Shown here piece after piece: positions 1 to 55,006 of a stretch of 55,006 nucleotides of DNA. The notes beneath the pieces were generated by a model. The model was not told the origin of the DNA and did not search any database. It saw only the letters and a list, made by a program, of their open reading frames with translations. The position numbers and the translations under genes were made by a program. The stretch is taken from assembly GCA_023245355.1 (NCBI GenBank), contig JAHFKN010000003.1, positions 1 through 55,006 on the forward strand, in the 5' to 3' direction. The stretch comes from Candidatus Gottesmanbacteria bacterium. GTDB lineage: Bacteria; Patescibacteriota; Microgenomatia; UBA10105; UBA927. Each line of letters begins with the position of its first letter. Within the stretch, counting starts at the first letter, position 1.

Positions 1-1
1 G

Positions 2-547
2 GGACTTGCAACGATATCTATTGGGGAAGTACTCCGTGAAGTAAAAGCCGTAGGGCAGGATCATCGGTTTTGGCCTCTTTTTAAGGATGCAATTACCATT
101 GCCGACGCCGGAGGCATTGTTCCTGACGAGCCGATATTCCGGTGTTTTACCCGGCTGGTTACCGAGCATCTGGACGCAGGTAAGGAAACGGTGATTTGGA
201 TCGGAGGACCCCGAAGTGATCAGCAGCTGGATTGGCTGGATAGGTGGACGCGTGCGTGCGGATACGAAGAAAAATTTATGTATGTTGACGTTCCCGATGA
301 CATTGTATTTGAGCGGGTAGAGCAGAGGAAGTCACATAAGCGAACTGACGATCAGGCTGTAGAATATCGGCTTGCGGAATTTGAGCGGGTGACAAAACCT
401 GTTATTGATAGGCTTCGGGAACAGGGAAGACTTCATGAGATGAGCGGTACGGGCGGGAAAGAACATGTCGGCACGAAGGCGGTGGAATTACTTTTCCCCG
501 GTGTCAGGGAGCCGGAAATACGGCTTCCTTCCAGGGCGCGAAGATAA
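2..547 (+). CDS. Adenylate/nucleoside monophosphate kinase-like protein, 5' truncated by window edge
   Basis: Frame open from nt 2 (GLATISIGEVLREVKAVGQDHRFWPLF...); similar in layout to the 2313-2945 kinase (G-E/H-x-x-R-x-V...HRFWPL...PDEP) and shares a C-terminal LPxxARR tail. Confidence 0.75.
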   Translation, partial: GLATISIGEVLREVKAVGQDHRFWPLFKDAITIADAGGIVPDEPIFRCFTRLVTEHLDAGKETVIWIGGPRSDQQLDWLDRWTRACGYEEKFMYVDVPDDIVFERVEQRKSHKRTDDQAVEYRLAEFERVTKPVIDRLREQGRLHEMSGTGGKEHVGTKAVELLFPGVREPEIRLPSRARR

Positions 548-549
548 TT

Positions 550-774
550 TTATGCCTGTTCCGGAGTTCTTGTGCGGCGATGTCCGTTTCTTCGTTTCTC
601 AGCGGCTGACCTGTGGGTTTCTGCGAGCGCACGAAAATGCATTGCTTCCCGGGTATCCAGTTCTTCCGAAGCGGCGTCTCCTTTGCAGGATGCAAATCTG
701 GCAAACGCCTCGGCGAGCCCCGCGCGGGATTCTGCGAGTTCTGCAAGCATAAGCTGGAGTTTTCGTCCGTTCAC
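550..774 (-). CDS. Hypothetical protein, 74 aa
   Basis: ORF filling the gap after the first gene; GTG start; several overlapping alternative ORFs exist. Confidence 0.35.
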   Translation of the reverse strand: MNGRKLQLMLAELAESRAGLAEAFARFASCKGDAASEELDTREAMHFRALAETHRSAAEKRRNGHRRTRTPEQA

Positions 775-964
775 AGATTTAATTTTGGATTGTCCTGATG
801 CTATTAATTATATCTTATCTGTGAAGTCCAGTCATAAGAACTGGGCTGCACGGAAAAAACGGGAGCAGAGGCACAAAGTGCAATAAAATGATGCGATACG
901 CATCAGTTTTATATAAATACTCCCCCAAGGATAACAAAGATGTTCCCACACCAAAACGGTGAGG

Positions 965-997
965 GAAAAAAGGGATGGCGACGTAATGTCGCCATCC
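965..997 (-). terminator. Intrinsic terminator of the 1015-1722 gene
   Basis: Perfect 10-bp hairpin GGATGGCGAC-gtaat-GTCGCCATCC followed on the minus strand by a T tract (plus-strand AAAAAA at 966-971). Confidence 0.85.
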
Positions 998-1014
998 GTA
1001 TTTCGCGTACGTTG

Positions 1015-1722
1015 TTACGGCAGAATGATGACCAGTTTTCCCTGGTTATACAGCTCAGCCCAGCGGGCGAGTTTTTTCCAGGAGGCGATGTCATCCATAC
1101 TGTTTGCCGGTTCAGGCAGGTTGTTCGACCAGGTGCCATGACCGCCATTACTGACACAGACATTGGTTGCCCGTATCCTGTTGCGTCCGCCAGTCGGACC
1201 GTCTTTCCAATCCCAGTTGAGCATATCGTGGAGTTGTTGGGCGGTGATGGTTTCTGTCGGAGGATCGAGTACAACGCCCTGCATGGAAGAGCAGTCTGCT
1301 CCCGTGGGCTTTGTATCCGTTTCCGTAACAGTTATGACATACGGCGCGGTCAACGTCAGTGTCGAGGTGTCGGCCTCCAAAAGGACCGCATCGGATGAGC
1401 CGGTAACAGCCTGACCGACGACCCCGTTTCCCGCACCGTTGACGACCTGTCCGCCGTTGTTGATGATGACGAGACTGGTTGTGTCAACCTGTTGACCGGT
1501 AACGCCGTTGGCAACTGCTTTATCCGGCAACGTCTGCCCGCCATTGTTCACGACTGCACTGTCCGAGTCCGTGTCAATTTGCTGTCCCGGCGCTTCGGTG
1601 GGGCAGTTGGCGTTTTTGGTCGGATCGCATTTTGCGTGCGCGATACCATAGGAGGCGGCGGCGAAGACAATAATCGTCAAGACCGTCAGCAACCTGCGTA
1701 ACCACATAGTGTAATTGTTCAT
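1015..1722 (-). CDS. Secreted protein with signal peptide and internal NNGGQ repeats
   Basis: N-terminal hydrophobic signal (LLTVLTIIVFAAASYGIAHA); repeats SAVVNNGGQ / LVIINNGGQ; terminator downstream. Confidence 0.8.
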   Translation of the reverse strand: MNNYTMWLRRLLTVLTIIVFAAASYGIAHAKCDPTKNANCPTEAPGQQIDTDSDSAVVNNGGQTLPDKAVANGVTGQQVDTTSLVIINNGGQVVNGAGNGVVGQAVTGSSDAVLLEADTSTLTLTAPYVITVTETDTKPTGADCSSMQGVVLDPPTETITAQQLHDMLNWDWKDGPTGGRNRIRATNVCVSNGGHGTWSNNLPEPANSMDDIASWKKLARWAELYNQGKLVIILP

Positions 1723-2312
1723 GGGTTTCCTCCGTTTCCTTATAAAAGGTAAAACGGTTTGTACGAAGCGGTGCTAAAGCTAGCATCAGATCGCAATGTG
1801 ACTTATTACTAAGCCCTTACATGTGTCCTAATCGGCTGTGATCACAGGTGTTGGCCAACCGATTAGCCCGAAAAACCAAGTCGCAGTGCCTGGTCGCAGT
1901 GTCTGTCTTACCCGTACGGGCGGAATGAATTCCTCCCGGGGCAGCGGCAGATCGTTATTTGGTTGTCGAATCACCACCTCCTTTGTGTGATGGATGTCAG
2001 GATGATGAACTATATCTTTTATAAAAAAAGATAATCAGTTTGGATTGTTAAAATAAATTTCCCCGGTGTATAGGGAGGAATGTTCCTCCATATGCATCGG
2101 GGAAACGTATTACAATCACGCGTCACACGATACAGGTGTTTTTGTATTGTTATCCTTGCTGTTAATGAGCAACAATTCTGAATAATCAATCGGAGCATCG
2201 CATATTGATGCAGGATCAAGGTGCAGAATTCAGGCCGTATGCCCGAAAGGGGATTATAACAGACAAAATAGCCTGTTGCCAAGATACGTACTATAGGGTA
2301 TACTTATTCCCT

Positions 2313-2945
2313 GTGAAGCCGACTCTTCTTGCGATCATAGGCAAACCTCTCGCCGGCAAAGATACTCAAGCCGATTTACTTGTCGCAGCACATCCTGAGG
2401 CTGTCAAAATTTCAACAGGCCATATCATGCGTGCCGTGCGTGAAGAGGGGGAAACCCACCGGTTCTGGCCGCTGATCGGGCCGTATATCCCGATGATGGA
2501 GCAGGGTCTGAAATTGCCGGATGAGCCTACGATTGCCATGCTTAGTGAGGTCATACGGGAACAATTTTCAGAAGGGAAACAGCTGCTTGTTATCGCGGGG
2601 TCTCCACGCGGTTTGGATCAGCTCGACGGATTCGAAAAAATAGCACAGGAAACCGGCGCAAATTTAGTGCTGGTACACATGGATGCGACGGATGAAGAAA
2701 CGTACAAAAGAAGTGCCTCCAGAAACGAGGGCAGAGTAGATGATACGCCTGAAGTCCATGCGGTGCGCCTCAAGGAGTATGAAGACTTTGTAGGTCCGAT
2801 GGCAGATAAGCTTGCCCGCGAAAACAGGCTTATCTGGGTAAACGGCATGCAGCCGGTTGAGGGGGTATTCCGTCAGATGGAACAGCAATTGCGTCAGCAT
2901 ACGCTTGATCCGGAAATTACCCTGCCTGCCATGGCCCGGCGGTAA
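2313..2945 (+). CDS. Adenylate kinase-like nucleoside monophosphate kinase
   Basis: P-loop GKPLAGKDT; IxTGHIMRAV and GSPRGLDQLDGF motifs typical of NMP kinases; GTG start 9 nt after TATACT. Confidence 0.8.
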   Translation: MKPTLLAIIGKPLAGKDTQADLLVAAHPEAVKISTGHIMRAVREEGETHRFWPLIGPYIPMMEQGLKLPDEPTIAMLSEVIREQFSEGKQLLVIAGSPRGLDQLDGFEKIAQETGANLVLVHMDATDEETYKRSASRNEGRVDDTPEVHAVRLKEYEDFVGPMADKLARENRLIWVNGMQPVEGVFRQMEQQLRQHTLDPEITLPAMARR

Positions 2946-3003
2946 CCATAGATTGACAACTCCGCAGAGTTTCTTTTATGCTGATATATGCGGGGGGTCT
3001 TAT

Positions 3004-3480
3004 ATGCAGATGATCCAATCATCTTTGGAGCGGTCCAGTAAAAAGTCCTGGATAGTATTTTTCATCGCGTTAGCTTCTATCGGTCTCATGTTGTATGTTA
3101 TTTCCGTCAATACGGATTTCCGTAGCTATGCAAGCGACGGCCCTGGTGATGTGCAGGCGCAGTTTCAGGAGTGGCTCGCGCAGCGGAGAAATCCCGAAGT
3201 GTATGCCTGGTGTCAGAGTAAATGCGGGAATATGGGAGAAAAAAGAATGCAAAAAGCCTGCATGGGAGTGTGCATAAAAGTAAATGAAGGAAGGCGTTGT
3301 GAAGGGCAGTGTAGTAGATTTGGAAACCCAAATAGTCAGCGACAATGCGCTGCTATCTGTCCGTCTCTTATTAATCCGGATTTTGTCACTCCGACAGCTA
3401 CGCCGTCCGGTACGGATGACCGCGGCGGCCGCAGAGAGCGGTTACAGCAGTACATGCAGCAAAATCAGCAGGGACAATGA
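3004..3480 (+). CDS. Membrane-anchored Cys-rich protein with two CX3C-X11-CX3C modules
   Basis: One N-terminal TM; CQSKC, CMGVC, CEGQC and CAAIC with regular spacing; TPTATP tail. Confidence 0.75.
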   Translation: MQMIQSSLERSSKKSWIVFFIALASIGLMLYVISVNTDFRSYASDGPGDVQAQFQEWLAQRRNPEVYAWCQSKCGNMGEKRMQKACMGVCIKVNEGRRCEGQCSRFGNPNSQRQCAAICPSLINPDFVTPTATPSGTDDRGGRRERLQQYMQQNQQGQ

Positions 3481-3489
3481 GAAGCAGTG

Positions 3490-3750
3490 TTATCTGTGTG
3501 CCCGGGGTTTGGGAATCATGTGGTGATACAGCGTTCTCCGTTCTTTCCGCACGGGAAATCCATGACGTTCTGCTTCGTCGGCCGTGGCCATCCGGAGCCC
3601 GTATTTTTCAAAATATGCTGCTAGTGCCGGTCGGATACTTTCACGATCCAGCAGAGGTTCGACGACGTCACTGATATCGGCAATATGGAATCGCCCGTCG
3701 CGGGCAACAACAATGATTTGATTCCCTAACACGACTTCGCGGGTCATCAT
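3490..3750 (-). CDS. Hypothetical protein, 86 aa
   Basis: ORF fits between neighbours with plausible composition. Confidence 0.5.
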   Translation of the reverse strand: MMTREVVLGNQIIVVARDGRFHIADISDVVEPLLDRESIRPALAAYFEKYGLRMATADEAERHGFPVRKERRTLYHHMIPKPRAHR

Positions 3751-3772
3751 TATTCATGATAGCACTGTCGTA

Positions 3773-4105
3773 TTACCTCTGTTTTGAAAACCGAGCATAT
3801 TTATTGTGATGGGCACGGCGTTGACGGTTGGGATTTAATAGTGATCGCAGATCTGTCGCGCTGGTTCCGTCTGACCTGCGAGCATGTACTATTTGTTGAA
3901 ACGCGTCTGCGTCGAGGGAAGCGGCTTTGGTGGCAAATCCCTCCTGGTATGTGGTCACGCCCATGGCCCCCATTTGTGCGGCGATAAATCGTGATACGCG
4001 CATGCGGTAGCCTTCGTTTGATTCGGTGAAGTGTTTACTCGGCACTTCCAGTTCTATGGTCCGTTCCCGTTCACCGATGGTTGCGATGACCCGTTGTTTC
4101 GGCAT
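3773..4105 (-). CDS. Hypothetical protein, 110 aa
   Basis: Longest ORF in the interval; plausible composition. Confidence 0.5.
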   Translation of the reverse strand: MPKQRVIATIGERERTIELEVPSKHFTESNEGYRMRVSRFIAAQMGAMGVTTYQEGFATKAASLDADAFQQIVHARRSDGTSATDLRSLLNPNRQRRAHHNKYARFSKQR

Positions 4106-4238
4106 CGTAAATTATGGATACGGTACACGGGCGTGTATGCGTATTTCAATAGATGTTTTTTCTTCACGGGTGATGCTATACTATATTTCCCCTTAGAAAA
4201 CGTTTTTATGGGGCAATTTTGTATAAGGAGGACCCAAA

Positions 4239-4655
4239 ATGAATGAACAAACCGTTGTGTTGATAAAGCCGGACGGCATGGAAAAACATGTTGTCGGTGA
4301 GATTATTACCCGTTTTGAAAAGGCAGGAATGAAACTAGCCGCCCTCAAACTCGTGCAGCTTACCCAGCCTATTCTCGATACCTGGTATGCGCATCACAAG
4401 GACAAGCCGTTTTTTCCTGAATTGTCCAAACAGATGATGTCGACTCCTGTCGTCGCTATGGTTCTGGAAGGAGATGGAGTGATACAGAAAGTATTTGATA
4501 TATGTGGTCCCACGGATCCCGCAGAAGCAGCGCCCGGTACAATCCGGCGGGATTTCGGCGTAGATAAGCCGCATAACGTGGTGCATAGATCCGACTCTGC
4601 CGAAGCGGCAGCCAAGGAAATCGGCCTTCTGTTCGGACCCAAAGACGTCATTTAA
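4239..4655 (+). CDS. ndk: Nucleoside diphosphate kinase
   Basis: TVVLIKPDGMEKHVVGEII... and active-site NVVHRSDSAEAAAKEI; SD AAGGAGG at 4225-4231. Confidence 0.95.
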   Translation: MNEQTVVLIKPDGMEKHVVGEIITRFEKAGMKLAALKLVQLTQPILDTWYAHHKDKPFFPELSKQMMSTPVVAMVLEGDGVIQKVFDICGPTDPAEAAPGTIRRDFGVDKPHNVVHRSDSAEAAAKEIGLLFGPKDVI

Positions 4656-4704
4656 GTTACCGCAGAGTGAAAGTTTTCCGTTCGTGCGGTATAATACATA
4701 TCCT

Positions 4705-4950
4705 ATGGCAGGACTTGGATTTCTCAAAGAAGCGGGATTACGGCTTATAGGCCGTATGCCGGCAGCACAAACAGAAGAAAGCCTGTTTACACAGGTTCCC
4801 GATAGTCTGAAAACAAACGGCGGCGTTCCTCCCATGAAACCGGAAGCCCGTCCGAGCCGGTTATCAGCCAGGGCGCTCCGCCGTGAGTTGGATAAGGCAG
4901 CCGAACAGTCGCTGACCTCCCGGCATGTTTTCCGTTCGGGACAGCAATAA
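4705..4950 (+). CDS. Hypothetical small protein
   Basis: ATG 9 nt after TATAAT (4690-4695). Confidence 0.55.
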   Translation: MAGLGFLKEAGLRLIGRMPAAQTEESLFTQVPDSLKTNGGVPPMKPEARPSRLSARALRRELDKAAEQSLTSRHVFRSGQQ

Positions 4951-5049
4951 CAAGTGTTTCTCCCCGTAGTATTTTTACCGCCTCAAGTTGCAGATTTTCG
5001 CGTTTTGACGCTATTTTTAGTATAATTACCGCTTCGTGTATTCATTCCT

Positions 5050-5361
5050 ATGACAGAAACCAGAGAGTTTGTGTTGCAGCCGACATCACGGCGCGGCAGG
5101 GCACTATCCGTTCGGTATGAGCGGCGGGGGACATTGGCAGACTTAACTGTCATGGCCGATGGTGATAGTCTGTTTTCCGGCCGCGTATTGGCTCCGTTTG
5201 CCACGATACTGCAAACCGTAGCAGAGATGGAAGAGTCGGCTCATCAGGCAAAAGAAACGAATGAAATGATGAAATACTACGGATGTATGTATATAGCCCG
5301 TCACGGGCGCACTCAGATTGCAAAGCGCCTCGAAATTCCTGAATTGGCAGAATATGATTAA
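5050..5361 (+). CDS. Hypothetical protein, 103 aa
   Basis: ORF with upstream TATAAT at 5021-5026. Confidence 0.6.
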   Translation: MTETREFVLQPTSRRGRALSVRYERRGTLADLTVMADGDSLFSGRVLAPFATILQTVAEMEESAHQAKETNEMMKYYGCMYIARHGRTQIAKRLEIPELAEYD

Positions 5362-5400
5362 CGGAGCTTTTCGTCTGTTAGTGCGGCGTGATGTTATCGA

Positions 5401-5748
5401 ATGCTTCCTGTTGCAATAGGCCAGAATACGGGTTATGATCCGGAAATGATTTCCGTAGCAGAAACACTCGCCCCAAAGAAACGCAGAATATTTTCCGGGT
5501 TCCGTGCAGAAGTTTCCGTGACAAAGCTGTTTGAGCCGGTCGGAAAAACGCTGGTTGTGACCGCGCCTGAGGCTTCCATAATCGCTTCATTGCTTCCGCA
5601 GATACAACTGCGGGAAGAATTAGCCGAGACATTGTGGAGAGAACAGGATGAACATCAGGCGATGCGCCTTATCGACCGCATTACCGCCATAGAAGATGCG
5701 TGGGGAAAGCAAGGAGTCGGCGTCCGGCGGAAGATATTGTGGTTTTAG
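5401..5748 (+). CDS. Hypothetical protein, 115 aa
   Basis: ORF co-oriented with previous gene, protein-like composition. Confidence 0.55.
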   Translation: MLPVAIGQNTGYDPEMISVAETLAPKKRRIFSGFRAEVSVTKLFEPVGKTLVVTAPEASIIASLLPQIQLREELAETLWREQDEHQAMRLIDRITAIEDAWGKQGVGVRRKILWF

Positions 5749-6611
5749 TGAAATGCTTCAGTCACGATCCTCACGGTTTCTACGAGTCCGTATACGCCCA
5801 GACCGATAAATGCGAGTGCCCCGAAAAAGGAAACGACTTCATTTTTGACTACGGTAATTGTTTTTTTCGGAGAGAGGAACAGCGCAACATTGAGTAACGT
5901 GTGTGACGCGATGACGCCGATGGCAAATCCGTAGACATTAACGACAGAAAAGAGCGGCACGTAGCCTGCAAAATCATCGAGTCCCAAGATAAACGGAACT
6001 GTTGCGGAAAATGTTAACAGAGGCCGCCAAGACAAGCTGGATTTGCCTTTCATGGCACTTCCCAAATCCGGCATTACCCGGCTGAGTACCGGGTCGATAA
6101 TCTTTTTCACCCGGTCAAGCAACCCGTGCATCAGGAAAAATAACAGTTTCCGTATCCCTCCCTGGCCCTGCCAGTTTGCAAAGTGCTCCAGGCTGCTGTG
6201 TGCGAGCTCAAAGAGGACAAGAGAGGCGATGAAGACCATGAGGGCTAACAGTAAATCGACGTGCTTTAAGGTCACCCAGAGCCCGATAATGGCAATCGTG
6301 CCGAGGGCGTTTCCTGCCGCAGTGCCGATTTCTATGGCGACCCTATTCCTCCAGCCCGGGTTTGCTGCCATCATCCTCCCTATAAAAATAGCAAAATCGA
6401 TACTTGTTTTAAGATATATGGTCGCCCCCACAAGCACGTCTACCCAGCGGATTTCCAGGTGAATTTTTTCTGAAGCAGGTATGAGATTAAAAAGAATAAT
6501 TGCCGCGTGAAGGAGAGCCAAAAATCCTGTCATGACAACCCCGGTCAACGCGATAGGGACGAGTTGGGACAGGACGGGCGAACGGTCAATTTTTTCTCCG
6601 ATTGATTCCAT
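5745..6611 (-). CDS. Polytopic membrane protein of unknown function
   Basis: About seven or more hydrophobic helices; start chosen at MESIGEKIDRSP. Confidence 0.75.
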   Translation of the reverse strand: MESIGEKIDRSPVLSQLVPIALTGVVMTGFLALLHAAIILFNLIPASEKIHLEIRWVDVLVGATIYLKTSIDFAIFIGRMMAANPGWRNRVAIEIGTAAGNALGTIAIIGLWVTLKHVDLLLALMVFIASLVLFELAHSSLEHFANWQGQGGIRKLLFFLMHGLLDRVKKIIDPVLSRVMPDLGSAMKGKSSLSWRPLLTFSATVPFILGLDDFAGYVPLFSVVNVYGFAIGVIASHTLLNVALFLSPKKTITVVKNEVVSFFGALAFIGLGVYGLVETVRIVTEAFH

Positions 6612-6716
6612 GAATATGTATTGTAACAAATTCGTGATGTGTGAAAGAGTGAAGATGCGGGATATTATGAGGGGATAAGGCTGTAAATACGTGACAGACC
6701 TAAGAGTTGCCCGCCG

Positions 6717-7382
6717 TTATTTTACGACCGGAGGATCGATAATTTTTGTGGACCGGAGAATGGGTAAAAGCACTTCAAACGGGAGGCCGATGACATTGGT
6801 GTATGATCCGTCGACTTTGGTTACCAGATCCCACGGGGTTTCGTTCAGCGCATAGCCGGCTGCAAACCGGGTGAAATCATAGCGGTTGACGTAGCTTTCG
6901 AGTTCCAAACCGGTAAGTTTCCGAAGTGTTACTTTTGTGGTGACTGTTTTGGTCCAGGTTTTTTTGACCTTGCCTTTGTCCAGGTACACGACATGCATAA
7001 CGGTCGTAAATACGTGGGTTTTTCCCATGAGCTCTTTGAGCATGCGGGTTGCGTCCGGGCGGTCGAGCGCTTTGCCGTACATTTTTTTGCCGACGATTGC
7101 CATACTGTCTGCCGCAATGACGATCACTTCGCGGTCTTCAGGAATCATGTAAACGCGGGGATTGTTGACTACTTCGTTGGCTTTGGCGACTGCGCGTTTT
7201 TGTATGGTTTTGAGCGGATTAGGATCGGTAATTTTATCTTCATCAAGCCGGGTTACTGCGACACGGAACCGGATACCGAGTTTTTCCAGCAATGTCCGTC
7301 GTCCGATAGACTGGGAAGCGAGAACGACATCGGGGGCAAGAACGAGATCTTCCTGATTTTTTGAGGAAAACGATAATTTCAT
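6717..7382 (-). CDS. maf: Maf/YhdE-family nucleotide pyrophosphatase
   Basis: VVLASQSIGRRTLLEKLG N-terminus, VIAADSMAIVGKKMYGKALDRPDATRML, GYALNETPWDLV, NVIGLPFEVL. Confidence 0.85.
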   Translation of the reverse strand: MKLSFSSKNQEDLVLAPDVVLASQSIGRRTLLEKLGIRFRVAVTRLDEDKITDPNPLKTIQKRAVAKANEVVNNPRVYMIPEDREVIVIAADSMAIVGKKMYGKALDRPDATRMLKELMGKTHVFTTVMHVVYLDKGKVKKTWTKTVTTKVTLRKLTGLELESYVNRYDFTRFAAGYALNETPWDLVTKVDGSYTNVIGLPFEVLLPILRSTKIIDPPVVK

Positions 7383-7428
7383 TACTTCGTATTATACCGT
7401 ACTTTTATAAAATACGCCAGGGACGGGA

Positions 7429-7722
7429 ATGGGGACACGCTTGATCAGTCAGATGTTCTGCTGGTATGATGCGCGGTTGGATATGGCCAGAACACCCCGA
7501 AGCCGTCAGGATGCCGAAAGGATTGCCGCATGGCATGCGCGGCGGGTATTGCGGCACAATGAAGCAAGCGAGCACCCCATGGAATTTTGGGACTTTATGG
7601 AGCGTGTCGGATTTCCGGCTCGCATGCGTGTGAATGAGTTGGAGGGGCAGTTTCCCGGAATCGCCAGGCTGTTTGACCAGATAATCCATCCGGAATTTTA
7701 CAAGAAGAATAAGGAGCAATAA
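7429..7722 (+). CDS. Hypothetical protein, 97 aa
   Basis: ORF with plausible composition; opposite-strand ORF less likely. Confidence 0.55.
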   Translation: MGTRLISQMFCWYDARLDMARTPRSRQDAERIAAWHARRVLRHNEASEHPMEFWDFMERVGFPARMRVNELEGQFPGIARLFDQIIHPEFYKKNKEQ

Positions 7723-7723
7723 T

Positions 7724-7954
7724 TTATTCCCCGTCGTCAAAATCGCCGTTGCTTACCGCATCCACGATAAACACCGTGCGCAGTATCTCTTCTTTGGAAG
7801 GCGAACTTTTGGGTTGTCTGCGGCGTCTGCTGAGATGGAATTCAGATGCTTCGAGGCGCAAATGTGCAAATTGGGTAAGCGAACGGGTCGCGCGTCCTTT
7901 AAACGGGATAATGAGCACGACTTCCTCTTTTGTTTCGTTTTCTGTGGTAATCAC
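7724..7954 (-). CDS. Hypothetical protein (VITTENETKEEVVLIIPFKGR...)
   Basis: GTG start exactly 6 nt from minus-strand TATAAT (7961-7966); the longer ORF to 8119 runs through a tRNA and is rejected. Confidence 0.6.
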   Translation of the reverse strand: MITTENETKEEVVLIIPFKGRATRSLTQFAHLRLEASEFHLSRRRRQPKSSPSKEEILRTVFIVDAVSNGDFDDGE

Positions 7955-7985
7955 TCCTGTATTATATCTCACATGTAAAGATAAG

Positions 7986-8058
7986 TCGGGGTAGTGAGAC
8001 TCGAACTCACGACCTCTTCGTCCCGAACGAAGCGCACTACCAACTGTGCCATACCCCG
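7986..8058 (-). tRNA. tRNA-Pro (anticodon CGG), no encoded CCA
   Basis: Cloverleaf: acceptor CGGGGTA/TACCCCG, anticodon arm CTTCG-TTCGGGA-CGAAG, T arm GTGAG-TTCGAGT-CTCAC. Confidence 0.93.
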
Positions 8059-8111
8059 CAAGATGATGGTATTGTAGCATAATTTTGCGGTAGAATAGGG
8101 AAAGTCTTTTT

Positions 8112-8183
8112 GCCTCCATAGCTCAATGGATAGAGCAGGCCCGTCCTAAGGGCAAGATGAGGGTTCGATTCCTTCTGGGGGCA
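8112..8183 (+). tRNA. tRNA-Arg (anticodon CCT)
   Basis: Acceptor GCCTCCA/TGGGGGC, D arm GCTC/GAGC, anticodon loop GTCCTAA, T arm GAGGG-TTCGATT-CCTTC. Confidence 0.93.
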
Positions 8184-8207
8184 CAAGCGTAATTATGGGA
8201 GAGTGCG

Positions 8208-8543
8208 TTACATCGACACTTTGCGGAGTATATCTCCTAAGAATTTCCGGGTGACATTGATCGGTTCCTCATTGGTAACGTTTCTGCCAACGTAAATGAC
8301 GAATTCTTCGTAATTCGCACCACACCCCAGTGCTGAGCGGTGATCCTGTTCGCGCCGGACCGGAGAATAATCTCCCATAAATCCACGGGTGCAGATGTCT
8401 ACAACGCGTTCTACGTGTTGTGGGCTGGCTTCCGGAAAATACGTCGCCATATGTCGTATGGCTAAGCGTTTGCGCTCCCGTTCACGGATTGGCATAGGAA
8501 ATTGTATGTTATGAAAGCGCTCTATCGGAATGTGTACGTGCAT
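8208..8543 (-). CDS. Hypothetical protein, 111 aa
   Basis: ORF overlapping the upstream co-directional gene end; plausible composition. Confidence 0.55.
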   Translation of the reverse strand: MHVHIPIERFHNIQFPMPIRERERKRLAIRHMATYFPEASPQHVERVVDICTRGFMGDYSPVRREQDHRSALGCGANYEEFVIYVGRNVTNEEPINVTRKFLGDILRKVSM

Positions 8544-8886
8544 GCATCATGGTCTGAAATACCGAAATGGCGTACCAAAATAGTTTTGCTTTTTGAAAGG
8601 TGCGGTCCGCTTCTTCATGAAATGTGCGGGGGACACCGAGTACATCGTTGTGTGCTCTTTGACGCCAGCTAATTTGGATTGCGACGTGGCCGGAAGGAAC
8701 AATAGGATTGGTTTCAAACCCGAGTGCACACGGCCGTTGCCCTGCATATGCTAATTGGCGTATGGTAAGCGCATTCCATTGGCGTTTGCGGGCCGTATGT
8801 TCCATTGCAGCGGCCCGGGCGATGGGTACGTGGACGATTCCCGTTTCGCCGGATATGAGAGATCGGTCCGTTTCCTGGGTTATCAT
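8509..8886 (-). CDS. Hypothetical protein, 125 aa
   Basis: Member of a tightly packed minus-strand cluster. Confidence 0.5.
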   Translation of the reverse strand: MITQETDRSLISGETGIVHVPIARAAAMEHTARKRQWNALTIRQLAYAGQRPCALGFETNPIVPSGHVAIQISWRQRAHNDVLGVPRTFHEEADRTFQKAKLFWYAISVFQTMMHARTHSDRALS

Positions 8887-8891
8887 AGGGA

Positions 8892-9185
8892 TTACTGGAT
8901 TTTTCCTTTGCCACCGCGGAAGTTCGTGTGTTTAAAAATGCGTTCGTAGGCTGATTCATCCAATCCGGATAAACTGACCGATGTTCCTTGTTTTCTGCGC
9001 GGACGGACGAGTCCTTCCTGTTGCCCGGTAAAACCGTTAACGATTGGAAGATCCTCTCCGAGTGCGTCTGCGGCTTCCTGTGCATGTTTTGCAGCGGTTT
9101 CAAGTGACTCCTCATGTGACATGCCAAACGTAAATGTCGCTCCGACCGGGCCTGCGTGCTCTTTTCTTCTGCGTGGATGTTTCAT
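8892..9185 (-). CDS. Hypothetical protein, 97 aa
   Basis: First gene of the minus-strand cluster; protein-like composition. Confidence 0.55.
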   Translation of the reverse strand: MKHPRRRKEHAGPVGATFTFGMSHEESLETAAKHAQEAADALGEDLPIVNGFTGQQEGLVRPRRKQGTSVSLSGLDESAYERIFKHTNFRGGKGKIQ

Positions 9186-9249
9186 AATCGGTGTTTATAC
9201 CACGTTTTGGGCTTCTGGACAATACAGAACCCTTTAGGGGAAGGTGTGA

Positions 9250-10503
9250 TTACCGGAGATTGATAAGATATAGATTATTGACGGCAGAGGCTGCGCTGTT
9301 TAGGTTCGTTAAAATAACTAATTTTCCTCCCGAAGCCCAAGGCACGGCAAATGCGTCCCAGAATGGCCCTGCGTAGGCAGTTCTGCGGTTTGCGCCGTCA
9401 TAGTCCATAATTTCCACTTTGTCTTTCATGACGACGACAAGGTGCCGTGATGTCGGAAGCCAGTGAAGGACAGAGGATACGTCAAAGGGTAGTATGGGCG
9501 CTGTTTTGCTGACAGGAGTGGGGGCAAGGAGGTTGGATTTTGCCACCTGGTAGTTGCGGTCTTCTTTGATGTCATATACGTACACGGTACCAGGTACCAG
9601 CGTCCGTGTTTCTTCTGTCGGATTCGGTCCGATAAGCGCGGGGGTGATAATTTGAGGTAATACCGCTGCGGCGGTTGCTTCATAGAGAATTTTGGTTTCA
9701 TCGGGAGATAACGAGAGTAGTTTTGCAGACGCACTCGCCATGTCGGTAAACAGCTCGGGAACGGTGACTAATTGTTCTTTCATCCGCTGATCTTTGATCT
9801 TTTGCCAATTAGTTTGTAATAGTTTGATATTGGAAACGACCTCCGGATTTTCATTTGTCTGATCTGCAGCGAGAAGATAGTTTGTCAGAGGGGCTGTCGT
9901 TACCAATATTTCTTTGCTGTCAGGAGACCAGGTAAGTGTTGCTTTGGAGAAATTAACCGTGCCGGATTTTGCTACCTGGCGTGCATCACGGTTAAGTCCT
10001 AACGGTTTATCGACAATATCAAGTACCCATACGCCCGGCTTCGTACTGGCGAGCGCCGCGGATGTAGTGGCTGTTGTTTGATTCGGAATGATATATGCGA
10101 GTTTGGAACCATCCGGTGAAAGCGAAGGATTGACCACACCGCTTGCGGTAAGAGCCGTGAGACTCGGATTGATCGGCAGAAGGAGTGCCTCTGCTTTTGC
10201 CACGACCTCACCCTGCACTTTCATGCGTTTATGCCACGATTGAAATCCGTCTTTGGCAATGGTGACGTTATACCAGCCGGGAGGTAACGTGAGGGTTGCC
10301 TGCGTGGCGGTTTTTATTTTGTCGTCAATGATAATTTGGGCGCCTGATGGGTCTGATTGAAGTACAATGAGTCCGGTCGGTTGCACGGATCCGTCCGTGC
10401 GCAATCTGTATCCGCGTCCGTATGCAATAATGGAAGCGGCAACGCCGAGAATGATACATACAGTAACAAAAGGTATCAGAAATGATCGGATTTTTGCAGT
10501 CAT
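9250..10503 (-). CDS. Membrane-anchored PEGA-domain protein with TolB/WD40-like beta-propeller
   Basis: N-terminal TM; SDPSGAQIIIDDKIKTATQATLTLPPGWYNVTIAKDGFQSW (PEGA); PSLSPDGSKLAYI and LSLSPDETKILYEA propeller blades. Confidence 0.8.
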   Translation of the reverse strand: MTAKIRSFLIPFVTVCIILGVAASIIAYGRGYRLRTDGSVQPTGLIVLQSDPSGAQIIIDDKIKTATQATLTLPPGWYNVTIAKDGFQSWHKRMKVQGEVVAKAEALLLPINPSLTALTASGVVNPSLSPDGSKLAYIIPNQTTATTSAALASTKPGVWVLDIVDKPLGLNRDARQVAKSGTVNFSKATLTWSPDSKEILVTTAPLTNYLLAADQTNENPEVVSNIKLLQTNWQKIKDQRMKEQLVTVPELFTDMASASAKLLSLSPDETKILYEATAAAVLPQIITPALIGPNPTEETRTLVPGTVYVYDIKEDRNYQVAKSNLLAPTPVSKTAPILPFDVSSVLHWLPTSRHLVVVMKDKVEIMDYDGANRRTAYAGPFWDAFAVPWASGGKLVILTNLNSAASAVNNLYLINLR

Positions 10504-10560
10504 AAAATATACGAGGTGTAAGCCGCCATAGTATACCGCACATTATGATAGAATGCCATT

Positions 10561-11631
10561 ATGTTCGGTCTCACTAAGCGTCTCGGTATAGATTTAGGCA
10601 CGGCAAACTCCGTCGTTTGGTTGGCCGGTACCGGGGTAGTCCTCAATGAACCTACGGTAGTAGCCGTTACAACCGATGACGGGCGGGTTGTTGCCGTCGG
10701 CAATGAAGCCAAAGAAATGCTCGGCAGGACCCCTGGTAATATCATGGCAAGCCGGCCGATGCGTGACGGCGTGATCGCGGATTATCGTATCACGGAGGCG
10801 ATGCTTTCGCATTTTATCGACCGGGCGGTCGGCAGAAACCGTATTTTTAAGCCGGAAGTCATGATTTGCGTGCCTACCGGCGCCAGTCAGGTAGAGCGCA
10901 GGGCGGTAATAGACGCGACGCTGGCCGCAGGAGCGAAAGTTGCGTATCTCATCGAAGAACCTCTTGCTGCTGCAATCGGAGCGAAAATTCCCATTGCTCA
11001 GGCGAGCGGGCACATGATCGTCGATATGGGAGGGGGGAGTACAGAGGCCGCCGTGATCTCTTTAGGAGGCGTTGTGGTCCATAAAAGCGCGCGGGTGGCA
11101 GGAAATAAGCTTGATGAGGCGATAGCAAACTATGTCAAAAAGAATTTTAACCTCATAATCGGTGAACGGATGGCAGAGGCAATCAAAATTACGATCGGTG
11201 ACGCAGTAGAGCATAATCCGAAGCCGTCTGAGCTTTCCGATAAACGGGGGAAACCTGCAGCAGCCGGCAGTGAACCATCCATACATACCATGGAAGTGCG
11301 CGGTCGCGACGCGATAACCGGGTTGCCGCGGATTATCCAGTTAACACGGGCAGAAGTGACAGCCGCAATTGCACCGGTTTTACATCTTGTCATCAATGCC
11401 ATAAAAAGCGTGCTTGAGGAAACACCGCCTGAGCTTGCTGCCGATATTATAGACAAGGGAATCGTTATGGCCGGCGGGACCAGTTTACTTCGGAATTTTG
11501 ATAAATTGGTTACCCAAATGACCGGCGTACCGGCGCATATTGCCGATGAGCCGCTCCTTTGTGTAGTCCGGGGAACCGGCGTCGCGATAGAAAATATCGA
11601 ATTGTACAAGCGGAGTATTAGTAAGAAATAG
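10561..11631 (+). CDS. mreB: Rod-shape-determining protein MreB
   Basis: FGLTKRLGIDLGTANSVVW, GRTPGNIMASRPMRDGVIADY, EEPLAAAIGAKIPI, MIVDMGGGSTEAAVISLGG, GIVMAGGTSLLRNFDKLV. Confidence 0.95.
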   Translation: MFGLTKRLGIDLGTANSVVWLAGTGVVLNEPTVVAVTTDDGRVVAVGNEAKEMLGRTPGNIMASRPMRDGVIADYRITEAMLSHFIDRAVGRNRIFKPEVMICVPTGASQVERRAVIDATLAAGAKVAYLIEEPLAAAIGAKIPIAQASGHMIVDMGGGSTEAAVISLGGVVVHKSARVAGNKLDEAIANYVKKNFNLIIGERMAEAIKITIGDAVEHNPKPSELSDKRGKPAAAGSEPSIHTMEVRGRDAITGLPRIIQLTRAEVTAAIAPVLHLVINAIKSVLEETPPELAADIIDKGIVMAGGTSLLRNFDKLVTQMTGVPAHIADEPLLCVVRGTGVAIENIELYKRSISKK

Positions 11632-11839
11632 CCCCTAGTAATTAGCAATGTGAGTGAAATTGTCTAAAATCGGTGAAAATGCGGGAAATACAGAAATTTG
11701 CTAAAATACCTTATAGTTATTTTATCTCCACAAAGGAAACGGGATGAGTTTTATGGATATTTTGTATAGAGTTTTTTGTGTTCAATCTATAGAATTATTG
11801 CAAAAAAATATCAATTAATATTGTATTTCGTAAACTATT

Positions 11840-12703
11840 ATGAGCCTTGATTATCAGAAAATACTAAATATTCATATAACGACAGCCCCCAGGGAAGTAA
11901 TCCTAGAAGAAATTAAAAAGTACCTATTTCCGGGCGGAGACGGGACCGTCAAAAAAACAAAAAATAGTGTGAAACCCCTGGTTATCGTGACACCAAACCC
12001 CGAGCAAATCGTATTTGCACGGGTACACCCGTTATTTCGTGATATATTGAATCGGGCCGATGTGGCGCTCCCGGACGGAATAGGAATCATCGGAGCCAGC
12101 CGGTTTCTTTTTCCAAAGATGCGGGAAGGGGCGCAAAAGCCGATTACAGAGAGAATTCCCGGAGTGGAGTTTGTAGAGAGCCTGGCTGCGATAGCATCAA
12201 AGCGGGGCACCAGGATAGGACTTATAGGGGGTTCCGATGGTTTAGCAGTCAGGGCTTTAGAGTGCTTGCAGGCACGGTATCCGGGACTGACCGGCTGGGC
12301 AGAATCCGGTCCGGTACTGAAGCAGGACTCTCCGGCACAGATTGACGCACTTGGTAACGACTATTGGTCCGGGCTGGTTCGGAAAATCCGGACGCACCGT
12401 ATACAAATACTTTTTGTCGGCTTAGGAGCACCCAAACAGGAGTATGTTATAGACCGGCTGGTACGCGAATTTGAATCGGCAAAGATATCCGATCCCGTTG
12501 TCATGATGTCGGTAGGGGGGACATTTAATATTCTGGCGGGAACACTGAAGCGTGCACCACAAGTTGTTAGATCGATAGGGTTTGAGTGGTTTTGGCGGTT
12601 ACTTCAGGAACCATGGCGGTGGAAGCGGCAAATAGCGTTACTGCAGTTTGTCTGGTTGGTTTTGTATGAAAGATTTGTTTCCTCTCCCCGAAAGCGGGTA
12701 TAA
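11840..12703 (+). CDS. WecG/TagA/CpsF-family glycosyltransferase
   Basis: TPNPEQIVFARVHPLFRDILNRADVALPDGIGII, VGLGAPKQEYVID, MSVGGTFNILAGTLKRAPQVVRSIGFEWFWRLLQEPWRWKRQ. Confidence 0.92.
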   Translation: MSLDYQKILNIHITTAPREVILEEIKKYLFPGGDGTVKKTKNSVKPLVIVTPNPEQIVFARVHPLFRDILNRADVALPDGIGIIGASRFLFPKMREGAQKPITERIPGVEFVESLAAIASKRGTRIGLIGGSDGLAVRALECLQARYPGLTGWAESGPVLKQDSPAQIDALGNDYWSGLVRKIRTHRIQILFVGLGAPKQEYVIDRLVREFESAKISDPVVMMSVGGTFNILAGTLKRAPQVVRSIGFEWFWRLLQEPWRWKRQIALLQFVWLVLYERFVSSPRKRV

Positions 12704-12974
12704 CGTGTGAGACCAGTGTACAGAAGAAAGATCCGTATAAAGGACTTAGAGATGCAAACGTACATGGCATCAACATGCCGAACGTCGGGGACTCGGTGAG
12801 AAATAAAGCCCATAATTTCTTATTTATACATACATTGATATAGATAATATTATTCTGGTGTAGAAATAGTATTTTCAAGCCCGTCACTATATCTTATTCA
12901 TACTATTCTGATACACCTATATATCTGGTTCAGCAAGAATATTCATGATATACTTCCCGTTTGCCGGAGAGCAT

Positions 12975-13286
12975 ATGAATGTAAAATGTGAAAATATTTC
13001 GTGTCTGTTAAATCAGTTGGGTGACTGTTTCGGTGCGAAGTTTTTGAGCAGACAGCCCACAGCCTTACAAAGTGATGCATTTTGGCAATCTGCCGCAGAA
13101 GAAGAGAATGCGCGAAGGAAACCCATGAACACAGCTCCGGTACAGGCAGAATTTCTCCGCCGGGAGCATATCAAGGATACGCGTCATGCGTGGCAGGTGA
13201 CACGGAGAACACATTGCAGACGACAGGATCGCACTCTAAGGAACGCGCTCAAGGCGTACGATGTCGTAGCAACCCCGTATTTATAA
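12975..13286 (+). CDS. Hypothetical protein
   Basis: ORF with TATACT at 12949-12954 and GGAG upstream of ATG 12975; weak otherwise. Confidence 0.35.
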   Translation: MNVKCENISCLLNQLGDCFGAKFLSRQPTALQSDAFWQSAAEEENARRKPMNTAPVQAEFLRREHIKDTRHAWQVTRRTHCRRQDRTLRNALKAYDVVATPYL

Positions 13287-13296
13287 CTAACCTCCT

Positions 13297-13608
13297 ATGA
13301 CAACACGAGTCGCGTGCCACCAAGGAAAAGAACGAAGCGTTGTTATAGCCGGGTTATACAGGGAAGCGGGGCGCGATTGGGAATCATTTGACGGCGGCAT
13401 CGAACGGATGATCACATTGAGCGAAAGAGAGATACGACGGGAAATCAAGCGAAATGATGATGTGATTTTGATTTGCGAACCCTGGGGAAGTTGGGATCCT
13501 CAACTGAAAGCGGTAGAACAAGCCGAAGAGCTACTTGCCCGTGCGGGCCGGAGATACAGCCGGTCGACCACGACTGATCTGATGAAGGCATTGATAGGGA
13601 GACGATGA
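13297..13608 (+). CDS. Hypothetical protein, 103 aa
   Basis: ORF after SD-like cctcct-atg region; plausible composition. Confidence 0.45.
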   Translation: MTTRVACHQGKERSVVIAGLYREAGRDWESFDGGIERMITLSEREIRREIKRNDDVILICEPWGSWDPQLKAVEQAEELLARAGRRYSRSTTTDLMKALIGRR

Positions 13609-13706
13609 ATACGGGAAACGCGGCGTTCATATGCGGTATTTACGCATGGTGTGTTACGACGATCTTCTTGTGAGTCGGGCAGGGTGTGAGGTATAATTAC
13701 GTGATC

Positions 13707-14921
13707 ATGCGGATCCTGTATTTACAGACGTTTCCGTTTTGGGGAAGCGGCTCGGGCACATACGCGAGGCATCTGGCTTCGGAAGTAGGCCGCCGTCACA
13801 AAGTCGCCATTCTTGCTCCTGATACCAGGCCTATCGAACGGGCCAAACTTTATTCCGTAACCTTACCGTTTCCCGTTGCGTTTACCGGACATCCCGAATG
13901 GCCGGACTGTAAACTCTATACGCAGCTTACCAACGATGAGATTTACCGTGTATATAAAGCACTGCTGGAGTCTGCAATAGCAGCAGTTGTGGATTTCAGA
14001 CCGGATATCATCCATGTACATCACGCGTTTCCGTTTTCGTGGGCAGCAGCATTTATCAAGGATTTTTATAATATTCCCTATGTCGTCACCATTCACGGTT
14101 CGGAATTACCGTCTATGGAAAAGGAAAAGCGGTTCACGAGAGCCACCTATTATGCCATGTATAGAGCCAAACAAATATTTCCTAACTCCGGGTATACCAG
14201 AGACTGGTTCCTTCGGATTTTTAAGGGTAATTTCCATGAGAAATGCCGGGTAATACCGGGAGGAGTCAACGTAGATAAATTCGTGTATTCTGAATCCGGC
14301 GCCAAGTCGGTCGATAAAGAGCTTCATTTACACGGAAAACCAGTGGTTGTATTTGCCGGAAAGCTGACGAAATATAAGGGCGTAGAATTTTTGGTGGGGG
14401 CTGCGAAACATATTCACGGAGAAATTGTAATTTTGGGTGACGGACCGGAGAAACAGCGTCTTCAGGAAAAGGCAACGCAGTTGGGACTCACGAATGTGCA
14501 TTGGGTGGGTCATTTGGGTGCGGGTATTAAAAAATTGGTGCCGTATTATTCCCGTGCAGACGTATTTGTCGCTCCCAGTGTCTGGGACGAGCCGTTAGGA
14601 CTGGTGATACTGGAGGCTATGGCCTGCCAGACGCCGGTTGTTGTTACCAGAAAAGGCGGAATTCCGCTTGCAGTGAAAGAAGGGTATAACGGGTTATTTG
14701 TCCGTGCACGGAACAGTGCTGAGATAGTAGAAAAGGTAAATAAACTTCTCGATAACACGCCGTTGCGGGATAAAATGGGTCAGAATGCCAGAAAATCGGT
14801 GGAAGAGAAATTTTCCTGGGAAACGATCGCGCATAAATTCGAACTTTCCTATATGAAGTATGCCAGGAAACCAAATGCCATAGCGGTTCCCGTCGCGGCG
14901 CCCCTGCCGTTAAAGAAATAA
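13707..14921 (+). CDS. GT4-family glycosyltransferase
   Basis: MRILYLQTFPFWGSGSGTYARHLASEVGRRH..., HVHHAFPFSW, EPLGLVILEAMACQTPVVVTRKGGIPLAVKEGYNGLFV. Confidence 0.92.
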   Translation: MRILYLQTFPFWGSGSGTYARHLASEVGRRHKVAILAPDTRPIERAKLYSVTLPFPVAFTGHPEWPDCKLYTQLTNDEIYRVYKALLESAIAAVVDFRPDIIHVHHAFPFSWAAAFIKDFYNIPYVVTIHGSELPSMEKEKRFTRATYYAMYRAKQIFPNSGYTRDWFLRIFKGNFHEKCRVIPGGVNVDKFVYSESGAKSVDKELHLHGKPVVVFAGKLTKYKGVEFLVGAAKHIHGEIVILGDGPEKQRLQEKATQLGLTNVHWVGHLGAGIKKLVPYYSRADVFVAPSVWDEPLGLVILEAMACQTPVVVTRKGGIPLAVKEGYNGLFVRARNSAEIVEKVNKLLDNTPLRDKMGQNARKSVEEKFSWETIAHKFELSYMKYARKPNAIAVPVAAPLPLKK

Positions 14922-14993
14922 CGCGCGGTAATGTACAAATAGACAATAGCGCGGTATAATAGCCTTTCTTATACATTCAGCTATACCAAAATT

Positions 14994-15227
14994 ATGCGGA
15001 AAACAGCACAGGAAGTACCGGGATATACGATCTACTACTCCGATCCGGGAGAGCTGGACGAAATTATGGCCCAAGGCCATGAATATGATGTCTATAAAAT
15101 AGGCTGGAATGGTCCCAACAGCGGAGCACGGCGTGTTATGTTCACGTCCGACGAGCGGGGCAACCGTCGATTTGAGCGGAAAATGCGCGCCCTCCAATTC
15201 GAAATTCAGGATATAGCGGCTGTCTGA
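14994..15227 (+). CDS. Hypothetical protein, 77 aa
   Basis: ORF with TATAAT at 14955-14960. Confidence 0.5.
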   Translation: MRKTAQEVPGYTIYYSDPGELDEIMAQGHEYDVYKIGWNGPNSGARRVMFTSDERGNRRFERKMRALQFEIQDIAAV

Positions 15228-15278
15228 TGCTTCTTTGCCGAGGATGATTTCTTTTCCCGTTTGACTTACACTAATAAT

Positions 15279-16361
15279 ATGAGAATTCTCATATTAGGGT
15301 CTGTCGCGCTTCCCGTGCCGCCGCCGATGCAGGGAGGGACGGAACGGATCGCATATTGGCAGGCGCGCGAGCTGGCAAAACGGGGGCACACGGTGACGCT
15401 TATTGCAGCAAAAGGTTCAAAGGCGGATCCCTCATATGCGCTGGTAGAAATCGGAGGCGGGGATACGGTTGCCGGTTCTTCCAATCATCTGCCGGAATCC
15501 GGTTCGTTTACCGAGGGGAGCCGGAATTTGCGGAAAGAGTTAATCTACATGACGCAGGTTGCCCAATGGATGCTGGATCATGGGAACGCATTCGACATGA
15601 TTCTCAATAATATGCGCGGCGGAGAATCCGTCTTGCTTCCGATTGCTGCACTTCTGAAGCTGCCGTTTGTCACTGTCATGCATTTACCGATATTTGACGG
15701 TCTTGCAGAGCAGTTCCGTTTCTACCGGACACCGGTGATTACTATCAGCAATGCCCAGCGGGCCGGATTTGACGGGATAACGTATGTCGGAACGGTATAT
15801 AACGCGGCGGATTTGGACGAATTGCCGTATCAGGAAAAACCCGGTGATTACCTGCTGATGATGGGGAGTATCGCTCCGCACAAAAATCAAAAAGACGGGA
15901 TATCGGTCGCCAAATCACTTGGGAAAAAAATTATTCTGGCCGGCAAAATCGGAAACCCCGCCTATTGGGAATCCGAAATAGTACCGCTTGTTGACGGGAA
16001 AAACGTCATACATACGGGTGAAATGGGTATCGCGGAAAAAGCAGCACTTCTGGGGGGCGCTGAAGCACTCCTGTTTCCTGTGGTATGGCCGGAGCCGTTC
16101 GGGCTCGTCATGATAGAAGCGCTTGCATGCGGTACGCCGGTAGTAGCATATGGGAACGGTGCGGTGCCTGAGGTCATCACACAGGGGAAGACCGGCTTTG
16201 TGGTTGACCAGTCGCAGGGCGTCGGGGGACTGGCGGTTGCCACGAAGCGTATCGGGGAGATCAGGCGCGCGGATTGCCGGGCAGAGGTAGAGAAGCGGTT
16301 TACGATCGCCCGGATGATTGATAGTCTGGAGCAAGCCCTGACTGCCGTCGTGCATTCATGA
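15279..16361 (+). CDS. GT4-family glycosyltransferase (paralogue A)
   Basis: MRILILGSVALPVPPPMQGGTERIAYWQ..., WPEPFGLVMIEALACGTPVVAYGNGAVPEVITQGKTGFVVD. Confidence 0.92.
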   Translation: MRILILGSVALPVPPPMQGGTERIAYWQARELAKRGHTVTLIAAKGSKADPSYALVEIGGGDTVAGSSNHLPESGSFTEGSRNLRKELIYMTQVAQWMLDHGNAFDMILNNMRGGESVLLPIAALLKLPFVTVMHLPIFDGLAEQFRFYRTPVITISNAQRAGFDGITYVGTVYNAADLDELPYQEKPGDYLLMMGSIAPHKNQKDGISVAKSLGKKIILAGKIGNPAYWESEIVPLVDGKNVIHTGEMGIAEKAALLGGAEALLFPVVWPEPFGLVMIEALACGTPVVAYGNGAVPEVITQGKTGFVVDQSQGVGGLAVATKRIGEIRRADCRAEVEKRFTIARMIDSLEQALTAVVHS

Positions 16362-17213
16362 CCGGTCGAATCCCCGTAATGCAGTTCCCATCGAGCGCAG
16401 AATATATCCGGATTTTTCCCGGACAGTTGCCCTGTTGTAGCAATCATTGGTATGGATGTTCATGAGAATCAGCGGCCGGTCTGAGGCTTGAGTAAGTTCT
16501 GCTGCCCGTTTAGGGAGCCGAAGCATGGCTTCATTGAATGCAATCAGTTGCTGATAACTCATTTTTGAGCCGCGTGCGGATGATACGTCCGGTCTGGACT
16601 GCATGACAATGCCGATGTCTATATGGCGGATAAAGAGCTGTACTATCGCTATAACCTCAGAGAGTCGGGCAGGCTTTCCCGTGTGAAATTCCATCATATC
16701 GGCGAATGTGATTGCATGTAATAGATGCTGTTCATAAAACCGTAGGGTACTGCTCTGTTCCATTTCTCCTCCGTATGCGAGTTCAGACGCATGCGAATCG
16801 ATTCTTGAAGCTGCCCGCAGCAACCGGTATATATTGAGGTCTTCCCGTCTGTTGAGAGCAGGTAAATCAATCCGTCTGGGCTCGTTATAGACCACATGGG
16901 AAATATGCAGGTTCTTTAGTTGTCTGTCTGTCTCGCGGAGTATCGTGGACTTGAGTGATTTGGGAGGGCCGGGTATATCAGCAGTAGCCCAGGGGCGCAA
17001 TGCAGCTAAACGGCGTAATCTTCCTGCGGAATATGGGTATATTTCTCCCTGGTGGATGATAGTGATATGGTCGGTAGATTCACCGTCATGGAGTTTTGGG
17101 AGCCGGGCAAATACGCTGTCCCAATTTTCCGCCGGTCTCGGGAGCGGATACGGACGTGTACGTTTGAAGTCGGAAGTAACGCTTCTATACAATAATTTGA
17201 ACGTTTCCAGCAT
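16356..17213 (-). CDS. Hypothetical protein, about 285 aa
   Basis: Long ORF with plausible composition; ATG at 17213 preferred over the hydrophobic upstream extension. Confidence 0.65.
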   Translation of the reverse strand: MLETFKLLYRSVTSDFKRTRPYPLPRPAENWDSVFARLPKLHDGESTDHITIIHQGEIYPYSAGRLRRLAALRPWATADIPGPPKSLKSTILRETDRQLKNLHISHVVYNEPRRIDLPALNRREDLNIYRLLRAASRIDSHASELAYGGEMEQSSTLRFYEQHLLHAITFADMMEFHTGKPARLSEVIAIVQLFIRHIDIGIVMQSRPDVSSARGSKMSYQQLIAFNEAMLRLPKRAAELTQASDRPLILMNIHTNDCYNRATVREKSGYILRSMGTALRGFDRS

Positions 17214-17349
17214 GGAGAATAGTTGCGGACAGAATATTGTCCAATATCCTATCACATATGTCACGTGATAGACAGATTAGGCCGGAAGGACGGCACATTA
17301 CACTCGTATCACATTGTTGTTCTGTAGTGTGGTACCATCAGGATTCTTT

Positions 17350-17583
17350 ATGGAACGGAAAGAACAACGGCGGCTTCATTTGCTTACCGGTCTTATGCGG
17401 GATGCTTCCGAATTTGAAGAAGAAGCAATAAAGATTGAAGTGTTTTTGGGCGGCAGATGGAAACGCCGCGTTATGGTACTCCCGAAGTGGCAAATAACTA
17501 TCATGCAGCAGCGTGGCGTGTATCATATGACGGATGATGACAAAGAGGAAATACAAGTGCGGTTAGCACGGAAGCCAAGGTGA
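17350..17583 (+). CDS. Hypothetical protein
   Basis: MERKEQRRLHLLTGLMRDASEFEEEAIKIEVFLGGRWKRR...; TACCAT 11 nt upstream of the start. Confidence 0.5.
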   Translation: MERKEQRRLHLLTGLMRDASEFEEEAIKIEVFLGGRWKRRVMVLPKWQITIMQQRGVYHMTDDDKEEIQVRLARKPR

Positions 17584-17596
17584 GTTTACCTTGTTG

Positions 17597-17884
17597 TTAT
17601 AATCCCCACGGCGACCGATCTCCAGGAAGCGGCATTGCTCCAAGGGGGCCCTTAATGAGAAAAGAATCGGAATGTGTGCTGCGTCGCTGTCGTGGAAATT
17701 GGTTTTTGAAAATTCTCATTGCCTCACGGGCTGCGCGTCCCGATGGAAATGTAAGTTGAAGGGTTTCGTCTTTTTTAATCCAGTCCTCAAATGGCTGGAG
17801 ATCTTCAGGGAGTTCATGAGTGATAGTAAGAAATCCAACGTGGCGCTCATTTTTTAGTGAAATTTGCATGGTCGTTTGTGCCAT
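17597..17884 (-). CDS. Hypothetical protein, about 95 aa
   Basis: MAQTTMQISLKNERHVGFLTITHELPEDLQPFEDW...; AT-rich upstream with TATAAT-like boxes. Confidence 0.5.
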   Translation of the reverse strand: MAQTTMQISLKNERHVGFLTITHELPEDLQPFEDWIKKDETLQLTFPSGRAAREAMRIFKNQFPRQRRSTHSDSFLIKGPLGAMPLPGDRSPWGL

Positions 17885-17982
17885 AATAATCGCCTTTCTA
17901 TGCTTTATATTATATACCCATTTGGCAATAATTTGCTTCATATATGCTCACGTGCAGTATACGTACGTGTTATTATGAATAT

Positions 17983-19023
17983 ATGAAAATTGCTGTCCTT
18001 GCCCCGCCGTATTTACCGGTGCCACCGCCCCTCTACGGCGGAACAGAAAAAATAGTATCCCTCCTTACCGAAGGATTGGTTGCATCAGGCCACGATGTGA
18101 CGCTGTTTGCCAGCGGAGACAGTAAAACGGGCGCAACGCTTTCCTCGATATATCCTGCCGCATTGGGAAACAGCGGACTGACCAAAAGCGATACCAGCAA
18201 ACCATTGGCCCACTATCATGCATGTTATGCCCGGGCGGGCGAATTTGACATCATACACAGTCATGGGCAGTATTTGAGCTTGCCTGAAGCCGACGGTTTG
18301 AAAACCCCGGTTGTATTTACCTGGCACGGATCGTTTTATGAAGGGGAAACGACACCGGAAAAACGCGAAACGCTCAGAACCTACCGGCATCTTAACTACA
18401 TTTCCATATCCGATAATCAGCGCGGCGGGTTGCCGGAACTTCATTATGCGGCAACGGTATACAACGCACTCGATATAGCCGCCTATACATTTGTGGCAAC
18501 CCCCAGAGACTACCTTCTGTGGGTGGGTCGTGTAAGCCCCAAAAAAGGCGCGTTAGATGCGATTCTCGCCGCAAAACGGCTGGGTATCAGGCTTGAGATG
18601 GCTGCAGCGATAGACCCTATTGACCGCCCGTTCTTTGAGGAGAAGATTAAGCCGCTTATCGACGGAAAACAGATTATCTATCATGGTGAAGTAGGTCACG
18701 CCTCCCTTATCGAGTTATACGGAGGAGCAATCGCGACATTGTATCCTATTTCCTGGCATGAACCGTTTGGTTTGGTTATGGCAGAAAGTATGTCCTGTGG
18801 TACTCCGGTTGTTGCCTACAACATCGGTTCAATACCGGAGATAGTAAAAGATAGATTGACCGGCTTTGTTATAGATCAGTCACGAGGCGTAGATGGTCTT
18901 GTTGATGCGATCAAACGTATTGGTTCGATAGAACGCAAGGCATGCAGAACATACGCGGAAAAACGATTTCATAAGGACCGGATGGTAAAAGATTACGAAG
19001 CGGTGTATCGGAAATTTATATGA
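17983..19023 (+). CDS. GT4-family glycosyltransferase (paralogue B)
   Basis: MKIAVLAPPYLPVPPPLYGGTEKIVSLLTEGL..., WHEPFGLVMAESMSCGTPVVAYNIGSIPEIVKDRLTGFVID; stop overlaps next ATG (ATGA). Confidence 0.92.
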   Translation: MKIAVLAPPYLPVPPPLYGGTEKIVSLLTEGLVASGHDVTLFASGDSKTGATLSSIYPAALGNSGLTKSDTSKPLAHYHACYARAGEFDIIHSHGQYLSLPEADGLKTPVVFTWHGSFYEGETTPEKRETLRTYRHLNYISISDNQRGGLPELHYAATVYNALDIAAYTFVATPRDYLLWVGRVSPKKGALDAILAAKRLGIRLEMAAAIDPIDRPFFEEKIKPLIDGKQIIYHGEVGHASLIELYGGAIATLYPISWHEPFGLVMAESMSCGTPVVAYNIGSIPEIVKDRLTGFVIDQSRGVDGLVDAIKRIGSIERKACRTYAEKRFHKDRMVKDYEAVYRKFI

Positions 19024-20144
19024 ATATAGGATTGTATATTTCACCTGCTCATGCGGTTCCGCCGAAAGAAAACAGTATCCTGGCTCCGTGGATCCTTGTG
19101 CACCAGTTGGCAGAAGGGTTGGTGGCTGACGGGCATGACGTCACCCTGTTTGCCGCAAAGGGGAGTAAGACTAAAGCAAAGCTTGTTTCCGGCGGTATTG
19201 ATCCTGCGGTTGAAAAATTGCCGGAGTACGGCGATAAAGATGATTACCGTGCATATGTCGTGGCTCAGGAGCTGGCGCTGATGCGTGAAGTGATAGGGTG
19301 TGCGAAAGCCGGCAAACTGGATATCGTGCATATACACCAACCGGTGGAACGGTTGTACCCGGCGCTTCTGGCTATGCCGGCACATATCCCGGTCGTCATT
19401 ACGTTTCATGACCCTATTTCTCCTGCGCGGTTTGCCGCGTTGGAAAAGCTTATGGAGTTAGGAAATATTCATTTTGTGTCGTTATCCAAATCCCAACAAC
19501 ACGGCGTACCGTTTCCGTTTGCGGCAGTGGTGCCCAATGGCGTCGATACGAAGCAATTTATACCTGACAGGGCATTACCGCTTCATAAGCGGCCGTTACT
19601 TATGACCGGCAGGATTGTGCAACAAAAAGGGTTTGGTGATGCTATAGAAGCCGCCAAGCGGTCTGCCATGCGGCTTTTGATCATAGGCCAGGAATATCCG
19701 CATCAGAAAATAGCCCATGCGTATTTTGAGACAGAGGTGAAGCCGTATATAGACGGTAAACACGTGTTGTGGGAGTCAGTCGTAAAACACGAACATCTCG
19801 TAGGTCATTATCAAACTGCGGCAGCGTTACTGTTTCCCATCCAATGGGAAGAGCCGTTCGGGCTCGTCATGATAGAAGCGATGAGCTGCGGGACACCCGT
19901 TATAGCCTACAACCGCGGGTCAGTGCCGGAGATCGTCGTTGACGGGAAGACCGGTTTTATCGTGGATCCGGAAAAAGGGGTGGACGGATTGGCAGATGCG
20001 ATCAAACATATCGGAGATATTGACCGGAAGGTATGCAGAACGTATGTCGAGAAACACTTTTCGCTTGAAATAATGGTGAAAGGGTACGAAGCGGTATATA
20101 AAAAAATCCTCCATTCTTCCGGATCCGGAATGTCTTCAAAATAG
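19020..20144 (+). CDS. GT4-family glycosyltransferase (paralogue C)
   Basis: WEEPFGLVMIEAMSCGTPVIAYNRGSVPEIVVDGKTGFIVDPEKGVDGLADAIKHIG; ATGA overlap with paralogue B. Confidence 0.92.
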   Translation: MNIGLYISPAHAVPPKENSILAPWILVHQLAEGLVADGHDVTLFAAKGSKTKAKLVSGGIDPAVEKLPEYGDKDDYRAYVVAQELALMREVIGCAKAGKLDIVHIHQPVERLYPALLAMPAHIPVVITFHDPISPARFAALEKLMELGNIHFVSLSKSQQHGVPFPFAAVVPNGVDTKQFIPDRALPLHKRPLLMTGRIVQQKGFGDAIEAAKRSAMRLLIIGQEYPHQKIAHAYFETEVKPYIDGKHVLWESVVKHEHLVGHYQTAAALLFPIQWEEPFGLVMIEAMSCGTPVIAYNRGSVPEIVVDGKTGFIVDPEKGVDGLADAIKHIGDIDRKVCRTYVEKHFSLEIMVKGYEAVYKKILHSSGSGMSSK

Positions 20145-20183
20145 ATTACACACTCCCGGTTGCCTCCGTGCTATGATGATTTT

Positions 20184-21740
20184 ATGCCGGTATTATTAAA
20201 GAAGCATGGCTTCCATACGGCGGATTCCGCCAAAGAAGGAGCGCGCAGCGGATCAAAACACGCGATGCGTGTGTTATTTGTTACCAGTGAAATTGCGACA
20301 CTGTATAAGCGTGGAGGACTTGCCGATGTGAGTTACGCATTGCCTGTCGCACTGTCCCAATTGGGGGTGAATATATCCGTTGCCATGCCGTATTATGAGA
20401 GCGTCACAACCAAGGGTGTTACCTGCGTAGGACAGCTCGCTCTTGATTATGACCGACGGCGGGAACTCGTTTTTGTCTTCCGTGCGCTGCTTCCGCATTC
20501 GCATGTACGTGCGTATCTGTTCCGCCATCCGTTACTCAATAATTATGACGATCTCCATATCGCGGACCGGTTTGCATTTTTTTCCAAAGCCGTCGCACAG
20601 TTGTCGCTGTATTCAGAGGAAATGCTGGGAGGGCCGTACGATATTATCCACTGCAATGACTGGCATACGGCGCTTATCCCGCTTCTGATCGGCGAACAAA
20701 GTAAGGTAGGGTACCGGGAGCGGCCACGACCGCTATCGGCTGCGCCGAAGGCGCTGGCGGGCGGGGAAACTATCCAATCGAAGCGGGTAAAAACTATACT
20801 TACCGTACATAATTTGCTGTATCAGGGTGAGACAGGTTCATCGATCACACTCAAACTCGGATTTCCGAAACCGTTATTCCATCCGTTTATGACACCGCTT
20901 GGGCGGGCCGTACGGTTGCTCACCGAGGGATTTGAGTATGCAGATAAGGTCACAACGGTTTCTCCGACCTATGCCAAAGAGATTGCCGCAGGGAAGCACG
21001 GAAAACGCGTCGTAGAAGTATTCAGCCGCAGAAAAGACCGCATGATCGGTATATTAAACGGTTTGGACAGCAAACTGTGGGATCCCAGAAATGACCCTTC
21101 GCTGCCTGTCCATTACGATGCTTCGACGGTAGTTTCTGCTAAAAGAGTGATTAAAGCGCAGTTGCGGAAAGCGCTCAGGCTCCCGGAATCGGAAGCGCCG
21201 CTTTTCGGATTTGTCGGGAGGCTTGAAAGCAGGCAAAAGGGCCTGGATCTTATCGCGCGCGTGATAAAAAAGCTTGCGGGCGAAGCGTATCAACTGGTGC
21301 TTCTGGGTACCGGACAGAAGAAGCTGGTGGCTCTCTTTGAGCGCCTGGCGGCAGAGCATAAAAACGTCGTGTTTGTCCACACATTTGATGAACGGTTAGC
21401 TCGCAGGATATATGCCGGGAGTGATGTTATGCTTGTTCCTTCGAAATTTGAGCCGTGCGGTTTGACTCAGCTCATTGCCATGCGGTACGGGACATTACCG
21501 TTGGTACGGAAAACAGGCGGCCTTGCCGATACGGTGCACGACGGGAAAACCGGTTTTGTGTTTACGCCGTATACGAGTACCGCCCTTGCCGACAAGATGA
21601 AAGAGGCGATTGCCCTCTATCATGAGAAACCTGCCCGCTTTGAAGCGATGACGGCGCATGTGATGGGATTGGATTTTTCCTGGCAGCATCAGGTAAAAGA
21701 ATACCTCGCGTTATATCAAAGCCTGCTCAAATCTTCCTGA
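20184..21740 (+). CDS. glgA: Glycogen/starch synthase (GT5)
   Basis: MRVLFVTSEIATLYKRGGLADVSYALPVALSQLG, HCNDWHTALIPL, VHNLLYQGE, SKFEPCGLTQLIAMRYGTLPLVRKTGGLADTV. Confidence 0.93.
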   Translation: MPVLLKKHGFHTADSAKEGARSGSKHAMRVLFVTSEIATLYKRGGLADVSYALPVALSQLGVNISVAMPYYESVTTKGVTCVGQLALDYDRRRELVFVFRALLPHSHVRAYLFRHPLLNNYDDLHIADRFAFFSKAVAQLSLYSEEMLGGPYDIIHCNDWHTALIPLLIGEQSKVGYRERPRPLSAAPKALAGGETIQSKRVKTILTVHNLLYQGETGSSITLKLGFPKPLFHPFMTPLGRAVRLLTEGFEYADKVTTVSPTYAKEIAAGKHGKRVVEVFSRRKDRMIGILNGLDSKLWDPRNDPSLPVHYDASTVVSAKRVIKAQLRKALRLPESEAPLFGFVGRLESRQKGLDLIARVIKKLAGEAYQLVLLGTGQKKLVALFERLAAEHKNVVFVHTFDERLARRIYAGSDVMLVPSKFEPCGLTQLIAMRYGTLPLVRKTGGLADTVHDGKTGFVFTPYTSTALADKMKEAIALYHEKPARFEAMTAHVMGLDFSWQHQVKEYLALYQSLLKSS

Positions 21741-21819
21741 TTCTTACTACTTACTCCTGTGCGTTTACAAGTGTTTACAAGTAACTAATACTCCGATGCA
21801 GCCCGTTATGGCCGGGAAT

Positions 21820-22779
21820 TCAGGCAAGAGTATAGTAAACACTCCGTCCTTTGCCGCTTGAGGTAAGAAATCCATAGGAAACCAGCCGTGTCAGATCCCG
21901 GCTCGCAGTGATTTGCGAGATACGGAACCGTTTTTGCACTTCGCGGTTCGTGATTTTTGCACCGGGCATATCCAGCAGCATGCGTATCTGATTCTGGCGG
22001 GTATTGAGGACGCTGACGGAACCATTTCTGCGCTTTTTTTCCGTATCGGGTCCTTCGAAATTTCCAAGAAGCGTTTCATATGCACTGACAACGCTGTTTG
22101 TGTAGTATTCGAGCCAGACGGTCATCTGACCTAATTGCCGTATGCTGTGCAGCGCATGATCGTATGCGTTGGTGTCCCGGGTGAGTTCGGATTCCAGGCT
22201 CAGCATGCCGCGGCAATCATATCCGTGTCTGGTAAGAATGAGGCTGCTTATGAGAAATGTCATCCGCCCGTCTGAGTATTTGTGGAGGGGGGTGTGTGCT
22301 ATATATGCGTGCGTCAGACCAGCGGCAATGACAGGGTGATCCGGCTGTGTTTCTGTGTAGGCGATGAGGTGCTTAATATCGGCAGCACTTTCCCTGACAC
22401 ATCGGGAAATATGCCGGGACAGCATCGGAACAGCTATATGCATAAGTACTTCTATGGCTGATACGGTAAGAGGACGCGCTTGTCCCGTCCACTCGTCGCG
22501 GATGTACATAAGCGCCTGGCGATACAGAAGAGCCTGGTGCTCAATAGGGTGGGGACGTTTGGGGTTCCGGGTAAACAGTCCGGTGAGTTCCTGCATGGTC
22601 ATAGGAAGATTGGCCTGATGTAACGCCGCGAGGATACGCAGACATGTTGCTTCGTGCCGGAGTTCAATTTCTTTCCGGGGCAAGAGGGGTATGCTGAGGG
22701 CACGATTCCTGTATTGGTCAATACGTTTTGTATTGTGCTGGAGTAACGGTGAATAGGTGTATGCAATGGTTGCAGTCAT
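21820..22779 (-). CDS. Fic-like protein with C-terminal winged HTH and degenerate Fic motif
   Basis: AAGLTHAYIAHTPLHKYSDGRMTFLISSLILTRHGYD aligns by eye with the Fic core; ITNREVQKRFRISQITASRDLTRLVSYGFLTSSGKGRSVYYTL is HTH-like. Confidence 0.7.
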   Translation of the reverse strand: MTATIAYTYSPLLQHNTKRIDQYRNRALSIPLLPRKEIELRHEATCLRILAALHQANLPMTMQELTGLFTRNPKRPHPIEHQALLYRQALMYIRDEWTGQARPLTVSAIEVLMHIAVPMLSRHISRCVRESAADIKHLIAYTETQPDHPVIAAGLTHAYIAHTPLHKYSDGRMTFLISSLILTRHGYDCRGMLSLESELTRDTNAYDHALHSIRQLGQMTVWLEYYTNSVVSAYETLLGNFEGPDTEKKRRNGSVSVLNTRQNQIRMLLDMPGAKITNREVQKRFRISQITASRDLTRLVSYGFLTSSGKGRSVYYTLA

Positions 22780-23062
22780 GCCGGTATGTGAAAATATCCC
22801 GGTGATCGTACCATGGAGCTGAGAAAAAATCAAAACGCTTTATAGGCTGTTCATACGGGAAAAGTGCGTTTATGTGATAAGAGAACGATAAGATTATGAT
22901 CCGGTTCGTATGGTACTTGACAACATGTGAAATTCTGACGTACAGTGGATAGAGAGAGATTCCCTATTAGTAATAACTGTGAAACTCATTGGGAAGCACT
23001 TGTAAAAACCTGCGTATTTTACGCGTCATAACGGGCTAAAGGGTTTGGGAGCCTGCCTAGCT

Positions 23063-24994
23063 ATGCCCAAAACATACACCGTTAAGGAAATTGCCGATAT
23101 ATTAGGGTTCAGCACGAACAGTATCTACACGTTCCTCAAAGAGAAGCGGATTAAAGGCGTACGCATCGGCAAAGGCAGATTCAGAATCCCTGAAGAAGAA
23201 TTATCGCGCATCCTGCATCTTTCTAAAAAACCGGTACGGGATGATACTCTACTTCACGTGTCCGATATTCTCTCTCCGTCTTTGATGTCTGCAGCAGGCG
23301 ATGCCGCGGTGTTTGTTCAGCGTGATCCCGGTTCTTCCCGTCATCAGAATGATACCGTTCTTATACCGAATCTGTTTGATTGGTTCGTCGGGTTAGCAGC
23401 GATTATTACCGGGGTCGCGCTGTTTATATTTAATGCGTCCATAAGCTCACCGAGTCTTTCAAGATTCACTGCATTGTTTCCGTTTATCAGGGTGGTGCTG
23501 ATTGCGGCAGGGTTGGGTGTTATCGTAAGCGGTTCATTGGTCCGTAACAGGATATGGCACGGAGTATTTTTACTCTCGTTATCACTGATGGGGTTTGCAA
23601 ACGTATTCGGGCTCGCACGCACGGGAGATATAGAAGGTGCGCTTATTTACGCAGGTATGGCGCTTGTGACCGGAATAGCCGTCGTCGTGCCGCTCGGGGG
23701 AGTCGTTTCTGTTCTCATCTACGCGACGCTTTTGGCTGTGTTTATCCCGGTAACTATGGTGTTTTTCCCATACGAAGAGCATTTACAGGCAGCTTCCGTA
23801 TTTTTTGGTATGCCGGTATTGACTATGGGCATGATTGCTTCCCTTGCTGCAGCCATCGTGATTTCAGGATTCTGGATAGGATACGCAAAGCACCGGGCAG
23901 CATTTATTGTATCAACTGCTTTTGCCGCAGCGTGTGATCTGGCATTAGCCATATGGTATGCCAATATGCAGTACTGGAGCAGGTCGTTTTTTATGGTCGT
24001 TGTCGGTTTTTTTACCGGATTGTTACCGTACTGGTGGCTGTTGCAGCAGCACGCCCTCCGGCGGCACAAAATTGTATTACACGGGATATTTGTTGCTATC
24101 GGCGGGATACTGCTGGTTACCATCCTTGTTATAAGTTTGCTGCAGCAAAATGTATGGAACTCCAAACAAATAGAATTTTTGAATAAAATTAAAATTGCCC
24201 AAAATGAACTTCAAAATGCCACGATGTCAGTGCAAAGTTCCATAACGGTGGCTTCGATGAACGCTGAGTTTGTCGATACGGTGGTGAAACAGGATTTGCC
24301 CCGGCTGACGGCCAACGCAAAGATTATATATGAAAGCAATCCTGATATACGCCGCCTCGTTTTTTTGGATAAAGACGGCACGGGCGTAGCCCTTTATCCG
24401 TACGGGACATTTGATGAACCGAATTTCGCGTACCGTGATTATTTCCAGAAGCCAAAGGCGACCGGCAAGCCGTACGTGTCCGATGTGTTTAAATCTCTGG
24501 TGGATCACGCGGGAAGATATGTCGCCGTCGTGTCCGTTCCGCTTCACGATAAGAAAGGGAATTTTGTCGGTGTTATTGCTGCATCTTTGGCGCTCGACAG
24601 ATTAGGCATGCACCTGGCGCAAATTGCGGCAGACAAGCAGGGAGAGTATTTTGTCGTAGTTGATGCAAAAGGGAAAATTCTGACGCATCCGGACGAAAAA
24701 TTAGTCGGTACACAGATACCGGTAACCGATCTTCTTGTCAAAGGGATAAACGGGGAAATGGGCGTGCAGCAAAGTACGTTTATCGACGGCTCGTACGGCA
24801 TGGTTGCCTATGCGAATGTCCCGGCGCTCCGTTGGGGGATTAGTCTGAGGGCTGTATCAAGTAATGTTTTTGAGCTTACAGCCATGACGATAACGGCGAT
24901 ATTCGGCGTAGTAACCGTTATCATGCTTTCCGCAATTGCGGTTATTGGCGTTGTATGTGGCCGGACCAGATTCGAAAAAGAAAGCGGACCATAA
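23063..24994 (+). CDS. Membrane-embedded one-component sensor: N-terminal MerR/excisionase HTH, multi-TM region, C-terminal dCache-like sensor plus TM
   Basis: [45 protein letters not shown]; many hydrophobic helices; [27 protein letters not shown]...[20 protein letters not shown]...[26 protein letters not shown] is dCache-like. Confidence 0.8.
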
Positions 24995-27900
24995 TGACGC
25001 CAACACAAAAACAAAAACTGATTCGGCTGAAATCCGCGCACGGCGGATTTCTGGCTGAAATGGGTTTTCCCCGACCTGGCGGGCCGGTTTCGTTTTGGGG
25101 GACACAGTTGATCCTGCCGGTGTTATTTTTTATCGTTTTTGGAGGAACCGCATGGGGGATAGTAACCGTCATACAGCAGAAGAATCTTCCGCAACCACAA
25201 GTCCGTGTAGCAGAGTCGGGCGCCGGTCCTACAATTCATGCGTTGACTCCGGCTGTCGTACGGGAAAGTAAATGGGCACGGCCGTTTGTGGTATTGGTTC
25301 AGCGGGCGGACGGATCGTTTGCCTACGCGTATGTAGAAAATGCGCTGGTCGCAAATGGTGCCTATGTGGGAGACATCACTGTACGGTATACCAACGGAGA
25401 GCACGGAATAGTCCGCTCCGAAAACGGCATATTCAGATTTTTTCTTACCAAACGGGGGCTTTCCGAGTCTGTCCGGATCATAGAGCCTGTTATCAGCGGG
25501 ATAACATTGCCTGATCATAGTATATTGTTGGCTAAATTTACCGACGGACGGATCATCGGTGAACAATTGACCGGACAGTTTACCGCGGTGACGGTATCTG
25601 AAAATCTGCAGATATCCGGCAACCTTTCGGCTGACGGTGAATTTATTTCGCTTACGCTGGAGCCGACGCTAAAATCTCTGGATACCGGAATGGCCATGAT
25701 TCAGCGGGAGGTACTGAAAATGGCGTTAGCAGGGACTGGTGATTCCAGCAGTGTCCTCGGTATTACGACAGATACGGCTGAAAATGTGAATATACCGATT
25801 TTGTCTTCAAATATAAGCTCAAACATGATAATCCAGCGGTTTGATGGAGAGGGAGTGATACGTATTGTTACAAGAAGTAACAATATAGATCAATCTATTA
25901 CAAACACGCAAAATCTGAATCTATCATCTGATTCAAATACGAATAATCAGTCTTCTCAGCTTGCGCTTAATCAGGGATTTTATCCCTCATCGGGCGGATC
26001 TGCAGGTGTTGCGGGGGCAACAGGCGCGACGGGAGCGCAAGGTATAAAAGGTGATTCCGGTGCAAACGGTTCTCAGGGTTCCAACGGAACAAATGGTCCG
26101 ACGGGGGCGAGCGGTGTAGGAGAATTAGGGCCGATCGGTCCGACAGGGGCTACCGGTACAGGGGGAAGCGGAAGCGGCGATCCCGGCGCAGATGGACCTA
26201 CCGGTTCAACAGGGGCTACCGGAATCACTGGTGTTACCGGAGTGTCAGGTCCGACAGGTGCTACAGGATCTACCGGCAACGCGGGTGCAGCCGGTCCGAC
26301 TGGAAATACAGGATCTACCGGAGGTGCAGGACCAACAGGATCGACAGGAGCAACGGGAACGGCGGGAGTCACCGGTCCGACGGGTTCTACCGGATCAACC
26401 GGTGTAGGAGGTGCAGCAGGACCTACAGGAGCAAGCGGAGCGACAGGTGTTGCAGGGGCCACCGGTCCGACGGGTTCTACCGGGGCAACTGGTATAGCAG
26501 GAGTCTCCGGTCCGACCGGTTCTACAGGGTCAACCGGTGCAATAGGCCCGACAGGCTCCACGGGATTAACAGGAATCAGCGGAGAAACCGGTCCGACGGG
26601 AGCAAGCGGTTCCACCGGTACACAGGGCGCAGTCGGTTTTTCAGGACCTACCGGTTCGACAGGTGCGACTGGTTCTGCGGGTGCCAATGGTCCGACGGGA
26701 GCGAGCGGTTCCACCGGTTCTCAAGGTGCTGCCGGACCGACAGGCTCTACAGGATCAACCGGAACTGCGGGTGCCAATGGTCCGACGGGAGCGAGCGGTT
26801 CCACCGGTTCTCAAGGTGTTGCCGGTCCTACCGGGAGTACGGGAGCAACAGGATCTGCAGGAGTAAGCGGACCTACAGGAAGTACAGGTTCTACAGGAGT
26901 CGCGGGAACAGCCGGTCCGACAGGATCGACAGGAACAACGGGTACGCAAGGTGCATCCGGTCCCACGGGAAGCACCGGATCGACCGGTAATCAAGGCAGT
27001 GTTGGTGTAAGTGGTCCCACGGGAAGCACCGGAGCTACTGGTGGTGTTGGCGTATCCGGGCCAACTGGTTCTACGGGGTCGACAGGAACAGTTGGTTCAA
27101 GCGGTCCGACCGGTTCTACAGGAACTACCGGACAAGGAGGGCCGACCGGAGCTACAGGCCCGACCGGTTCACAAGGCGGAGCAGCCGGAGCTTCAGGTCC
27201 CACAGGAACTACAGGCGCAACCGGTTTACAAGGCGCAAGCGGTCCGACCGGAGCTACAGGCCCGACGGGTGAAATCGGTGTGAGTGGTCCGACAGGATCC
27301 ACCGGTGCAACGGGGAGCGCCGGCTCTTCAGGCCCGACCGGTTCTACCGGATCCACAGGATCTATCGGAGTATCAGGCCCGACTGGTGCAAGTGGCGCAA
27401 CAGGAGCTGCCGGTGCTTCTGGTCCGACGGGAGCAAGCGGTGCAACCGGAACTGCCGGAAGTGCAGGCCCGACTGGTAGCACAGGCGCCACTGGTAATAT
27501 AGGTAGCTCAGGTCCTACCGGCAGCACTGGCGCTACCGGATCTGCCGGTACATCCGGCCCAACAGGTTCGACAGGATCTACAGGTTCTGCAGGTTCATCC
27601 GGTCCGACGGGATCTACCGGGGCAACGGGAAGTGTCGGAAGTTCCGGTCCGACAGGTTCTACCGGCTCCACCGGAAATCAAGGAAGTGTCGGAAGTTCCG
27701 GTCCGACGGGATCGACAGGTGCAACAGGAACTGTTGGTGAAAGCGGGCCAACAGGAAGCACCGGATCAGCCGGCACTGTCGGGAGTTCCGGACCCACTGG
27801 TTCAACAGGTGCTACCGGAGGGATTGGTGCTTCAGGTCCTACGGGAGCAACCGGATCAACAGGAACACAGGGTTCGGCAGGAATTGACGGCGCAGATGGC

Positions 27901-30900
27901 CCAACAGGTTCTACGGGAGCAACCGGAGGTATTGGCGCGAGTGGTCCCACAGGTTCAACAGGATCTACTGGCGCACAAGGATCTTTGGGTCCAACAGGTG
28001 CTACTGGTACAACGGGATCTCAAGGTTTACAAGGTTCTTCAGGCCCGACCGGATCTACGGGAGCAACCGGTGTTGCGGGAGTAACCGGGCCTACCGGGAG
28101 TACGGGTGCAACAGGAACACAAGGCTCTTCAGGCCCGACCGGTTCTACTGGTTCAACGGGAAGCATTGGTTTATCCGGTCCGACGGGAGCGAGCGGCTCC
28201 ACCGGTTCCGCAGGTCAGGCGGGAAGTTCCGGTCCTACCGGAAGTACGGGTCCGACCGGGGCTAGCGGAGTAAGCGGGCCAACCGGAAGTACAGGTGTCA
28301 CTGGTTCCGCCGGTGCTGCTGGTCCGACAGGTGCAAGTGGCGCCACGGGGACTGCCGGAGGTGCAGGCGTATCTGGTCCTACAGGTTCAACAGGTGCCAC
28401 AGGAAATGCCGGTGCAGCTGGTCCAACCGGAGCAAGCGGAGCCACAGGATCTGTTGGAGTATCAGGTCCCACGGGTTCAACAGGTGCCACTGGTTCTGCA
28501 GGTGCGAACGGTCCGACAGGTGCAAGCGGATCAACAGGAGCTCAGGGAAGTGCAGGCCCTACCGGTTCAACAGGAGCTACAGGAACTGCGGGAGCCGCCG
28601 GCCCGACAGGGTCTACCGGATCCACAGGAAATGCAGGAACAGCAGGCGTCAGTGGCCCAACGGGATCGACAGGTGCAACAGGAACTGTTGGTGAAAGCGG
28701 GCCAACAGGAAGCACCGGATCAGCCGGCACTGTCGGGAGTTCCGGACCTACGGGTTCAACCGGGTCCACCGGTACACAAGGTGTAAGTGGTCCGACCGGT
28801 TCAACAGGATCTACCGGAGGCATTGGTGTATCAGGTCCAACAGGTGCTACTGGTACAACGGGATCTCAGGGTTCACAAGGTTCTTCAGGCCCGACCGGAT
28901 CTACGGGATCTACAGGAAGCGCAGGAGCTGCCGGTGCTTCTGGTCCGACGGGAGCAAGCGGAGCGACGGGAACTGCCGGAAGTGCAGGTCCGACTGGTAG
29001 CACAGGTGCCACTGGTTCTGCAGGTGTTGCTGGCCCAACTGGCCCAACTGGTTCAACCGGTTCTACTGGTTCTGCTGGTCCGACGGGAGCAAGCGGAGCG
29101 ACGGGAACTGCCGGAAGCGCAGGTGTATCTGGTCCTACAGGCTCAACCGGCGCCACCGGTTTACAAGGTACAAGTGGTCCGACCGGTTCTACCGGATCCA
29201 CAGGATCTATCGGAGTATCAGGTCCGACAGGTGCAAGCGGTGCAACAGGAGCTGCCGGTGCTTCTGGTCCGACGGGAGCAAGCGGAGCCACAGGAACTGC
29301 CGGAAGTGCAGGTGTATCTGGTCCTACAGGCTCAACCGGTGCTACAGGAACTGCAGGAGCCGCCGGTCCAACGGGAGCAAGCGGAGCGACGGGAACTGCC
29401 GGAACCGCAGGTGTATCTGGTCCTACCGGTTCAACAGGAGCCACAGGAACTGCGGGAGCCGCCGGCCCGACAGGGTCTACCGGATCCACAGGAACTGCCG
29501 GAACCGCAGGTGTCAGTGGCCCAACGGGATCGACAGGTTCTACGGGATCCGCAGGTGCTGCAGGTCCGACAGGATCGACAGGAACAACAGGATCAAATGG
29601 TCCGACAGGGGCTACCGGAAGTACGGGATCCGTCGGAGCGATACCGGATAATTCTCTTGATGTGAGTAAATGGTCAGCAACCAGCGCGCTCAACATCAGT
29701 AAAGCAATTACATTCGGCGGGGCCGCATTAGGATTGACGTTCACCAATGACGGTTCAGGCAATTTTCTTGTCAATACATCGAGTACCGGAGATTTCCTTG
29801 TTCAGGACAATGGCGTCAATGCAATACAGGTTGACGGGAACGGCGGTGCGATCAATATCGGAGCAGCCGGTTTGGTAACGATAGATGCGGGTAGTGCCGG
29901 AGTGAACGTCGGCACGAGCGCCAATGCACAGACAGTTACTGTCGGTAACGTGACCGGAGCAACTGCCGTAAATATCAATACCGGTACGGGTGGCATAAAC
30001 TTCGGTGATAACGCAAACACGAAAACGATCGATATCGGAGGCGTAACCAACTCCGGAACGGATACGATAAATATCGCGACCCAGGGAACTGCCGCAGATG
30101 TTGTTACCATCGGAAACTCCAATGCATCAACGACCGTTGCCATCACCGGAGGAAGTGCGTGGTCCATAACAGCTGCAGGCGTACTGACGGTTGCATCCTG
30201 TACGGGCTGCGGCGGAGGGGGAGCGCCGGATACTGCAAGTTTTGTCGATACGTCACCCGCCGCAATGGCAGATAACGACACGACAGAACTGTTTAATGAT
30301 GCGACGAAACCAAACATTACGACGGATTCTACGTCAGCCACGGTATTGGTTTCCGTTGTCGTGACTGACGCATCAGCCACGAGTACCGACGATGAATTCG
30401 ATGCAATACGGATCGTGCGGGAAGTAAACGGTACTGACCCGTCGTGTTCCGCAGATCCCCAGGTGGGCTCTATCATGCAAGGAGGATTTGTCACCGCTGC
30501 GACTCACCCATGGAGCGCATCAGGAACATTTCTTGACAGTCCTGCTACCGCGGGTGTCATAAAATATACGGTCTGTACCAGTGCGCAGTCCGTAGGCACC
30601 GTTGATAATACTCCCACCAGTGTTGAGGTAACGTTGGTTGAACTGGGAGCCGACTTGGCAGAAAATTATTACACATCTGACGATTCAATCGGCCCGGGAG
30701 ATGTTGTCGTTATAGATCCGTCATTGCCTGCCGGAGTGAAGAAAGCCAGTACCCCGTATGATGCAAAAGCATTAGGCGTCGTTTCGACCGTTCCGGGAAT
30801 TACCTTAGATGATGCAATCGGCTTAGGATACGGTAGACCTGTTCCTGTGGCTCTGGCAGGAAGAATTCCGGTGAAAGTTTCAACAGAAAACGGCAGAGTC

Positions 30901-32226
30901 AAAGCAGGGGATTTGCTCAGCCCGTCGGCCATACCGGGAGTGGCAATGAAAGCGACTAAAGCAGGGCAGGTTATCGGTCAGGCGCTGCAGGATTTCAGCT
31001 ATCCGGACGGTGAAGTAGGCTTGGTCGTCGCGTTTGTGAAAACGGATTATTCCTTAGGTAGCAACCTCACCGACTTATTACCGGGACTTACTGCATCGCA
31101 GGAAGTGCCGCTTGGGAAACTCGCGCTGGCATACTTTATGTCCCAAAAGGAACAACTCCAAACCTCGGTTACTCTGTCGGAAATTGTGACTGACAGGGTT
31201 TCAGCAGGACTGGAAGTCATCTCTCCGAAAATCGTCGTTGACGAACTGATTGCGCGTTCCATCCAGCCGGTTGAAAAAGACCTGACAGTGACACTCGGTG
31301 CCGATGGCACGTTTATTCTGACCGGTGGTCGGACCGATGCGACGTCTTCGGCACAGCCGGTTATTACGTTTGACAGCTTCGGTAATGCGTTTTTTGCCGG
31401 AACCGTCACTGCGGATACACTATCCGCCAGACAGATTGTCGGATTAGACTTTGCCACACAGGCAAGTGTATCTGCGGAAGCATCCTCATCTGCAAATATA
31501 TTGTCTTTCATGTCTTTTATACAGGATTCGATCACATTTATTACCCGCGTCGTATTCCGGTCTCCGGCAGAGTTTTTGGCAGATGTCGTGTTCCGCGGAC
31601 GTGTGGTGTTTGATAGAGATACGGCCGGCCGGGCGGTAATTCCGGCCAGCACGTCTTCGGTGACCGTCGTGTTCGATCGTCCGTTTGCCGAGCCGCCGGT
31701 CGTCACGATTTCATTAACGCTTAAGGAAGCAACTGACAGCGCATTCTTAGCCGATGCAGTCAGGGCTGCCGTTGCAAGCGTTACCCGGGAGCAGTTTACT
31801 ATTATATTGGATACATCCGTACCCCGGGATCTTACATACAGCTGGGTAGCACTTGCCGTCACCAACGCCAGGAGTGTTGTCGGAAAAAGGCTGGGAGAAG
31901 GAGGAACTGTAGCAGGGAGTAATATAGAGAATATACCGTTGACCCCCACGGGTATGCCTGCAACTCCGGCACCGACATTTATCCCGACGATGACGCCGAC
32001 GCCTACCGTGATAGCAAGCAGTTCAGGTCAGACGGTTACGGTGCGCGCAAATGAGCCGGGATATGCGCGCATGTTTGAGAATCCTTCGGAAGGTGCATCA
32101 GAATCCGGCCGCATTCCGTCCGGTATGGTTGTATCGTATACAGAAATGCAGGACGGGTGGTATCATGTCATATACGAAGCACTTACAGGATGGTTGAGCG
32201 GAGCATCTGTTTCTGTGAATCCATAA
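24994..32226 (+). CDS. Giant collagen-like surface protein (2,410 aa): TM anchor, GPT/GST collagen-like stalk, tail-fibre-like beta region, peptidase-G2/IMC-like module, C-terminal SH3b-like domain
   Basis: Single ORF; start ATG overlaps preceding TAA (TAATG); GXY stalk; [24 protein letters not shown]...[43 protein letters not shown]...[16 protein letters not shown]. Confidence 0.88.
25996..29643 (+). repeat. Collagen-like minisatellite, predominantly 45-bp/15-aa units [15 protein letters not shown] with some 54-bp/18-aa variants
   Basis: Direct reading: about 1,216 aa of near-continuous G-X-Y; exact internal duplications such as 27706-27794 = 28660-28748 (89 bp) and 26675-26728 = 26765-26818 (54 bp). 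Confidence 0.95.
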
Positions 32227-32272
32227 TCATTTTGTTGAAAATACCCGGGGAACGTGATTTATAATGAAAAGT

Positions 32273-32950
32273 ATGTTTAAAATCCCGAACCGCATTATTG
32301 TAATTTTTTGCTTTGTCATTGCACTTCTTGCCGTCGGGTCCTCAGTGTTTTTTTATACCAAATATCAGTCTTTGGCGAAAAAATCCGCGTCGAACAGTAA
32401 AGATGATGTCGCGATCACGGTTGCGGCTGTCGGTAAACTTATGTTGCTTCCGTCTGATGAAATACCGACGGTCGCGACGGTGTCAGATGCAGAAAAGCTC
32501 AAAGGTCAGTCTTTTTTTGCTGCGTCCCAAAATGGTGACAAAGTCCTTATTTTTACGCAGGCAAAGAAAGCAGTACTATACCGGCCGTCTTCCAATATGA
32601 TTATCGATGTGGCTCCCGTGAATCTTGGTACGGATGCCAGTGCGTCCGCAACACAGAAAGAATCAGCTCCGACGTTTGTCTTATATAACGGTACCAATGT
32701 GACGGGACGCACCAAAGCATACGAAGTAACACTCAAGGGGTTGATAGCAAACGCGGTTGTCGTAAACCGCGATAATGCCGGCAAAAGGGATTATGCCAAA
32801 AGCGTCATTATTGACCTGACGGGGACTAAATCCGCACAGGTGTCTGTATTTGCCAAAACGCTGGGACTGGACGTGAGTACGTTGCCCGAAGGGGAAACCA
32901 AACCTGACGGCGCTGACTTTCTTATTATTTTAGGTGCTGACAAGAAGTAG
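32273..32950 (+). CDS. Membrane-anchored protein with conserved VGKLxxLP...QNGDKV domain and LytR_C-like C-terminus
   Basis: N-terminal TM; C-terminal FVLYNGTNVTGRTKAYEVTLKGLIANAVVVNRDNAGKRDYAKSVII...LIILGADKK. Confidence 0.75.
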   Translation: MFKIPNRIIVIFCFVIALLAVGSSVFFYTKYQSLAKKSASNSKDDVAITVAAVGKLMLLPSDEIPTVATVSDAEKLKGQSFFAASQNGDKVLIFTQAKKAVLYRPSSNMIIDVAPVNLGTDASASATQKESAPTFVLYNGTNVTGRTKAYEVTLKGLIANAVVVNRDNAGKRDYAKSVIIDLTGTKSAQVSVFAKTLGLDVSTLPEGETKPDGADFLIILGADKK

Positions 32951-32962
32951 TATACTGTCGGT

Positions 32963-33358
32963 ATGGAAAAAAAATCTGTTATCGTGGCGTTTCTTGTTCT
33001 TTCCCTGCTTGCCGTGGGCGGATCGAGCGCAGGGATATACTATTATTTCCAGTATCAGGCGCTTTCACAGCGTGTAAAAGATCCGCAGGGAGAAGTAAAA
33101 GACATACTGAGTAAAGTGGGAAAGCTTATTGAATTGCCGACCGGGGAAGAGCCGACCATCGCCACGGTCCAGGATGCCGAGCGGATTAAATCCCAGCCGT
33201 TTTTTTCCAAAGCACAGAACGGGTACCGGGTCATTCTGTATTCCAACGCAAAATTGGCGATTCTTTTCGATGAGAAGGGCAATAAGATTATTAATGTCGG
33301 AGCTATTAACCTGAGTACGCCGTCAGCGGCACAGCCGGAGCTTTCACCCACTCCGTAA
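32963..33358 (+). CDS. Membrane-anchored paralogue of 32273-32950 lacking the LytR_C-like tail
   Basis: VGKLIELPTGEEPTIATVQDAERIKSQPFFSKAQNGYRVILYSNAKLAILF matches VGKLMLLPSDEIPTVATVSDAEKLKGQSFFAASQNGDKVLIFTQAKKAVLY. Confidence 0.8.
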   Translation: MEKKSVIVAFLVLSLLAVGGSSAGIYYYFQYQALSQRVKDPQGEVKDILSKVGKLIELPTGEEPTIATVQDAERIKSQPFFSKAQNGYRVILYSNAKLAILFDEKGNKIINVGAINLSTPSAAQPELSPTP

Positions 33359-33406
33359 CCCGCTGCCCGCTTGGTTTTTGTGCTCAAGTAGGCTACAATC
33401 TCTAGT

Positions 33407-33745
33407 ATGCAAAATTTCCATGATCAAAAGCTCTGGCAGGATGCGTTCGTCGTATTAATGGAGGTCCATGACACGTTCGACGACATGCGCGATGGTGCAA
33501 ACGAAGAAATTGTCGAAGATGTCATTGAAAGTTCAACAGATGTCGCGGCAAAAATCGCAGACGGATTATCCCGCGCCGACAGGAGATTCGGTCGTCAGGT
33601 ATTGCTCGACGCGATCGGTATGGTGGCAATGGTGCGCACGCATTTGGCAGTGGCATGGGGCCGGGGACTGGTGTCCGACGATATGTTTAAATCCATGGAC
33701 GATAAATACGCGGCACTGACTGAGAATCTTCAGCGCGCCAGATAA
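33407..33745 (+). CDS. Four-helix-bundle-family protein
   Basis: FHDQKLWQDAFVVLMEVHDTF... with helical pattern typical of the family. Confidence 0.7.
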   Translation: MQNFHDQKLWQDAFVVLMEVHDTFDDMRDGANEEIVEDVIESSTDVAAKIADGLSRADRRFGRQVLLDAIGMVAMVRTHLAVAWGRGLVSDDMFKSMDDKYAALTENLQRAR

Positions 33746-33821
33746 TCCGGTGACGGGATTTTTGTCCGGAGTTTTAATTTCCCCCTTTACAATGATTTCT
33801 TCCGTGCGGTAGCCTGATGCT

Positions 33822-34466
33822 ATGTCTGAAATTGATGTGATCCCGGAGATGGCGGAAACAGCGTGGGATGCCTTTGAAAAAAAGGTTGCGATGGTATCGC
33901 ATGCCGCTTCCTGGATTCATGTGAGTGTTTCCGACGGGACGATGGGAGCCCCGGCGACACTTGTTGATTTTTCCCGTCTTCCGGCACTCCGCGAGCTGTA
34001 TCCGAAACTTTCGTTTGAAGCCAGGATACTCTCGGCCACCCCGGAAAAGTACATCCGTCCGCTTGCAGATGCCGGATTTACCAGGCTTTTTGCACATGTT
34101 GAGAGCAATGATCCGCGGATGTTTCTGGAGTCAGCAAAGTTTGACGATATAGAAGTAGGTATTGCGGTTGATGGGGCTACGGAAATCGACCAGGTTGAGC
34201 CTTTTTTGGAGGAGATTGATTGTGTCGCCGTGATGACTGCAGAGGCAGGAACGACGGGAGGGGCATTTCTTCCGGAAGCGGTAGAAAAAATCAAGCTTAT
34301 CCGTCAGAATTTTCCGGATTTACCCATAGAAGCCGTGGGCGGAATTACGGACGTAACGGTAAAAACCGTAAAAGATGCAGGCGCAACACGGCTGGTATCC
34401 AATAATTTTATATTCGGCAGCGGGGAAGACGTATCTAGCCGTATTGAAGCGCTGCAATCTGCTTAA
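33822..34466 (+). CDS. Ribulose-phosphate 3-epimerase-like TIM-barrel protein
   Basis: HVSVSDGTMG, FEARILSATPEKYI, TRLFAHVES, GIAVDGATEIDQVEPF, EAVGGITDVTVKTVKDAGATRLVSNNFIFGS. Confidence 0.75.
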   Translation: MSEIDVIPEMAETAWDAFEKKVAMVSHAASWIHVSVSDGTMGAPATLVDFSRLPALRELYPKLSFEARILSATPEKYIRPLADAGFTRLFAHVESNDPRMFLESAKFDDIEVGIAVDGATEIDQVEPFLEEIDCVAVMTAEAGTTGGAFLPEAVEKIKLIRQNFPDLPIEAVGGITDVTVKTVKDAGATRLVSNNFIFGSGEDVSSRIEALQSA

Positions 34467-34487
34467 GATGTACCGGGGTGCGGAATA

Positions 34488-35201
34488 TTATTCCGTACTG
34501 CGGACGGCACGCGGGTGTTCCGCTTCACTTTGTTTTTTTCCCAGGACGATATCGATGGCGTGCGATGTGCCGATACGGGACACGCCCGCATTCAGGAACT
34601 GTTCCGCTTCTTCCCTGGTGTCTATGCCTCCCGCGACTTTTATATTCATGCCGGGTACTGCCTCTTTTACGATGGCGACGTCTTCAAGTGACGGACTGCG
34701 CGGACCCATACCGGAGCCGATTTTTACGAAATCAGCGCCTGATTGTTGGATACATTGGGCGACATCCTGCATCGCTTCTTTTTTGTTGGGGAGTGAATCA
34801 AAATATCCGGGATCGAGGATAAATTTTACGACGACCGGCTTGCCGTAGATACGGGCCGATTCGACAATGTCCGTCATTTCCTTTATAAACCCGGCTTTAT
34901 CACCGCTTATGTAGACCCCCAGATTCGGTACAACATCGAGTTCATCTGCTCCGTCGCTGACGGCGCGGTTGGCGGCGGCCATTTTGACTGTTGATTCGTC
35001 TTGTCCCAGCGGGAAAGAGATGACACATCCGATTTTTGCGTGGCTCCCGAGCAGTGATTTGGCAAGCGCCACATAGGAAGGATTTACAAACGCCGTATGA
35101 AATCCGTATTTGACGACACTTTCACACAGTGCACGGATATCATCGGGAGTAGCATTGGCATGGTGGTTGGCAAAATCGAGGTTCTGAGCTATGGCAGGCA
35201 T
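34488..35201 (-). CDS. deoC: Deoxyribose-phosphate aldolase
   Basis: ISFPLGQDESTVKMAAANRAVSDGADELDVVPNLG, VVKFILDPGYF, GADFVKIGSGMGPRSPSLEDVAIVKEAVPGMNIKVAGGIDTREEAEQFLNAGVSRIGTS. Confidence 0.88.
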   Translation of the reverse strand: MPAIAQNLDFANHHANATPDDIRALCESVVKYGFHTAFVNPSYVALAKSLLGSHAKIGCVISFPLGQDESTVKMAAANRAVSDGADELDVVPNLGVYISGDKAGFIKEMTDIVESARIYGKPVVVKFILDPGYFDSLPNKKEAMQDVAQCIQQSGADFVKIGSGMGPRSPSLEDVAIVKEAVPGMNIKVAGGIDTREEAEQFLNAGVSRIGTSHAIDIVLGKKQSEAEHPRAVRSTE

Positions 35202-35273
35202 AGTACTCAGTATAGCGGATCGGAACCCAAACAGATACTCCCCTGTACTGTGTAAGAAGTATGCGCGCCGTTA

Positions 35274-35615
35274 TTATGCGCCGATACCGCGTCTTGTTCT
35301 TACCCGCGGCTGTCTTCTGAGCATCAGAAGATAATCTTCTCTGGTGATTTGCCGGGGGAGGAGTTGCTGCGGGTGGCCGTCGTGGTCCATATTTTCATAA
35401 TAAATCGTGACGTTTGCACCTTCATCGACGACGCTCATAATCTCGGCTCCCGTCTCGAGGTCAAATATCGGCATCTGTCCGCTGATCGGGCCGGAAGATG
35501 ATAAATCCCGTCTGAATCTGGGGGTACGCGTGCGGGCAGGACGGGGATCATTATCAATAAGGCCTGGGAGGACCGCCTGTATGAATCCTTTTAACCGTTC
35601 TGTCGTCCGTTTCAT
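35274..35615 (-). CDS. Hypothetical protein, about 113 aa
   Basis: MKRTTERLKGFIQAVLPG...; ATG 9 nt from minus-strand TATAAT (35625-35630). Confidence 0.6.
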   Translation of the reverse strand: MKRTTERLKGFIQAVLPGLIDNDPRPARTRTPRFRRDLSSSGPISGQMPIFDLETGAEIMSVVDEGANVTIYYENMDHDGHPQQLLPRQITREDYLLMLRRQPRVRTRRGIGA

Positions 35616-35675
35616 TGCGCGCGTATTATACCACGGGGTTTTGTACACACGGATAAAATACAGTAGGATAAGATC

Positions 35676-36692
35676 ATGAAATACGCGTATGTATGTGTGG
35701 CAGGCACGTTTGACGGGCTCCATAGGGGGCACGAAGCGCTGCTTAAGCGTGCATTCGGCGTGGGGGAACGTGTGCTCATCGGACTTACATCGGAAGCATA
35801 CCTTACACAATATAAACCTGTGAGTACTGCTGCTTTGTATGAAACGCGCCGTCGCGCTTTGGAGCAATGGGTTGCAACACAGGGGTATGCTAATCGTGTA
35901 ACGATCGTGCCCATTAACGATCCGTTTGAGCCTGCAATATCCGACCCCATGCTTGATGCCATAGTTGTTTCGGAGCAGACCCGCGCGCGGGCAGAGGAAG
36001 TGAACCGTATGCGGGTACGAAACGGGTGCAAACCCCTGATGTTTTCCCTTGTTCCGATGGTGCACGCGCAGGATGATAAGCCGATATCGACGACGAGAGT
36101 GAAGTCGGGAATCATAGATCGTTTCGGCCGGCTTACGATGCCGGATTCACTCAGAAATGACCTGGCTCTTCCGTTGGGAGTCGTGTTAACCGGCACACAA
36201 ATAAAGGAGTCGATGCTCGTGTATAAAGACCGCACTATTATCTCTGTGGGGGATCTGACTACAAAGACGGTATTAGAAGCCGGAGTTACTCCGCTTCTTA
36301 TGATTATCGATAATAAAGTAAACCGGATGGAATTTCATGAGCTAGCGCCCATAATTATACGAAGAGATTTTCGTAAACAGACGGTAAAAAGCGGTCCCGG
36401 ATTTATCAGCAGTGAGGCGATTGATCAAATACGACGGGTAGTATCTTCAGCTGACAAATCCCCGGTTGTGCTTGAGGTAGGCGGGGAGGAAGATCTGTTG
36501 GCACTTCCTGCCATTATCGAAGCCCCGATAGGCTCCGTGGTGTATTACGGTCAGCCGCCGGTTCCCGCATGGGCCCGCTTCGACTCAGCGAGGCGAGCCT
36601 GCGGACCGGATACGTCGGGAGTTGTTGAGGTGGTTGTTACAAGCGAGAAAAAAAAGGATGCTGAGGTTTTGCTGGGGCAGTTTATCCGATAG
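35676..36692 (+). CDS. Fused phosphopantetheine adenylyltransferase (archaeal-type) and DUF359/GTP-dependent dephospho-CoA kinase
   Basis: VCVAGTFDGLHRGHEALLKRAFGVGERVLIGLTSEAYL; ISTTRVKSGIIDRFG; GGEEDLLALPAIIEAPIGSVVYYGQPP signature of DUF359. Confidence 0.82.
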   Translation: MKYAYVCVAGTFDGLHRGHEALLKRAFGVGERVLIGLTSEAYLTQYKPVSTAALYETRRRALEQWVATQGYANRVTIVPINDPFEPAISDPMLDAIVVSEQTRARAEEVNRMRVRNGCKPLMFSLVPMVHAQDDKPISTTRVKSGIIDRFGRLTMPDSLRNDLALPLGVVLTGTQIKESMLVYKDRTIISVGDLTTKTVLEAGVTPLLMIIDNKVNRMEFHELAPIIIRRDFRKQTVKSGPGFISSEAIDQIRRVVSSADKSPVVLEVGGEEDLLALPAIIEAPIGSVVYYGQPPVPAWARFDSARRACGPDTSGVVEVVVTSEKKKDAEVLLGQFIR

Positions 36693-36728
36693 GGGGATGC
36701 TTTTCTCGTGGTATATCCGTCTTTAGAT

Positions 36729-37793
36729 ATGTTTCGCTTGTTTATTAGGTGCATAGTTATAGTAGTGGTTTTTTTGGTGGGCACAATACTTCTCTTTGAA
36801 GGTATTTTACGTGTAAAATACAGCTCTATTCCGATAACGCATGAATATTTCCTCACAGCGGACGGGATGAGAAAGAGCGCTGAGTATATTTTCGAAAAAA
36901 CTCAGATTCCGGTGGTGACTGAAGAGAATGGGTATCATATAGCAGTCATAGGAGATTCTTTTAGTGCGTGTGGCATGTTTGTACGTTTTACCTGCTATCC
37001 GATGCTTATTCAGGCAATGCTGAATAATGAAGGAAAAAAGGTGACAATTACTAGTTACGCTGCCGGAGGGAACAATCCCGATCGTGAATTGAGATTTTTT
37101 ACCGATAAAGTCCTTCCGACACACCCTGCGCTTGTTATTTGGCAGTTTTATGCAAATGACGTGTGGGAGAACGTGCTTTTTCCGACATATACGATCTCAG
37201 CAGATCATCAGCTTACGAAAATTTCAGGTGCTGAAAATTGGGCATACAAACGGCAGGTATTTTTTGAAAAGCTTCCCATGAAGCAGTTCATGCTGCGTAC
37301 GTTTGTCGTGCGTTTTGTGCTTCGCATGTTTGAACACAGTAGGTATTATTATTCTCAGGGGAATGATGAAGATCGGATTGCGTGGGGTTTGGAAAAAATA
37401 CGGTTAGAAATTGAAGAGATGAATCGTTTAGCCGGTATATACGGATTTAAAGTGCTGTATTTTCAGATACCGTCCCAATCGATATATTTAGACGATGTAC
37501 CGCCGCCGGAATACCGTTGGATACGCGGACATAATACCCAAGTATATACAGCAATTGAAGAGGTACTTAAAAAGCAGGATGGATACGTCCCAGTGCAATT
37601 TACTACCCTTACGTCTTCAGAAAGCGGCGTGCTTGGTGCGGCATCCGAACCGGTTCAGGATCGTTATTATATGCATGAGGACGATGCTAACATTCTCGGG
37701 GATAAACATTTGAATCAGGCCGGATACCAGGTGGTTGCGGATCATCTCCTGAACGGGATACACTTATTGACACAGGACAGTCGTTTTCAGTAA
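36729..37793 (+). CDS. Membrane-anchored SGNH-hydrolase-like protein
   Basis: N-terminal TM; VIGDSFSACGMFV block, GGNNPDRELRFF, QFYANDVWENV, terminal DKHLNQAGYQVVADHL. Confidence 0.75.
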   Translation: MFRLFIRCIVIVVVFLVGTILLFEGILRVKYSSIPITHEYFLTADGMRKSAEYIFEKTQIPVVTEENGYHIAVIGDSFSACGMFVRFTCYPMLIQAMLNNEGKKVTITSYAAGGNNPDRELRFFTDKVLPTHPALVIWQFYANDVWENVLFPTYTISADHQLTKISGAENWAYKRQVFFEKLPMKQFMLRTFVVRFVLRMFEHSRYYYSQGNDEDRIAWGLEKIRLEIEEMNRLAGIYGFKVLYFQIPSQSIYLDDVPPPEYRWIRGHNTQVYTAIEEVLKKQDGYVPVQFTTLTSSESGVLGAASEPVQDRYYMHEDDANILGDKHLNQAGYQVVADHLLNGIHLLTQDSRFQ

Positions 37794-37799
37794 AGAGAT

Positions 37800-38666
37800 A
37801 TGGCCAAATATGTACCGGATATCGGTTCACGTCGCTGGGTAATTATATCGCCGGGGAGACAGATGCGGCCTAATCAGGCAAGAAAACCCCGTGCGACTGA
37901 TACTCCGGTCGTGCCGATTTGTCCCTTTTGCGTCGGAAATGAACATATGACGCCGCCGGAAGTGTACCGTATCGGAGCGGGGGAGAAGGATAAACCAGGT
38001 TGGCAGGTACGGGTGGTACCCAACAAATACCCGATCACCGATACGCACGAGGTCATCATTCACAGTGCGGACGATACAAAGGATATTGAGGATTTGCCGA
38101 TAGAACAGGTTACGCGCATCCTGACAGCGTACAGAGACCGCTACCGTGCGCATGACAACGACGGGCAGGTACTCATTTTCTGTAATCACGGATTTGCAGC
38201 AGGGGCAAGCCTTAAACACCCGCATGCACAGCTTGTCGTCGTGCCGCGGCAGATTAATCTGGATGCCGTGTCCCGCGAACCGGTCGCCAATGTCGTAGAG
38301 GAAAATAATTTTTTTATTACGTATTGCCCTGATTTTTCCCAATGGCCGTTTGAGGTCTGGATTGCGCCGAAAATAGCGGACGGGAAATTCAGTTCGGTCG
38401 CCGACAGTCAGCTGTCCGATCTTGCCGTAGTGCTTCAGGATGCGTTGCAAAGGGTCAGGGAAGCACAGAATAAGGGGTATTTACATTCCGTCCACGAGCC
38501 GGGGGTATTCGTATATAATTTCTATATATATCACGGAGAAAATTGGTTTATCCGTATTACTCCCAGGTTTGTGCACCGGGCAGGATTCGAGTTAGGTACG
38601 GGACTCAACGTCAATGTCGTAGACCCCACAGAAGCCTCAAAAATACTCCAGGAAATGGTAATTTAG
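37800..38666 (+). CDS. galT: Galactose-1-phosphate uridylyltransferase
   Basis: CPFCVGNEHMTPPEVYRIG, VVPNKYPIT, NHGFAAGASLKHPHAQLVVVP, FEVWIAPK. Confidence 0.88.
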   Translation: MAKYVPDIGSRRWVIISPGRQMRPNQARKPRATDTPVVPICPFCVGNEHMTPPEVYRIGAGEKDKPGWQVRVVPNKYPITDTHEVIIHSADDTKDIEDLPIEQVTRILTAYRDRYRAHDNDGQVLIFCNHGFAAGASLKHPHAQLVVVPRQINLDAVSREPVANVVEENNFFITYCPDFSQWPFEVWIAPKIADGKFSSVADSQLSDLAVVLQDALQRVREAQNKGYLHSVHEPGVFVYNFYIYHGENWFIRITPRFVHRAGFELGTGLNVNVVDPTEASKILQEMVI

Positions 38667-38863
38667 ATAGCGCCTTTTTGCTGTTGGCCCAATAGCCACA
38701 GTACCGCTTCTTTCTTGTACCGTCTGTCTCCTCTGGAATTAATGCGGATAGCGGGTAACTTACCGCGCTTTCCCCAGCGTTTGATCGTAAGGGGAGATAC
38801 GCGCAATATTTTTGCTACCTCTCTGACTGTCAACAAATCCGGCCATTCATCACCTAGTGCCAT
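38663..38863 (-). CDS. Excisionase/MerR-like HTH DNA-binding protein
   Basis: DLLTVREVAKILRVSPLTIKRWGKRGKLPAIRINSRGDRRYKKEAVLWLL; AAGGAGG SD upstream of MALGDEW. Confidence 0.85.
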   Translation of the reverse strand: MALGDEWPDLLTVREVAKILRVSPLTIKRWGKRGKLPAIRINSRGDRRYKKEAVLWLLGQQQKGAI

Positions 38864-39163
38864 AACAACCTCCTTTATGTGGAGCAGGAAAACATTATCT
38901 TTTCCGATCACAACAGTACATGAGAACATCAAACCTTGTCAATAGGGAGTCGCAAAATATTTTCATTTGTGGATAAGTTGTGCATGCGGGAAATAATTTT
39001 GCGACGTGTAAACGAGATGGGCGTGCTTTTCCGCGCGCCCATTGCGGGCGCAGTACGTTAGATTGGCTTTCGTGCACTGCTTGCGCAAAGTGAAAGCCGC
39101 CATCGTTTATGACTCCGGCTTGCGTTCGTATGATTATTGATATCTAATAAAAGAAGAAATGTT

Positions 39164-39565
39164 ATGAAATATCATACAAGAGCAGCGTATTCATGGTTTA
39201 TACCCGGTATCGTCTTATTTATCGTTATGTCGTTTACATTCATAGCGCTCTACCTGGGTATGTCAGAGTCACAGGATGTGCGAAGCAGAGCTGCAGAGCC
39301 CGATGATACGCGAGAGATACCGAATTTTACAATTCCACATCCGTCGGGGGTCATATCGGGTACCCCCAATCCAATACCGAGTGTATCGGGATATGTGCGT
39401 ACTACGGGCGTGATCGTTAGCACGGGGGTTCCTGGCTGGTCACGGGGACCCTTACAGACACCAAGGCCGACACCCTCGATATCACCGACGATTCGTCCAT
39501 TTCCTCCCTGTAATATCGTGCTTACGTTTATGAGGCGCCCGTGTATACCACAGGTTGTAGATTAG
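39164..39565 (+). CDS. Membrane-anchored Pro/Thr/Ser-rich protein
   Basis: One TM, then TPRPTPSISPTIRPFPP-type sequence. Confidence 0.55.
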   Translation: MKYHTRAAYSWFIPGIVLFIVMSFTFIALYLGMSESQDVRSRAAEPDDTREIPNFTIPHPSGVISGTPNPIPSVSGYVRTTGVIVSTGVPGWSRGPLQTPRPTPSISPTIRPFPPCNIVLTFMRRPCIPQVVD

Positions 39566-40212
39566 AGTTTCTTGAGAGAAGCAATCATTGCATCGACTTC
39601 CGATAGAAGCGCATCTTCAGCGCCCAATGTCGTAGTAAGACTCATATGCCCGAATACCGTAGGCTGTCCGTAGTTTTCCGACCCTTTTTGACATACCGTA
39701 TACCCTTTGGTTGATCCTTTTGTGCCCCCGCGGCGTAATACGATGCCGTCAGAGGTCGTTATCGTGACGTACGTGTCATACCGGGAGCTTGGGCCTTCGA
39801 AGTCAGCATCAGACGGATACAGGCAGAGGGCTCCTCCGGTGGCAGCCTGGAAAATTTTAAGTTTTGTGGTCCCTTTGGTAAGTGTGAGCGTATCGGCCCA
39901 TGTACCCTCATTGGTTGTGATATGGTCAGGTATCCAGCCTTCAGGCACGGTCATCTGGTATTTGGTGAAACTGAGTCCTGATTCGGTTCCCAGGCCTGCT
40001 GTGATCGTTTTGGCCGGTTTAAATCCTTCCGGCAGGCTTTCCGGCTTCAGCCCGGGGTCCATCGTGGGTGTCGGCATGGCTGTGGTGGACGCAGCTCCGG
40101 AATTTGATCCCGGCTGGGAAGATTTCCCCAACGAATACGCGCCGTAGGCGATGCTGCCCAGGAGGAGGATAACGAGCACAATTTTGCCCAGGAGCGCAAA
40201 AAACTTTTCCAT
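39562..40212 (-). CDS. Membrane-anchored protein of unknown function
   Basis: N-terminal TM (LLGKIVLVILLLGSIAYGAYSLG), MPTPTMDP linker, globular C-terminus. Confidence 0.7.
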   Translation of the reverse strand: MEKFFALLGKIVLVILLLGSIAYGAYSLGKSSQPGSNSGAASTTAMPTPTMDPGLKPESLPEGFKPAKTITAGLGTESGLSFTKYQMTVPEGWIPDHITTNEGTWADTLTLTKGTTKLKIFQAATGGALCLYPSDADFEGPSSRYDTYVTITTSDGIVLRRGGTKGSTKGYTVCQKGSENYGQPTVFGHMSLTTTLGAEDALLSEVDAMIASLKKL

Positions 40213-40280
40213 CGACAATATTGTCACAGGTTGACGGGGTGTTGTCAAACGCGTCAGCCTATTTTAGCCGTGCGTTTTAG

Positions 40281-40309
40281 TTGTTTAAAGTTGAACTATA
40301 GGGTATAAT
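40281..40309 (+). promoter_or_regulatory. Sigma70-like promoter TTGTTT-N17-TATAAT for the leader of the ugd/GT2 operon
   Basis: Hexamers and 17-nt spacing read directly; next start codon is about 400 nt downstream. Confidence 0.65.
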
Positions 40310-40347
40310 ATCAATTCGCAAATAGTTACGCATTACCCACATCGCGG

Positions 40348-40642
40348 GTTTTGTCGTGGTTGTTTGCTCCTAATAGCCTATGGCTAAAAGGTAGCTCTTT
40401 AACAAAACGAGAATTAGAAAACCATCTGCTTCGTTATCATTTATCCTGTTTCCCCCTATCATGTTTAGCAAACTATAGGGTTTGCTTCGCTTGTTAGGGG
40501 GAAATAATAATTCTAAATTGGGGGATATATAACACGTTATCACTTCACTCATGTAAGAAAGGATAAATGTAGACAAAAGTAGATTACATACGATTATAGG
40601 AAGCTCTGGTATTTATACCCCAGAAACGGCGTCTATGCTTCC
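40348..40642 (+). ncRNA. Candidate structured leader or standalone ncRNA with three strong hairpin domains
   Basis: (1) GTTTTGT 40348-40354 / ACAAAAC 40402-40408 enclosing CCT-aa-TAGCC-tat-GGCTA-aa-AGG; (2) TTTCCCCCTA 40449-40458 / TAGGGGGAAA 40495-40504 enclosing AGCAAAC/GTTTGCT; (3) GGAAGC 40599-40604 / GCTTCC 40637-40642 enclosing GGTATTTATACC; no convincing ORF. Confidence 0.55.
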
Positions 40643-40710
40643 GCGGCTTTGTACCCCAAGGCCCAAGACGACACCATCAGTCAAACGAATAAGAGTAACA
40701 GGAGAGAACC

Positions 40711-41652
40711 ATGAAAATCGTAGTCGTAGGTTCAGGAATTGTAGGTCAGGCGACCGGTATCGGACTCAGCAAAGACCACCAGGTCACGTTTTTGGATATC
40801 AATCCAGAGGTCGTGGAGGCGTTATCGCTTCGCGGTTTCGACGCACGCTTGGTCACTCAGCCGGGAGAATTGCATTTCGACATCGTCATGCTGTGCGTAA
40901 GCACGCCATCCGCTGAAGACGGGTCAGTCAATCTGTCCCACATCAAGAGCGCGATGGATGACGTCGAGAAATTGCTTCTCAAAAACAACAAATGGTCACT
41001 TGTTGTCGTCCGTTCCACTGTGCCGCCCACAACCACAGAGCGCGTGCTCGTGCCATTGTTGGAGAGAAACGGCTTACTGCGCGGCAGGGATTTCGGTGTC
41101 TGCATGCAGCCCGAGTTTTTGCGCGCGAAAAGTTCGGTCGAAGATTTTGCCAACCCGTGGGTCACAGTCATCGGCGAATTGGATACCCGCTCAGGCGACC
41201 TGTTGACACAGGTATATCAGACCTTCAGCGGGAAGTTGTTCCGTGTATCCATTGCGGAAGCCGAAATGATCAAGTACGTCCATAATTTGCGAAACGCACT
41301 GGTTATCAGTTTTGCAAATGAAATGTGGTTGTTGAACCAGCACCTTGGTGAGGCTACCGATATCAACAAAGTGTTGAGTGTCGTGACAGTCTCTGCTGAG
41401 AGCGCATGGAATCCGCAATACGGAAGTGTCGGCGGTCAGCCATATGGCGGCACGTGCTTACCGAAGGATACGAACGGCTTGCTGCATTTTGCCGGAACGC
41501 ACGGGTTAAACCTTCCGCTTCTTGCCGCAGTCATCGCCGTCAATACAATCATGGAAGATCTCGCGACTCGTGGACAGGTTCCATCGGCGCAGATTGAAGG
41601 GCTTTGTTGGAAACCAGCACCCGTCATGATACAGGAGGTGAGCCGGGAATAA
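40711..41652 (+). CDS. UDP-glucose/GDP-mannose 6-dehydrogenase family, short form lacking the C-terminal nucleotide-sugar-binding domain
   Basis: MKIVVVGSGIVGQATGIGLSKDHQVTFLDINPEVVEAL, RSTVPPTTTERV, EAEMIKYVHNLRNALVISFANEM, catalytic YGGTCLPKDTNGL, ends at 313 aa. Confidence 0.88.
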   Translation: MKIVVVGSGIVGQATGIGLSKDHQVTFLDINPEVVEALSLRGFDARLVTQPGELHFDIVMLCVSTPSAEDGSVNLSHIKSAMDDVEKLLLKNNKWSLVVVRSTVPPTTTERVLVPLLERNGLLRGRDFGVCMQPEFLRAKSSVEDFANPWVTVIGELDTRSGDLLTQVYQTFSGKLFRVSIAEAEMIKYVHNLRNALVISFANEMWLLNQHLGEATDINKVLSVVTVSAESAWNPQYGSVGGQPYGGTCLPKDTNGLLHFAGTHGLNLPLLAAVIAVNTIMEDLATRGQVPSAQIEGLCWKPAPVMIQEVSRE

Positions 41653-41714
41653 ATAACCGCACGCGTATCTCTATCGATAACAAATCCTTGCAAATCTAGA
41701 CATAAGGAGTACGA

Positions 41715-43031
41715 ATGATTACGTTTATTTACGAATGGATTGTCGCTCTGACAAAGGGTTGGGGATCCGGGGATCGTGAAGCATTCCTGATATTGGTATC
41801 CGGACTGTGGATCCTCTGGATGTATGTGTTTATCGCCACGCGTTTCTATAAGCCGTGGGGTGCCCGTTTTAACAGCACGGTCTCGGTCATCGTTCCTGTC
41901 TACAAAGAAGATTGGAACACGTTTCTTGCTGTCATGGCATCCATTACCGATTCGCGGTACCCGATTTCCGAAATACTGGTGATCGGTGATGTTCGAGAGC
42001 CGCAGTTTGTCAGGATGTGTGAACGGCATTGGGCAACCGACCGGTTGATCCGCGTGCTGGAAGCACCCGCAGGCAAACGCGCCGCGATCCGCATGGGTGT
42101 GGAAGCCGCGACGTCAGAGATCGTGATGGTCATTGAAAGCGACACCTTTGCCGGTCCGGAAAGCATCGGGGAGCTTCTGCGTCCCTTTGCTGATCTTATG
42201 ATCGGTGGTGTTGTCGGCAAGCAGCTCATTTATGAGCCGCATTCGATCACTGCAGTTCTGAACAACTGGGCAGAGGCGATCAAATACGCCTTCATCATCC
42301 CGTTCCAGTCAATGACACGTTCCGTGACTGTGCTTGGCGGCCGGTGTGTTGCATACCGCAGAGCAGCCGTGCTGCCACTGATGGAGAGTCTGACTACGGA
42401 GAAATTCCTTGGCTTTCCCTGTCAGGCAGGTGACGACGGACGACTGACCAGCCTTCTTATGGCAACCGGATGGGGAGCGGTGTATCAAAGCACTGCCGAC
42501 TTCCGGACTGTCAGCCCTGAGACCTATTTCGGTTTGCTGATGCAGCGGCTCCGCTGGTTTCGAAATAGCTGCCGCCGCACGCTCCGCGCGTTTTTCTGCA
42601 TTCCGGAAAAACACGTGCCGAATGCTGACCGGTTCTGGGTCTATAAACGACCGCGGGCGCTGTACCAAATGGTCCGCACCTGGTTGGGCTCAGTGATCAT
42701 GATCATGCTGTGGTATCTGTTCATCAAGTCCGTTTGGATGGGATATTACTTCCACTGGAACACGTGGTTTGCCTCGCTCGGCGTCGTGCCGGTGTGGTGG
42801 ATCGTGGTCCGTGTGCTGGGAATTTCCATTCTGGGCGCCGTGATTACCCGCGCGATCAAGTCCTATCCGATTTTCCAGACGAACAGCCGATGGTGGCTGC
42901 TCGCATTGCCGTTGTTCCCGCTCCACATGAGTATCATGATGGTTGCGCTTCGGCTTATTGCCATTCCCACGATGTGGAAGAGTGGCTGGCTGTCGCGTAA
43001 ATACAGCGGAAAAGGAGGGTTCCAAAACTAA
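41715..43031 (+). CDS. Processive GT2 glycosyltransferase, hyaluronan-synthase-like
   Basis: VSVIVPVYKEDWNTF, VIESDTF, AGDDGRLTSLLM, QRLRWFRNSCRR plus flanking TM helices. Confidence 0.85.
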   Translation: MITFIYEWIVALTKGWGSGDREAFLILVSGLWILWMYVFIATRFYKPWGARFNSTVSVIVPVYKEDWNTFLAVMASITDSRYPISEILVIGDVREPQFVRMCERHWATDRLIRVLEAPAGKRAAIRMGVEAATSEIVMVIESDTFAGPESIGELLRPFADLMIGGVVGKQLIYEPHSITAVLNNWAEAIKYAFIIPFQSMTRSVTVLGGRCVAYRRAAVLPLMESLTTEKFLGFPCQAGDDGRLTSLLMATGWGAVYQSTADFRTVSPETYFGLLMQRLRWFRNSCRRTLRAFFCIPEKHVPNADRFWVYKRPRALYQMVRTWLGSVIMIMLWYLFIKSVWMGYYFHWNTWFASLGVVPVWWIVVRVLGISILGAVITRAIKSYPIFQTNSRWWLLALPLFPLHMSIMMVALRLIAIPTMWKSGWLSRKYSGKGGFQN

Positions 43032-43067
43032 TCTCAGGTTAGTCATAACATGAGAACAATCGGAGGA

Positions 43068-43109
43068 ACCAGGGTACCCTGCATTGCACGAGAGGGCAGG
43101 GACCCTGGT
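43068..43109 (+). other. Intercistronic 14-bp hairpin
   Basis: ACCAGGGT-a-CCCTGC-(13 nt)-GCAGGG-ACCCTGGT, single bulge, no U tract after it. Confidence 0.75.
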
Positions 43110-43141
43110 AACTCTTATCTCCAATACGAGGAGGAAGGTCA

Positions 43142-44791
43142 ATGAAACGAAAAGACGTACTTCCGTTACTCATCATCGGTGTGTTCGTAACGCTCCTGTT
43201 GCGCGGCACCCTGAGAGCGGGATTTCCTGACTGGTTCGAAAACTACGGCAGTTACATGTCGCAGGTAATGTTATTGCGTGACAGTGGAGGCACCTGGTTT
43301 ACGCAGAATTGGTATTTCGGATATGAAATAGGCAGATACTACCCGCCGATGGCAATTCTTGAAACGCTGCTTATCGGTAACATAGTAGGAGACTACTCAC
43401 TTGCGTTCAATCTGCTGGCGTACGCGGCGTTTATCGGTATGGGGATAGCATTCTATGCATTCCTGCGGCGAGAATTCGAGAGCGAATGGGCGACATTGGT
43501 TGCCGTTCTGCTTTTTATAACGAGCCACAGCGTCATCACCGGCGTGCAGGGATTTTACTGGGAAGTGCCGCATCTTATCGGATTTGCACTTATTCCGGTT
43601 CTGCTCATCAACGTCCGTTCCGCACTCCAAAAGCAGTCGCTGCTCGCTTCATGTATTGCCGGTTTGGTGTTCGGGGCTATTGTGCTCCACAACATTCTGG
43701 CAGGCACGGAAGCGGTCATATTTACGGCACTCTATGTCGTGAAGATGATGCTAAGTGGTTGGAGACCGACGAAGCAGACTGTGTATCAAGTGATGCTGAT
43801 GGGTATGAGCGTTATCGCGGTTGCTGGTTGGTGGCTCGTACCGGCAATATTCCCGGAAGGTCTGGGTATATATACCAAGAATGAGAGTTTTTCTTTGCAG
43901 GGATTAGTGACGCTGTCGGGTGAAGCCGAAAAGCATGATCATTTTTACCTGCTGAGTATTCTCTCAGTGCCGGGCGTTCTGGCTATCGCAGGATTGCTGT
44001 CGTTCATCCGGAAGCCGAAAGCGGTTGATTGGTTTGCGATCCTTATCCTGGGTGTAGCGACACTCTTCGTAGTTATACCCGCGCCGCAAGGCTGGAGATA
44101 TATCGTGGACATGTCGTTGGGAATTTCCATCCTGAGCGGACGGCTTTTCGAGCGTCTGGTGCTCTCAAGCCGGAAGTATGCCAACGTCATCGCTGTAGTG
44201 ATAGGTGTCGCCGTTTTGCTTCATGCGGGCAGTGTCGCTGACCGGGTGGGCTCACGGATCCAGGTAAGTCAGACGTCGTATAAGAGCTCGATCGTGTACA
44301 TCGTCGAGAGTGCGGTCCGCGCTATGATGAAGCCCGATGATGTCGTATACATTGCGTATGCAGACGGATTCCGCGGCGGACCTATGGCGTTTAACCTGTT
44401 CTTTCCCGATGCGGCTCAAGTTGGTGGCGGATCATTCGTCGGGAACCGCAGTGAAGATGCCAAACAAATCGGAGCGTATGTAAAAAGCGGAGACATGCCG
44501 GAGTCTCTGGACAATCTGCTTAAGGATCACGGAGTAACCTATCTTGTCGTCAACCGGGTAAAACTGGAAAAGACGGATGCGTTCGATGTGCTTCTGAGGC
44601 GGTATCAGATCGTGTACGAGTATGACTATATGACCGTGTTATACACGGGATATCATGCTGCGCAGCCCGTTGTTTCGTACGAGTATGCAAATATGTGGCG
44701 CGTGGTGGGTATCATCACAAGTTTACTTGCCGTGTTGGTCATAGAATTCTATCTGATCCAACGTGATATGCACCAACTGGTACGACGCTGA
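43142..44791 (+). CDS. Polytopic membrane protein, GT-C/6-pyruvoyl-tetrahydropterin-synthase-related-like
   Basis: About ten hydrophobic helices, early acidic loop GFPDWFENYGSYMSQ; GAGGAGGAAGG SD. Confidence 0.7.
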   Translation: MKRKDVLPLLIIGVFVTLLLRGTLRAGFPDWFENYGSYMSQVMLLRDSGGTWFTQNWYFGYEIGRYYPPMAILETLLIGNIVGDYSLAFNLLAYAAFIGMGIAFYAFLRREFESEWATLVAVLLFITSHSVITGVQGFYWEVPHLIGFALIPVLLINVRSALQKQSLLASCIAGLVFGAIVLHNILAGTEAVIFTALYVVKMMLSGWRPTKQTVYQVMLMGMSVIAVAGWWLVPAIFPEGLGIYTKNESFSLQGLVTLSGEAEKHDHFYLLSILSVPGVLAIAGLLSFIRKPKAVDWFAILILGVATLFVVIPAPQGWRYIVDMSLGISILSGRLFERLVLSSRKYANVIAVVIGVAVLLHAGSVADRVGSRIQVSQTSYKSSIVYIVESAVRAMMKPDDVVYIAYADGFRGGPMAFNLFFPDAAQVGGGSFVGNRSEDAKQIGAYVKSGDMPESLDNLLKDHGVTYLVVNRVKLEKTDAFDVLLRRYQIVYEYDYMTVLYTGYHAAQPVVSYEYANMWRVVGIITSLLAVLVIEFYLIQRDMHQLVRR

Positions 44792-44801
44792 TCGGTTTTC
44801 A

Positions 44802-44839
44802 AAATCAGGAGATTCGCTCTTTCAGGAGTTTCCTGATTT
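44802..44839 (+). terminator. Possible terminator/hairpin after the polysaccharide operon
   Basis: AAATCAGGA 44802-44810 / TCCTGATTT 44831-44839 followed by gtcttt. Confidence 0.5.
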
Positions 44840-44884
44840 GTCTTTATTCGTGGTGTTATTGCCACACTTAATTCTCGTTTTACC

Positions 44885-45005
44885 GCGGTGGATGCGGTCT
44901 TTTGTTTATGTCGCCCCCTTTTTCAGGGCACCTATTCAAAAGACCACAAACTTAATCCACCGCATTCCTGAGTCGTGTATGAAGTATACGCGCCTGAGGA
45001 ATGCG
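44885..45005. other. Tandem long stem-loops between convergent operons (candidate structured RNA or DNA element)
   Basis: GCGGTGGAT 44885-44893 / ATCCACCGC 44955-44963 enclosing GGTCTTTTG 44896-44904 / CAAAAGACC 44937-44945; then CGCATTCCT 44961-44969 / AGGAATGCG 44997-45005. Confidence 0.6.
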
Positions 45006-45012
45006 TACAGAC

Positions 45013-45046
45013 CACTAAAAATCTCCCTCGCGGGAGATTCTTAGTG
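45013..45046 (-). terminator. Terminator downstream of rplL
   Basis: CACTAA...AATCTCCC-TCGC-GGGAGATT...TTAGTG, with short T tract on the minus strand. Confidence 0.8.
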
Positions 45047-45063
45047 TTTATATTTGTATCCTC

Positions 45064-45450
45064 TTACTTAAGTTCGACTTTTGCACCAGCTGCTTCAAGC
45101 TTTTTCTTCGCTTCTTCTGCTGCTGATTTTGCGACTCCCGTTACCACTTCTTTCGGAGCGGACTCAACGAGTGTCTTTGCTTCCTGAAGACCCAAGGTCG
45201 GAACGAGTTCACGGACTGCTTTGATTACTCCGATCTTGTTGGCTCCTGCTTCTGTCAAAACGACATTGAATACGGTTTGTTCTTCTTTCGGTTCACCTGC
45301 ATCAGCTGATGCGGCGGCTGCTCCTGCGACTGCCACTGGAGCGGCGGTGACACCAAATTTCTCTTCAAGTGCTTTAACGAGATCAGAAAGTTCCAATACG
45401 GTCATCTCTTCTACTGCTGCTAAAATTTCATCTTTTGATAGTTTTGCCAT
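45064..45450 (-). CDS. rplL: 50S ribosomal protein L7/L12
   Basis: [34 protein letters not shown]...[43 protein letters not shown]. Confidence 0.97.
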
Positions 45451-45469
45451 AGTTATAGTGTCACCTCCT

Positions 45470-45982
45470 TTACGATTTTTTTCCTTTGACGGCGTCAAGC
45501 GCCCATACAAGTTTATTCATGTTCCACTGTAATGCATAATGAAGTCCCTGAATCGGGGCATTGAGCTGGCGGACAAGTTTGCCAAGCAATGCCTCACGGG
45601 ACGGCAGGGTAGCCAGCCTCGAAACATCCGCGTCTGTCATAAACGTGGAACCCATTAGCCCTGCTTTGGTTTTACCCATGCCTGCGGCTTTAAAAAACTT
45701 GAGAAGTTCTTTGAGCGGAGCGACTTCGTCCTCATAGGCAAAAAGCACTGCCGTTTCGTTGTTTAAGGTTTCTTTGAGAGACTCTGCCCGGTCACCGAGT
45801 GCGCGAAGGACCAGCCTGTTTTTGGCGATCATAAATTCACCGTTTGTTTTTTTGAGATTGCGGCGCAGTTCTTCCAGCTGTTTATGCTTCAGTCCGCGGT
45901 AGTCGGCAAGTACCATGACTTTGGCGCGGCCCACCTTTTCCGTGAGTGTCGTGACTGAATCTATTTTGCGTTGTGTTGCCAT
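45470..45982 (-). CDS. rplJ: 50S ribosomal protein L10
   Basis: [50 protein letters not shown]. Confidence 0.95.
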
Positions 45983-46013
45983 AATACCTCCTAATTTGTT
46001 CGCTAATTGCCAA

Positions 46014-46125
46014 ATAAAACCCCGCCTAAAGCGGGGAATATGGGGCGGAAAGCCGCCTCAACTATATTCCTTCGGTAGGGCTTCTGTCCGATCTTGTCGG
46101 ACTGCCTACTGTCTTTAGGATATGA
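46014..46125 (-). promoter_or_regulatory. L10 leader-like autoregulatory element upstream of rplJ
   Basis: Minus strand CAGTAGGCAGTCCGACAAGATCGGACAGAAGCCCTACCGAAGG: GTAGG/CCTAC helix with internal TCCGAC-type stem; promoter TTGTAA-N16-TATAAT upstream (TATAAT at 46128-46133). Confidence 0.75.
46020..46036 (-). terminator. Attenuator terminator within the rplJ leader
   Basis: CCCCGC-ttta(g)-GCGGGG hairpin followed on the minus strand by TTTTATTT, located before rplJ. Confidence 0.8.
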
Positions 46126-46162
46126 GTATTATATCAGATAGTTTTGTATTTACAACCTAGCA

Positions 46163-46414
46163 TTACTCCGATTCGGTCCGCGATCGGGATTCACGCTCAG
46201 ACCTTCTTTTTCGTGCCCGCTCTTCGGCTTGCTCGTTGGCCAGTTGTAATTTGGATTCACGGTCTCTTTTTTCTCTTTGCCGGAGTTTTATCTGTTCTAT
46301 CAGATCGCTAAGACTCGGTAATCTGTGAGCGGCGGCTGCATCAGATTCTTCCAGTTCCCGCATCTTATCGAGTGTCTCCTGCGGGATGATTGGACGGGAT
46401 TTACGTAAAGGCAT
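46163..46414 (-). CDS. Hypothetical highly charged protein, 83 aa
   Basis: Charged helical composition, free-standing ORF. Confidence 0.5.
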   Translation of the reverse strand: MPLRKSRPIIPQETLDKMRELEESDAAAAHRLPSLSDLIEQIKLRQREKRDRESKLQLANEQAEERARKRRSERESRSRTESE

Positions 46415-46454
46415 ATAGGGGATTATTGATATTTATAATACTATCCTGCATTGT

Positions 46455-46877
46455 CTACTCCGTCCACATGGTAATACCGCCTGATAAATCATCGGTAAAC
46501 AACGTCACTGCATTGTCCCTTCCGCGTTCGATATGGTGAAACGACGGTTCTCCCTGTTTGAAATACATGCCTTCATGTGCGCCGGATCCGGTATGGTCTT
46601 TTCTTCTGGGGCGGAATGCCCGGACTTCAGGAAATACCAATGTTCCATTCACTTCTACGCTTGCCGTGGCTCCGCTTGGAACGACGACGACGCCGTTTGC
46701 AACCTGTGTTCCTTCTATCCAGGGGGTAAGGCATCGTCTGCGGCCGATAAGGGTAGTGACCCCGTCGGCGCTTGCTTCATCTTTTTGGATGCTCAGATGG
46801 GTGTATCCGCGGCCGGATTCGAGTTCTTTTACACGGATAGAGGTGCCTGCAGCTGGTGCTATAAACACGCGTCCCAT
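46455..46877 (-). CDS. Hypothetical protein, 140 aa
   Basis: ORF just downstream of rplA, plausible composition. Confidence 0.55.
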   Translation of the reverse strand: MGRVFIAPAAGTSIRVKELESGRGYTHLSIQKDEASADGVTTLIGRRRCLTPWIEGTQVANGVVVVPSGATASVEVNGTLVFPEVRAFRPRRKDHTGSGAHEGMYFKQGEPSFHHIERGRDNAVTLFTDDLSGGITMWTE

Positions 46878-46887
46878 ATGGAGTAGT

Positions 46888-47748
46888 TTACAGGGAGACT
46901 TTGACTCCCGGGCCCATGGTAGAAGACAGAGAGACCCTGGCGACTTTGTTGCCGATTGCAGTAAGGACTGCCGTGATGTTATCCGCGATGTCTTTGTCGT
47001 TGAAACTTACTTTTCCGATCGGCATATGGATAATCGGGTTACCCGGTTCTGTTTTGATGTTTACCTGACCGCTGGAAAGTTCTTTCGCGCGTTTTTCCGG
47101 ATCCGGACTCACAGTACCGGTTTTGGGATTCGGCATAAGCCCTTTGGGGCCCAATATGCGTGCGACTTTGGCCAGTTTACTCATCATTTGCGGGTGGGCG
47201 ACTAATACATCAAAATTGATTTTCCCGGCTTCGACTTCTGCCAATATTTTGTCGTCTGCGATAGCGACTCTGACTTCTTTCCCTGTTCCGTGCGGAAGGG
47301 AAACGCTGGTACGGTAATCCTTTTTCTCACCCAGTGAGAGGGGATTTAAGTTGATATGCAGTTCTACCGTACCGTCAAATTTGGTGAGACTGGTTTGTTT
47401 GACCAGGCTGATTGCATCTTTTAGGGGATACAGCTTCGTTTTGTCGACCATGCCTATGACTTCCTGATAGCGCTTAGACCGGACTTTCACTTTTACTTTT
47501 TTCTTTTTTTCCGCTTTCTTTTTGCTTTCTGCGGGTGTTTCTCCGCTTTCGACTTCATCGATGAGTTTTTTAAATTCCGGTTTGATGTCGGTTCCTTCCA
47601 TAGCAACCGTGCGTTCGCCGCCTTTGAGTCCTACGCCCTCAACTTTGGCCTTTTTGGAGGCTTTGGTTTGGCGCCGTGCTTCGGCTTTGCGTTTTGCTTC
47701 GTGTTCTGCTGCCTCGTCTCCGAGGGTGACTGCGCGTATTTTTCCCAT
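46888..47748 (-). CDS. rplA: 50S ribosomal protein L1 with long Lys/Ala-rich N-terminal extension
   Basis: KRYQEVIGMVDKTKLYPLKDAISLVKQTSLTKFDGTVELHINLN..., ARILGPKGLMPNPKTGTV. Confidence 0.95.
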   Translation of the reverse strand: MGKIRAVTLGDEAAEHEAKRKAEARRQTKASKKAKVEGVGLKGGERTVAMEGTDIKPEFKKLIDEVESGETPAESKKKAEKKKKVKVKVRSKRYQEVIGMVDKTKLYPLKDAISLVKQTSLTKFDGTVELHINLNPLSLGEKKDYRTSVSLPHGTGKEVRVAIADDKILAEVEAGKINFDVLVAHPQMMSKLAKVARILGPKGLMPNPKTGTVSPDPEKRAKELSSGQVNIKTEPGNPIIHMPIGKVSFNDKDIADNITAVLTAIGNKVARVSLSSTMGPGVKVSL

Positions 47749-47752
47749 AGTA

Positions 47753-48178
47753 TTACTCCACGTCGATGCCCATGCTCCGGGCTGTGCCGGCTACGACTTT
47801 CATCGCCTGGGAAACATCATCGGTATTTAAATCTGCCAGTTTGTCTTTGGCGATCTGCTCAACTTGAGCTTTTGTCAGTTTTCCTGCTGACTCCCTGCCT
47901 GCCTTGCCGCCGCCTTTGTCTATGCCGAGTGCTTTTTTGATCATTGCGGCAACAGGAGGCAATTTTGTGACAAAGGTAAACGTCCGGTCCTCATAGACCG
48001 TGATAACTGCCGGTATGGTTTGGCCTTCCAGCTTTGCGGTCCGTTCGTTATACGCTTTGACGAACTCCATAATGGCAAGTCCGTGCTGACCCAACGCGGG
48101 TCCTACTGGCGGAGCTGCCGTGGCTTTGCCTGCGGGCAAGTTAAGTTTTAAGAGTGTTTTGACTTTTTTGGCTGCCAT
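47753..48178 (-). CDS. rplK: 50S ribosomal protein L11
   Basis: [39 protein letters not shown]. Confidence 0.97.
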
Positions 48179-48269
48179 AGATTCGGGGAACGGGTTACGA
48201 AGAAAAGAAGATTCTTTTTGTCCGAAACCGTTCCGGTTTCTCCCTCACGCGACGCGCGAGGTACCTGAA

Positions 48270-48298
48270 ACTATACCATAACGGTATTGTTTGGGCAA
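48270..48298 (-). promoter_or_regulatory. Sigma70-like promoter of rplK-rplA
   Basis: Minus strand TTGCCC-N17-TATAGT; leader contains hairpin GAAACCG-gaa-CGGTTTC (48224-48240). Confidence 0.6.
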
Positions 48299-48307
48299 GG
48301 GGAGTAT

Positions 48308-48940
48308 TTACTGCCCTGCGCAGAACAGCGACATGCAGGCGTTTTTCATCTCTTGGTTAGGGAAATTGCAGCCTGAAGGGCAGGTTTTTTTCCCTTTATT
48401 AAACTGATTGCAGACAAGCGTGCAGAGCGGCCCGTATGAACCCGGTACATCCTTGCACTTGTTGCTGCAGTTAAATTCCCTTGGTGTTTCCGTCGGCTCC
48501 GGTGTGACGGAAGTTCCGGGCGTTGTCCCGGCGGTGGGTTCCGGAGTTCCTCCCCCGGCACTCACCCATTGATTGCACTGTTTCCGGCATACCTCCTGAG
48601 AACTCCAGTCGTGTTCTGCTCCTGTCGTGGGATTTGTGTTCGTACCTCCCGCCGCTTTTACATTTTGGGTACAAAACTGCGCGCACGTCATGGTTTTTGC
48701 TATGACGGCGGGGCAGTCCAAGGCACATGCGGCTTTATCCTTAATAAAAGTCGCAGCTCTTCCCGTTGTGTTGCAGGCGGACGTACATTGCTGTAATCCG
48801 CTATAGGAAGCTCTGCTTCTGTTTTCTGTTTTGATTCTTCCGAACATCGCCGCAGCCAGAATGACGACAAATGCGATTACCAAGGGGACAATAAGAACCA
48901 TGGGGGAAGATTGCTTTCTTTTTGCCTGATATTTTTTCAT
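48308..48940 (-). CDS. Membrane-anchored Cys-rich protein with repeated CX3C motifs and Pro/Thr linker
   Basis: One TM; CTSAC, CALDC, CAQFC, CRKQC, CSNKC, CTLVC, CPSGC, CMSLFC; TPEPTAGTTPGTSVTPEPTETP. Confidence 0.8.
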   Translation of the reverse strand: MKKYQAKRKQSSPMVLIVPLVIAFVVILAAAMFGRIKTENRSRASYSGLQQCTSACNTTGRAATFIKDKAACALDCPAVIAKTMTCAQFCTQNVKAAGGTNTNPTTGAEHDWSSQEVCRKQCNQWVSAGGGTPEPTAGTTPGTSVTPEPTETPREFNCSNKCKDVPGSYGPLCTLVCNQFNKGKKTCPSGCNFPNQEMKNACMSLFCAGQ

Positions 48941-49050
48941 AAATAACTCCTCTATCTAGTAGATTGAAACATTTATAAAATCTTGTCAAGGTGTGGTACG
49001 ACGGTCGGCGGATAAATAGCCTCTTGATTTACAGGCTGGAATTCGCGATT

Positions 49051-50232
49051 ATGAAAGCAATGGCTAAATCGAAGAAACCGAGCGGAAAGTCCGCAGTAAA
49101 CAGGCACGTTTCAAAACGGGCTCCTTACGGATTATGGCGTCTCGCCGACCCGAAGATGATCGTTTTGCTGCTGTTATTGCTTACCGGCATTATCATAACC
49201 GTTATAGCTTCCGTGCAGTCGACCAGGCCGGTGAATTTCGCATCATGTAATGACAGCGGATGTGCCAATATCAAAAACGGCAGCTATTGGATGATTACGG
49301 AATGTAACCCCAATCCTCCTGATCCTGACGGGGATCAGCAGTTGTGTATGACGAAAGGGCGTGTAGGATCCTGTGGCGGTAAGCCCTATTGCTGTCCGAA
49401 TTCAGGAGCCCAGTGGACGACCAATATGAGCGCCTGTGCGACGCCCACGCCGACCAAAACGCCGTCGCCTACGAGAACGCCTACTCCGACCCGGACACCG
49501 ACGCCTACGAGAACACCGACGCCGCAGCCGACGAACACCCCGCAGCCGACCGCGACTCCCAGGGCAACATCCACCCCGCGTCCGACATCTACCGGCAGAC
49601 CGACCGCAACCCCCAGGGCAACATCCACACTCCGCCCTACCATAACGCCGACGCCGACCAAAACGCCGGAGTTAGCTGATGCATGCGGCAAATCCTGCGT
49701 GACAGATACGGATTGCCAGCTCGGATTAACGTGTACCACGATATTTGCGACACTCAGAGCCTGTCGGAACAGATTGTGTACCGATAAGCCGGGGTGTTTG
49801 TGCGACGACAGCAACGGATCGTTCTTTTACGCAACGCCGACGCCCGGTCCCGGAGGGTTAGCGATGCGCAGTCTGCCGCTTACGGTCGGCGGATTCACCG
49901 ATAAAAAAGGTCAAACCGGTGATACGCCCTCAATCAGCGGTATATCCGAGCCTGATGCCAAAATTACGATTACGGTGTATCCCGACGGCGTGGGTGGCGA
50001 AGTGTACGCGGACAAAACCGGCAAATGGACGTATAAATTTACCAAAAAACTTACACCCGGGGCCAAAAGCGTCCTTGTCGTTGCTACCAAGCCGGATGGT
50101 CAGGCGCAAATCAACAAAACATTTACGGTGGTCGGCGGGGGAGGCGGCAATCCGTTCGGCATCATCCTGCTTATCATGATTCTGGCTGCCGTCGGTTTCG
50201 GCGTGTACGTGTACGTCAAATCCAACCAATAG
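49051..50232 (+). CDS. Bitopic surface protein: Cys-rich domain, long TP-repeat stalk, Ig-like domain, C-terminal TM
   Basis: [20 protein letters not shown]... stalk; [60 protein letters not shown]. Confidence 0.8.
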
Positions 50233-50288
50233 GCATTCCGCCCCGTTATTTTTTGGGTTGCTTCATGGGCGTATAATACATATTCTGT

Positions 50289-50627
50289 ATGACTTCCAAA
50301 TCAGCGCGACGCCTGAGAAACGGTTCTATGCACGGAGCAGAGTTAGGATCCTTTGTGTGTGCGGCCGGCAAAGAACGGGTCGTGCATGTCGTGAGTATGC
50401 ACGCACTCATCCTCGCAAGCGGCTCGCTATTGATTGCTGATGAGGATGAACGCGATACACGGGCCATGCAGACCATTAATTTCCAAAAGCCTGAGGATTT
50501 ACCGGGGAAACGCGTGTTCCGACGCTGCAGGGATTGCAGCCTGCCGTTTTGGCAAACGTGTACGCTTCCGCGGCGTTCCGGATCAGAGGAGCCGCTGACA
50601 GATTTGGCTGAATCCGTGCTGGGATAA
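50289..50627 (+). CDS. Hypothetical protein, 112 aa
   Basis: TATAAT at 50272-50277, ATG 11 nt downstream; contains CRDCSLPFWQTC. Confidence 0.6.
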   Translation: MTSKSARRLRNGSMHGAELGSFVCAAGKERVVHVVSMHALILASGSLLIADEDERDTRAMQTINFQKPEDLPGKRVFRRCRDCSLPFWQTCTLPRRSGSEEPLTDLAESVLG

Positions 50628-50633
50628 CAAGTA

Positions 50634-51866
50634 TCAGTGCGTCTTTTTTTCCACAGCAGGAAGGGTAAATATAAGGGCGATGACGCCGCTTGCTGCAGCG
50701 ACAACCCGAAGCGCAAGTGTCTGGTCTATGAGGGTTATCCCGAGAAAAATGCCGTACATGCCTACCCGGCCTATATTCACAAACCATTCCCGGTCAATAA
50801 TAATCCGGTAATGTGACACGTGTGACCGGCGTGCTTCGTCGTCCATCATATCCATGATTTTGGGTTCATTTGCCGTCCAGATGAGATTATCTGCCAGGTT
50901 GGCAATGACGATATACCAGAGTACCGACAATGGTCCGATGCCCCATAGAAGCGGTGTACCTGAGAGTATAAATGTGCCGAGGAGAGCGATAAATACCGGG
51001 TAAAATTTTTGTTGGCGGTATTTTCTTCCGAACATATAGGTAATGAGCGCCGTAATCGCGGCCATACTGCTGCTTATGGATCCTAATATCGCTTCGTTAC
51101 CGAGTGTTTGGAGGACGAGAACGGTCGGCAGCACATATAACGGCACGTCTGCACATCCCAACGCGACGGAAAGAAAGCGCGCGCGGCGCCACTCCTTTGA
51201 AAACGGCGCAGTGTCACGGTCTGTGAGTGCGGGTTGTTCAATCGTCACCCCGCGTATGATAAGTCCGGCGGCCGTCAACATGACAAATGCGCAGCCGACC
51301 AGCAGTTCATACGCAACCTGCGCGGAAGGCAGCAGGCGGGAAGACACCGTCGCGACAATAACCCAGCCGGCTATGACCGGTATGATGACTGACGCGATGG
51401 TCGAAAGCGTAAACTGTAAACCGGTAAAATAGCTGCGTGTTTCGCTTGTGGTGTGCCGCAGTGTAAGAAAATTTCTGTTTGCCCAATATATTCCGTTTGC
51501 CAGTCCGTACAGGATTCCGTAAAAAAAATATGCCTCCGGCGTGCTTGATTTATAAAACACAACCATGAGCGAGCTTAGTCCCGTCATGACGACGCTTGCG
51601 GCATATAATTTTTTCAGGCGTATATGCCGGAGCAGCCATTTATTTGCGATAAACACCGGGGGAAGCACGATGAAATTCCCGATGTAGTAGATGATCAAGA
51701 GCGTCAGATTTTTGTTCGTCTGCCAGATATAGGCGGACGTAAAGAGTGAGATAAGGGGATACGCGGCGCTGCGTAAAAAATAAGAAACGGAAAGCGATTT
51801 TGCCGTATCCGGCATTGAGCGGAAGTGGTTGATTTCGCGATACCAGCGGGCAATGATCGCGTTCAT
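50634..51866 (-). CDS. MFS-like transporter
   Basis: About 12 hydrophobic helices; FFYGILYGLANGIYWANRNFLTLRHTTSETRSYFTGLQF. Confidence 0.75.
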   Translation of the reverse strand: MNAIIARWYREINHFRSMPDTAKSLSVSYFLRSAAYPLISLFTSAYIWQTNKNLTLLIIYYIGNFIVLPPVFIANKWLLRHIRLKKLYAASVVMTGLSSLMVVFYKSSTPEAYFFYGILYGLANGIYWANRNFLTLRHTTSETRSYFTGLQFTLSTIASVIIPVIAGWVIVATVSSRLLPSAQVAYELLVGCAFVMLTAAGLIIRGVTIEQPALTDRDTAPFSKEWRRARFLSVALGCADVPLYVLPTVLVLQTLGNEAILGSISSSMAAITALITYMFGRKYRQQKFYPVFIALLGTFILSGTPLLWGIGPLSVLWYIVIANLADNLIWTANEPKIMDMMDDEARRSHVSHYRIIIDREWFVNIGRVGMYGIFLGITLIDQTLALRVVAAASGVIALIFTLPAVEKKTH

Positions 51867-51882
51867 GATGCTTTGCCGCCCT

Positions 51883-52497
51883 TTAGAGTTTGGCAATCTG
51901 CAGGAAGTCGAGTTCCACCGGGGTTTCGCGGCCAAAGATAGAAACAAGTACTTTTACCTTTCCTTTTTCTTCATCGATGGACTCTATGCTTCCCAAAAAG
52001 TCTGCAAACGGTCCGTCAACGATCTTGACTGCTTCAGACACGGAGAAGCTTGCTTTGTATTTCGGCGCTTCCATGGCCATAAATTTCCGGATTGCATCTA
52101 CTTCACGGTCGGAAATCGGCGTGGGTTTGTTACCGGCTCCTACGAATGCGGTCACACCCTGTGTGGTGCGTACTGCCAGCCAGCTGTCATCATCAAGGAC
52201 CATTTTCACGAGAATATATCCCGGAAAGATTTTTTCCTTGATTTCTTCTTTTTTACCGTGGCTTACTTTTACGACATTGCGTGTAGGAACGACGATATCA
52301 AATATTTTGTGCGTCAGTTTTTGGGTTTCGATGCGCTGTTTTAAATTCGCCGCAACTTTGTTTTCATGACCGGAGTAGGTGTGCACGACATACCAGCGGC
52401 CGGCAGAACTGTCTACAGCAGGGGGTTCAACCTGTACTACCGGTTCCGGCGCTGCCTTTTTCGTTTCTTCTGCTGCCTTGGATTGTGTATCGTTCAT
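51883..52497 (-). CDS. nusG: Transcription termination/antitermination protein NusG
   Basis: RWYVVHTYSGHENKVAANLKQRIE, KIFPGYILVKMVLDDDSWLAVRTTQGVTAFVG, VKIVDGPFADFLGSIESID. Confidence 0.96.
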   Translation of the reverse strand: MNDTQSKAAEETKKAAPEPVVQVEPPAVDSSAGRWYVVHTYSGHENKVAANLKQRIETQKLTHKIFDIVVPTRNVVKVSHGKKEEIKEKIFPGYILVKMVLDDDSWLAVRTTQGVTAFVGAGNKPTPISDREVDAIRKFMAMEAPKYKASFSVSEAVKIVDGPFADFLGSIESIDEEKGKVKVLVSIFGRETPVELDFLQIAKL

Positions 52498-52500
52498 AGA

Positions 52501-52713
52501 TTATTTAAAAATCATTGTTGTAATATTGACAAACAGGATGTCCAGACCTCCTACAAACAGTCCCACTGCGACCGATATAATAATGACGGCTGCCGTTAAC
52601 CGGATCGTTTCCTGTCTGGTCGGCCAGGTCACTTTCCGAAGCTCTGTTGCCACCTCAGAAAAGAATTTGGCCGGTGCAACATTCGGTATGCTCGGTGACT
52701 TCGGTTTCTGCAT
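52501..52713 (-). CDS. secE: Protein translocase subunit SecE
   Basis: FFSEVATELRKVTWPTRQETIRLTAAVIIISVAVGLFVGGLDILF. Confidence 0.93.
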   Translation of the reverse strand: MQKPKSPSIPNVAPAKFFSEVATELRKVTWPTRQETIRLTAAVIIISVAVGLFVGGLDILFVNITTMIFK

Positions 52714-52813
52714 AGTGTCAACCTAACAAAAGCCCCCTCCCCGGGGACAAGGGATACTATACCAAAAAGAAGGTACCCTTGTAAAGACCACGAGTTGTCT
52801 ACCCATTCATGGT

Positions 52814-54598
52814 TTACGTGCCGCAGGTAAACGTTCTATTGGTGTTGTCTGACGTAAATCCACAGCCGGAAGGCGTATTGGTACAGGCCAGCAGTCTCGC
52901 ATAGATGTCATGAACTTCAGCAGCGAATGTCCAGGCATCTCCGCTCGGACATGCGCCATTGACGATTGCCGTTGTGTTATAGCTGCACATAAATTCCGCA
53001 AATCCGGTCGGGTCGTTACTCGGGTGGGAGAAAAGGCAAGCCATTTGAGAACAAATACCATCATCAGGATTGTCTATTTCCGGCATGGAAACTGCAGTAT
53101 TACCTGTAGCAGGCCAGCCGTACAGACATCCCAAATGGTGGCTGGCGCCGTTAAACGATCCAAGTCCCGATTCGTGAATCCATAATGCCATGACAAAAAG
53201 GGCATTCCAACCATATTTTTTCGACATCTCTTTGACCTGTCCCAATGTTTCCGACGTGAGATTTTGTTCCATTTTTCCGTAGTCGCAGGCAGAGGCGGAA
53301 CACCACCATTTCCCGGTTTCGATAAATGTTGAGAGCATTGCATCATCGATCGTGCAGCTGGCGTTCCTATAGGGAATTTCATATCCGGGATCGCCGCTTG
53401 TGCCGGTTTTCGTGGGCGGCCGGTCCACCTTTAACTCTGTAAACCATTTTTCTTCACAGGCGATCGGAGGCTTTACCTGGCACTCATCCTGTATTTTTTC
53501 GATGCCTCCCAACGCAGCATCGTCCTGCGGGTTATTCTTCGGAGTAAATGGGGTAGAGTAACACCCTGCTTTTTTCATGCCTACCTGAGATTGGTTAAAC
53601 GCGTCAAACGATGTAAGGAGCGGCCGCTGTGGAAACCCCAGAACCTCCACATCATGCGGCTGCAGTGATGCCGCAAGCACTTTCTCCTGGTCTTTGGGAG
53701 GGAGCAGAAAATTGGTCCAGCCTCCGGTTTTGGCAGTATTACTGCTGTCGTCGCCGGTTTCGTTGCCGGGACACCAGTAATCATTGCACATAAAGTTAAA
53801 CCACGGCTGTTTTTGGTCCTTGGTGAGAAGAACTTCGTCTTTGTGCGGCTCTGTTTCGGGCTCTTCCACCTCTGTCCGTTCTCCGTTGATTATTTTTATG
53901 ACGGTTTGCATGATGGTAACTATTTCATGGCCGAATATATTCGTGCCTTCGCCGAAATGAGAGAGTTTCGGGGTGAAATTTTCCAGCGGCCGCAAGTCGA
54001 GCCCCGGGTCGTGTTTTTTGCAGTCTTCAGCAGGATTCATGCCTGCGAGCGCTAAATTCGGACGGTTAAAGTTGACGCCTCCGTTCCCGTCGTTGGGTTC
54101 TACCGGCCGGATACCGAACATGCCGTTAAGGAATTGCCCGTTCCAAAAATGTGTGGGTGCAAACGTAAGAGGCGATGATGTTTCTAAGTCCTCAGAGATA
54201 ATACAGTCAGTCGGTTCAGGATGATCGGAGTGTTCTGCATCCGTTCTGAGAATTGCGCCGTATAACGACGTCAGGGTGATTTTGTTGTCTTCACTCCAGG
54301 GAATGAATTTCCCCAGATCTACTTTGTTTTGCGGGACATTGTAATTACTGATGCGGCTTTTGAAATCCGCGCCGGGGAAAAAATCCGGAGTCTGTATTTC
54401 TTTTTCCTGTCCCTCAACGAGCGGAATGATAAATGAACTGATATCAAACCCGAATTTGTTGCCGATGACTATTGCGACCGATCCGAATTTGTTCAGGCGG
54501 ACGGTCGTAAATGCTTTATCCGTTGTCGCGTGGGCGACAGGCATGGGAAATATGAGTGATGTAATGAGGAGTATGCTGACGATAATAAAACGTTTCAT
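52814..54598 (-). CDS. Secreted protein with C-terminal lysozyme-like/glucosaminidase-like domain
   Basis: Signal peptide MKRFIIVSILLITSLIFPMPVAHA; KKYGWNALFVMALWIHESGLGSFNGASHHLGCLYGWP; TACAAT 6 nt upstream of ATG. Confidence 0.75.
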   Translation of the reverse strand: MKRFIIVSILLITSLIFPMPVAHATTDKAFTTVRLNKFGSVAIVIGNKFGFDISSFIIPLVEGQEKEIQTPDFFPGADFKSRISNYNVPQNKVDLGKFIPWSEDNKITLTSLYGAILRTDAEHSDHPEPTDCIISEDLETSSPLTFAPTHFWNGQFLNGMFGIRPVEPNDGNGGVNFNRPNLALAGMNPAEDCKKHDPGLDLRPLENFTPKLSHFGEGTNIFGHEIVTIMQTVIKIINGERTEVEEPETEPHKDEVLLTKDQKQPWFNFMCNDYWCPGNETGDDSSNTAKTGGWTNFLLPPKDQEKVLAASLQPHDVEVLGFPQRPLLTSFDAFNQSQVGMKKAGCYSTPFTPKNNPQDDAALGGIEKIQDECQVKPPIACEEKWFTELKVDRPPTKTGTSGDPGYEIPYRNASCTIDDAMLSTFIETGKWWCSASACDYGKMEQNLTSETLGQVKEMSKKYGWNALFVMALWIHESGLGSFNGASHHLGCLYGWPATGNTAVSMPEIDNPDDGICSQMACLFSHPSNDPTGFAEFMCSYNTTAIVNGACPSGDAWTFAAEVHDIYARLLACTNTPSGCGFTSDNTNRTFTCGT

Positions 54599-54620
54599 GT
54601 CTTTATTGTATCTTAGCAAA

Positions 54621-54650
54621 TTGACAAACCCCGTGAAAGCAGCATACAAT
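54621..54650 (+). promoter_or_regulatory. Sigma70-like promoter TTGACA-N18-TACAAT upstream of galU
   Basis: Hexamers read directly; leader of about 155 nt before galU ATG. Confidence 0.75.
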
Positions 54651-54813
54651 TACAGTACAGCTTAGCAAGGACTCCACAAAAGACTTTCTAGGCTTGTTTT
54701 TATCTCAAGAGAGTAAGCACGGCACAAGATGCCGGGCGAGCGAAAAATAATCGCGCGAAGCGCGCTCAAGGCGAGTCAAAAGTCTTGAGTATCGCTTACA
54801 AGACTTTTATCTT

Positions 54814-55006
54814 ATGGCACGTACGCCTGCAAAGATACGCAAAGCAGTTATTCCGGCAGCCGGATTCGGCACCCGATTTCTTCCCCAAACCAAGGCAATG
54901 CCCAAGGAAATGCTTCCGATCGTCGATAAACCGGTTATCCAATACGTTGTAGAAGAGCTGGTGGCCAGCGGAATTACCGACATCGTTATCGTCACGGGCT
55001 GGCACA
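54814..55006 (+). CDS. galU: UTP--glucose-1-phosphate uridylyltransferase, 3' truncated by window edge
   Basis: [57 protein letters not shown]. Confidence 0.93.

What the first reader, a model, noticed from the sequence alone, without database searches (positions are those of the whole stretch)
40310..40710. Roughly 400-nt structured leader or ncRNA before the UGDH/HAS-like operon
A clear promoter (TTGTTT-N17-TATAAT) is followed by about 400 nt without a credible ORF. It contains three independent nested hairpins: 40348-40408, 40449-40504 with an inner 7-bp hairpin, and 40599-40642. I see no tmRNA, RNase P, SRP or 6S hallmarks. It could be a novel riboswitch or regulatory leader controlling polysaccharide synthesis, or a standalone RNA.
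Basis: partly seen in the sequence, partly recalled or inferred. Interest (0 to 1): 0.65.

Follow-up and report, generated by a model that had tools for sequence, protein, structure and literature searches.

The report
Structured leader of an acquired operon
In front of a sugar-polymer operon that this tiny bacterium carries and its sequenced sister species lack, there is a 400-base stretch, probably the start of the messenger RNA, that can fold into unusually stable stems; no relative of it was found in the genomes searched, so there is no evidence that it senses anything.

Summary
A perfect -10 (TATAAT) and a weak -35 stand at 40281-40309, no credible ORF lies in 40310-40710, and a good Shine-Dalgarno precedes the ATG at 40711. 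Congeners show the empty site: promoter, leader, short UGDH, HAS-like GT2, membrane protein and 3' hairpins form one insert, about 40251-45008. So the leader travels with the operon, and no intrinsic terminator separates them. But nothing similar was found: no Rfam match, no DNA match in congeners, phages or plasmids, no covariance-model match in 280 class and 380 phylum genomes or beside 53 homologous loci. Covariation cannot be tested. Best reading: a lineage-specific structured 5' UTR, perhaps an mRNA stabiliser. A riboswitch is unsupported; a switch-like leader:CDS pairing is at chance level.

The parts
40281..40309 (+). promoter-like site TTGTTT-N17-TATAAT; predicted transcription start about 40316
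   Evidence: sequence; only such site in the window, 0.45 expected; not proven
40318..40367 (+). 5'-terminal hairpin, 19 pairs (13+2+4) incl. 4 G-U and no C-A mismatch, beginning about 2 nt after the predicted start site
   Evidence: pair probability at least 0.86
40369..40391 (+). small hairpin CCU..UAGCC-UAU-GGCUA..AGG
   Evidence: pair probability 0.71-0.93
40424..40584 (+). core stem: closing helices 40424-40431/40577-40584, 40433-40435/40572-40574, 40438-40447/40560-40569 stacked on hairpin 40448-40505, with a one-sided 54-nt stretch 40506-40559
   Evidence: z -7.1 to -7.8 on + with 100 shuffles, about -3.4 to -4.1 on -; -6.0 with 16 shuffles
   Evidence: pair probability 0.92-0.97; inverted repeat I1
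   Evidence: pair probability 0.84-0.94 but segment z -0.26
40700..40704 (+). Shine-Dalgarno AGGAG, 6 nt before ATG
   Evidence: sequence
40711..41652 (+). short (313 aa) nucleotide-sugar dehydrogenase, UGDH-like, NAD and central domains only
41715..43031 (+). GT2 glycosyltransferase, HAS/NodC-like
43142..44791 (+). membrane protein, PTPS_related (PF10131)
40251..45008 (.). insert absent from congeners: promoter, leader, three genes and 3' hairpins, between a conserved minus-strand gene and rplL
   Evidence: empty-site comparison

Best explanation
40316-40710 is the 5' untranslated leader of the UGDH/GT2/membrane-protein mRNA, and it sits in the genome as part of the same inserted segment as that operon. 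Shown: promoter-like site, no ORF, better-than-chance folding in 40318-40367 and 40424-40584, no intrinsic terminator before the ATG, leader inside the inserted segment. Inferred: transcription starts near 40316 and runs into UGDH; the hairpin that begins about 2 nt from the 5' end protects the mRNA from 5'-end-dependent decay; the long core stem is a stable, largely constitutive spacer or protein-binding element ahead of the ribosome site. No ligand-driven switch is proposed.
For: Fold z -5.2 overall and -7 to -8 for the core on the + strand, among the three best-folding places in 55 kb. In the two robust elements 9 pairs are G-U and no opposed C-A occurs, which fits pairing kept for RNA of the + strand rather than a DNA palindrome (modest, one sequence). 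The hairpin start coincides with the predicted start site. Good Shine-Dalgarno at the downstream ATG and no U-tract terminator that would end the RNA before the ORF. Empty-site comparison puts the left junction at about 40250, upstream of the promoter.
Against: No homologue of any kind, so neither conservation nor covariation supports the fold. Other strongly folded intergenic places occur in the same window (44924, 2024) and upstream of homologous operons for unrelated reasons, so a strong fold alone is not proof of function. The -35 is weak. No expression data. The two G of the Shine-Dalgarno are predicted largely paired, so accessibility is not clean. The stabiliser role is inference from position only.
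Confidence: 0.5

Rival explanations
1. Riboswitch or other ligand-sensing leader that tunes polysaccharide synthesis by switching pairing near the ribosome site.
For: Position ahead of a sugar-nucleotide operon; duplicated strands GGGGGAAATA/GGGGGATATA could compete for CCCCC at 40453-40457; a leader:CDS helix between about 40368-40393 and the first codons is predicted.
Against: No Rfam class, no homologue among 53 homologous loci or more than 600 genomes. The leader:CDS helix is no stronger than with shuffled CDS (152 of 500 as good) or with other coding 50-mers (96 of 241). Forcing the alternative C5:G5 helix costs about 17 kcal/mol. No terminator/antiterminator pair.
Confidence: 0.1
2. Standalone small RNA of about 270-300 nt, transcribed from the same promoter, with the operon driven by another promoter.
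For: The two robust elements end at 40584; the last 110 nt are not structured beyond chance.
Against: No intrinsic terminator after 40584 on the + strand; no homologue as a free RNA.
Confidence: 0.12
3. Non-functional: an AT-rich junction region with inverted-repeat remnants of the insertion or of a decayed small mobile element; the stems are incidental.
For: Region lies at one end of an insert; the core closing stem resembles an imperfect terminal repeat; the other end of the insert is also strongly folded; leader G+C 0.29-0.42 against 0.50 for the window.
Against: No other copy in the genome; no flanking duplication seen; G-U without C-A fits RNA of the + strand; the stem begins at the predicted start site.
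Confidence: 0.28

Closest known systems
5'-terminal stem-loops that stabilise bacterial mRNAs (ompA type; from general knowledge)
   Same: a stable hairpin starting within a few nt of the predicted 5' end, long leader, ribosome site downstream
   Different: start site not mapped, no half-life data, no sequence relation
Long structured leaders and orphan riboswitch candidates found by comparative intergenic scans (e.g. PMC8632094, PMC2864571)
   Same: long non-coding, structured stretch ahead of a biosynthetic operon
   Different: those are recognised by homologues with covariation; this one has a single known sequence
Rfam classes (4227 models)
   Same: nothing
   Different: no match in the leader at gathering threshold; only meaningless, mostly eukaryotic matches at E 1-9

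Membership tests
Riboswitch / conserved structured-RNA class | match to a known class | tested here: not met
   Rfam 15, gathering and E up to 10
Riboswitch / conserved structured-RNA class | homologues with covarying pairs | tested here: not met
   no homologue; covariation itself cannot be counted on one sequence
Riboswitch / conserved structured-RNA class | expression platform (terminator/antiterminator or ribosome-site sequestration) | tested here: inconclusive
   no terminator; leader:CDS pairing at chance level and Shine-Dalgarno only partly paired
Riboswitch / conserved structured-RNA class | ligand binding | not testable with these tools
   needs in-line probing
tmRNA / RNase P RNA | match to the family model | tested here: not met
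   no match in the leader; the genome's RNase P RNA is at C2:1114-1451 (E 1.9e-22, below the curated cut-off) and its tmRNA at C9:140667-141085
Structured mRNA leader | promoter, non-coding stretch, better-than-chance fold, ribosome site and ORF in one unit | tested here: met
   transcription itself not tested
ompA-type 5' stabiliser | hairpin at the mapped 5' end that lengthens half-life | not tested
   position fits the predicted start only; no transcript data
Small mobile element (MITE-like) | more than one copy, target duplication | tested here: not met
   single copy in own genome; no duplication at the insert ends

The most novel reading that the evidence does not exclude
An orphan, lineage-restricted cis-regulatory RNA that entered with a polysaccharide operon and controls it by a fold not represented in Rfam.
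Probability: 0.12. Interest if true: 0.5.

Novelty: new member of a known kind. Interest (0 to 1): 0.22.

Why it matters
Little is known of RNA-level regulation in Patescibacteria. A structured leader that arrives with an acquired operon would show that such elements move as a unit with their genes. As it stands the case is a single sequence without conservation, so its weight is small; its use is as a well-bounded candidate for transcript mapping and probing.

Tried and rejected
Rfam at both thresholds: nothing. BLAST in phages and plasmids: only 30-36 nt chance matches. Leader DNA in 59 relatives and a single-sequence covariance model R1 of the core in 24 family, 280 class and 380 phylum genomes (34, 25, 50), in six genomes with the nearest UGDH genes and in 53 UGDH loci: own copy only; the best others (E 0.017-0.6) are short, gapped or partial and were not believed. 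Caveat: R1 rests on one sequence and the large scans use strict filters, so remote relatives may be missed. blastn/nhmmer of the leader against 72 upstream regions: no more than with the reversed leader. Exact patterns in viral contigs: none. Strong folds upstream of L049, L072 and others were inspected: terminator-like hairpins or repeat-like hairpins, and in L049 a separate ribosome-site-covering hairpin, not this RNA. A leader:CDS 'switch' helix looked attractive but is at chance level. A mobile-element reading of the insert (terminal repeats, target duplication) was sought and not found; a 13-nt inverted match 40404-40416 / 44869-44881 (44) was left as probably chance.

Full report
Setting. 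The window is part of a 1.28-Mb genome (12 contigs). Several of its class relatives are the same contigs as named records of Daviesbacteria, Levybacteria, Roizmanbacteria and Amesbacteria (compare), which places the genome among Patescibacteria of the Microgenomatia type (inference). The finding lies between a conserved minus-strand gene (39562-40212) and a UGDH-like gene (40711-41652, +).

Observation. A -10 of 6/6 and a -35 of 3/6 with 17-nt spacing is the only TTG-N20-TATAAT of the window, 0.45 expected: plausible, not proof. There is no credible ORF in 40310-40710. AGGAG at 40700-40704 stands 6 nt before the ATG, and that start is right because the protein aligns from its first residues with relatives.

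Structure. The 401 nt fold at -117.1 kcal/mol, z -5.2, none of 100 shuffles as good. The signal sits in two parts: a hairpin 40318-40367 and a long stem 40424-40584. The latter has closing helices of 8, 3 and 10 pairs stacked directly on the 40448-40505 hairpin, with a 54-nt one-sided stretch 40506-40559. Its z is -7 to -8 on + and -3.4 to -4.1 on -. Scanning the whole window at 161 nt, 9 of 1098 windows had z at or below -5, and the core is one of the three best places, with 44924 and 2024. In the robust helices 9 pairs are G-U and there is no C-A opposition, which favours an RNA of the + strand over a DNA palindrome; with one sequence this is only suggestive.

Context from the empty site. 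The flanking gene 39562-40212 is present in all six congeners searched, at 40-75% identity. In five of them rplL follows where the insert stands here (directly in three, with a short or duplicated piece between in two); in the sixth the contig ends just past the gene. None of the six has the leader DNA or a close copy of this UGDH (34-35% identity at best). Alignment of the joined flanks with three congeners shows the junctions at about 40250 and 45008. So promoter, leader, UGDH, GT2, PF10131 membrane protein and a strongly folded 3' region form one 4.76-kb insert, gained here or lost in the others; gain is simpler. No transposase, terminal repeat or target duplication was seen. The nearest UGDH relatives (53-54%) are in an Ardenticatenaceae (Chloroflexota) genome, a Patescibacteria genome and a Dehalococcoidales genome, and UGDH is beside a GT2 of this kind in most of the closest loci. 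The leader is not shared: many relatives have only a short gap before UGDH, and none matches by sequence or model.

What it does. The simplest reading that fits is a long 5' UTR. Transcription would begin near 40316; the first hairpin begins 2 nt later, the arrangement known to protect mRNAs from 5'-dependent decay (general knowledge; not tested here). No terminator lies between the structured part and UGDH. Two switch-like ideas were tested and fail: the leader:CDS helix is no stronger than for shuffled CDS, and the alternative C5:G5 helix is about 17 kcal/mol worse.

Comparison with known RNAs. No Rfam class matches. RNase P RNA and tmRNA are found elsewhere in this genome, so this is not a divergent copy of either. 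New riboswitch classes are recognised by homologues with covariation (for example PMC8632094, PMC2864571; abstracts); that defining evidence is absent. It should be kept as a structured-leader candidate of one lineage.

Verdict. Real sequence features and a better-than-chance fold; probable leader of an acquired operon; no support for a riboswitch. Interest low to modest.

Noticed in passing
window 40711-41652; L033-L042, L049-L094: A family of short (about 300-320 aa) UGDH-like dehydrogenases with the NAD and central domains (PF03721, PF00984) and the GxCLPKD cysteine motif but no match to the usual C-terminal substrate domain; it lies beside a HAS-like GT2 in most of the closest loci, across Patescibacteria and Chloroflexota.
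   Followed up: partly
window 40251-45008: 4.76-kb insert between a conserved gene and rplL, absent from congeners, with no transposase, terminal repeat or target duplication.
   Followed up: yes
window 44880-45005: Two strong hairpins at the 3' end of the insert, the best-folding place of the window (z about -9 on -, -7 on +).
   Followed up: partly
window 2057-2104: Very stable hairpin (TTTCCCCGGTGTATAGGGAGGAA...TTCCTCCATATGCATCGGGGAAA) about 190 nt upstream of an adenylate-kinase-like gene.
   Followed up: no
L049 2875-3000: Upstream of the nearest UGDH relative (Chloroflexota) a long hairpin pairs CCTAATTGTG with CACAATTAGGGAG and so covers the ribosome site; a different leader from the one here.
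   Followed up: no
window 24955-32226: 2423-aa protein with very long GPTGSTG-type collagen-like repeats.
   Followed up: no
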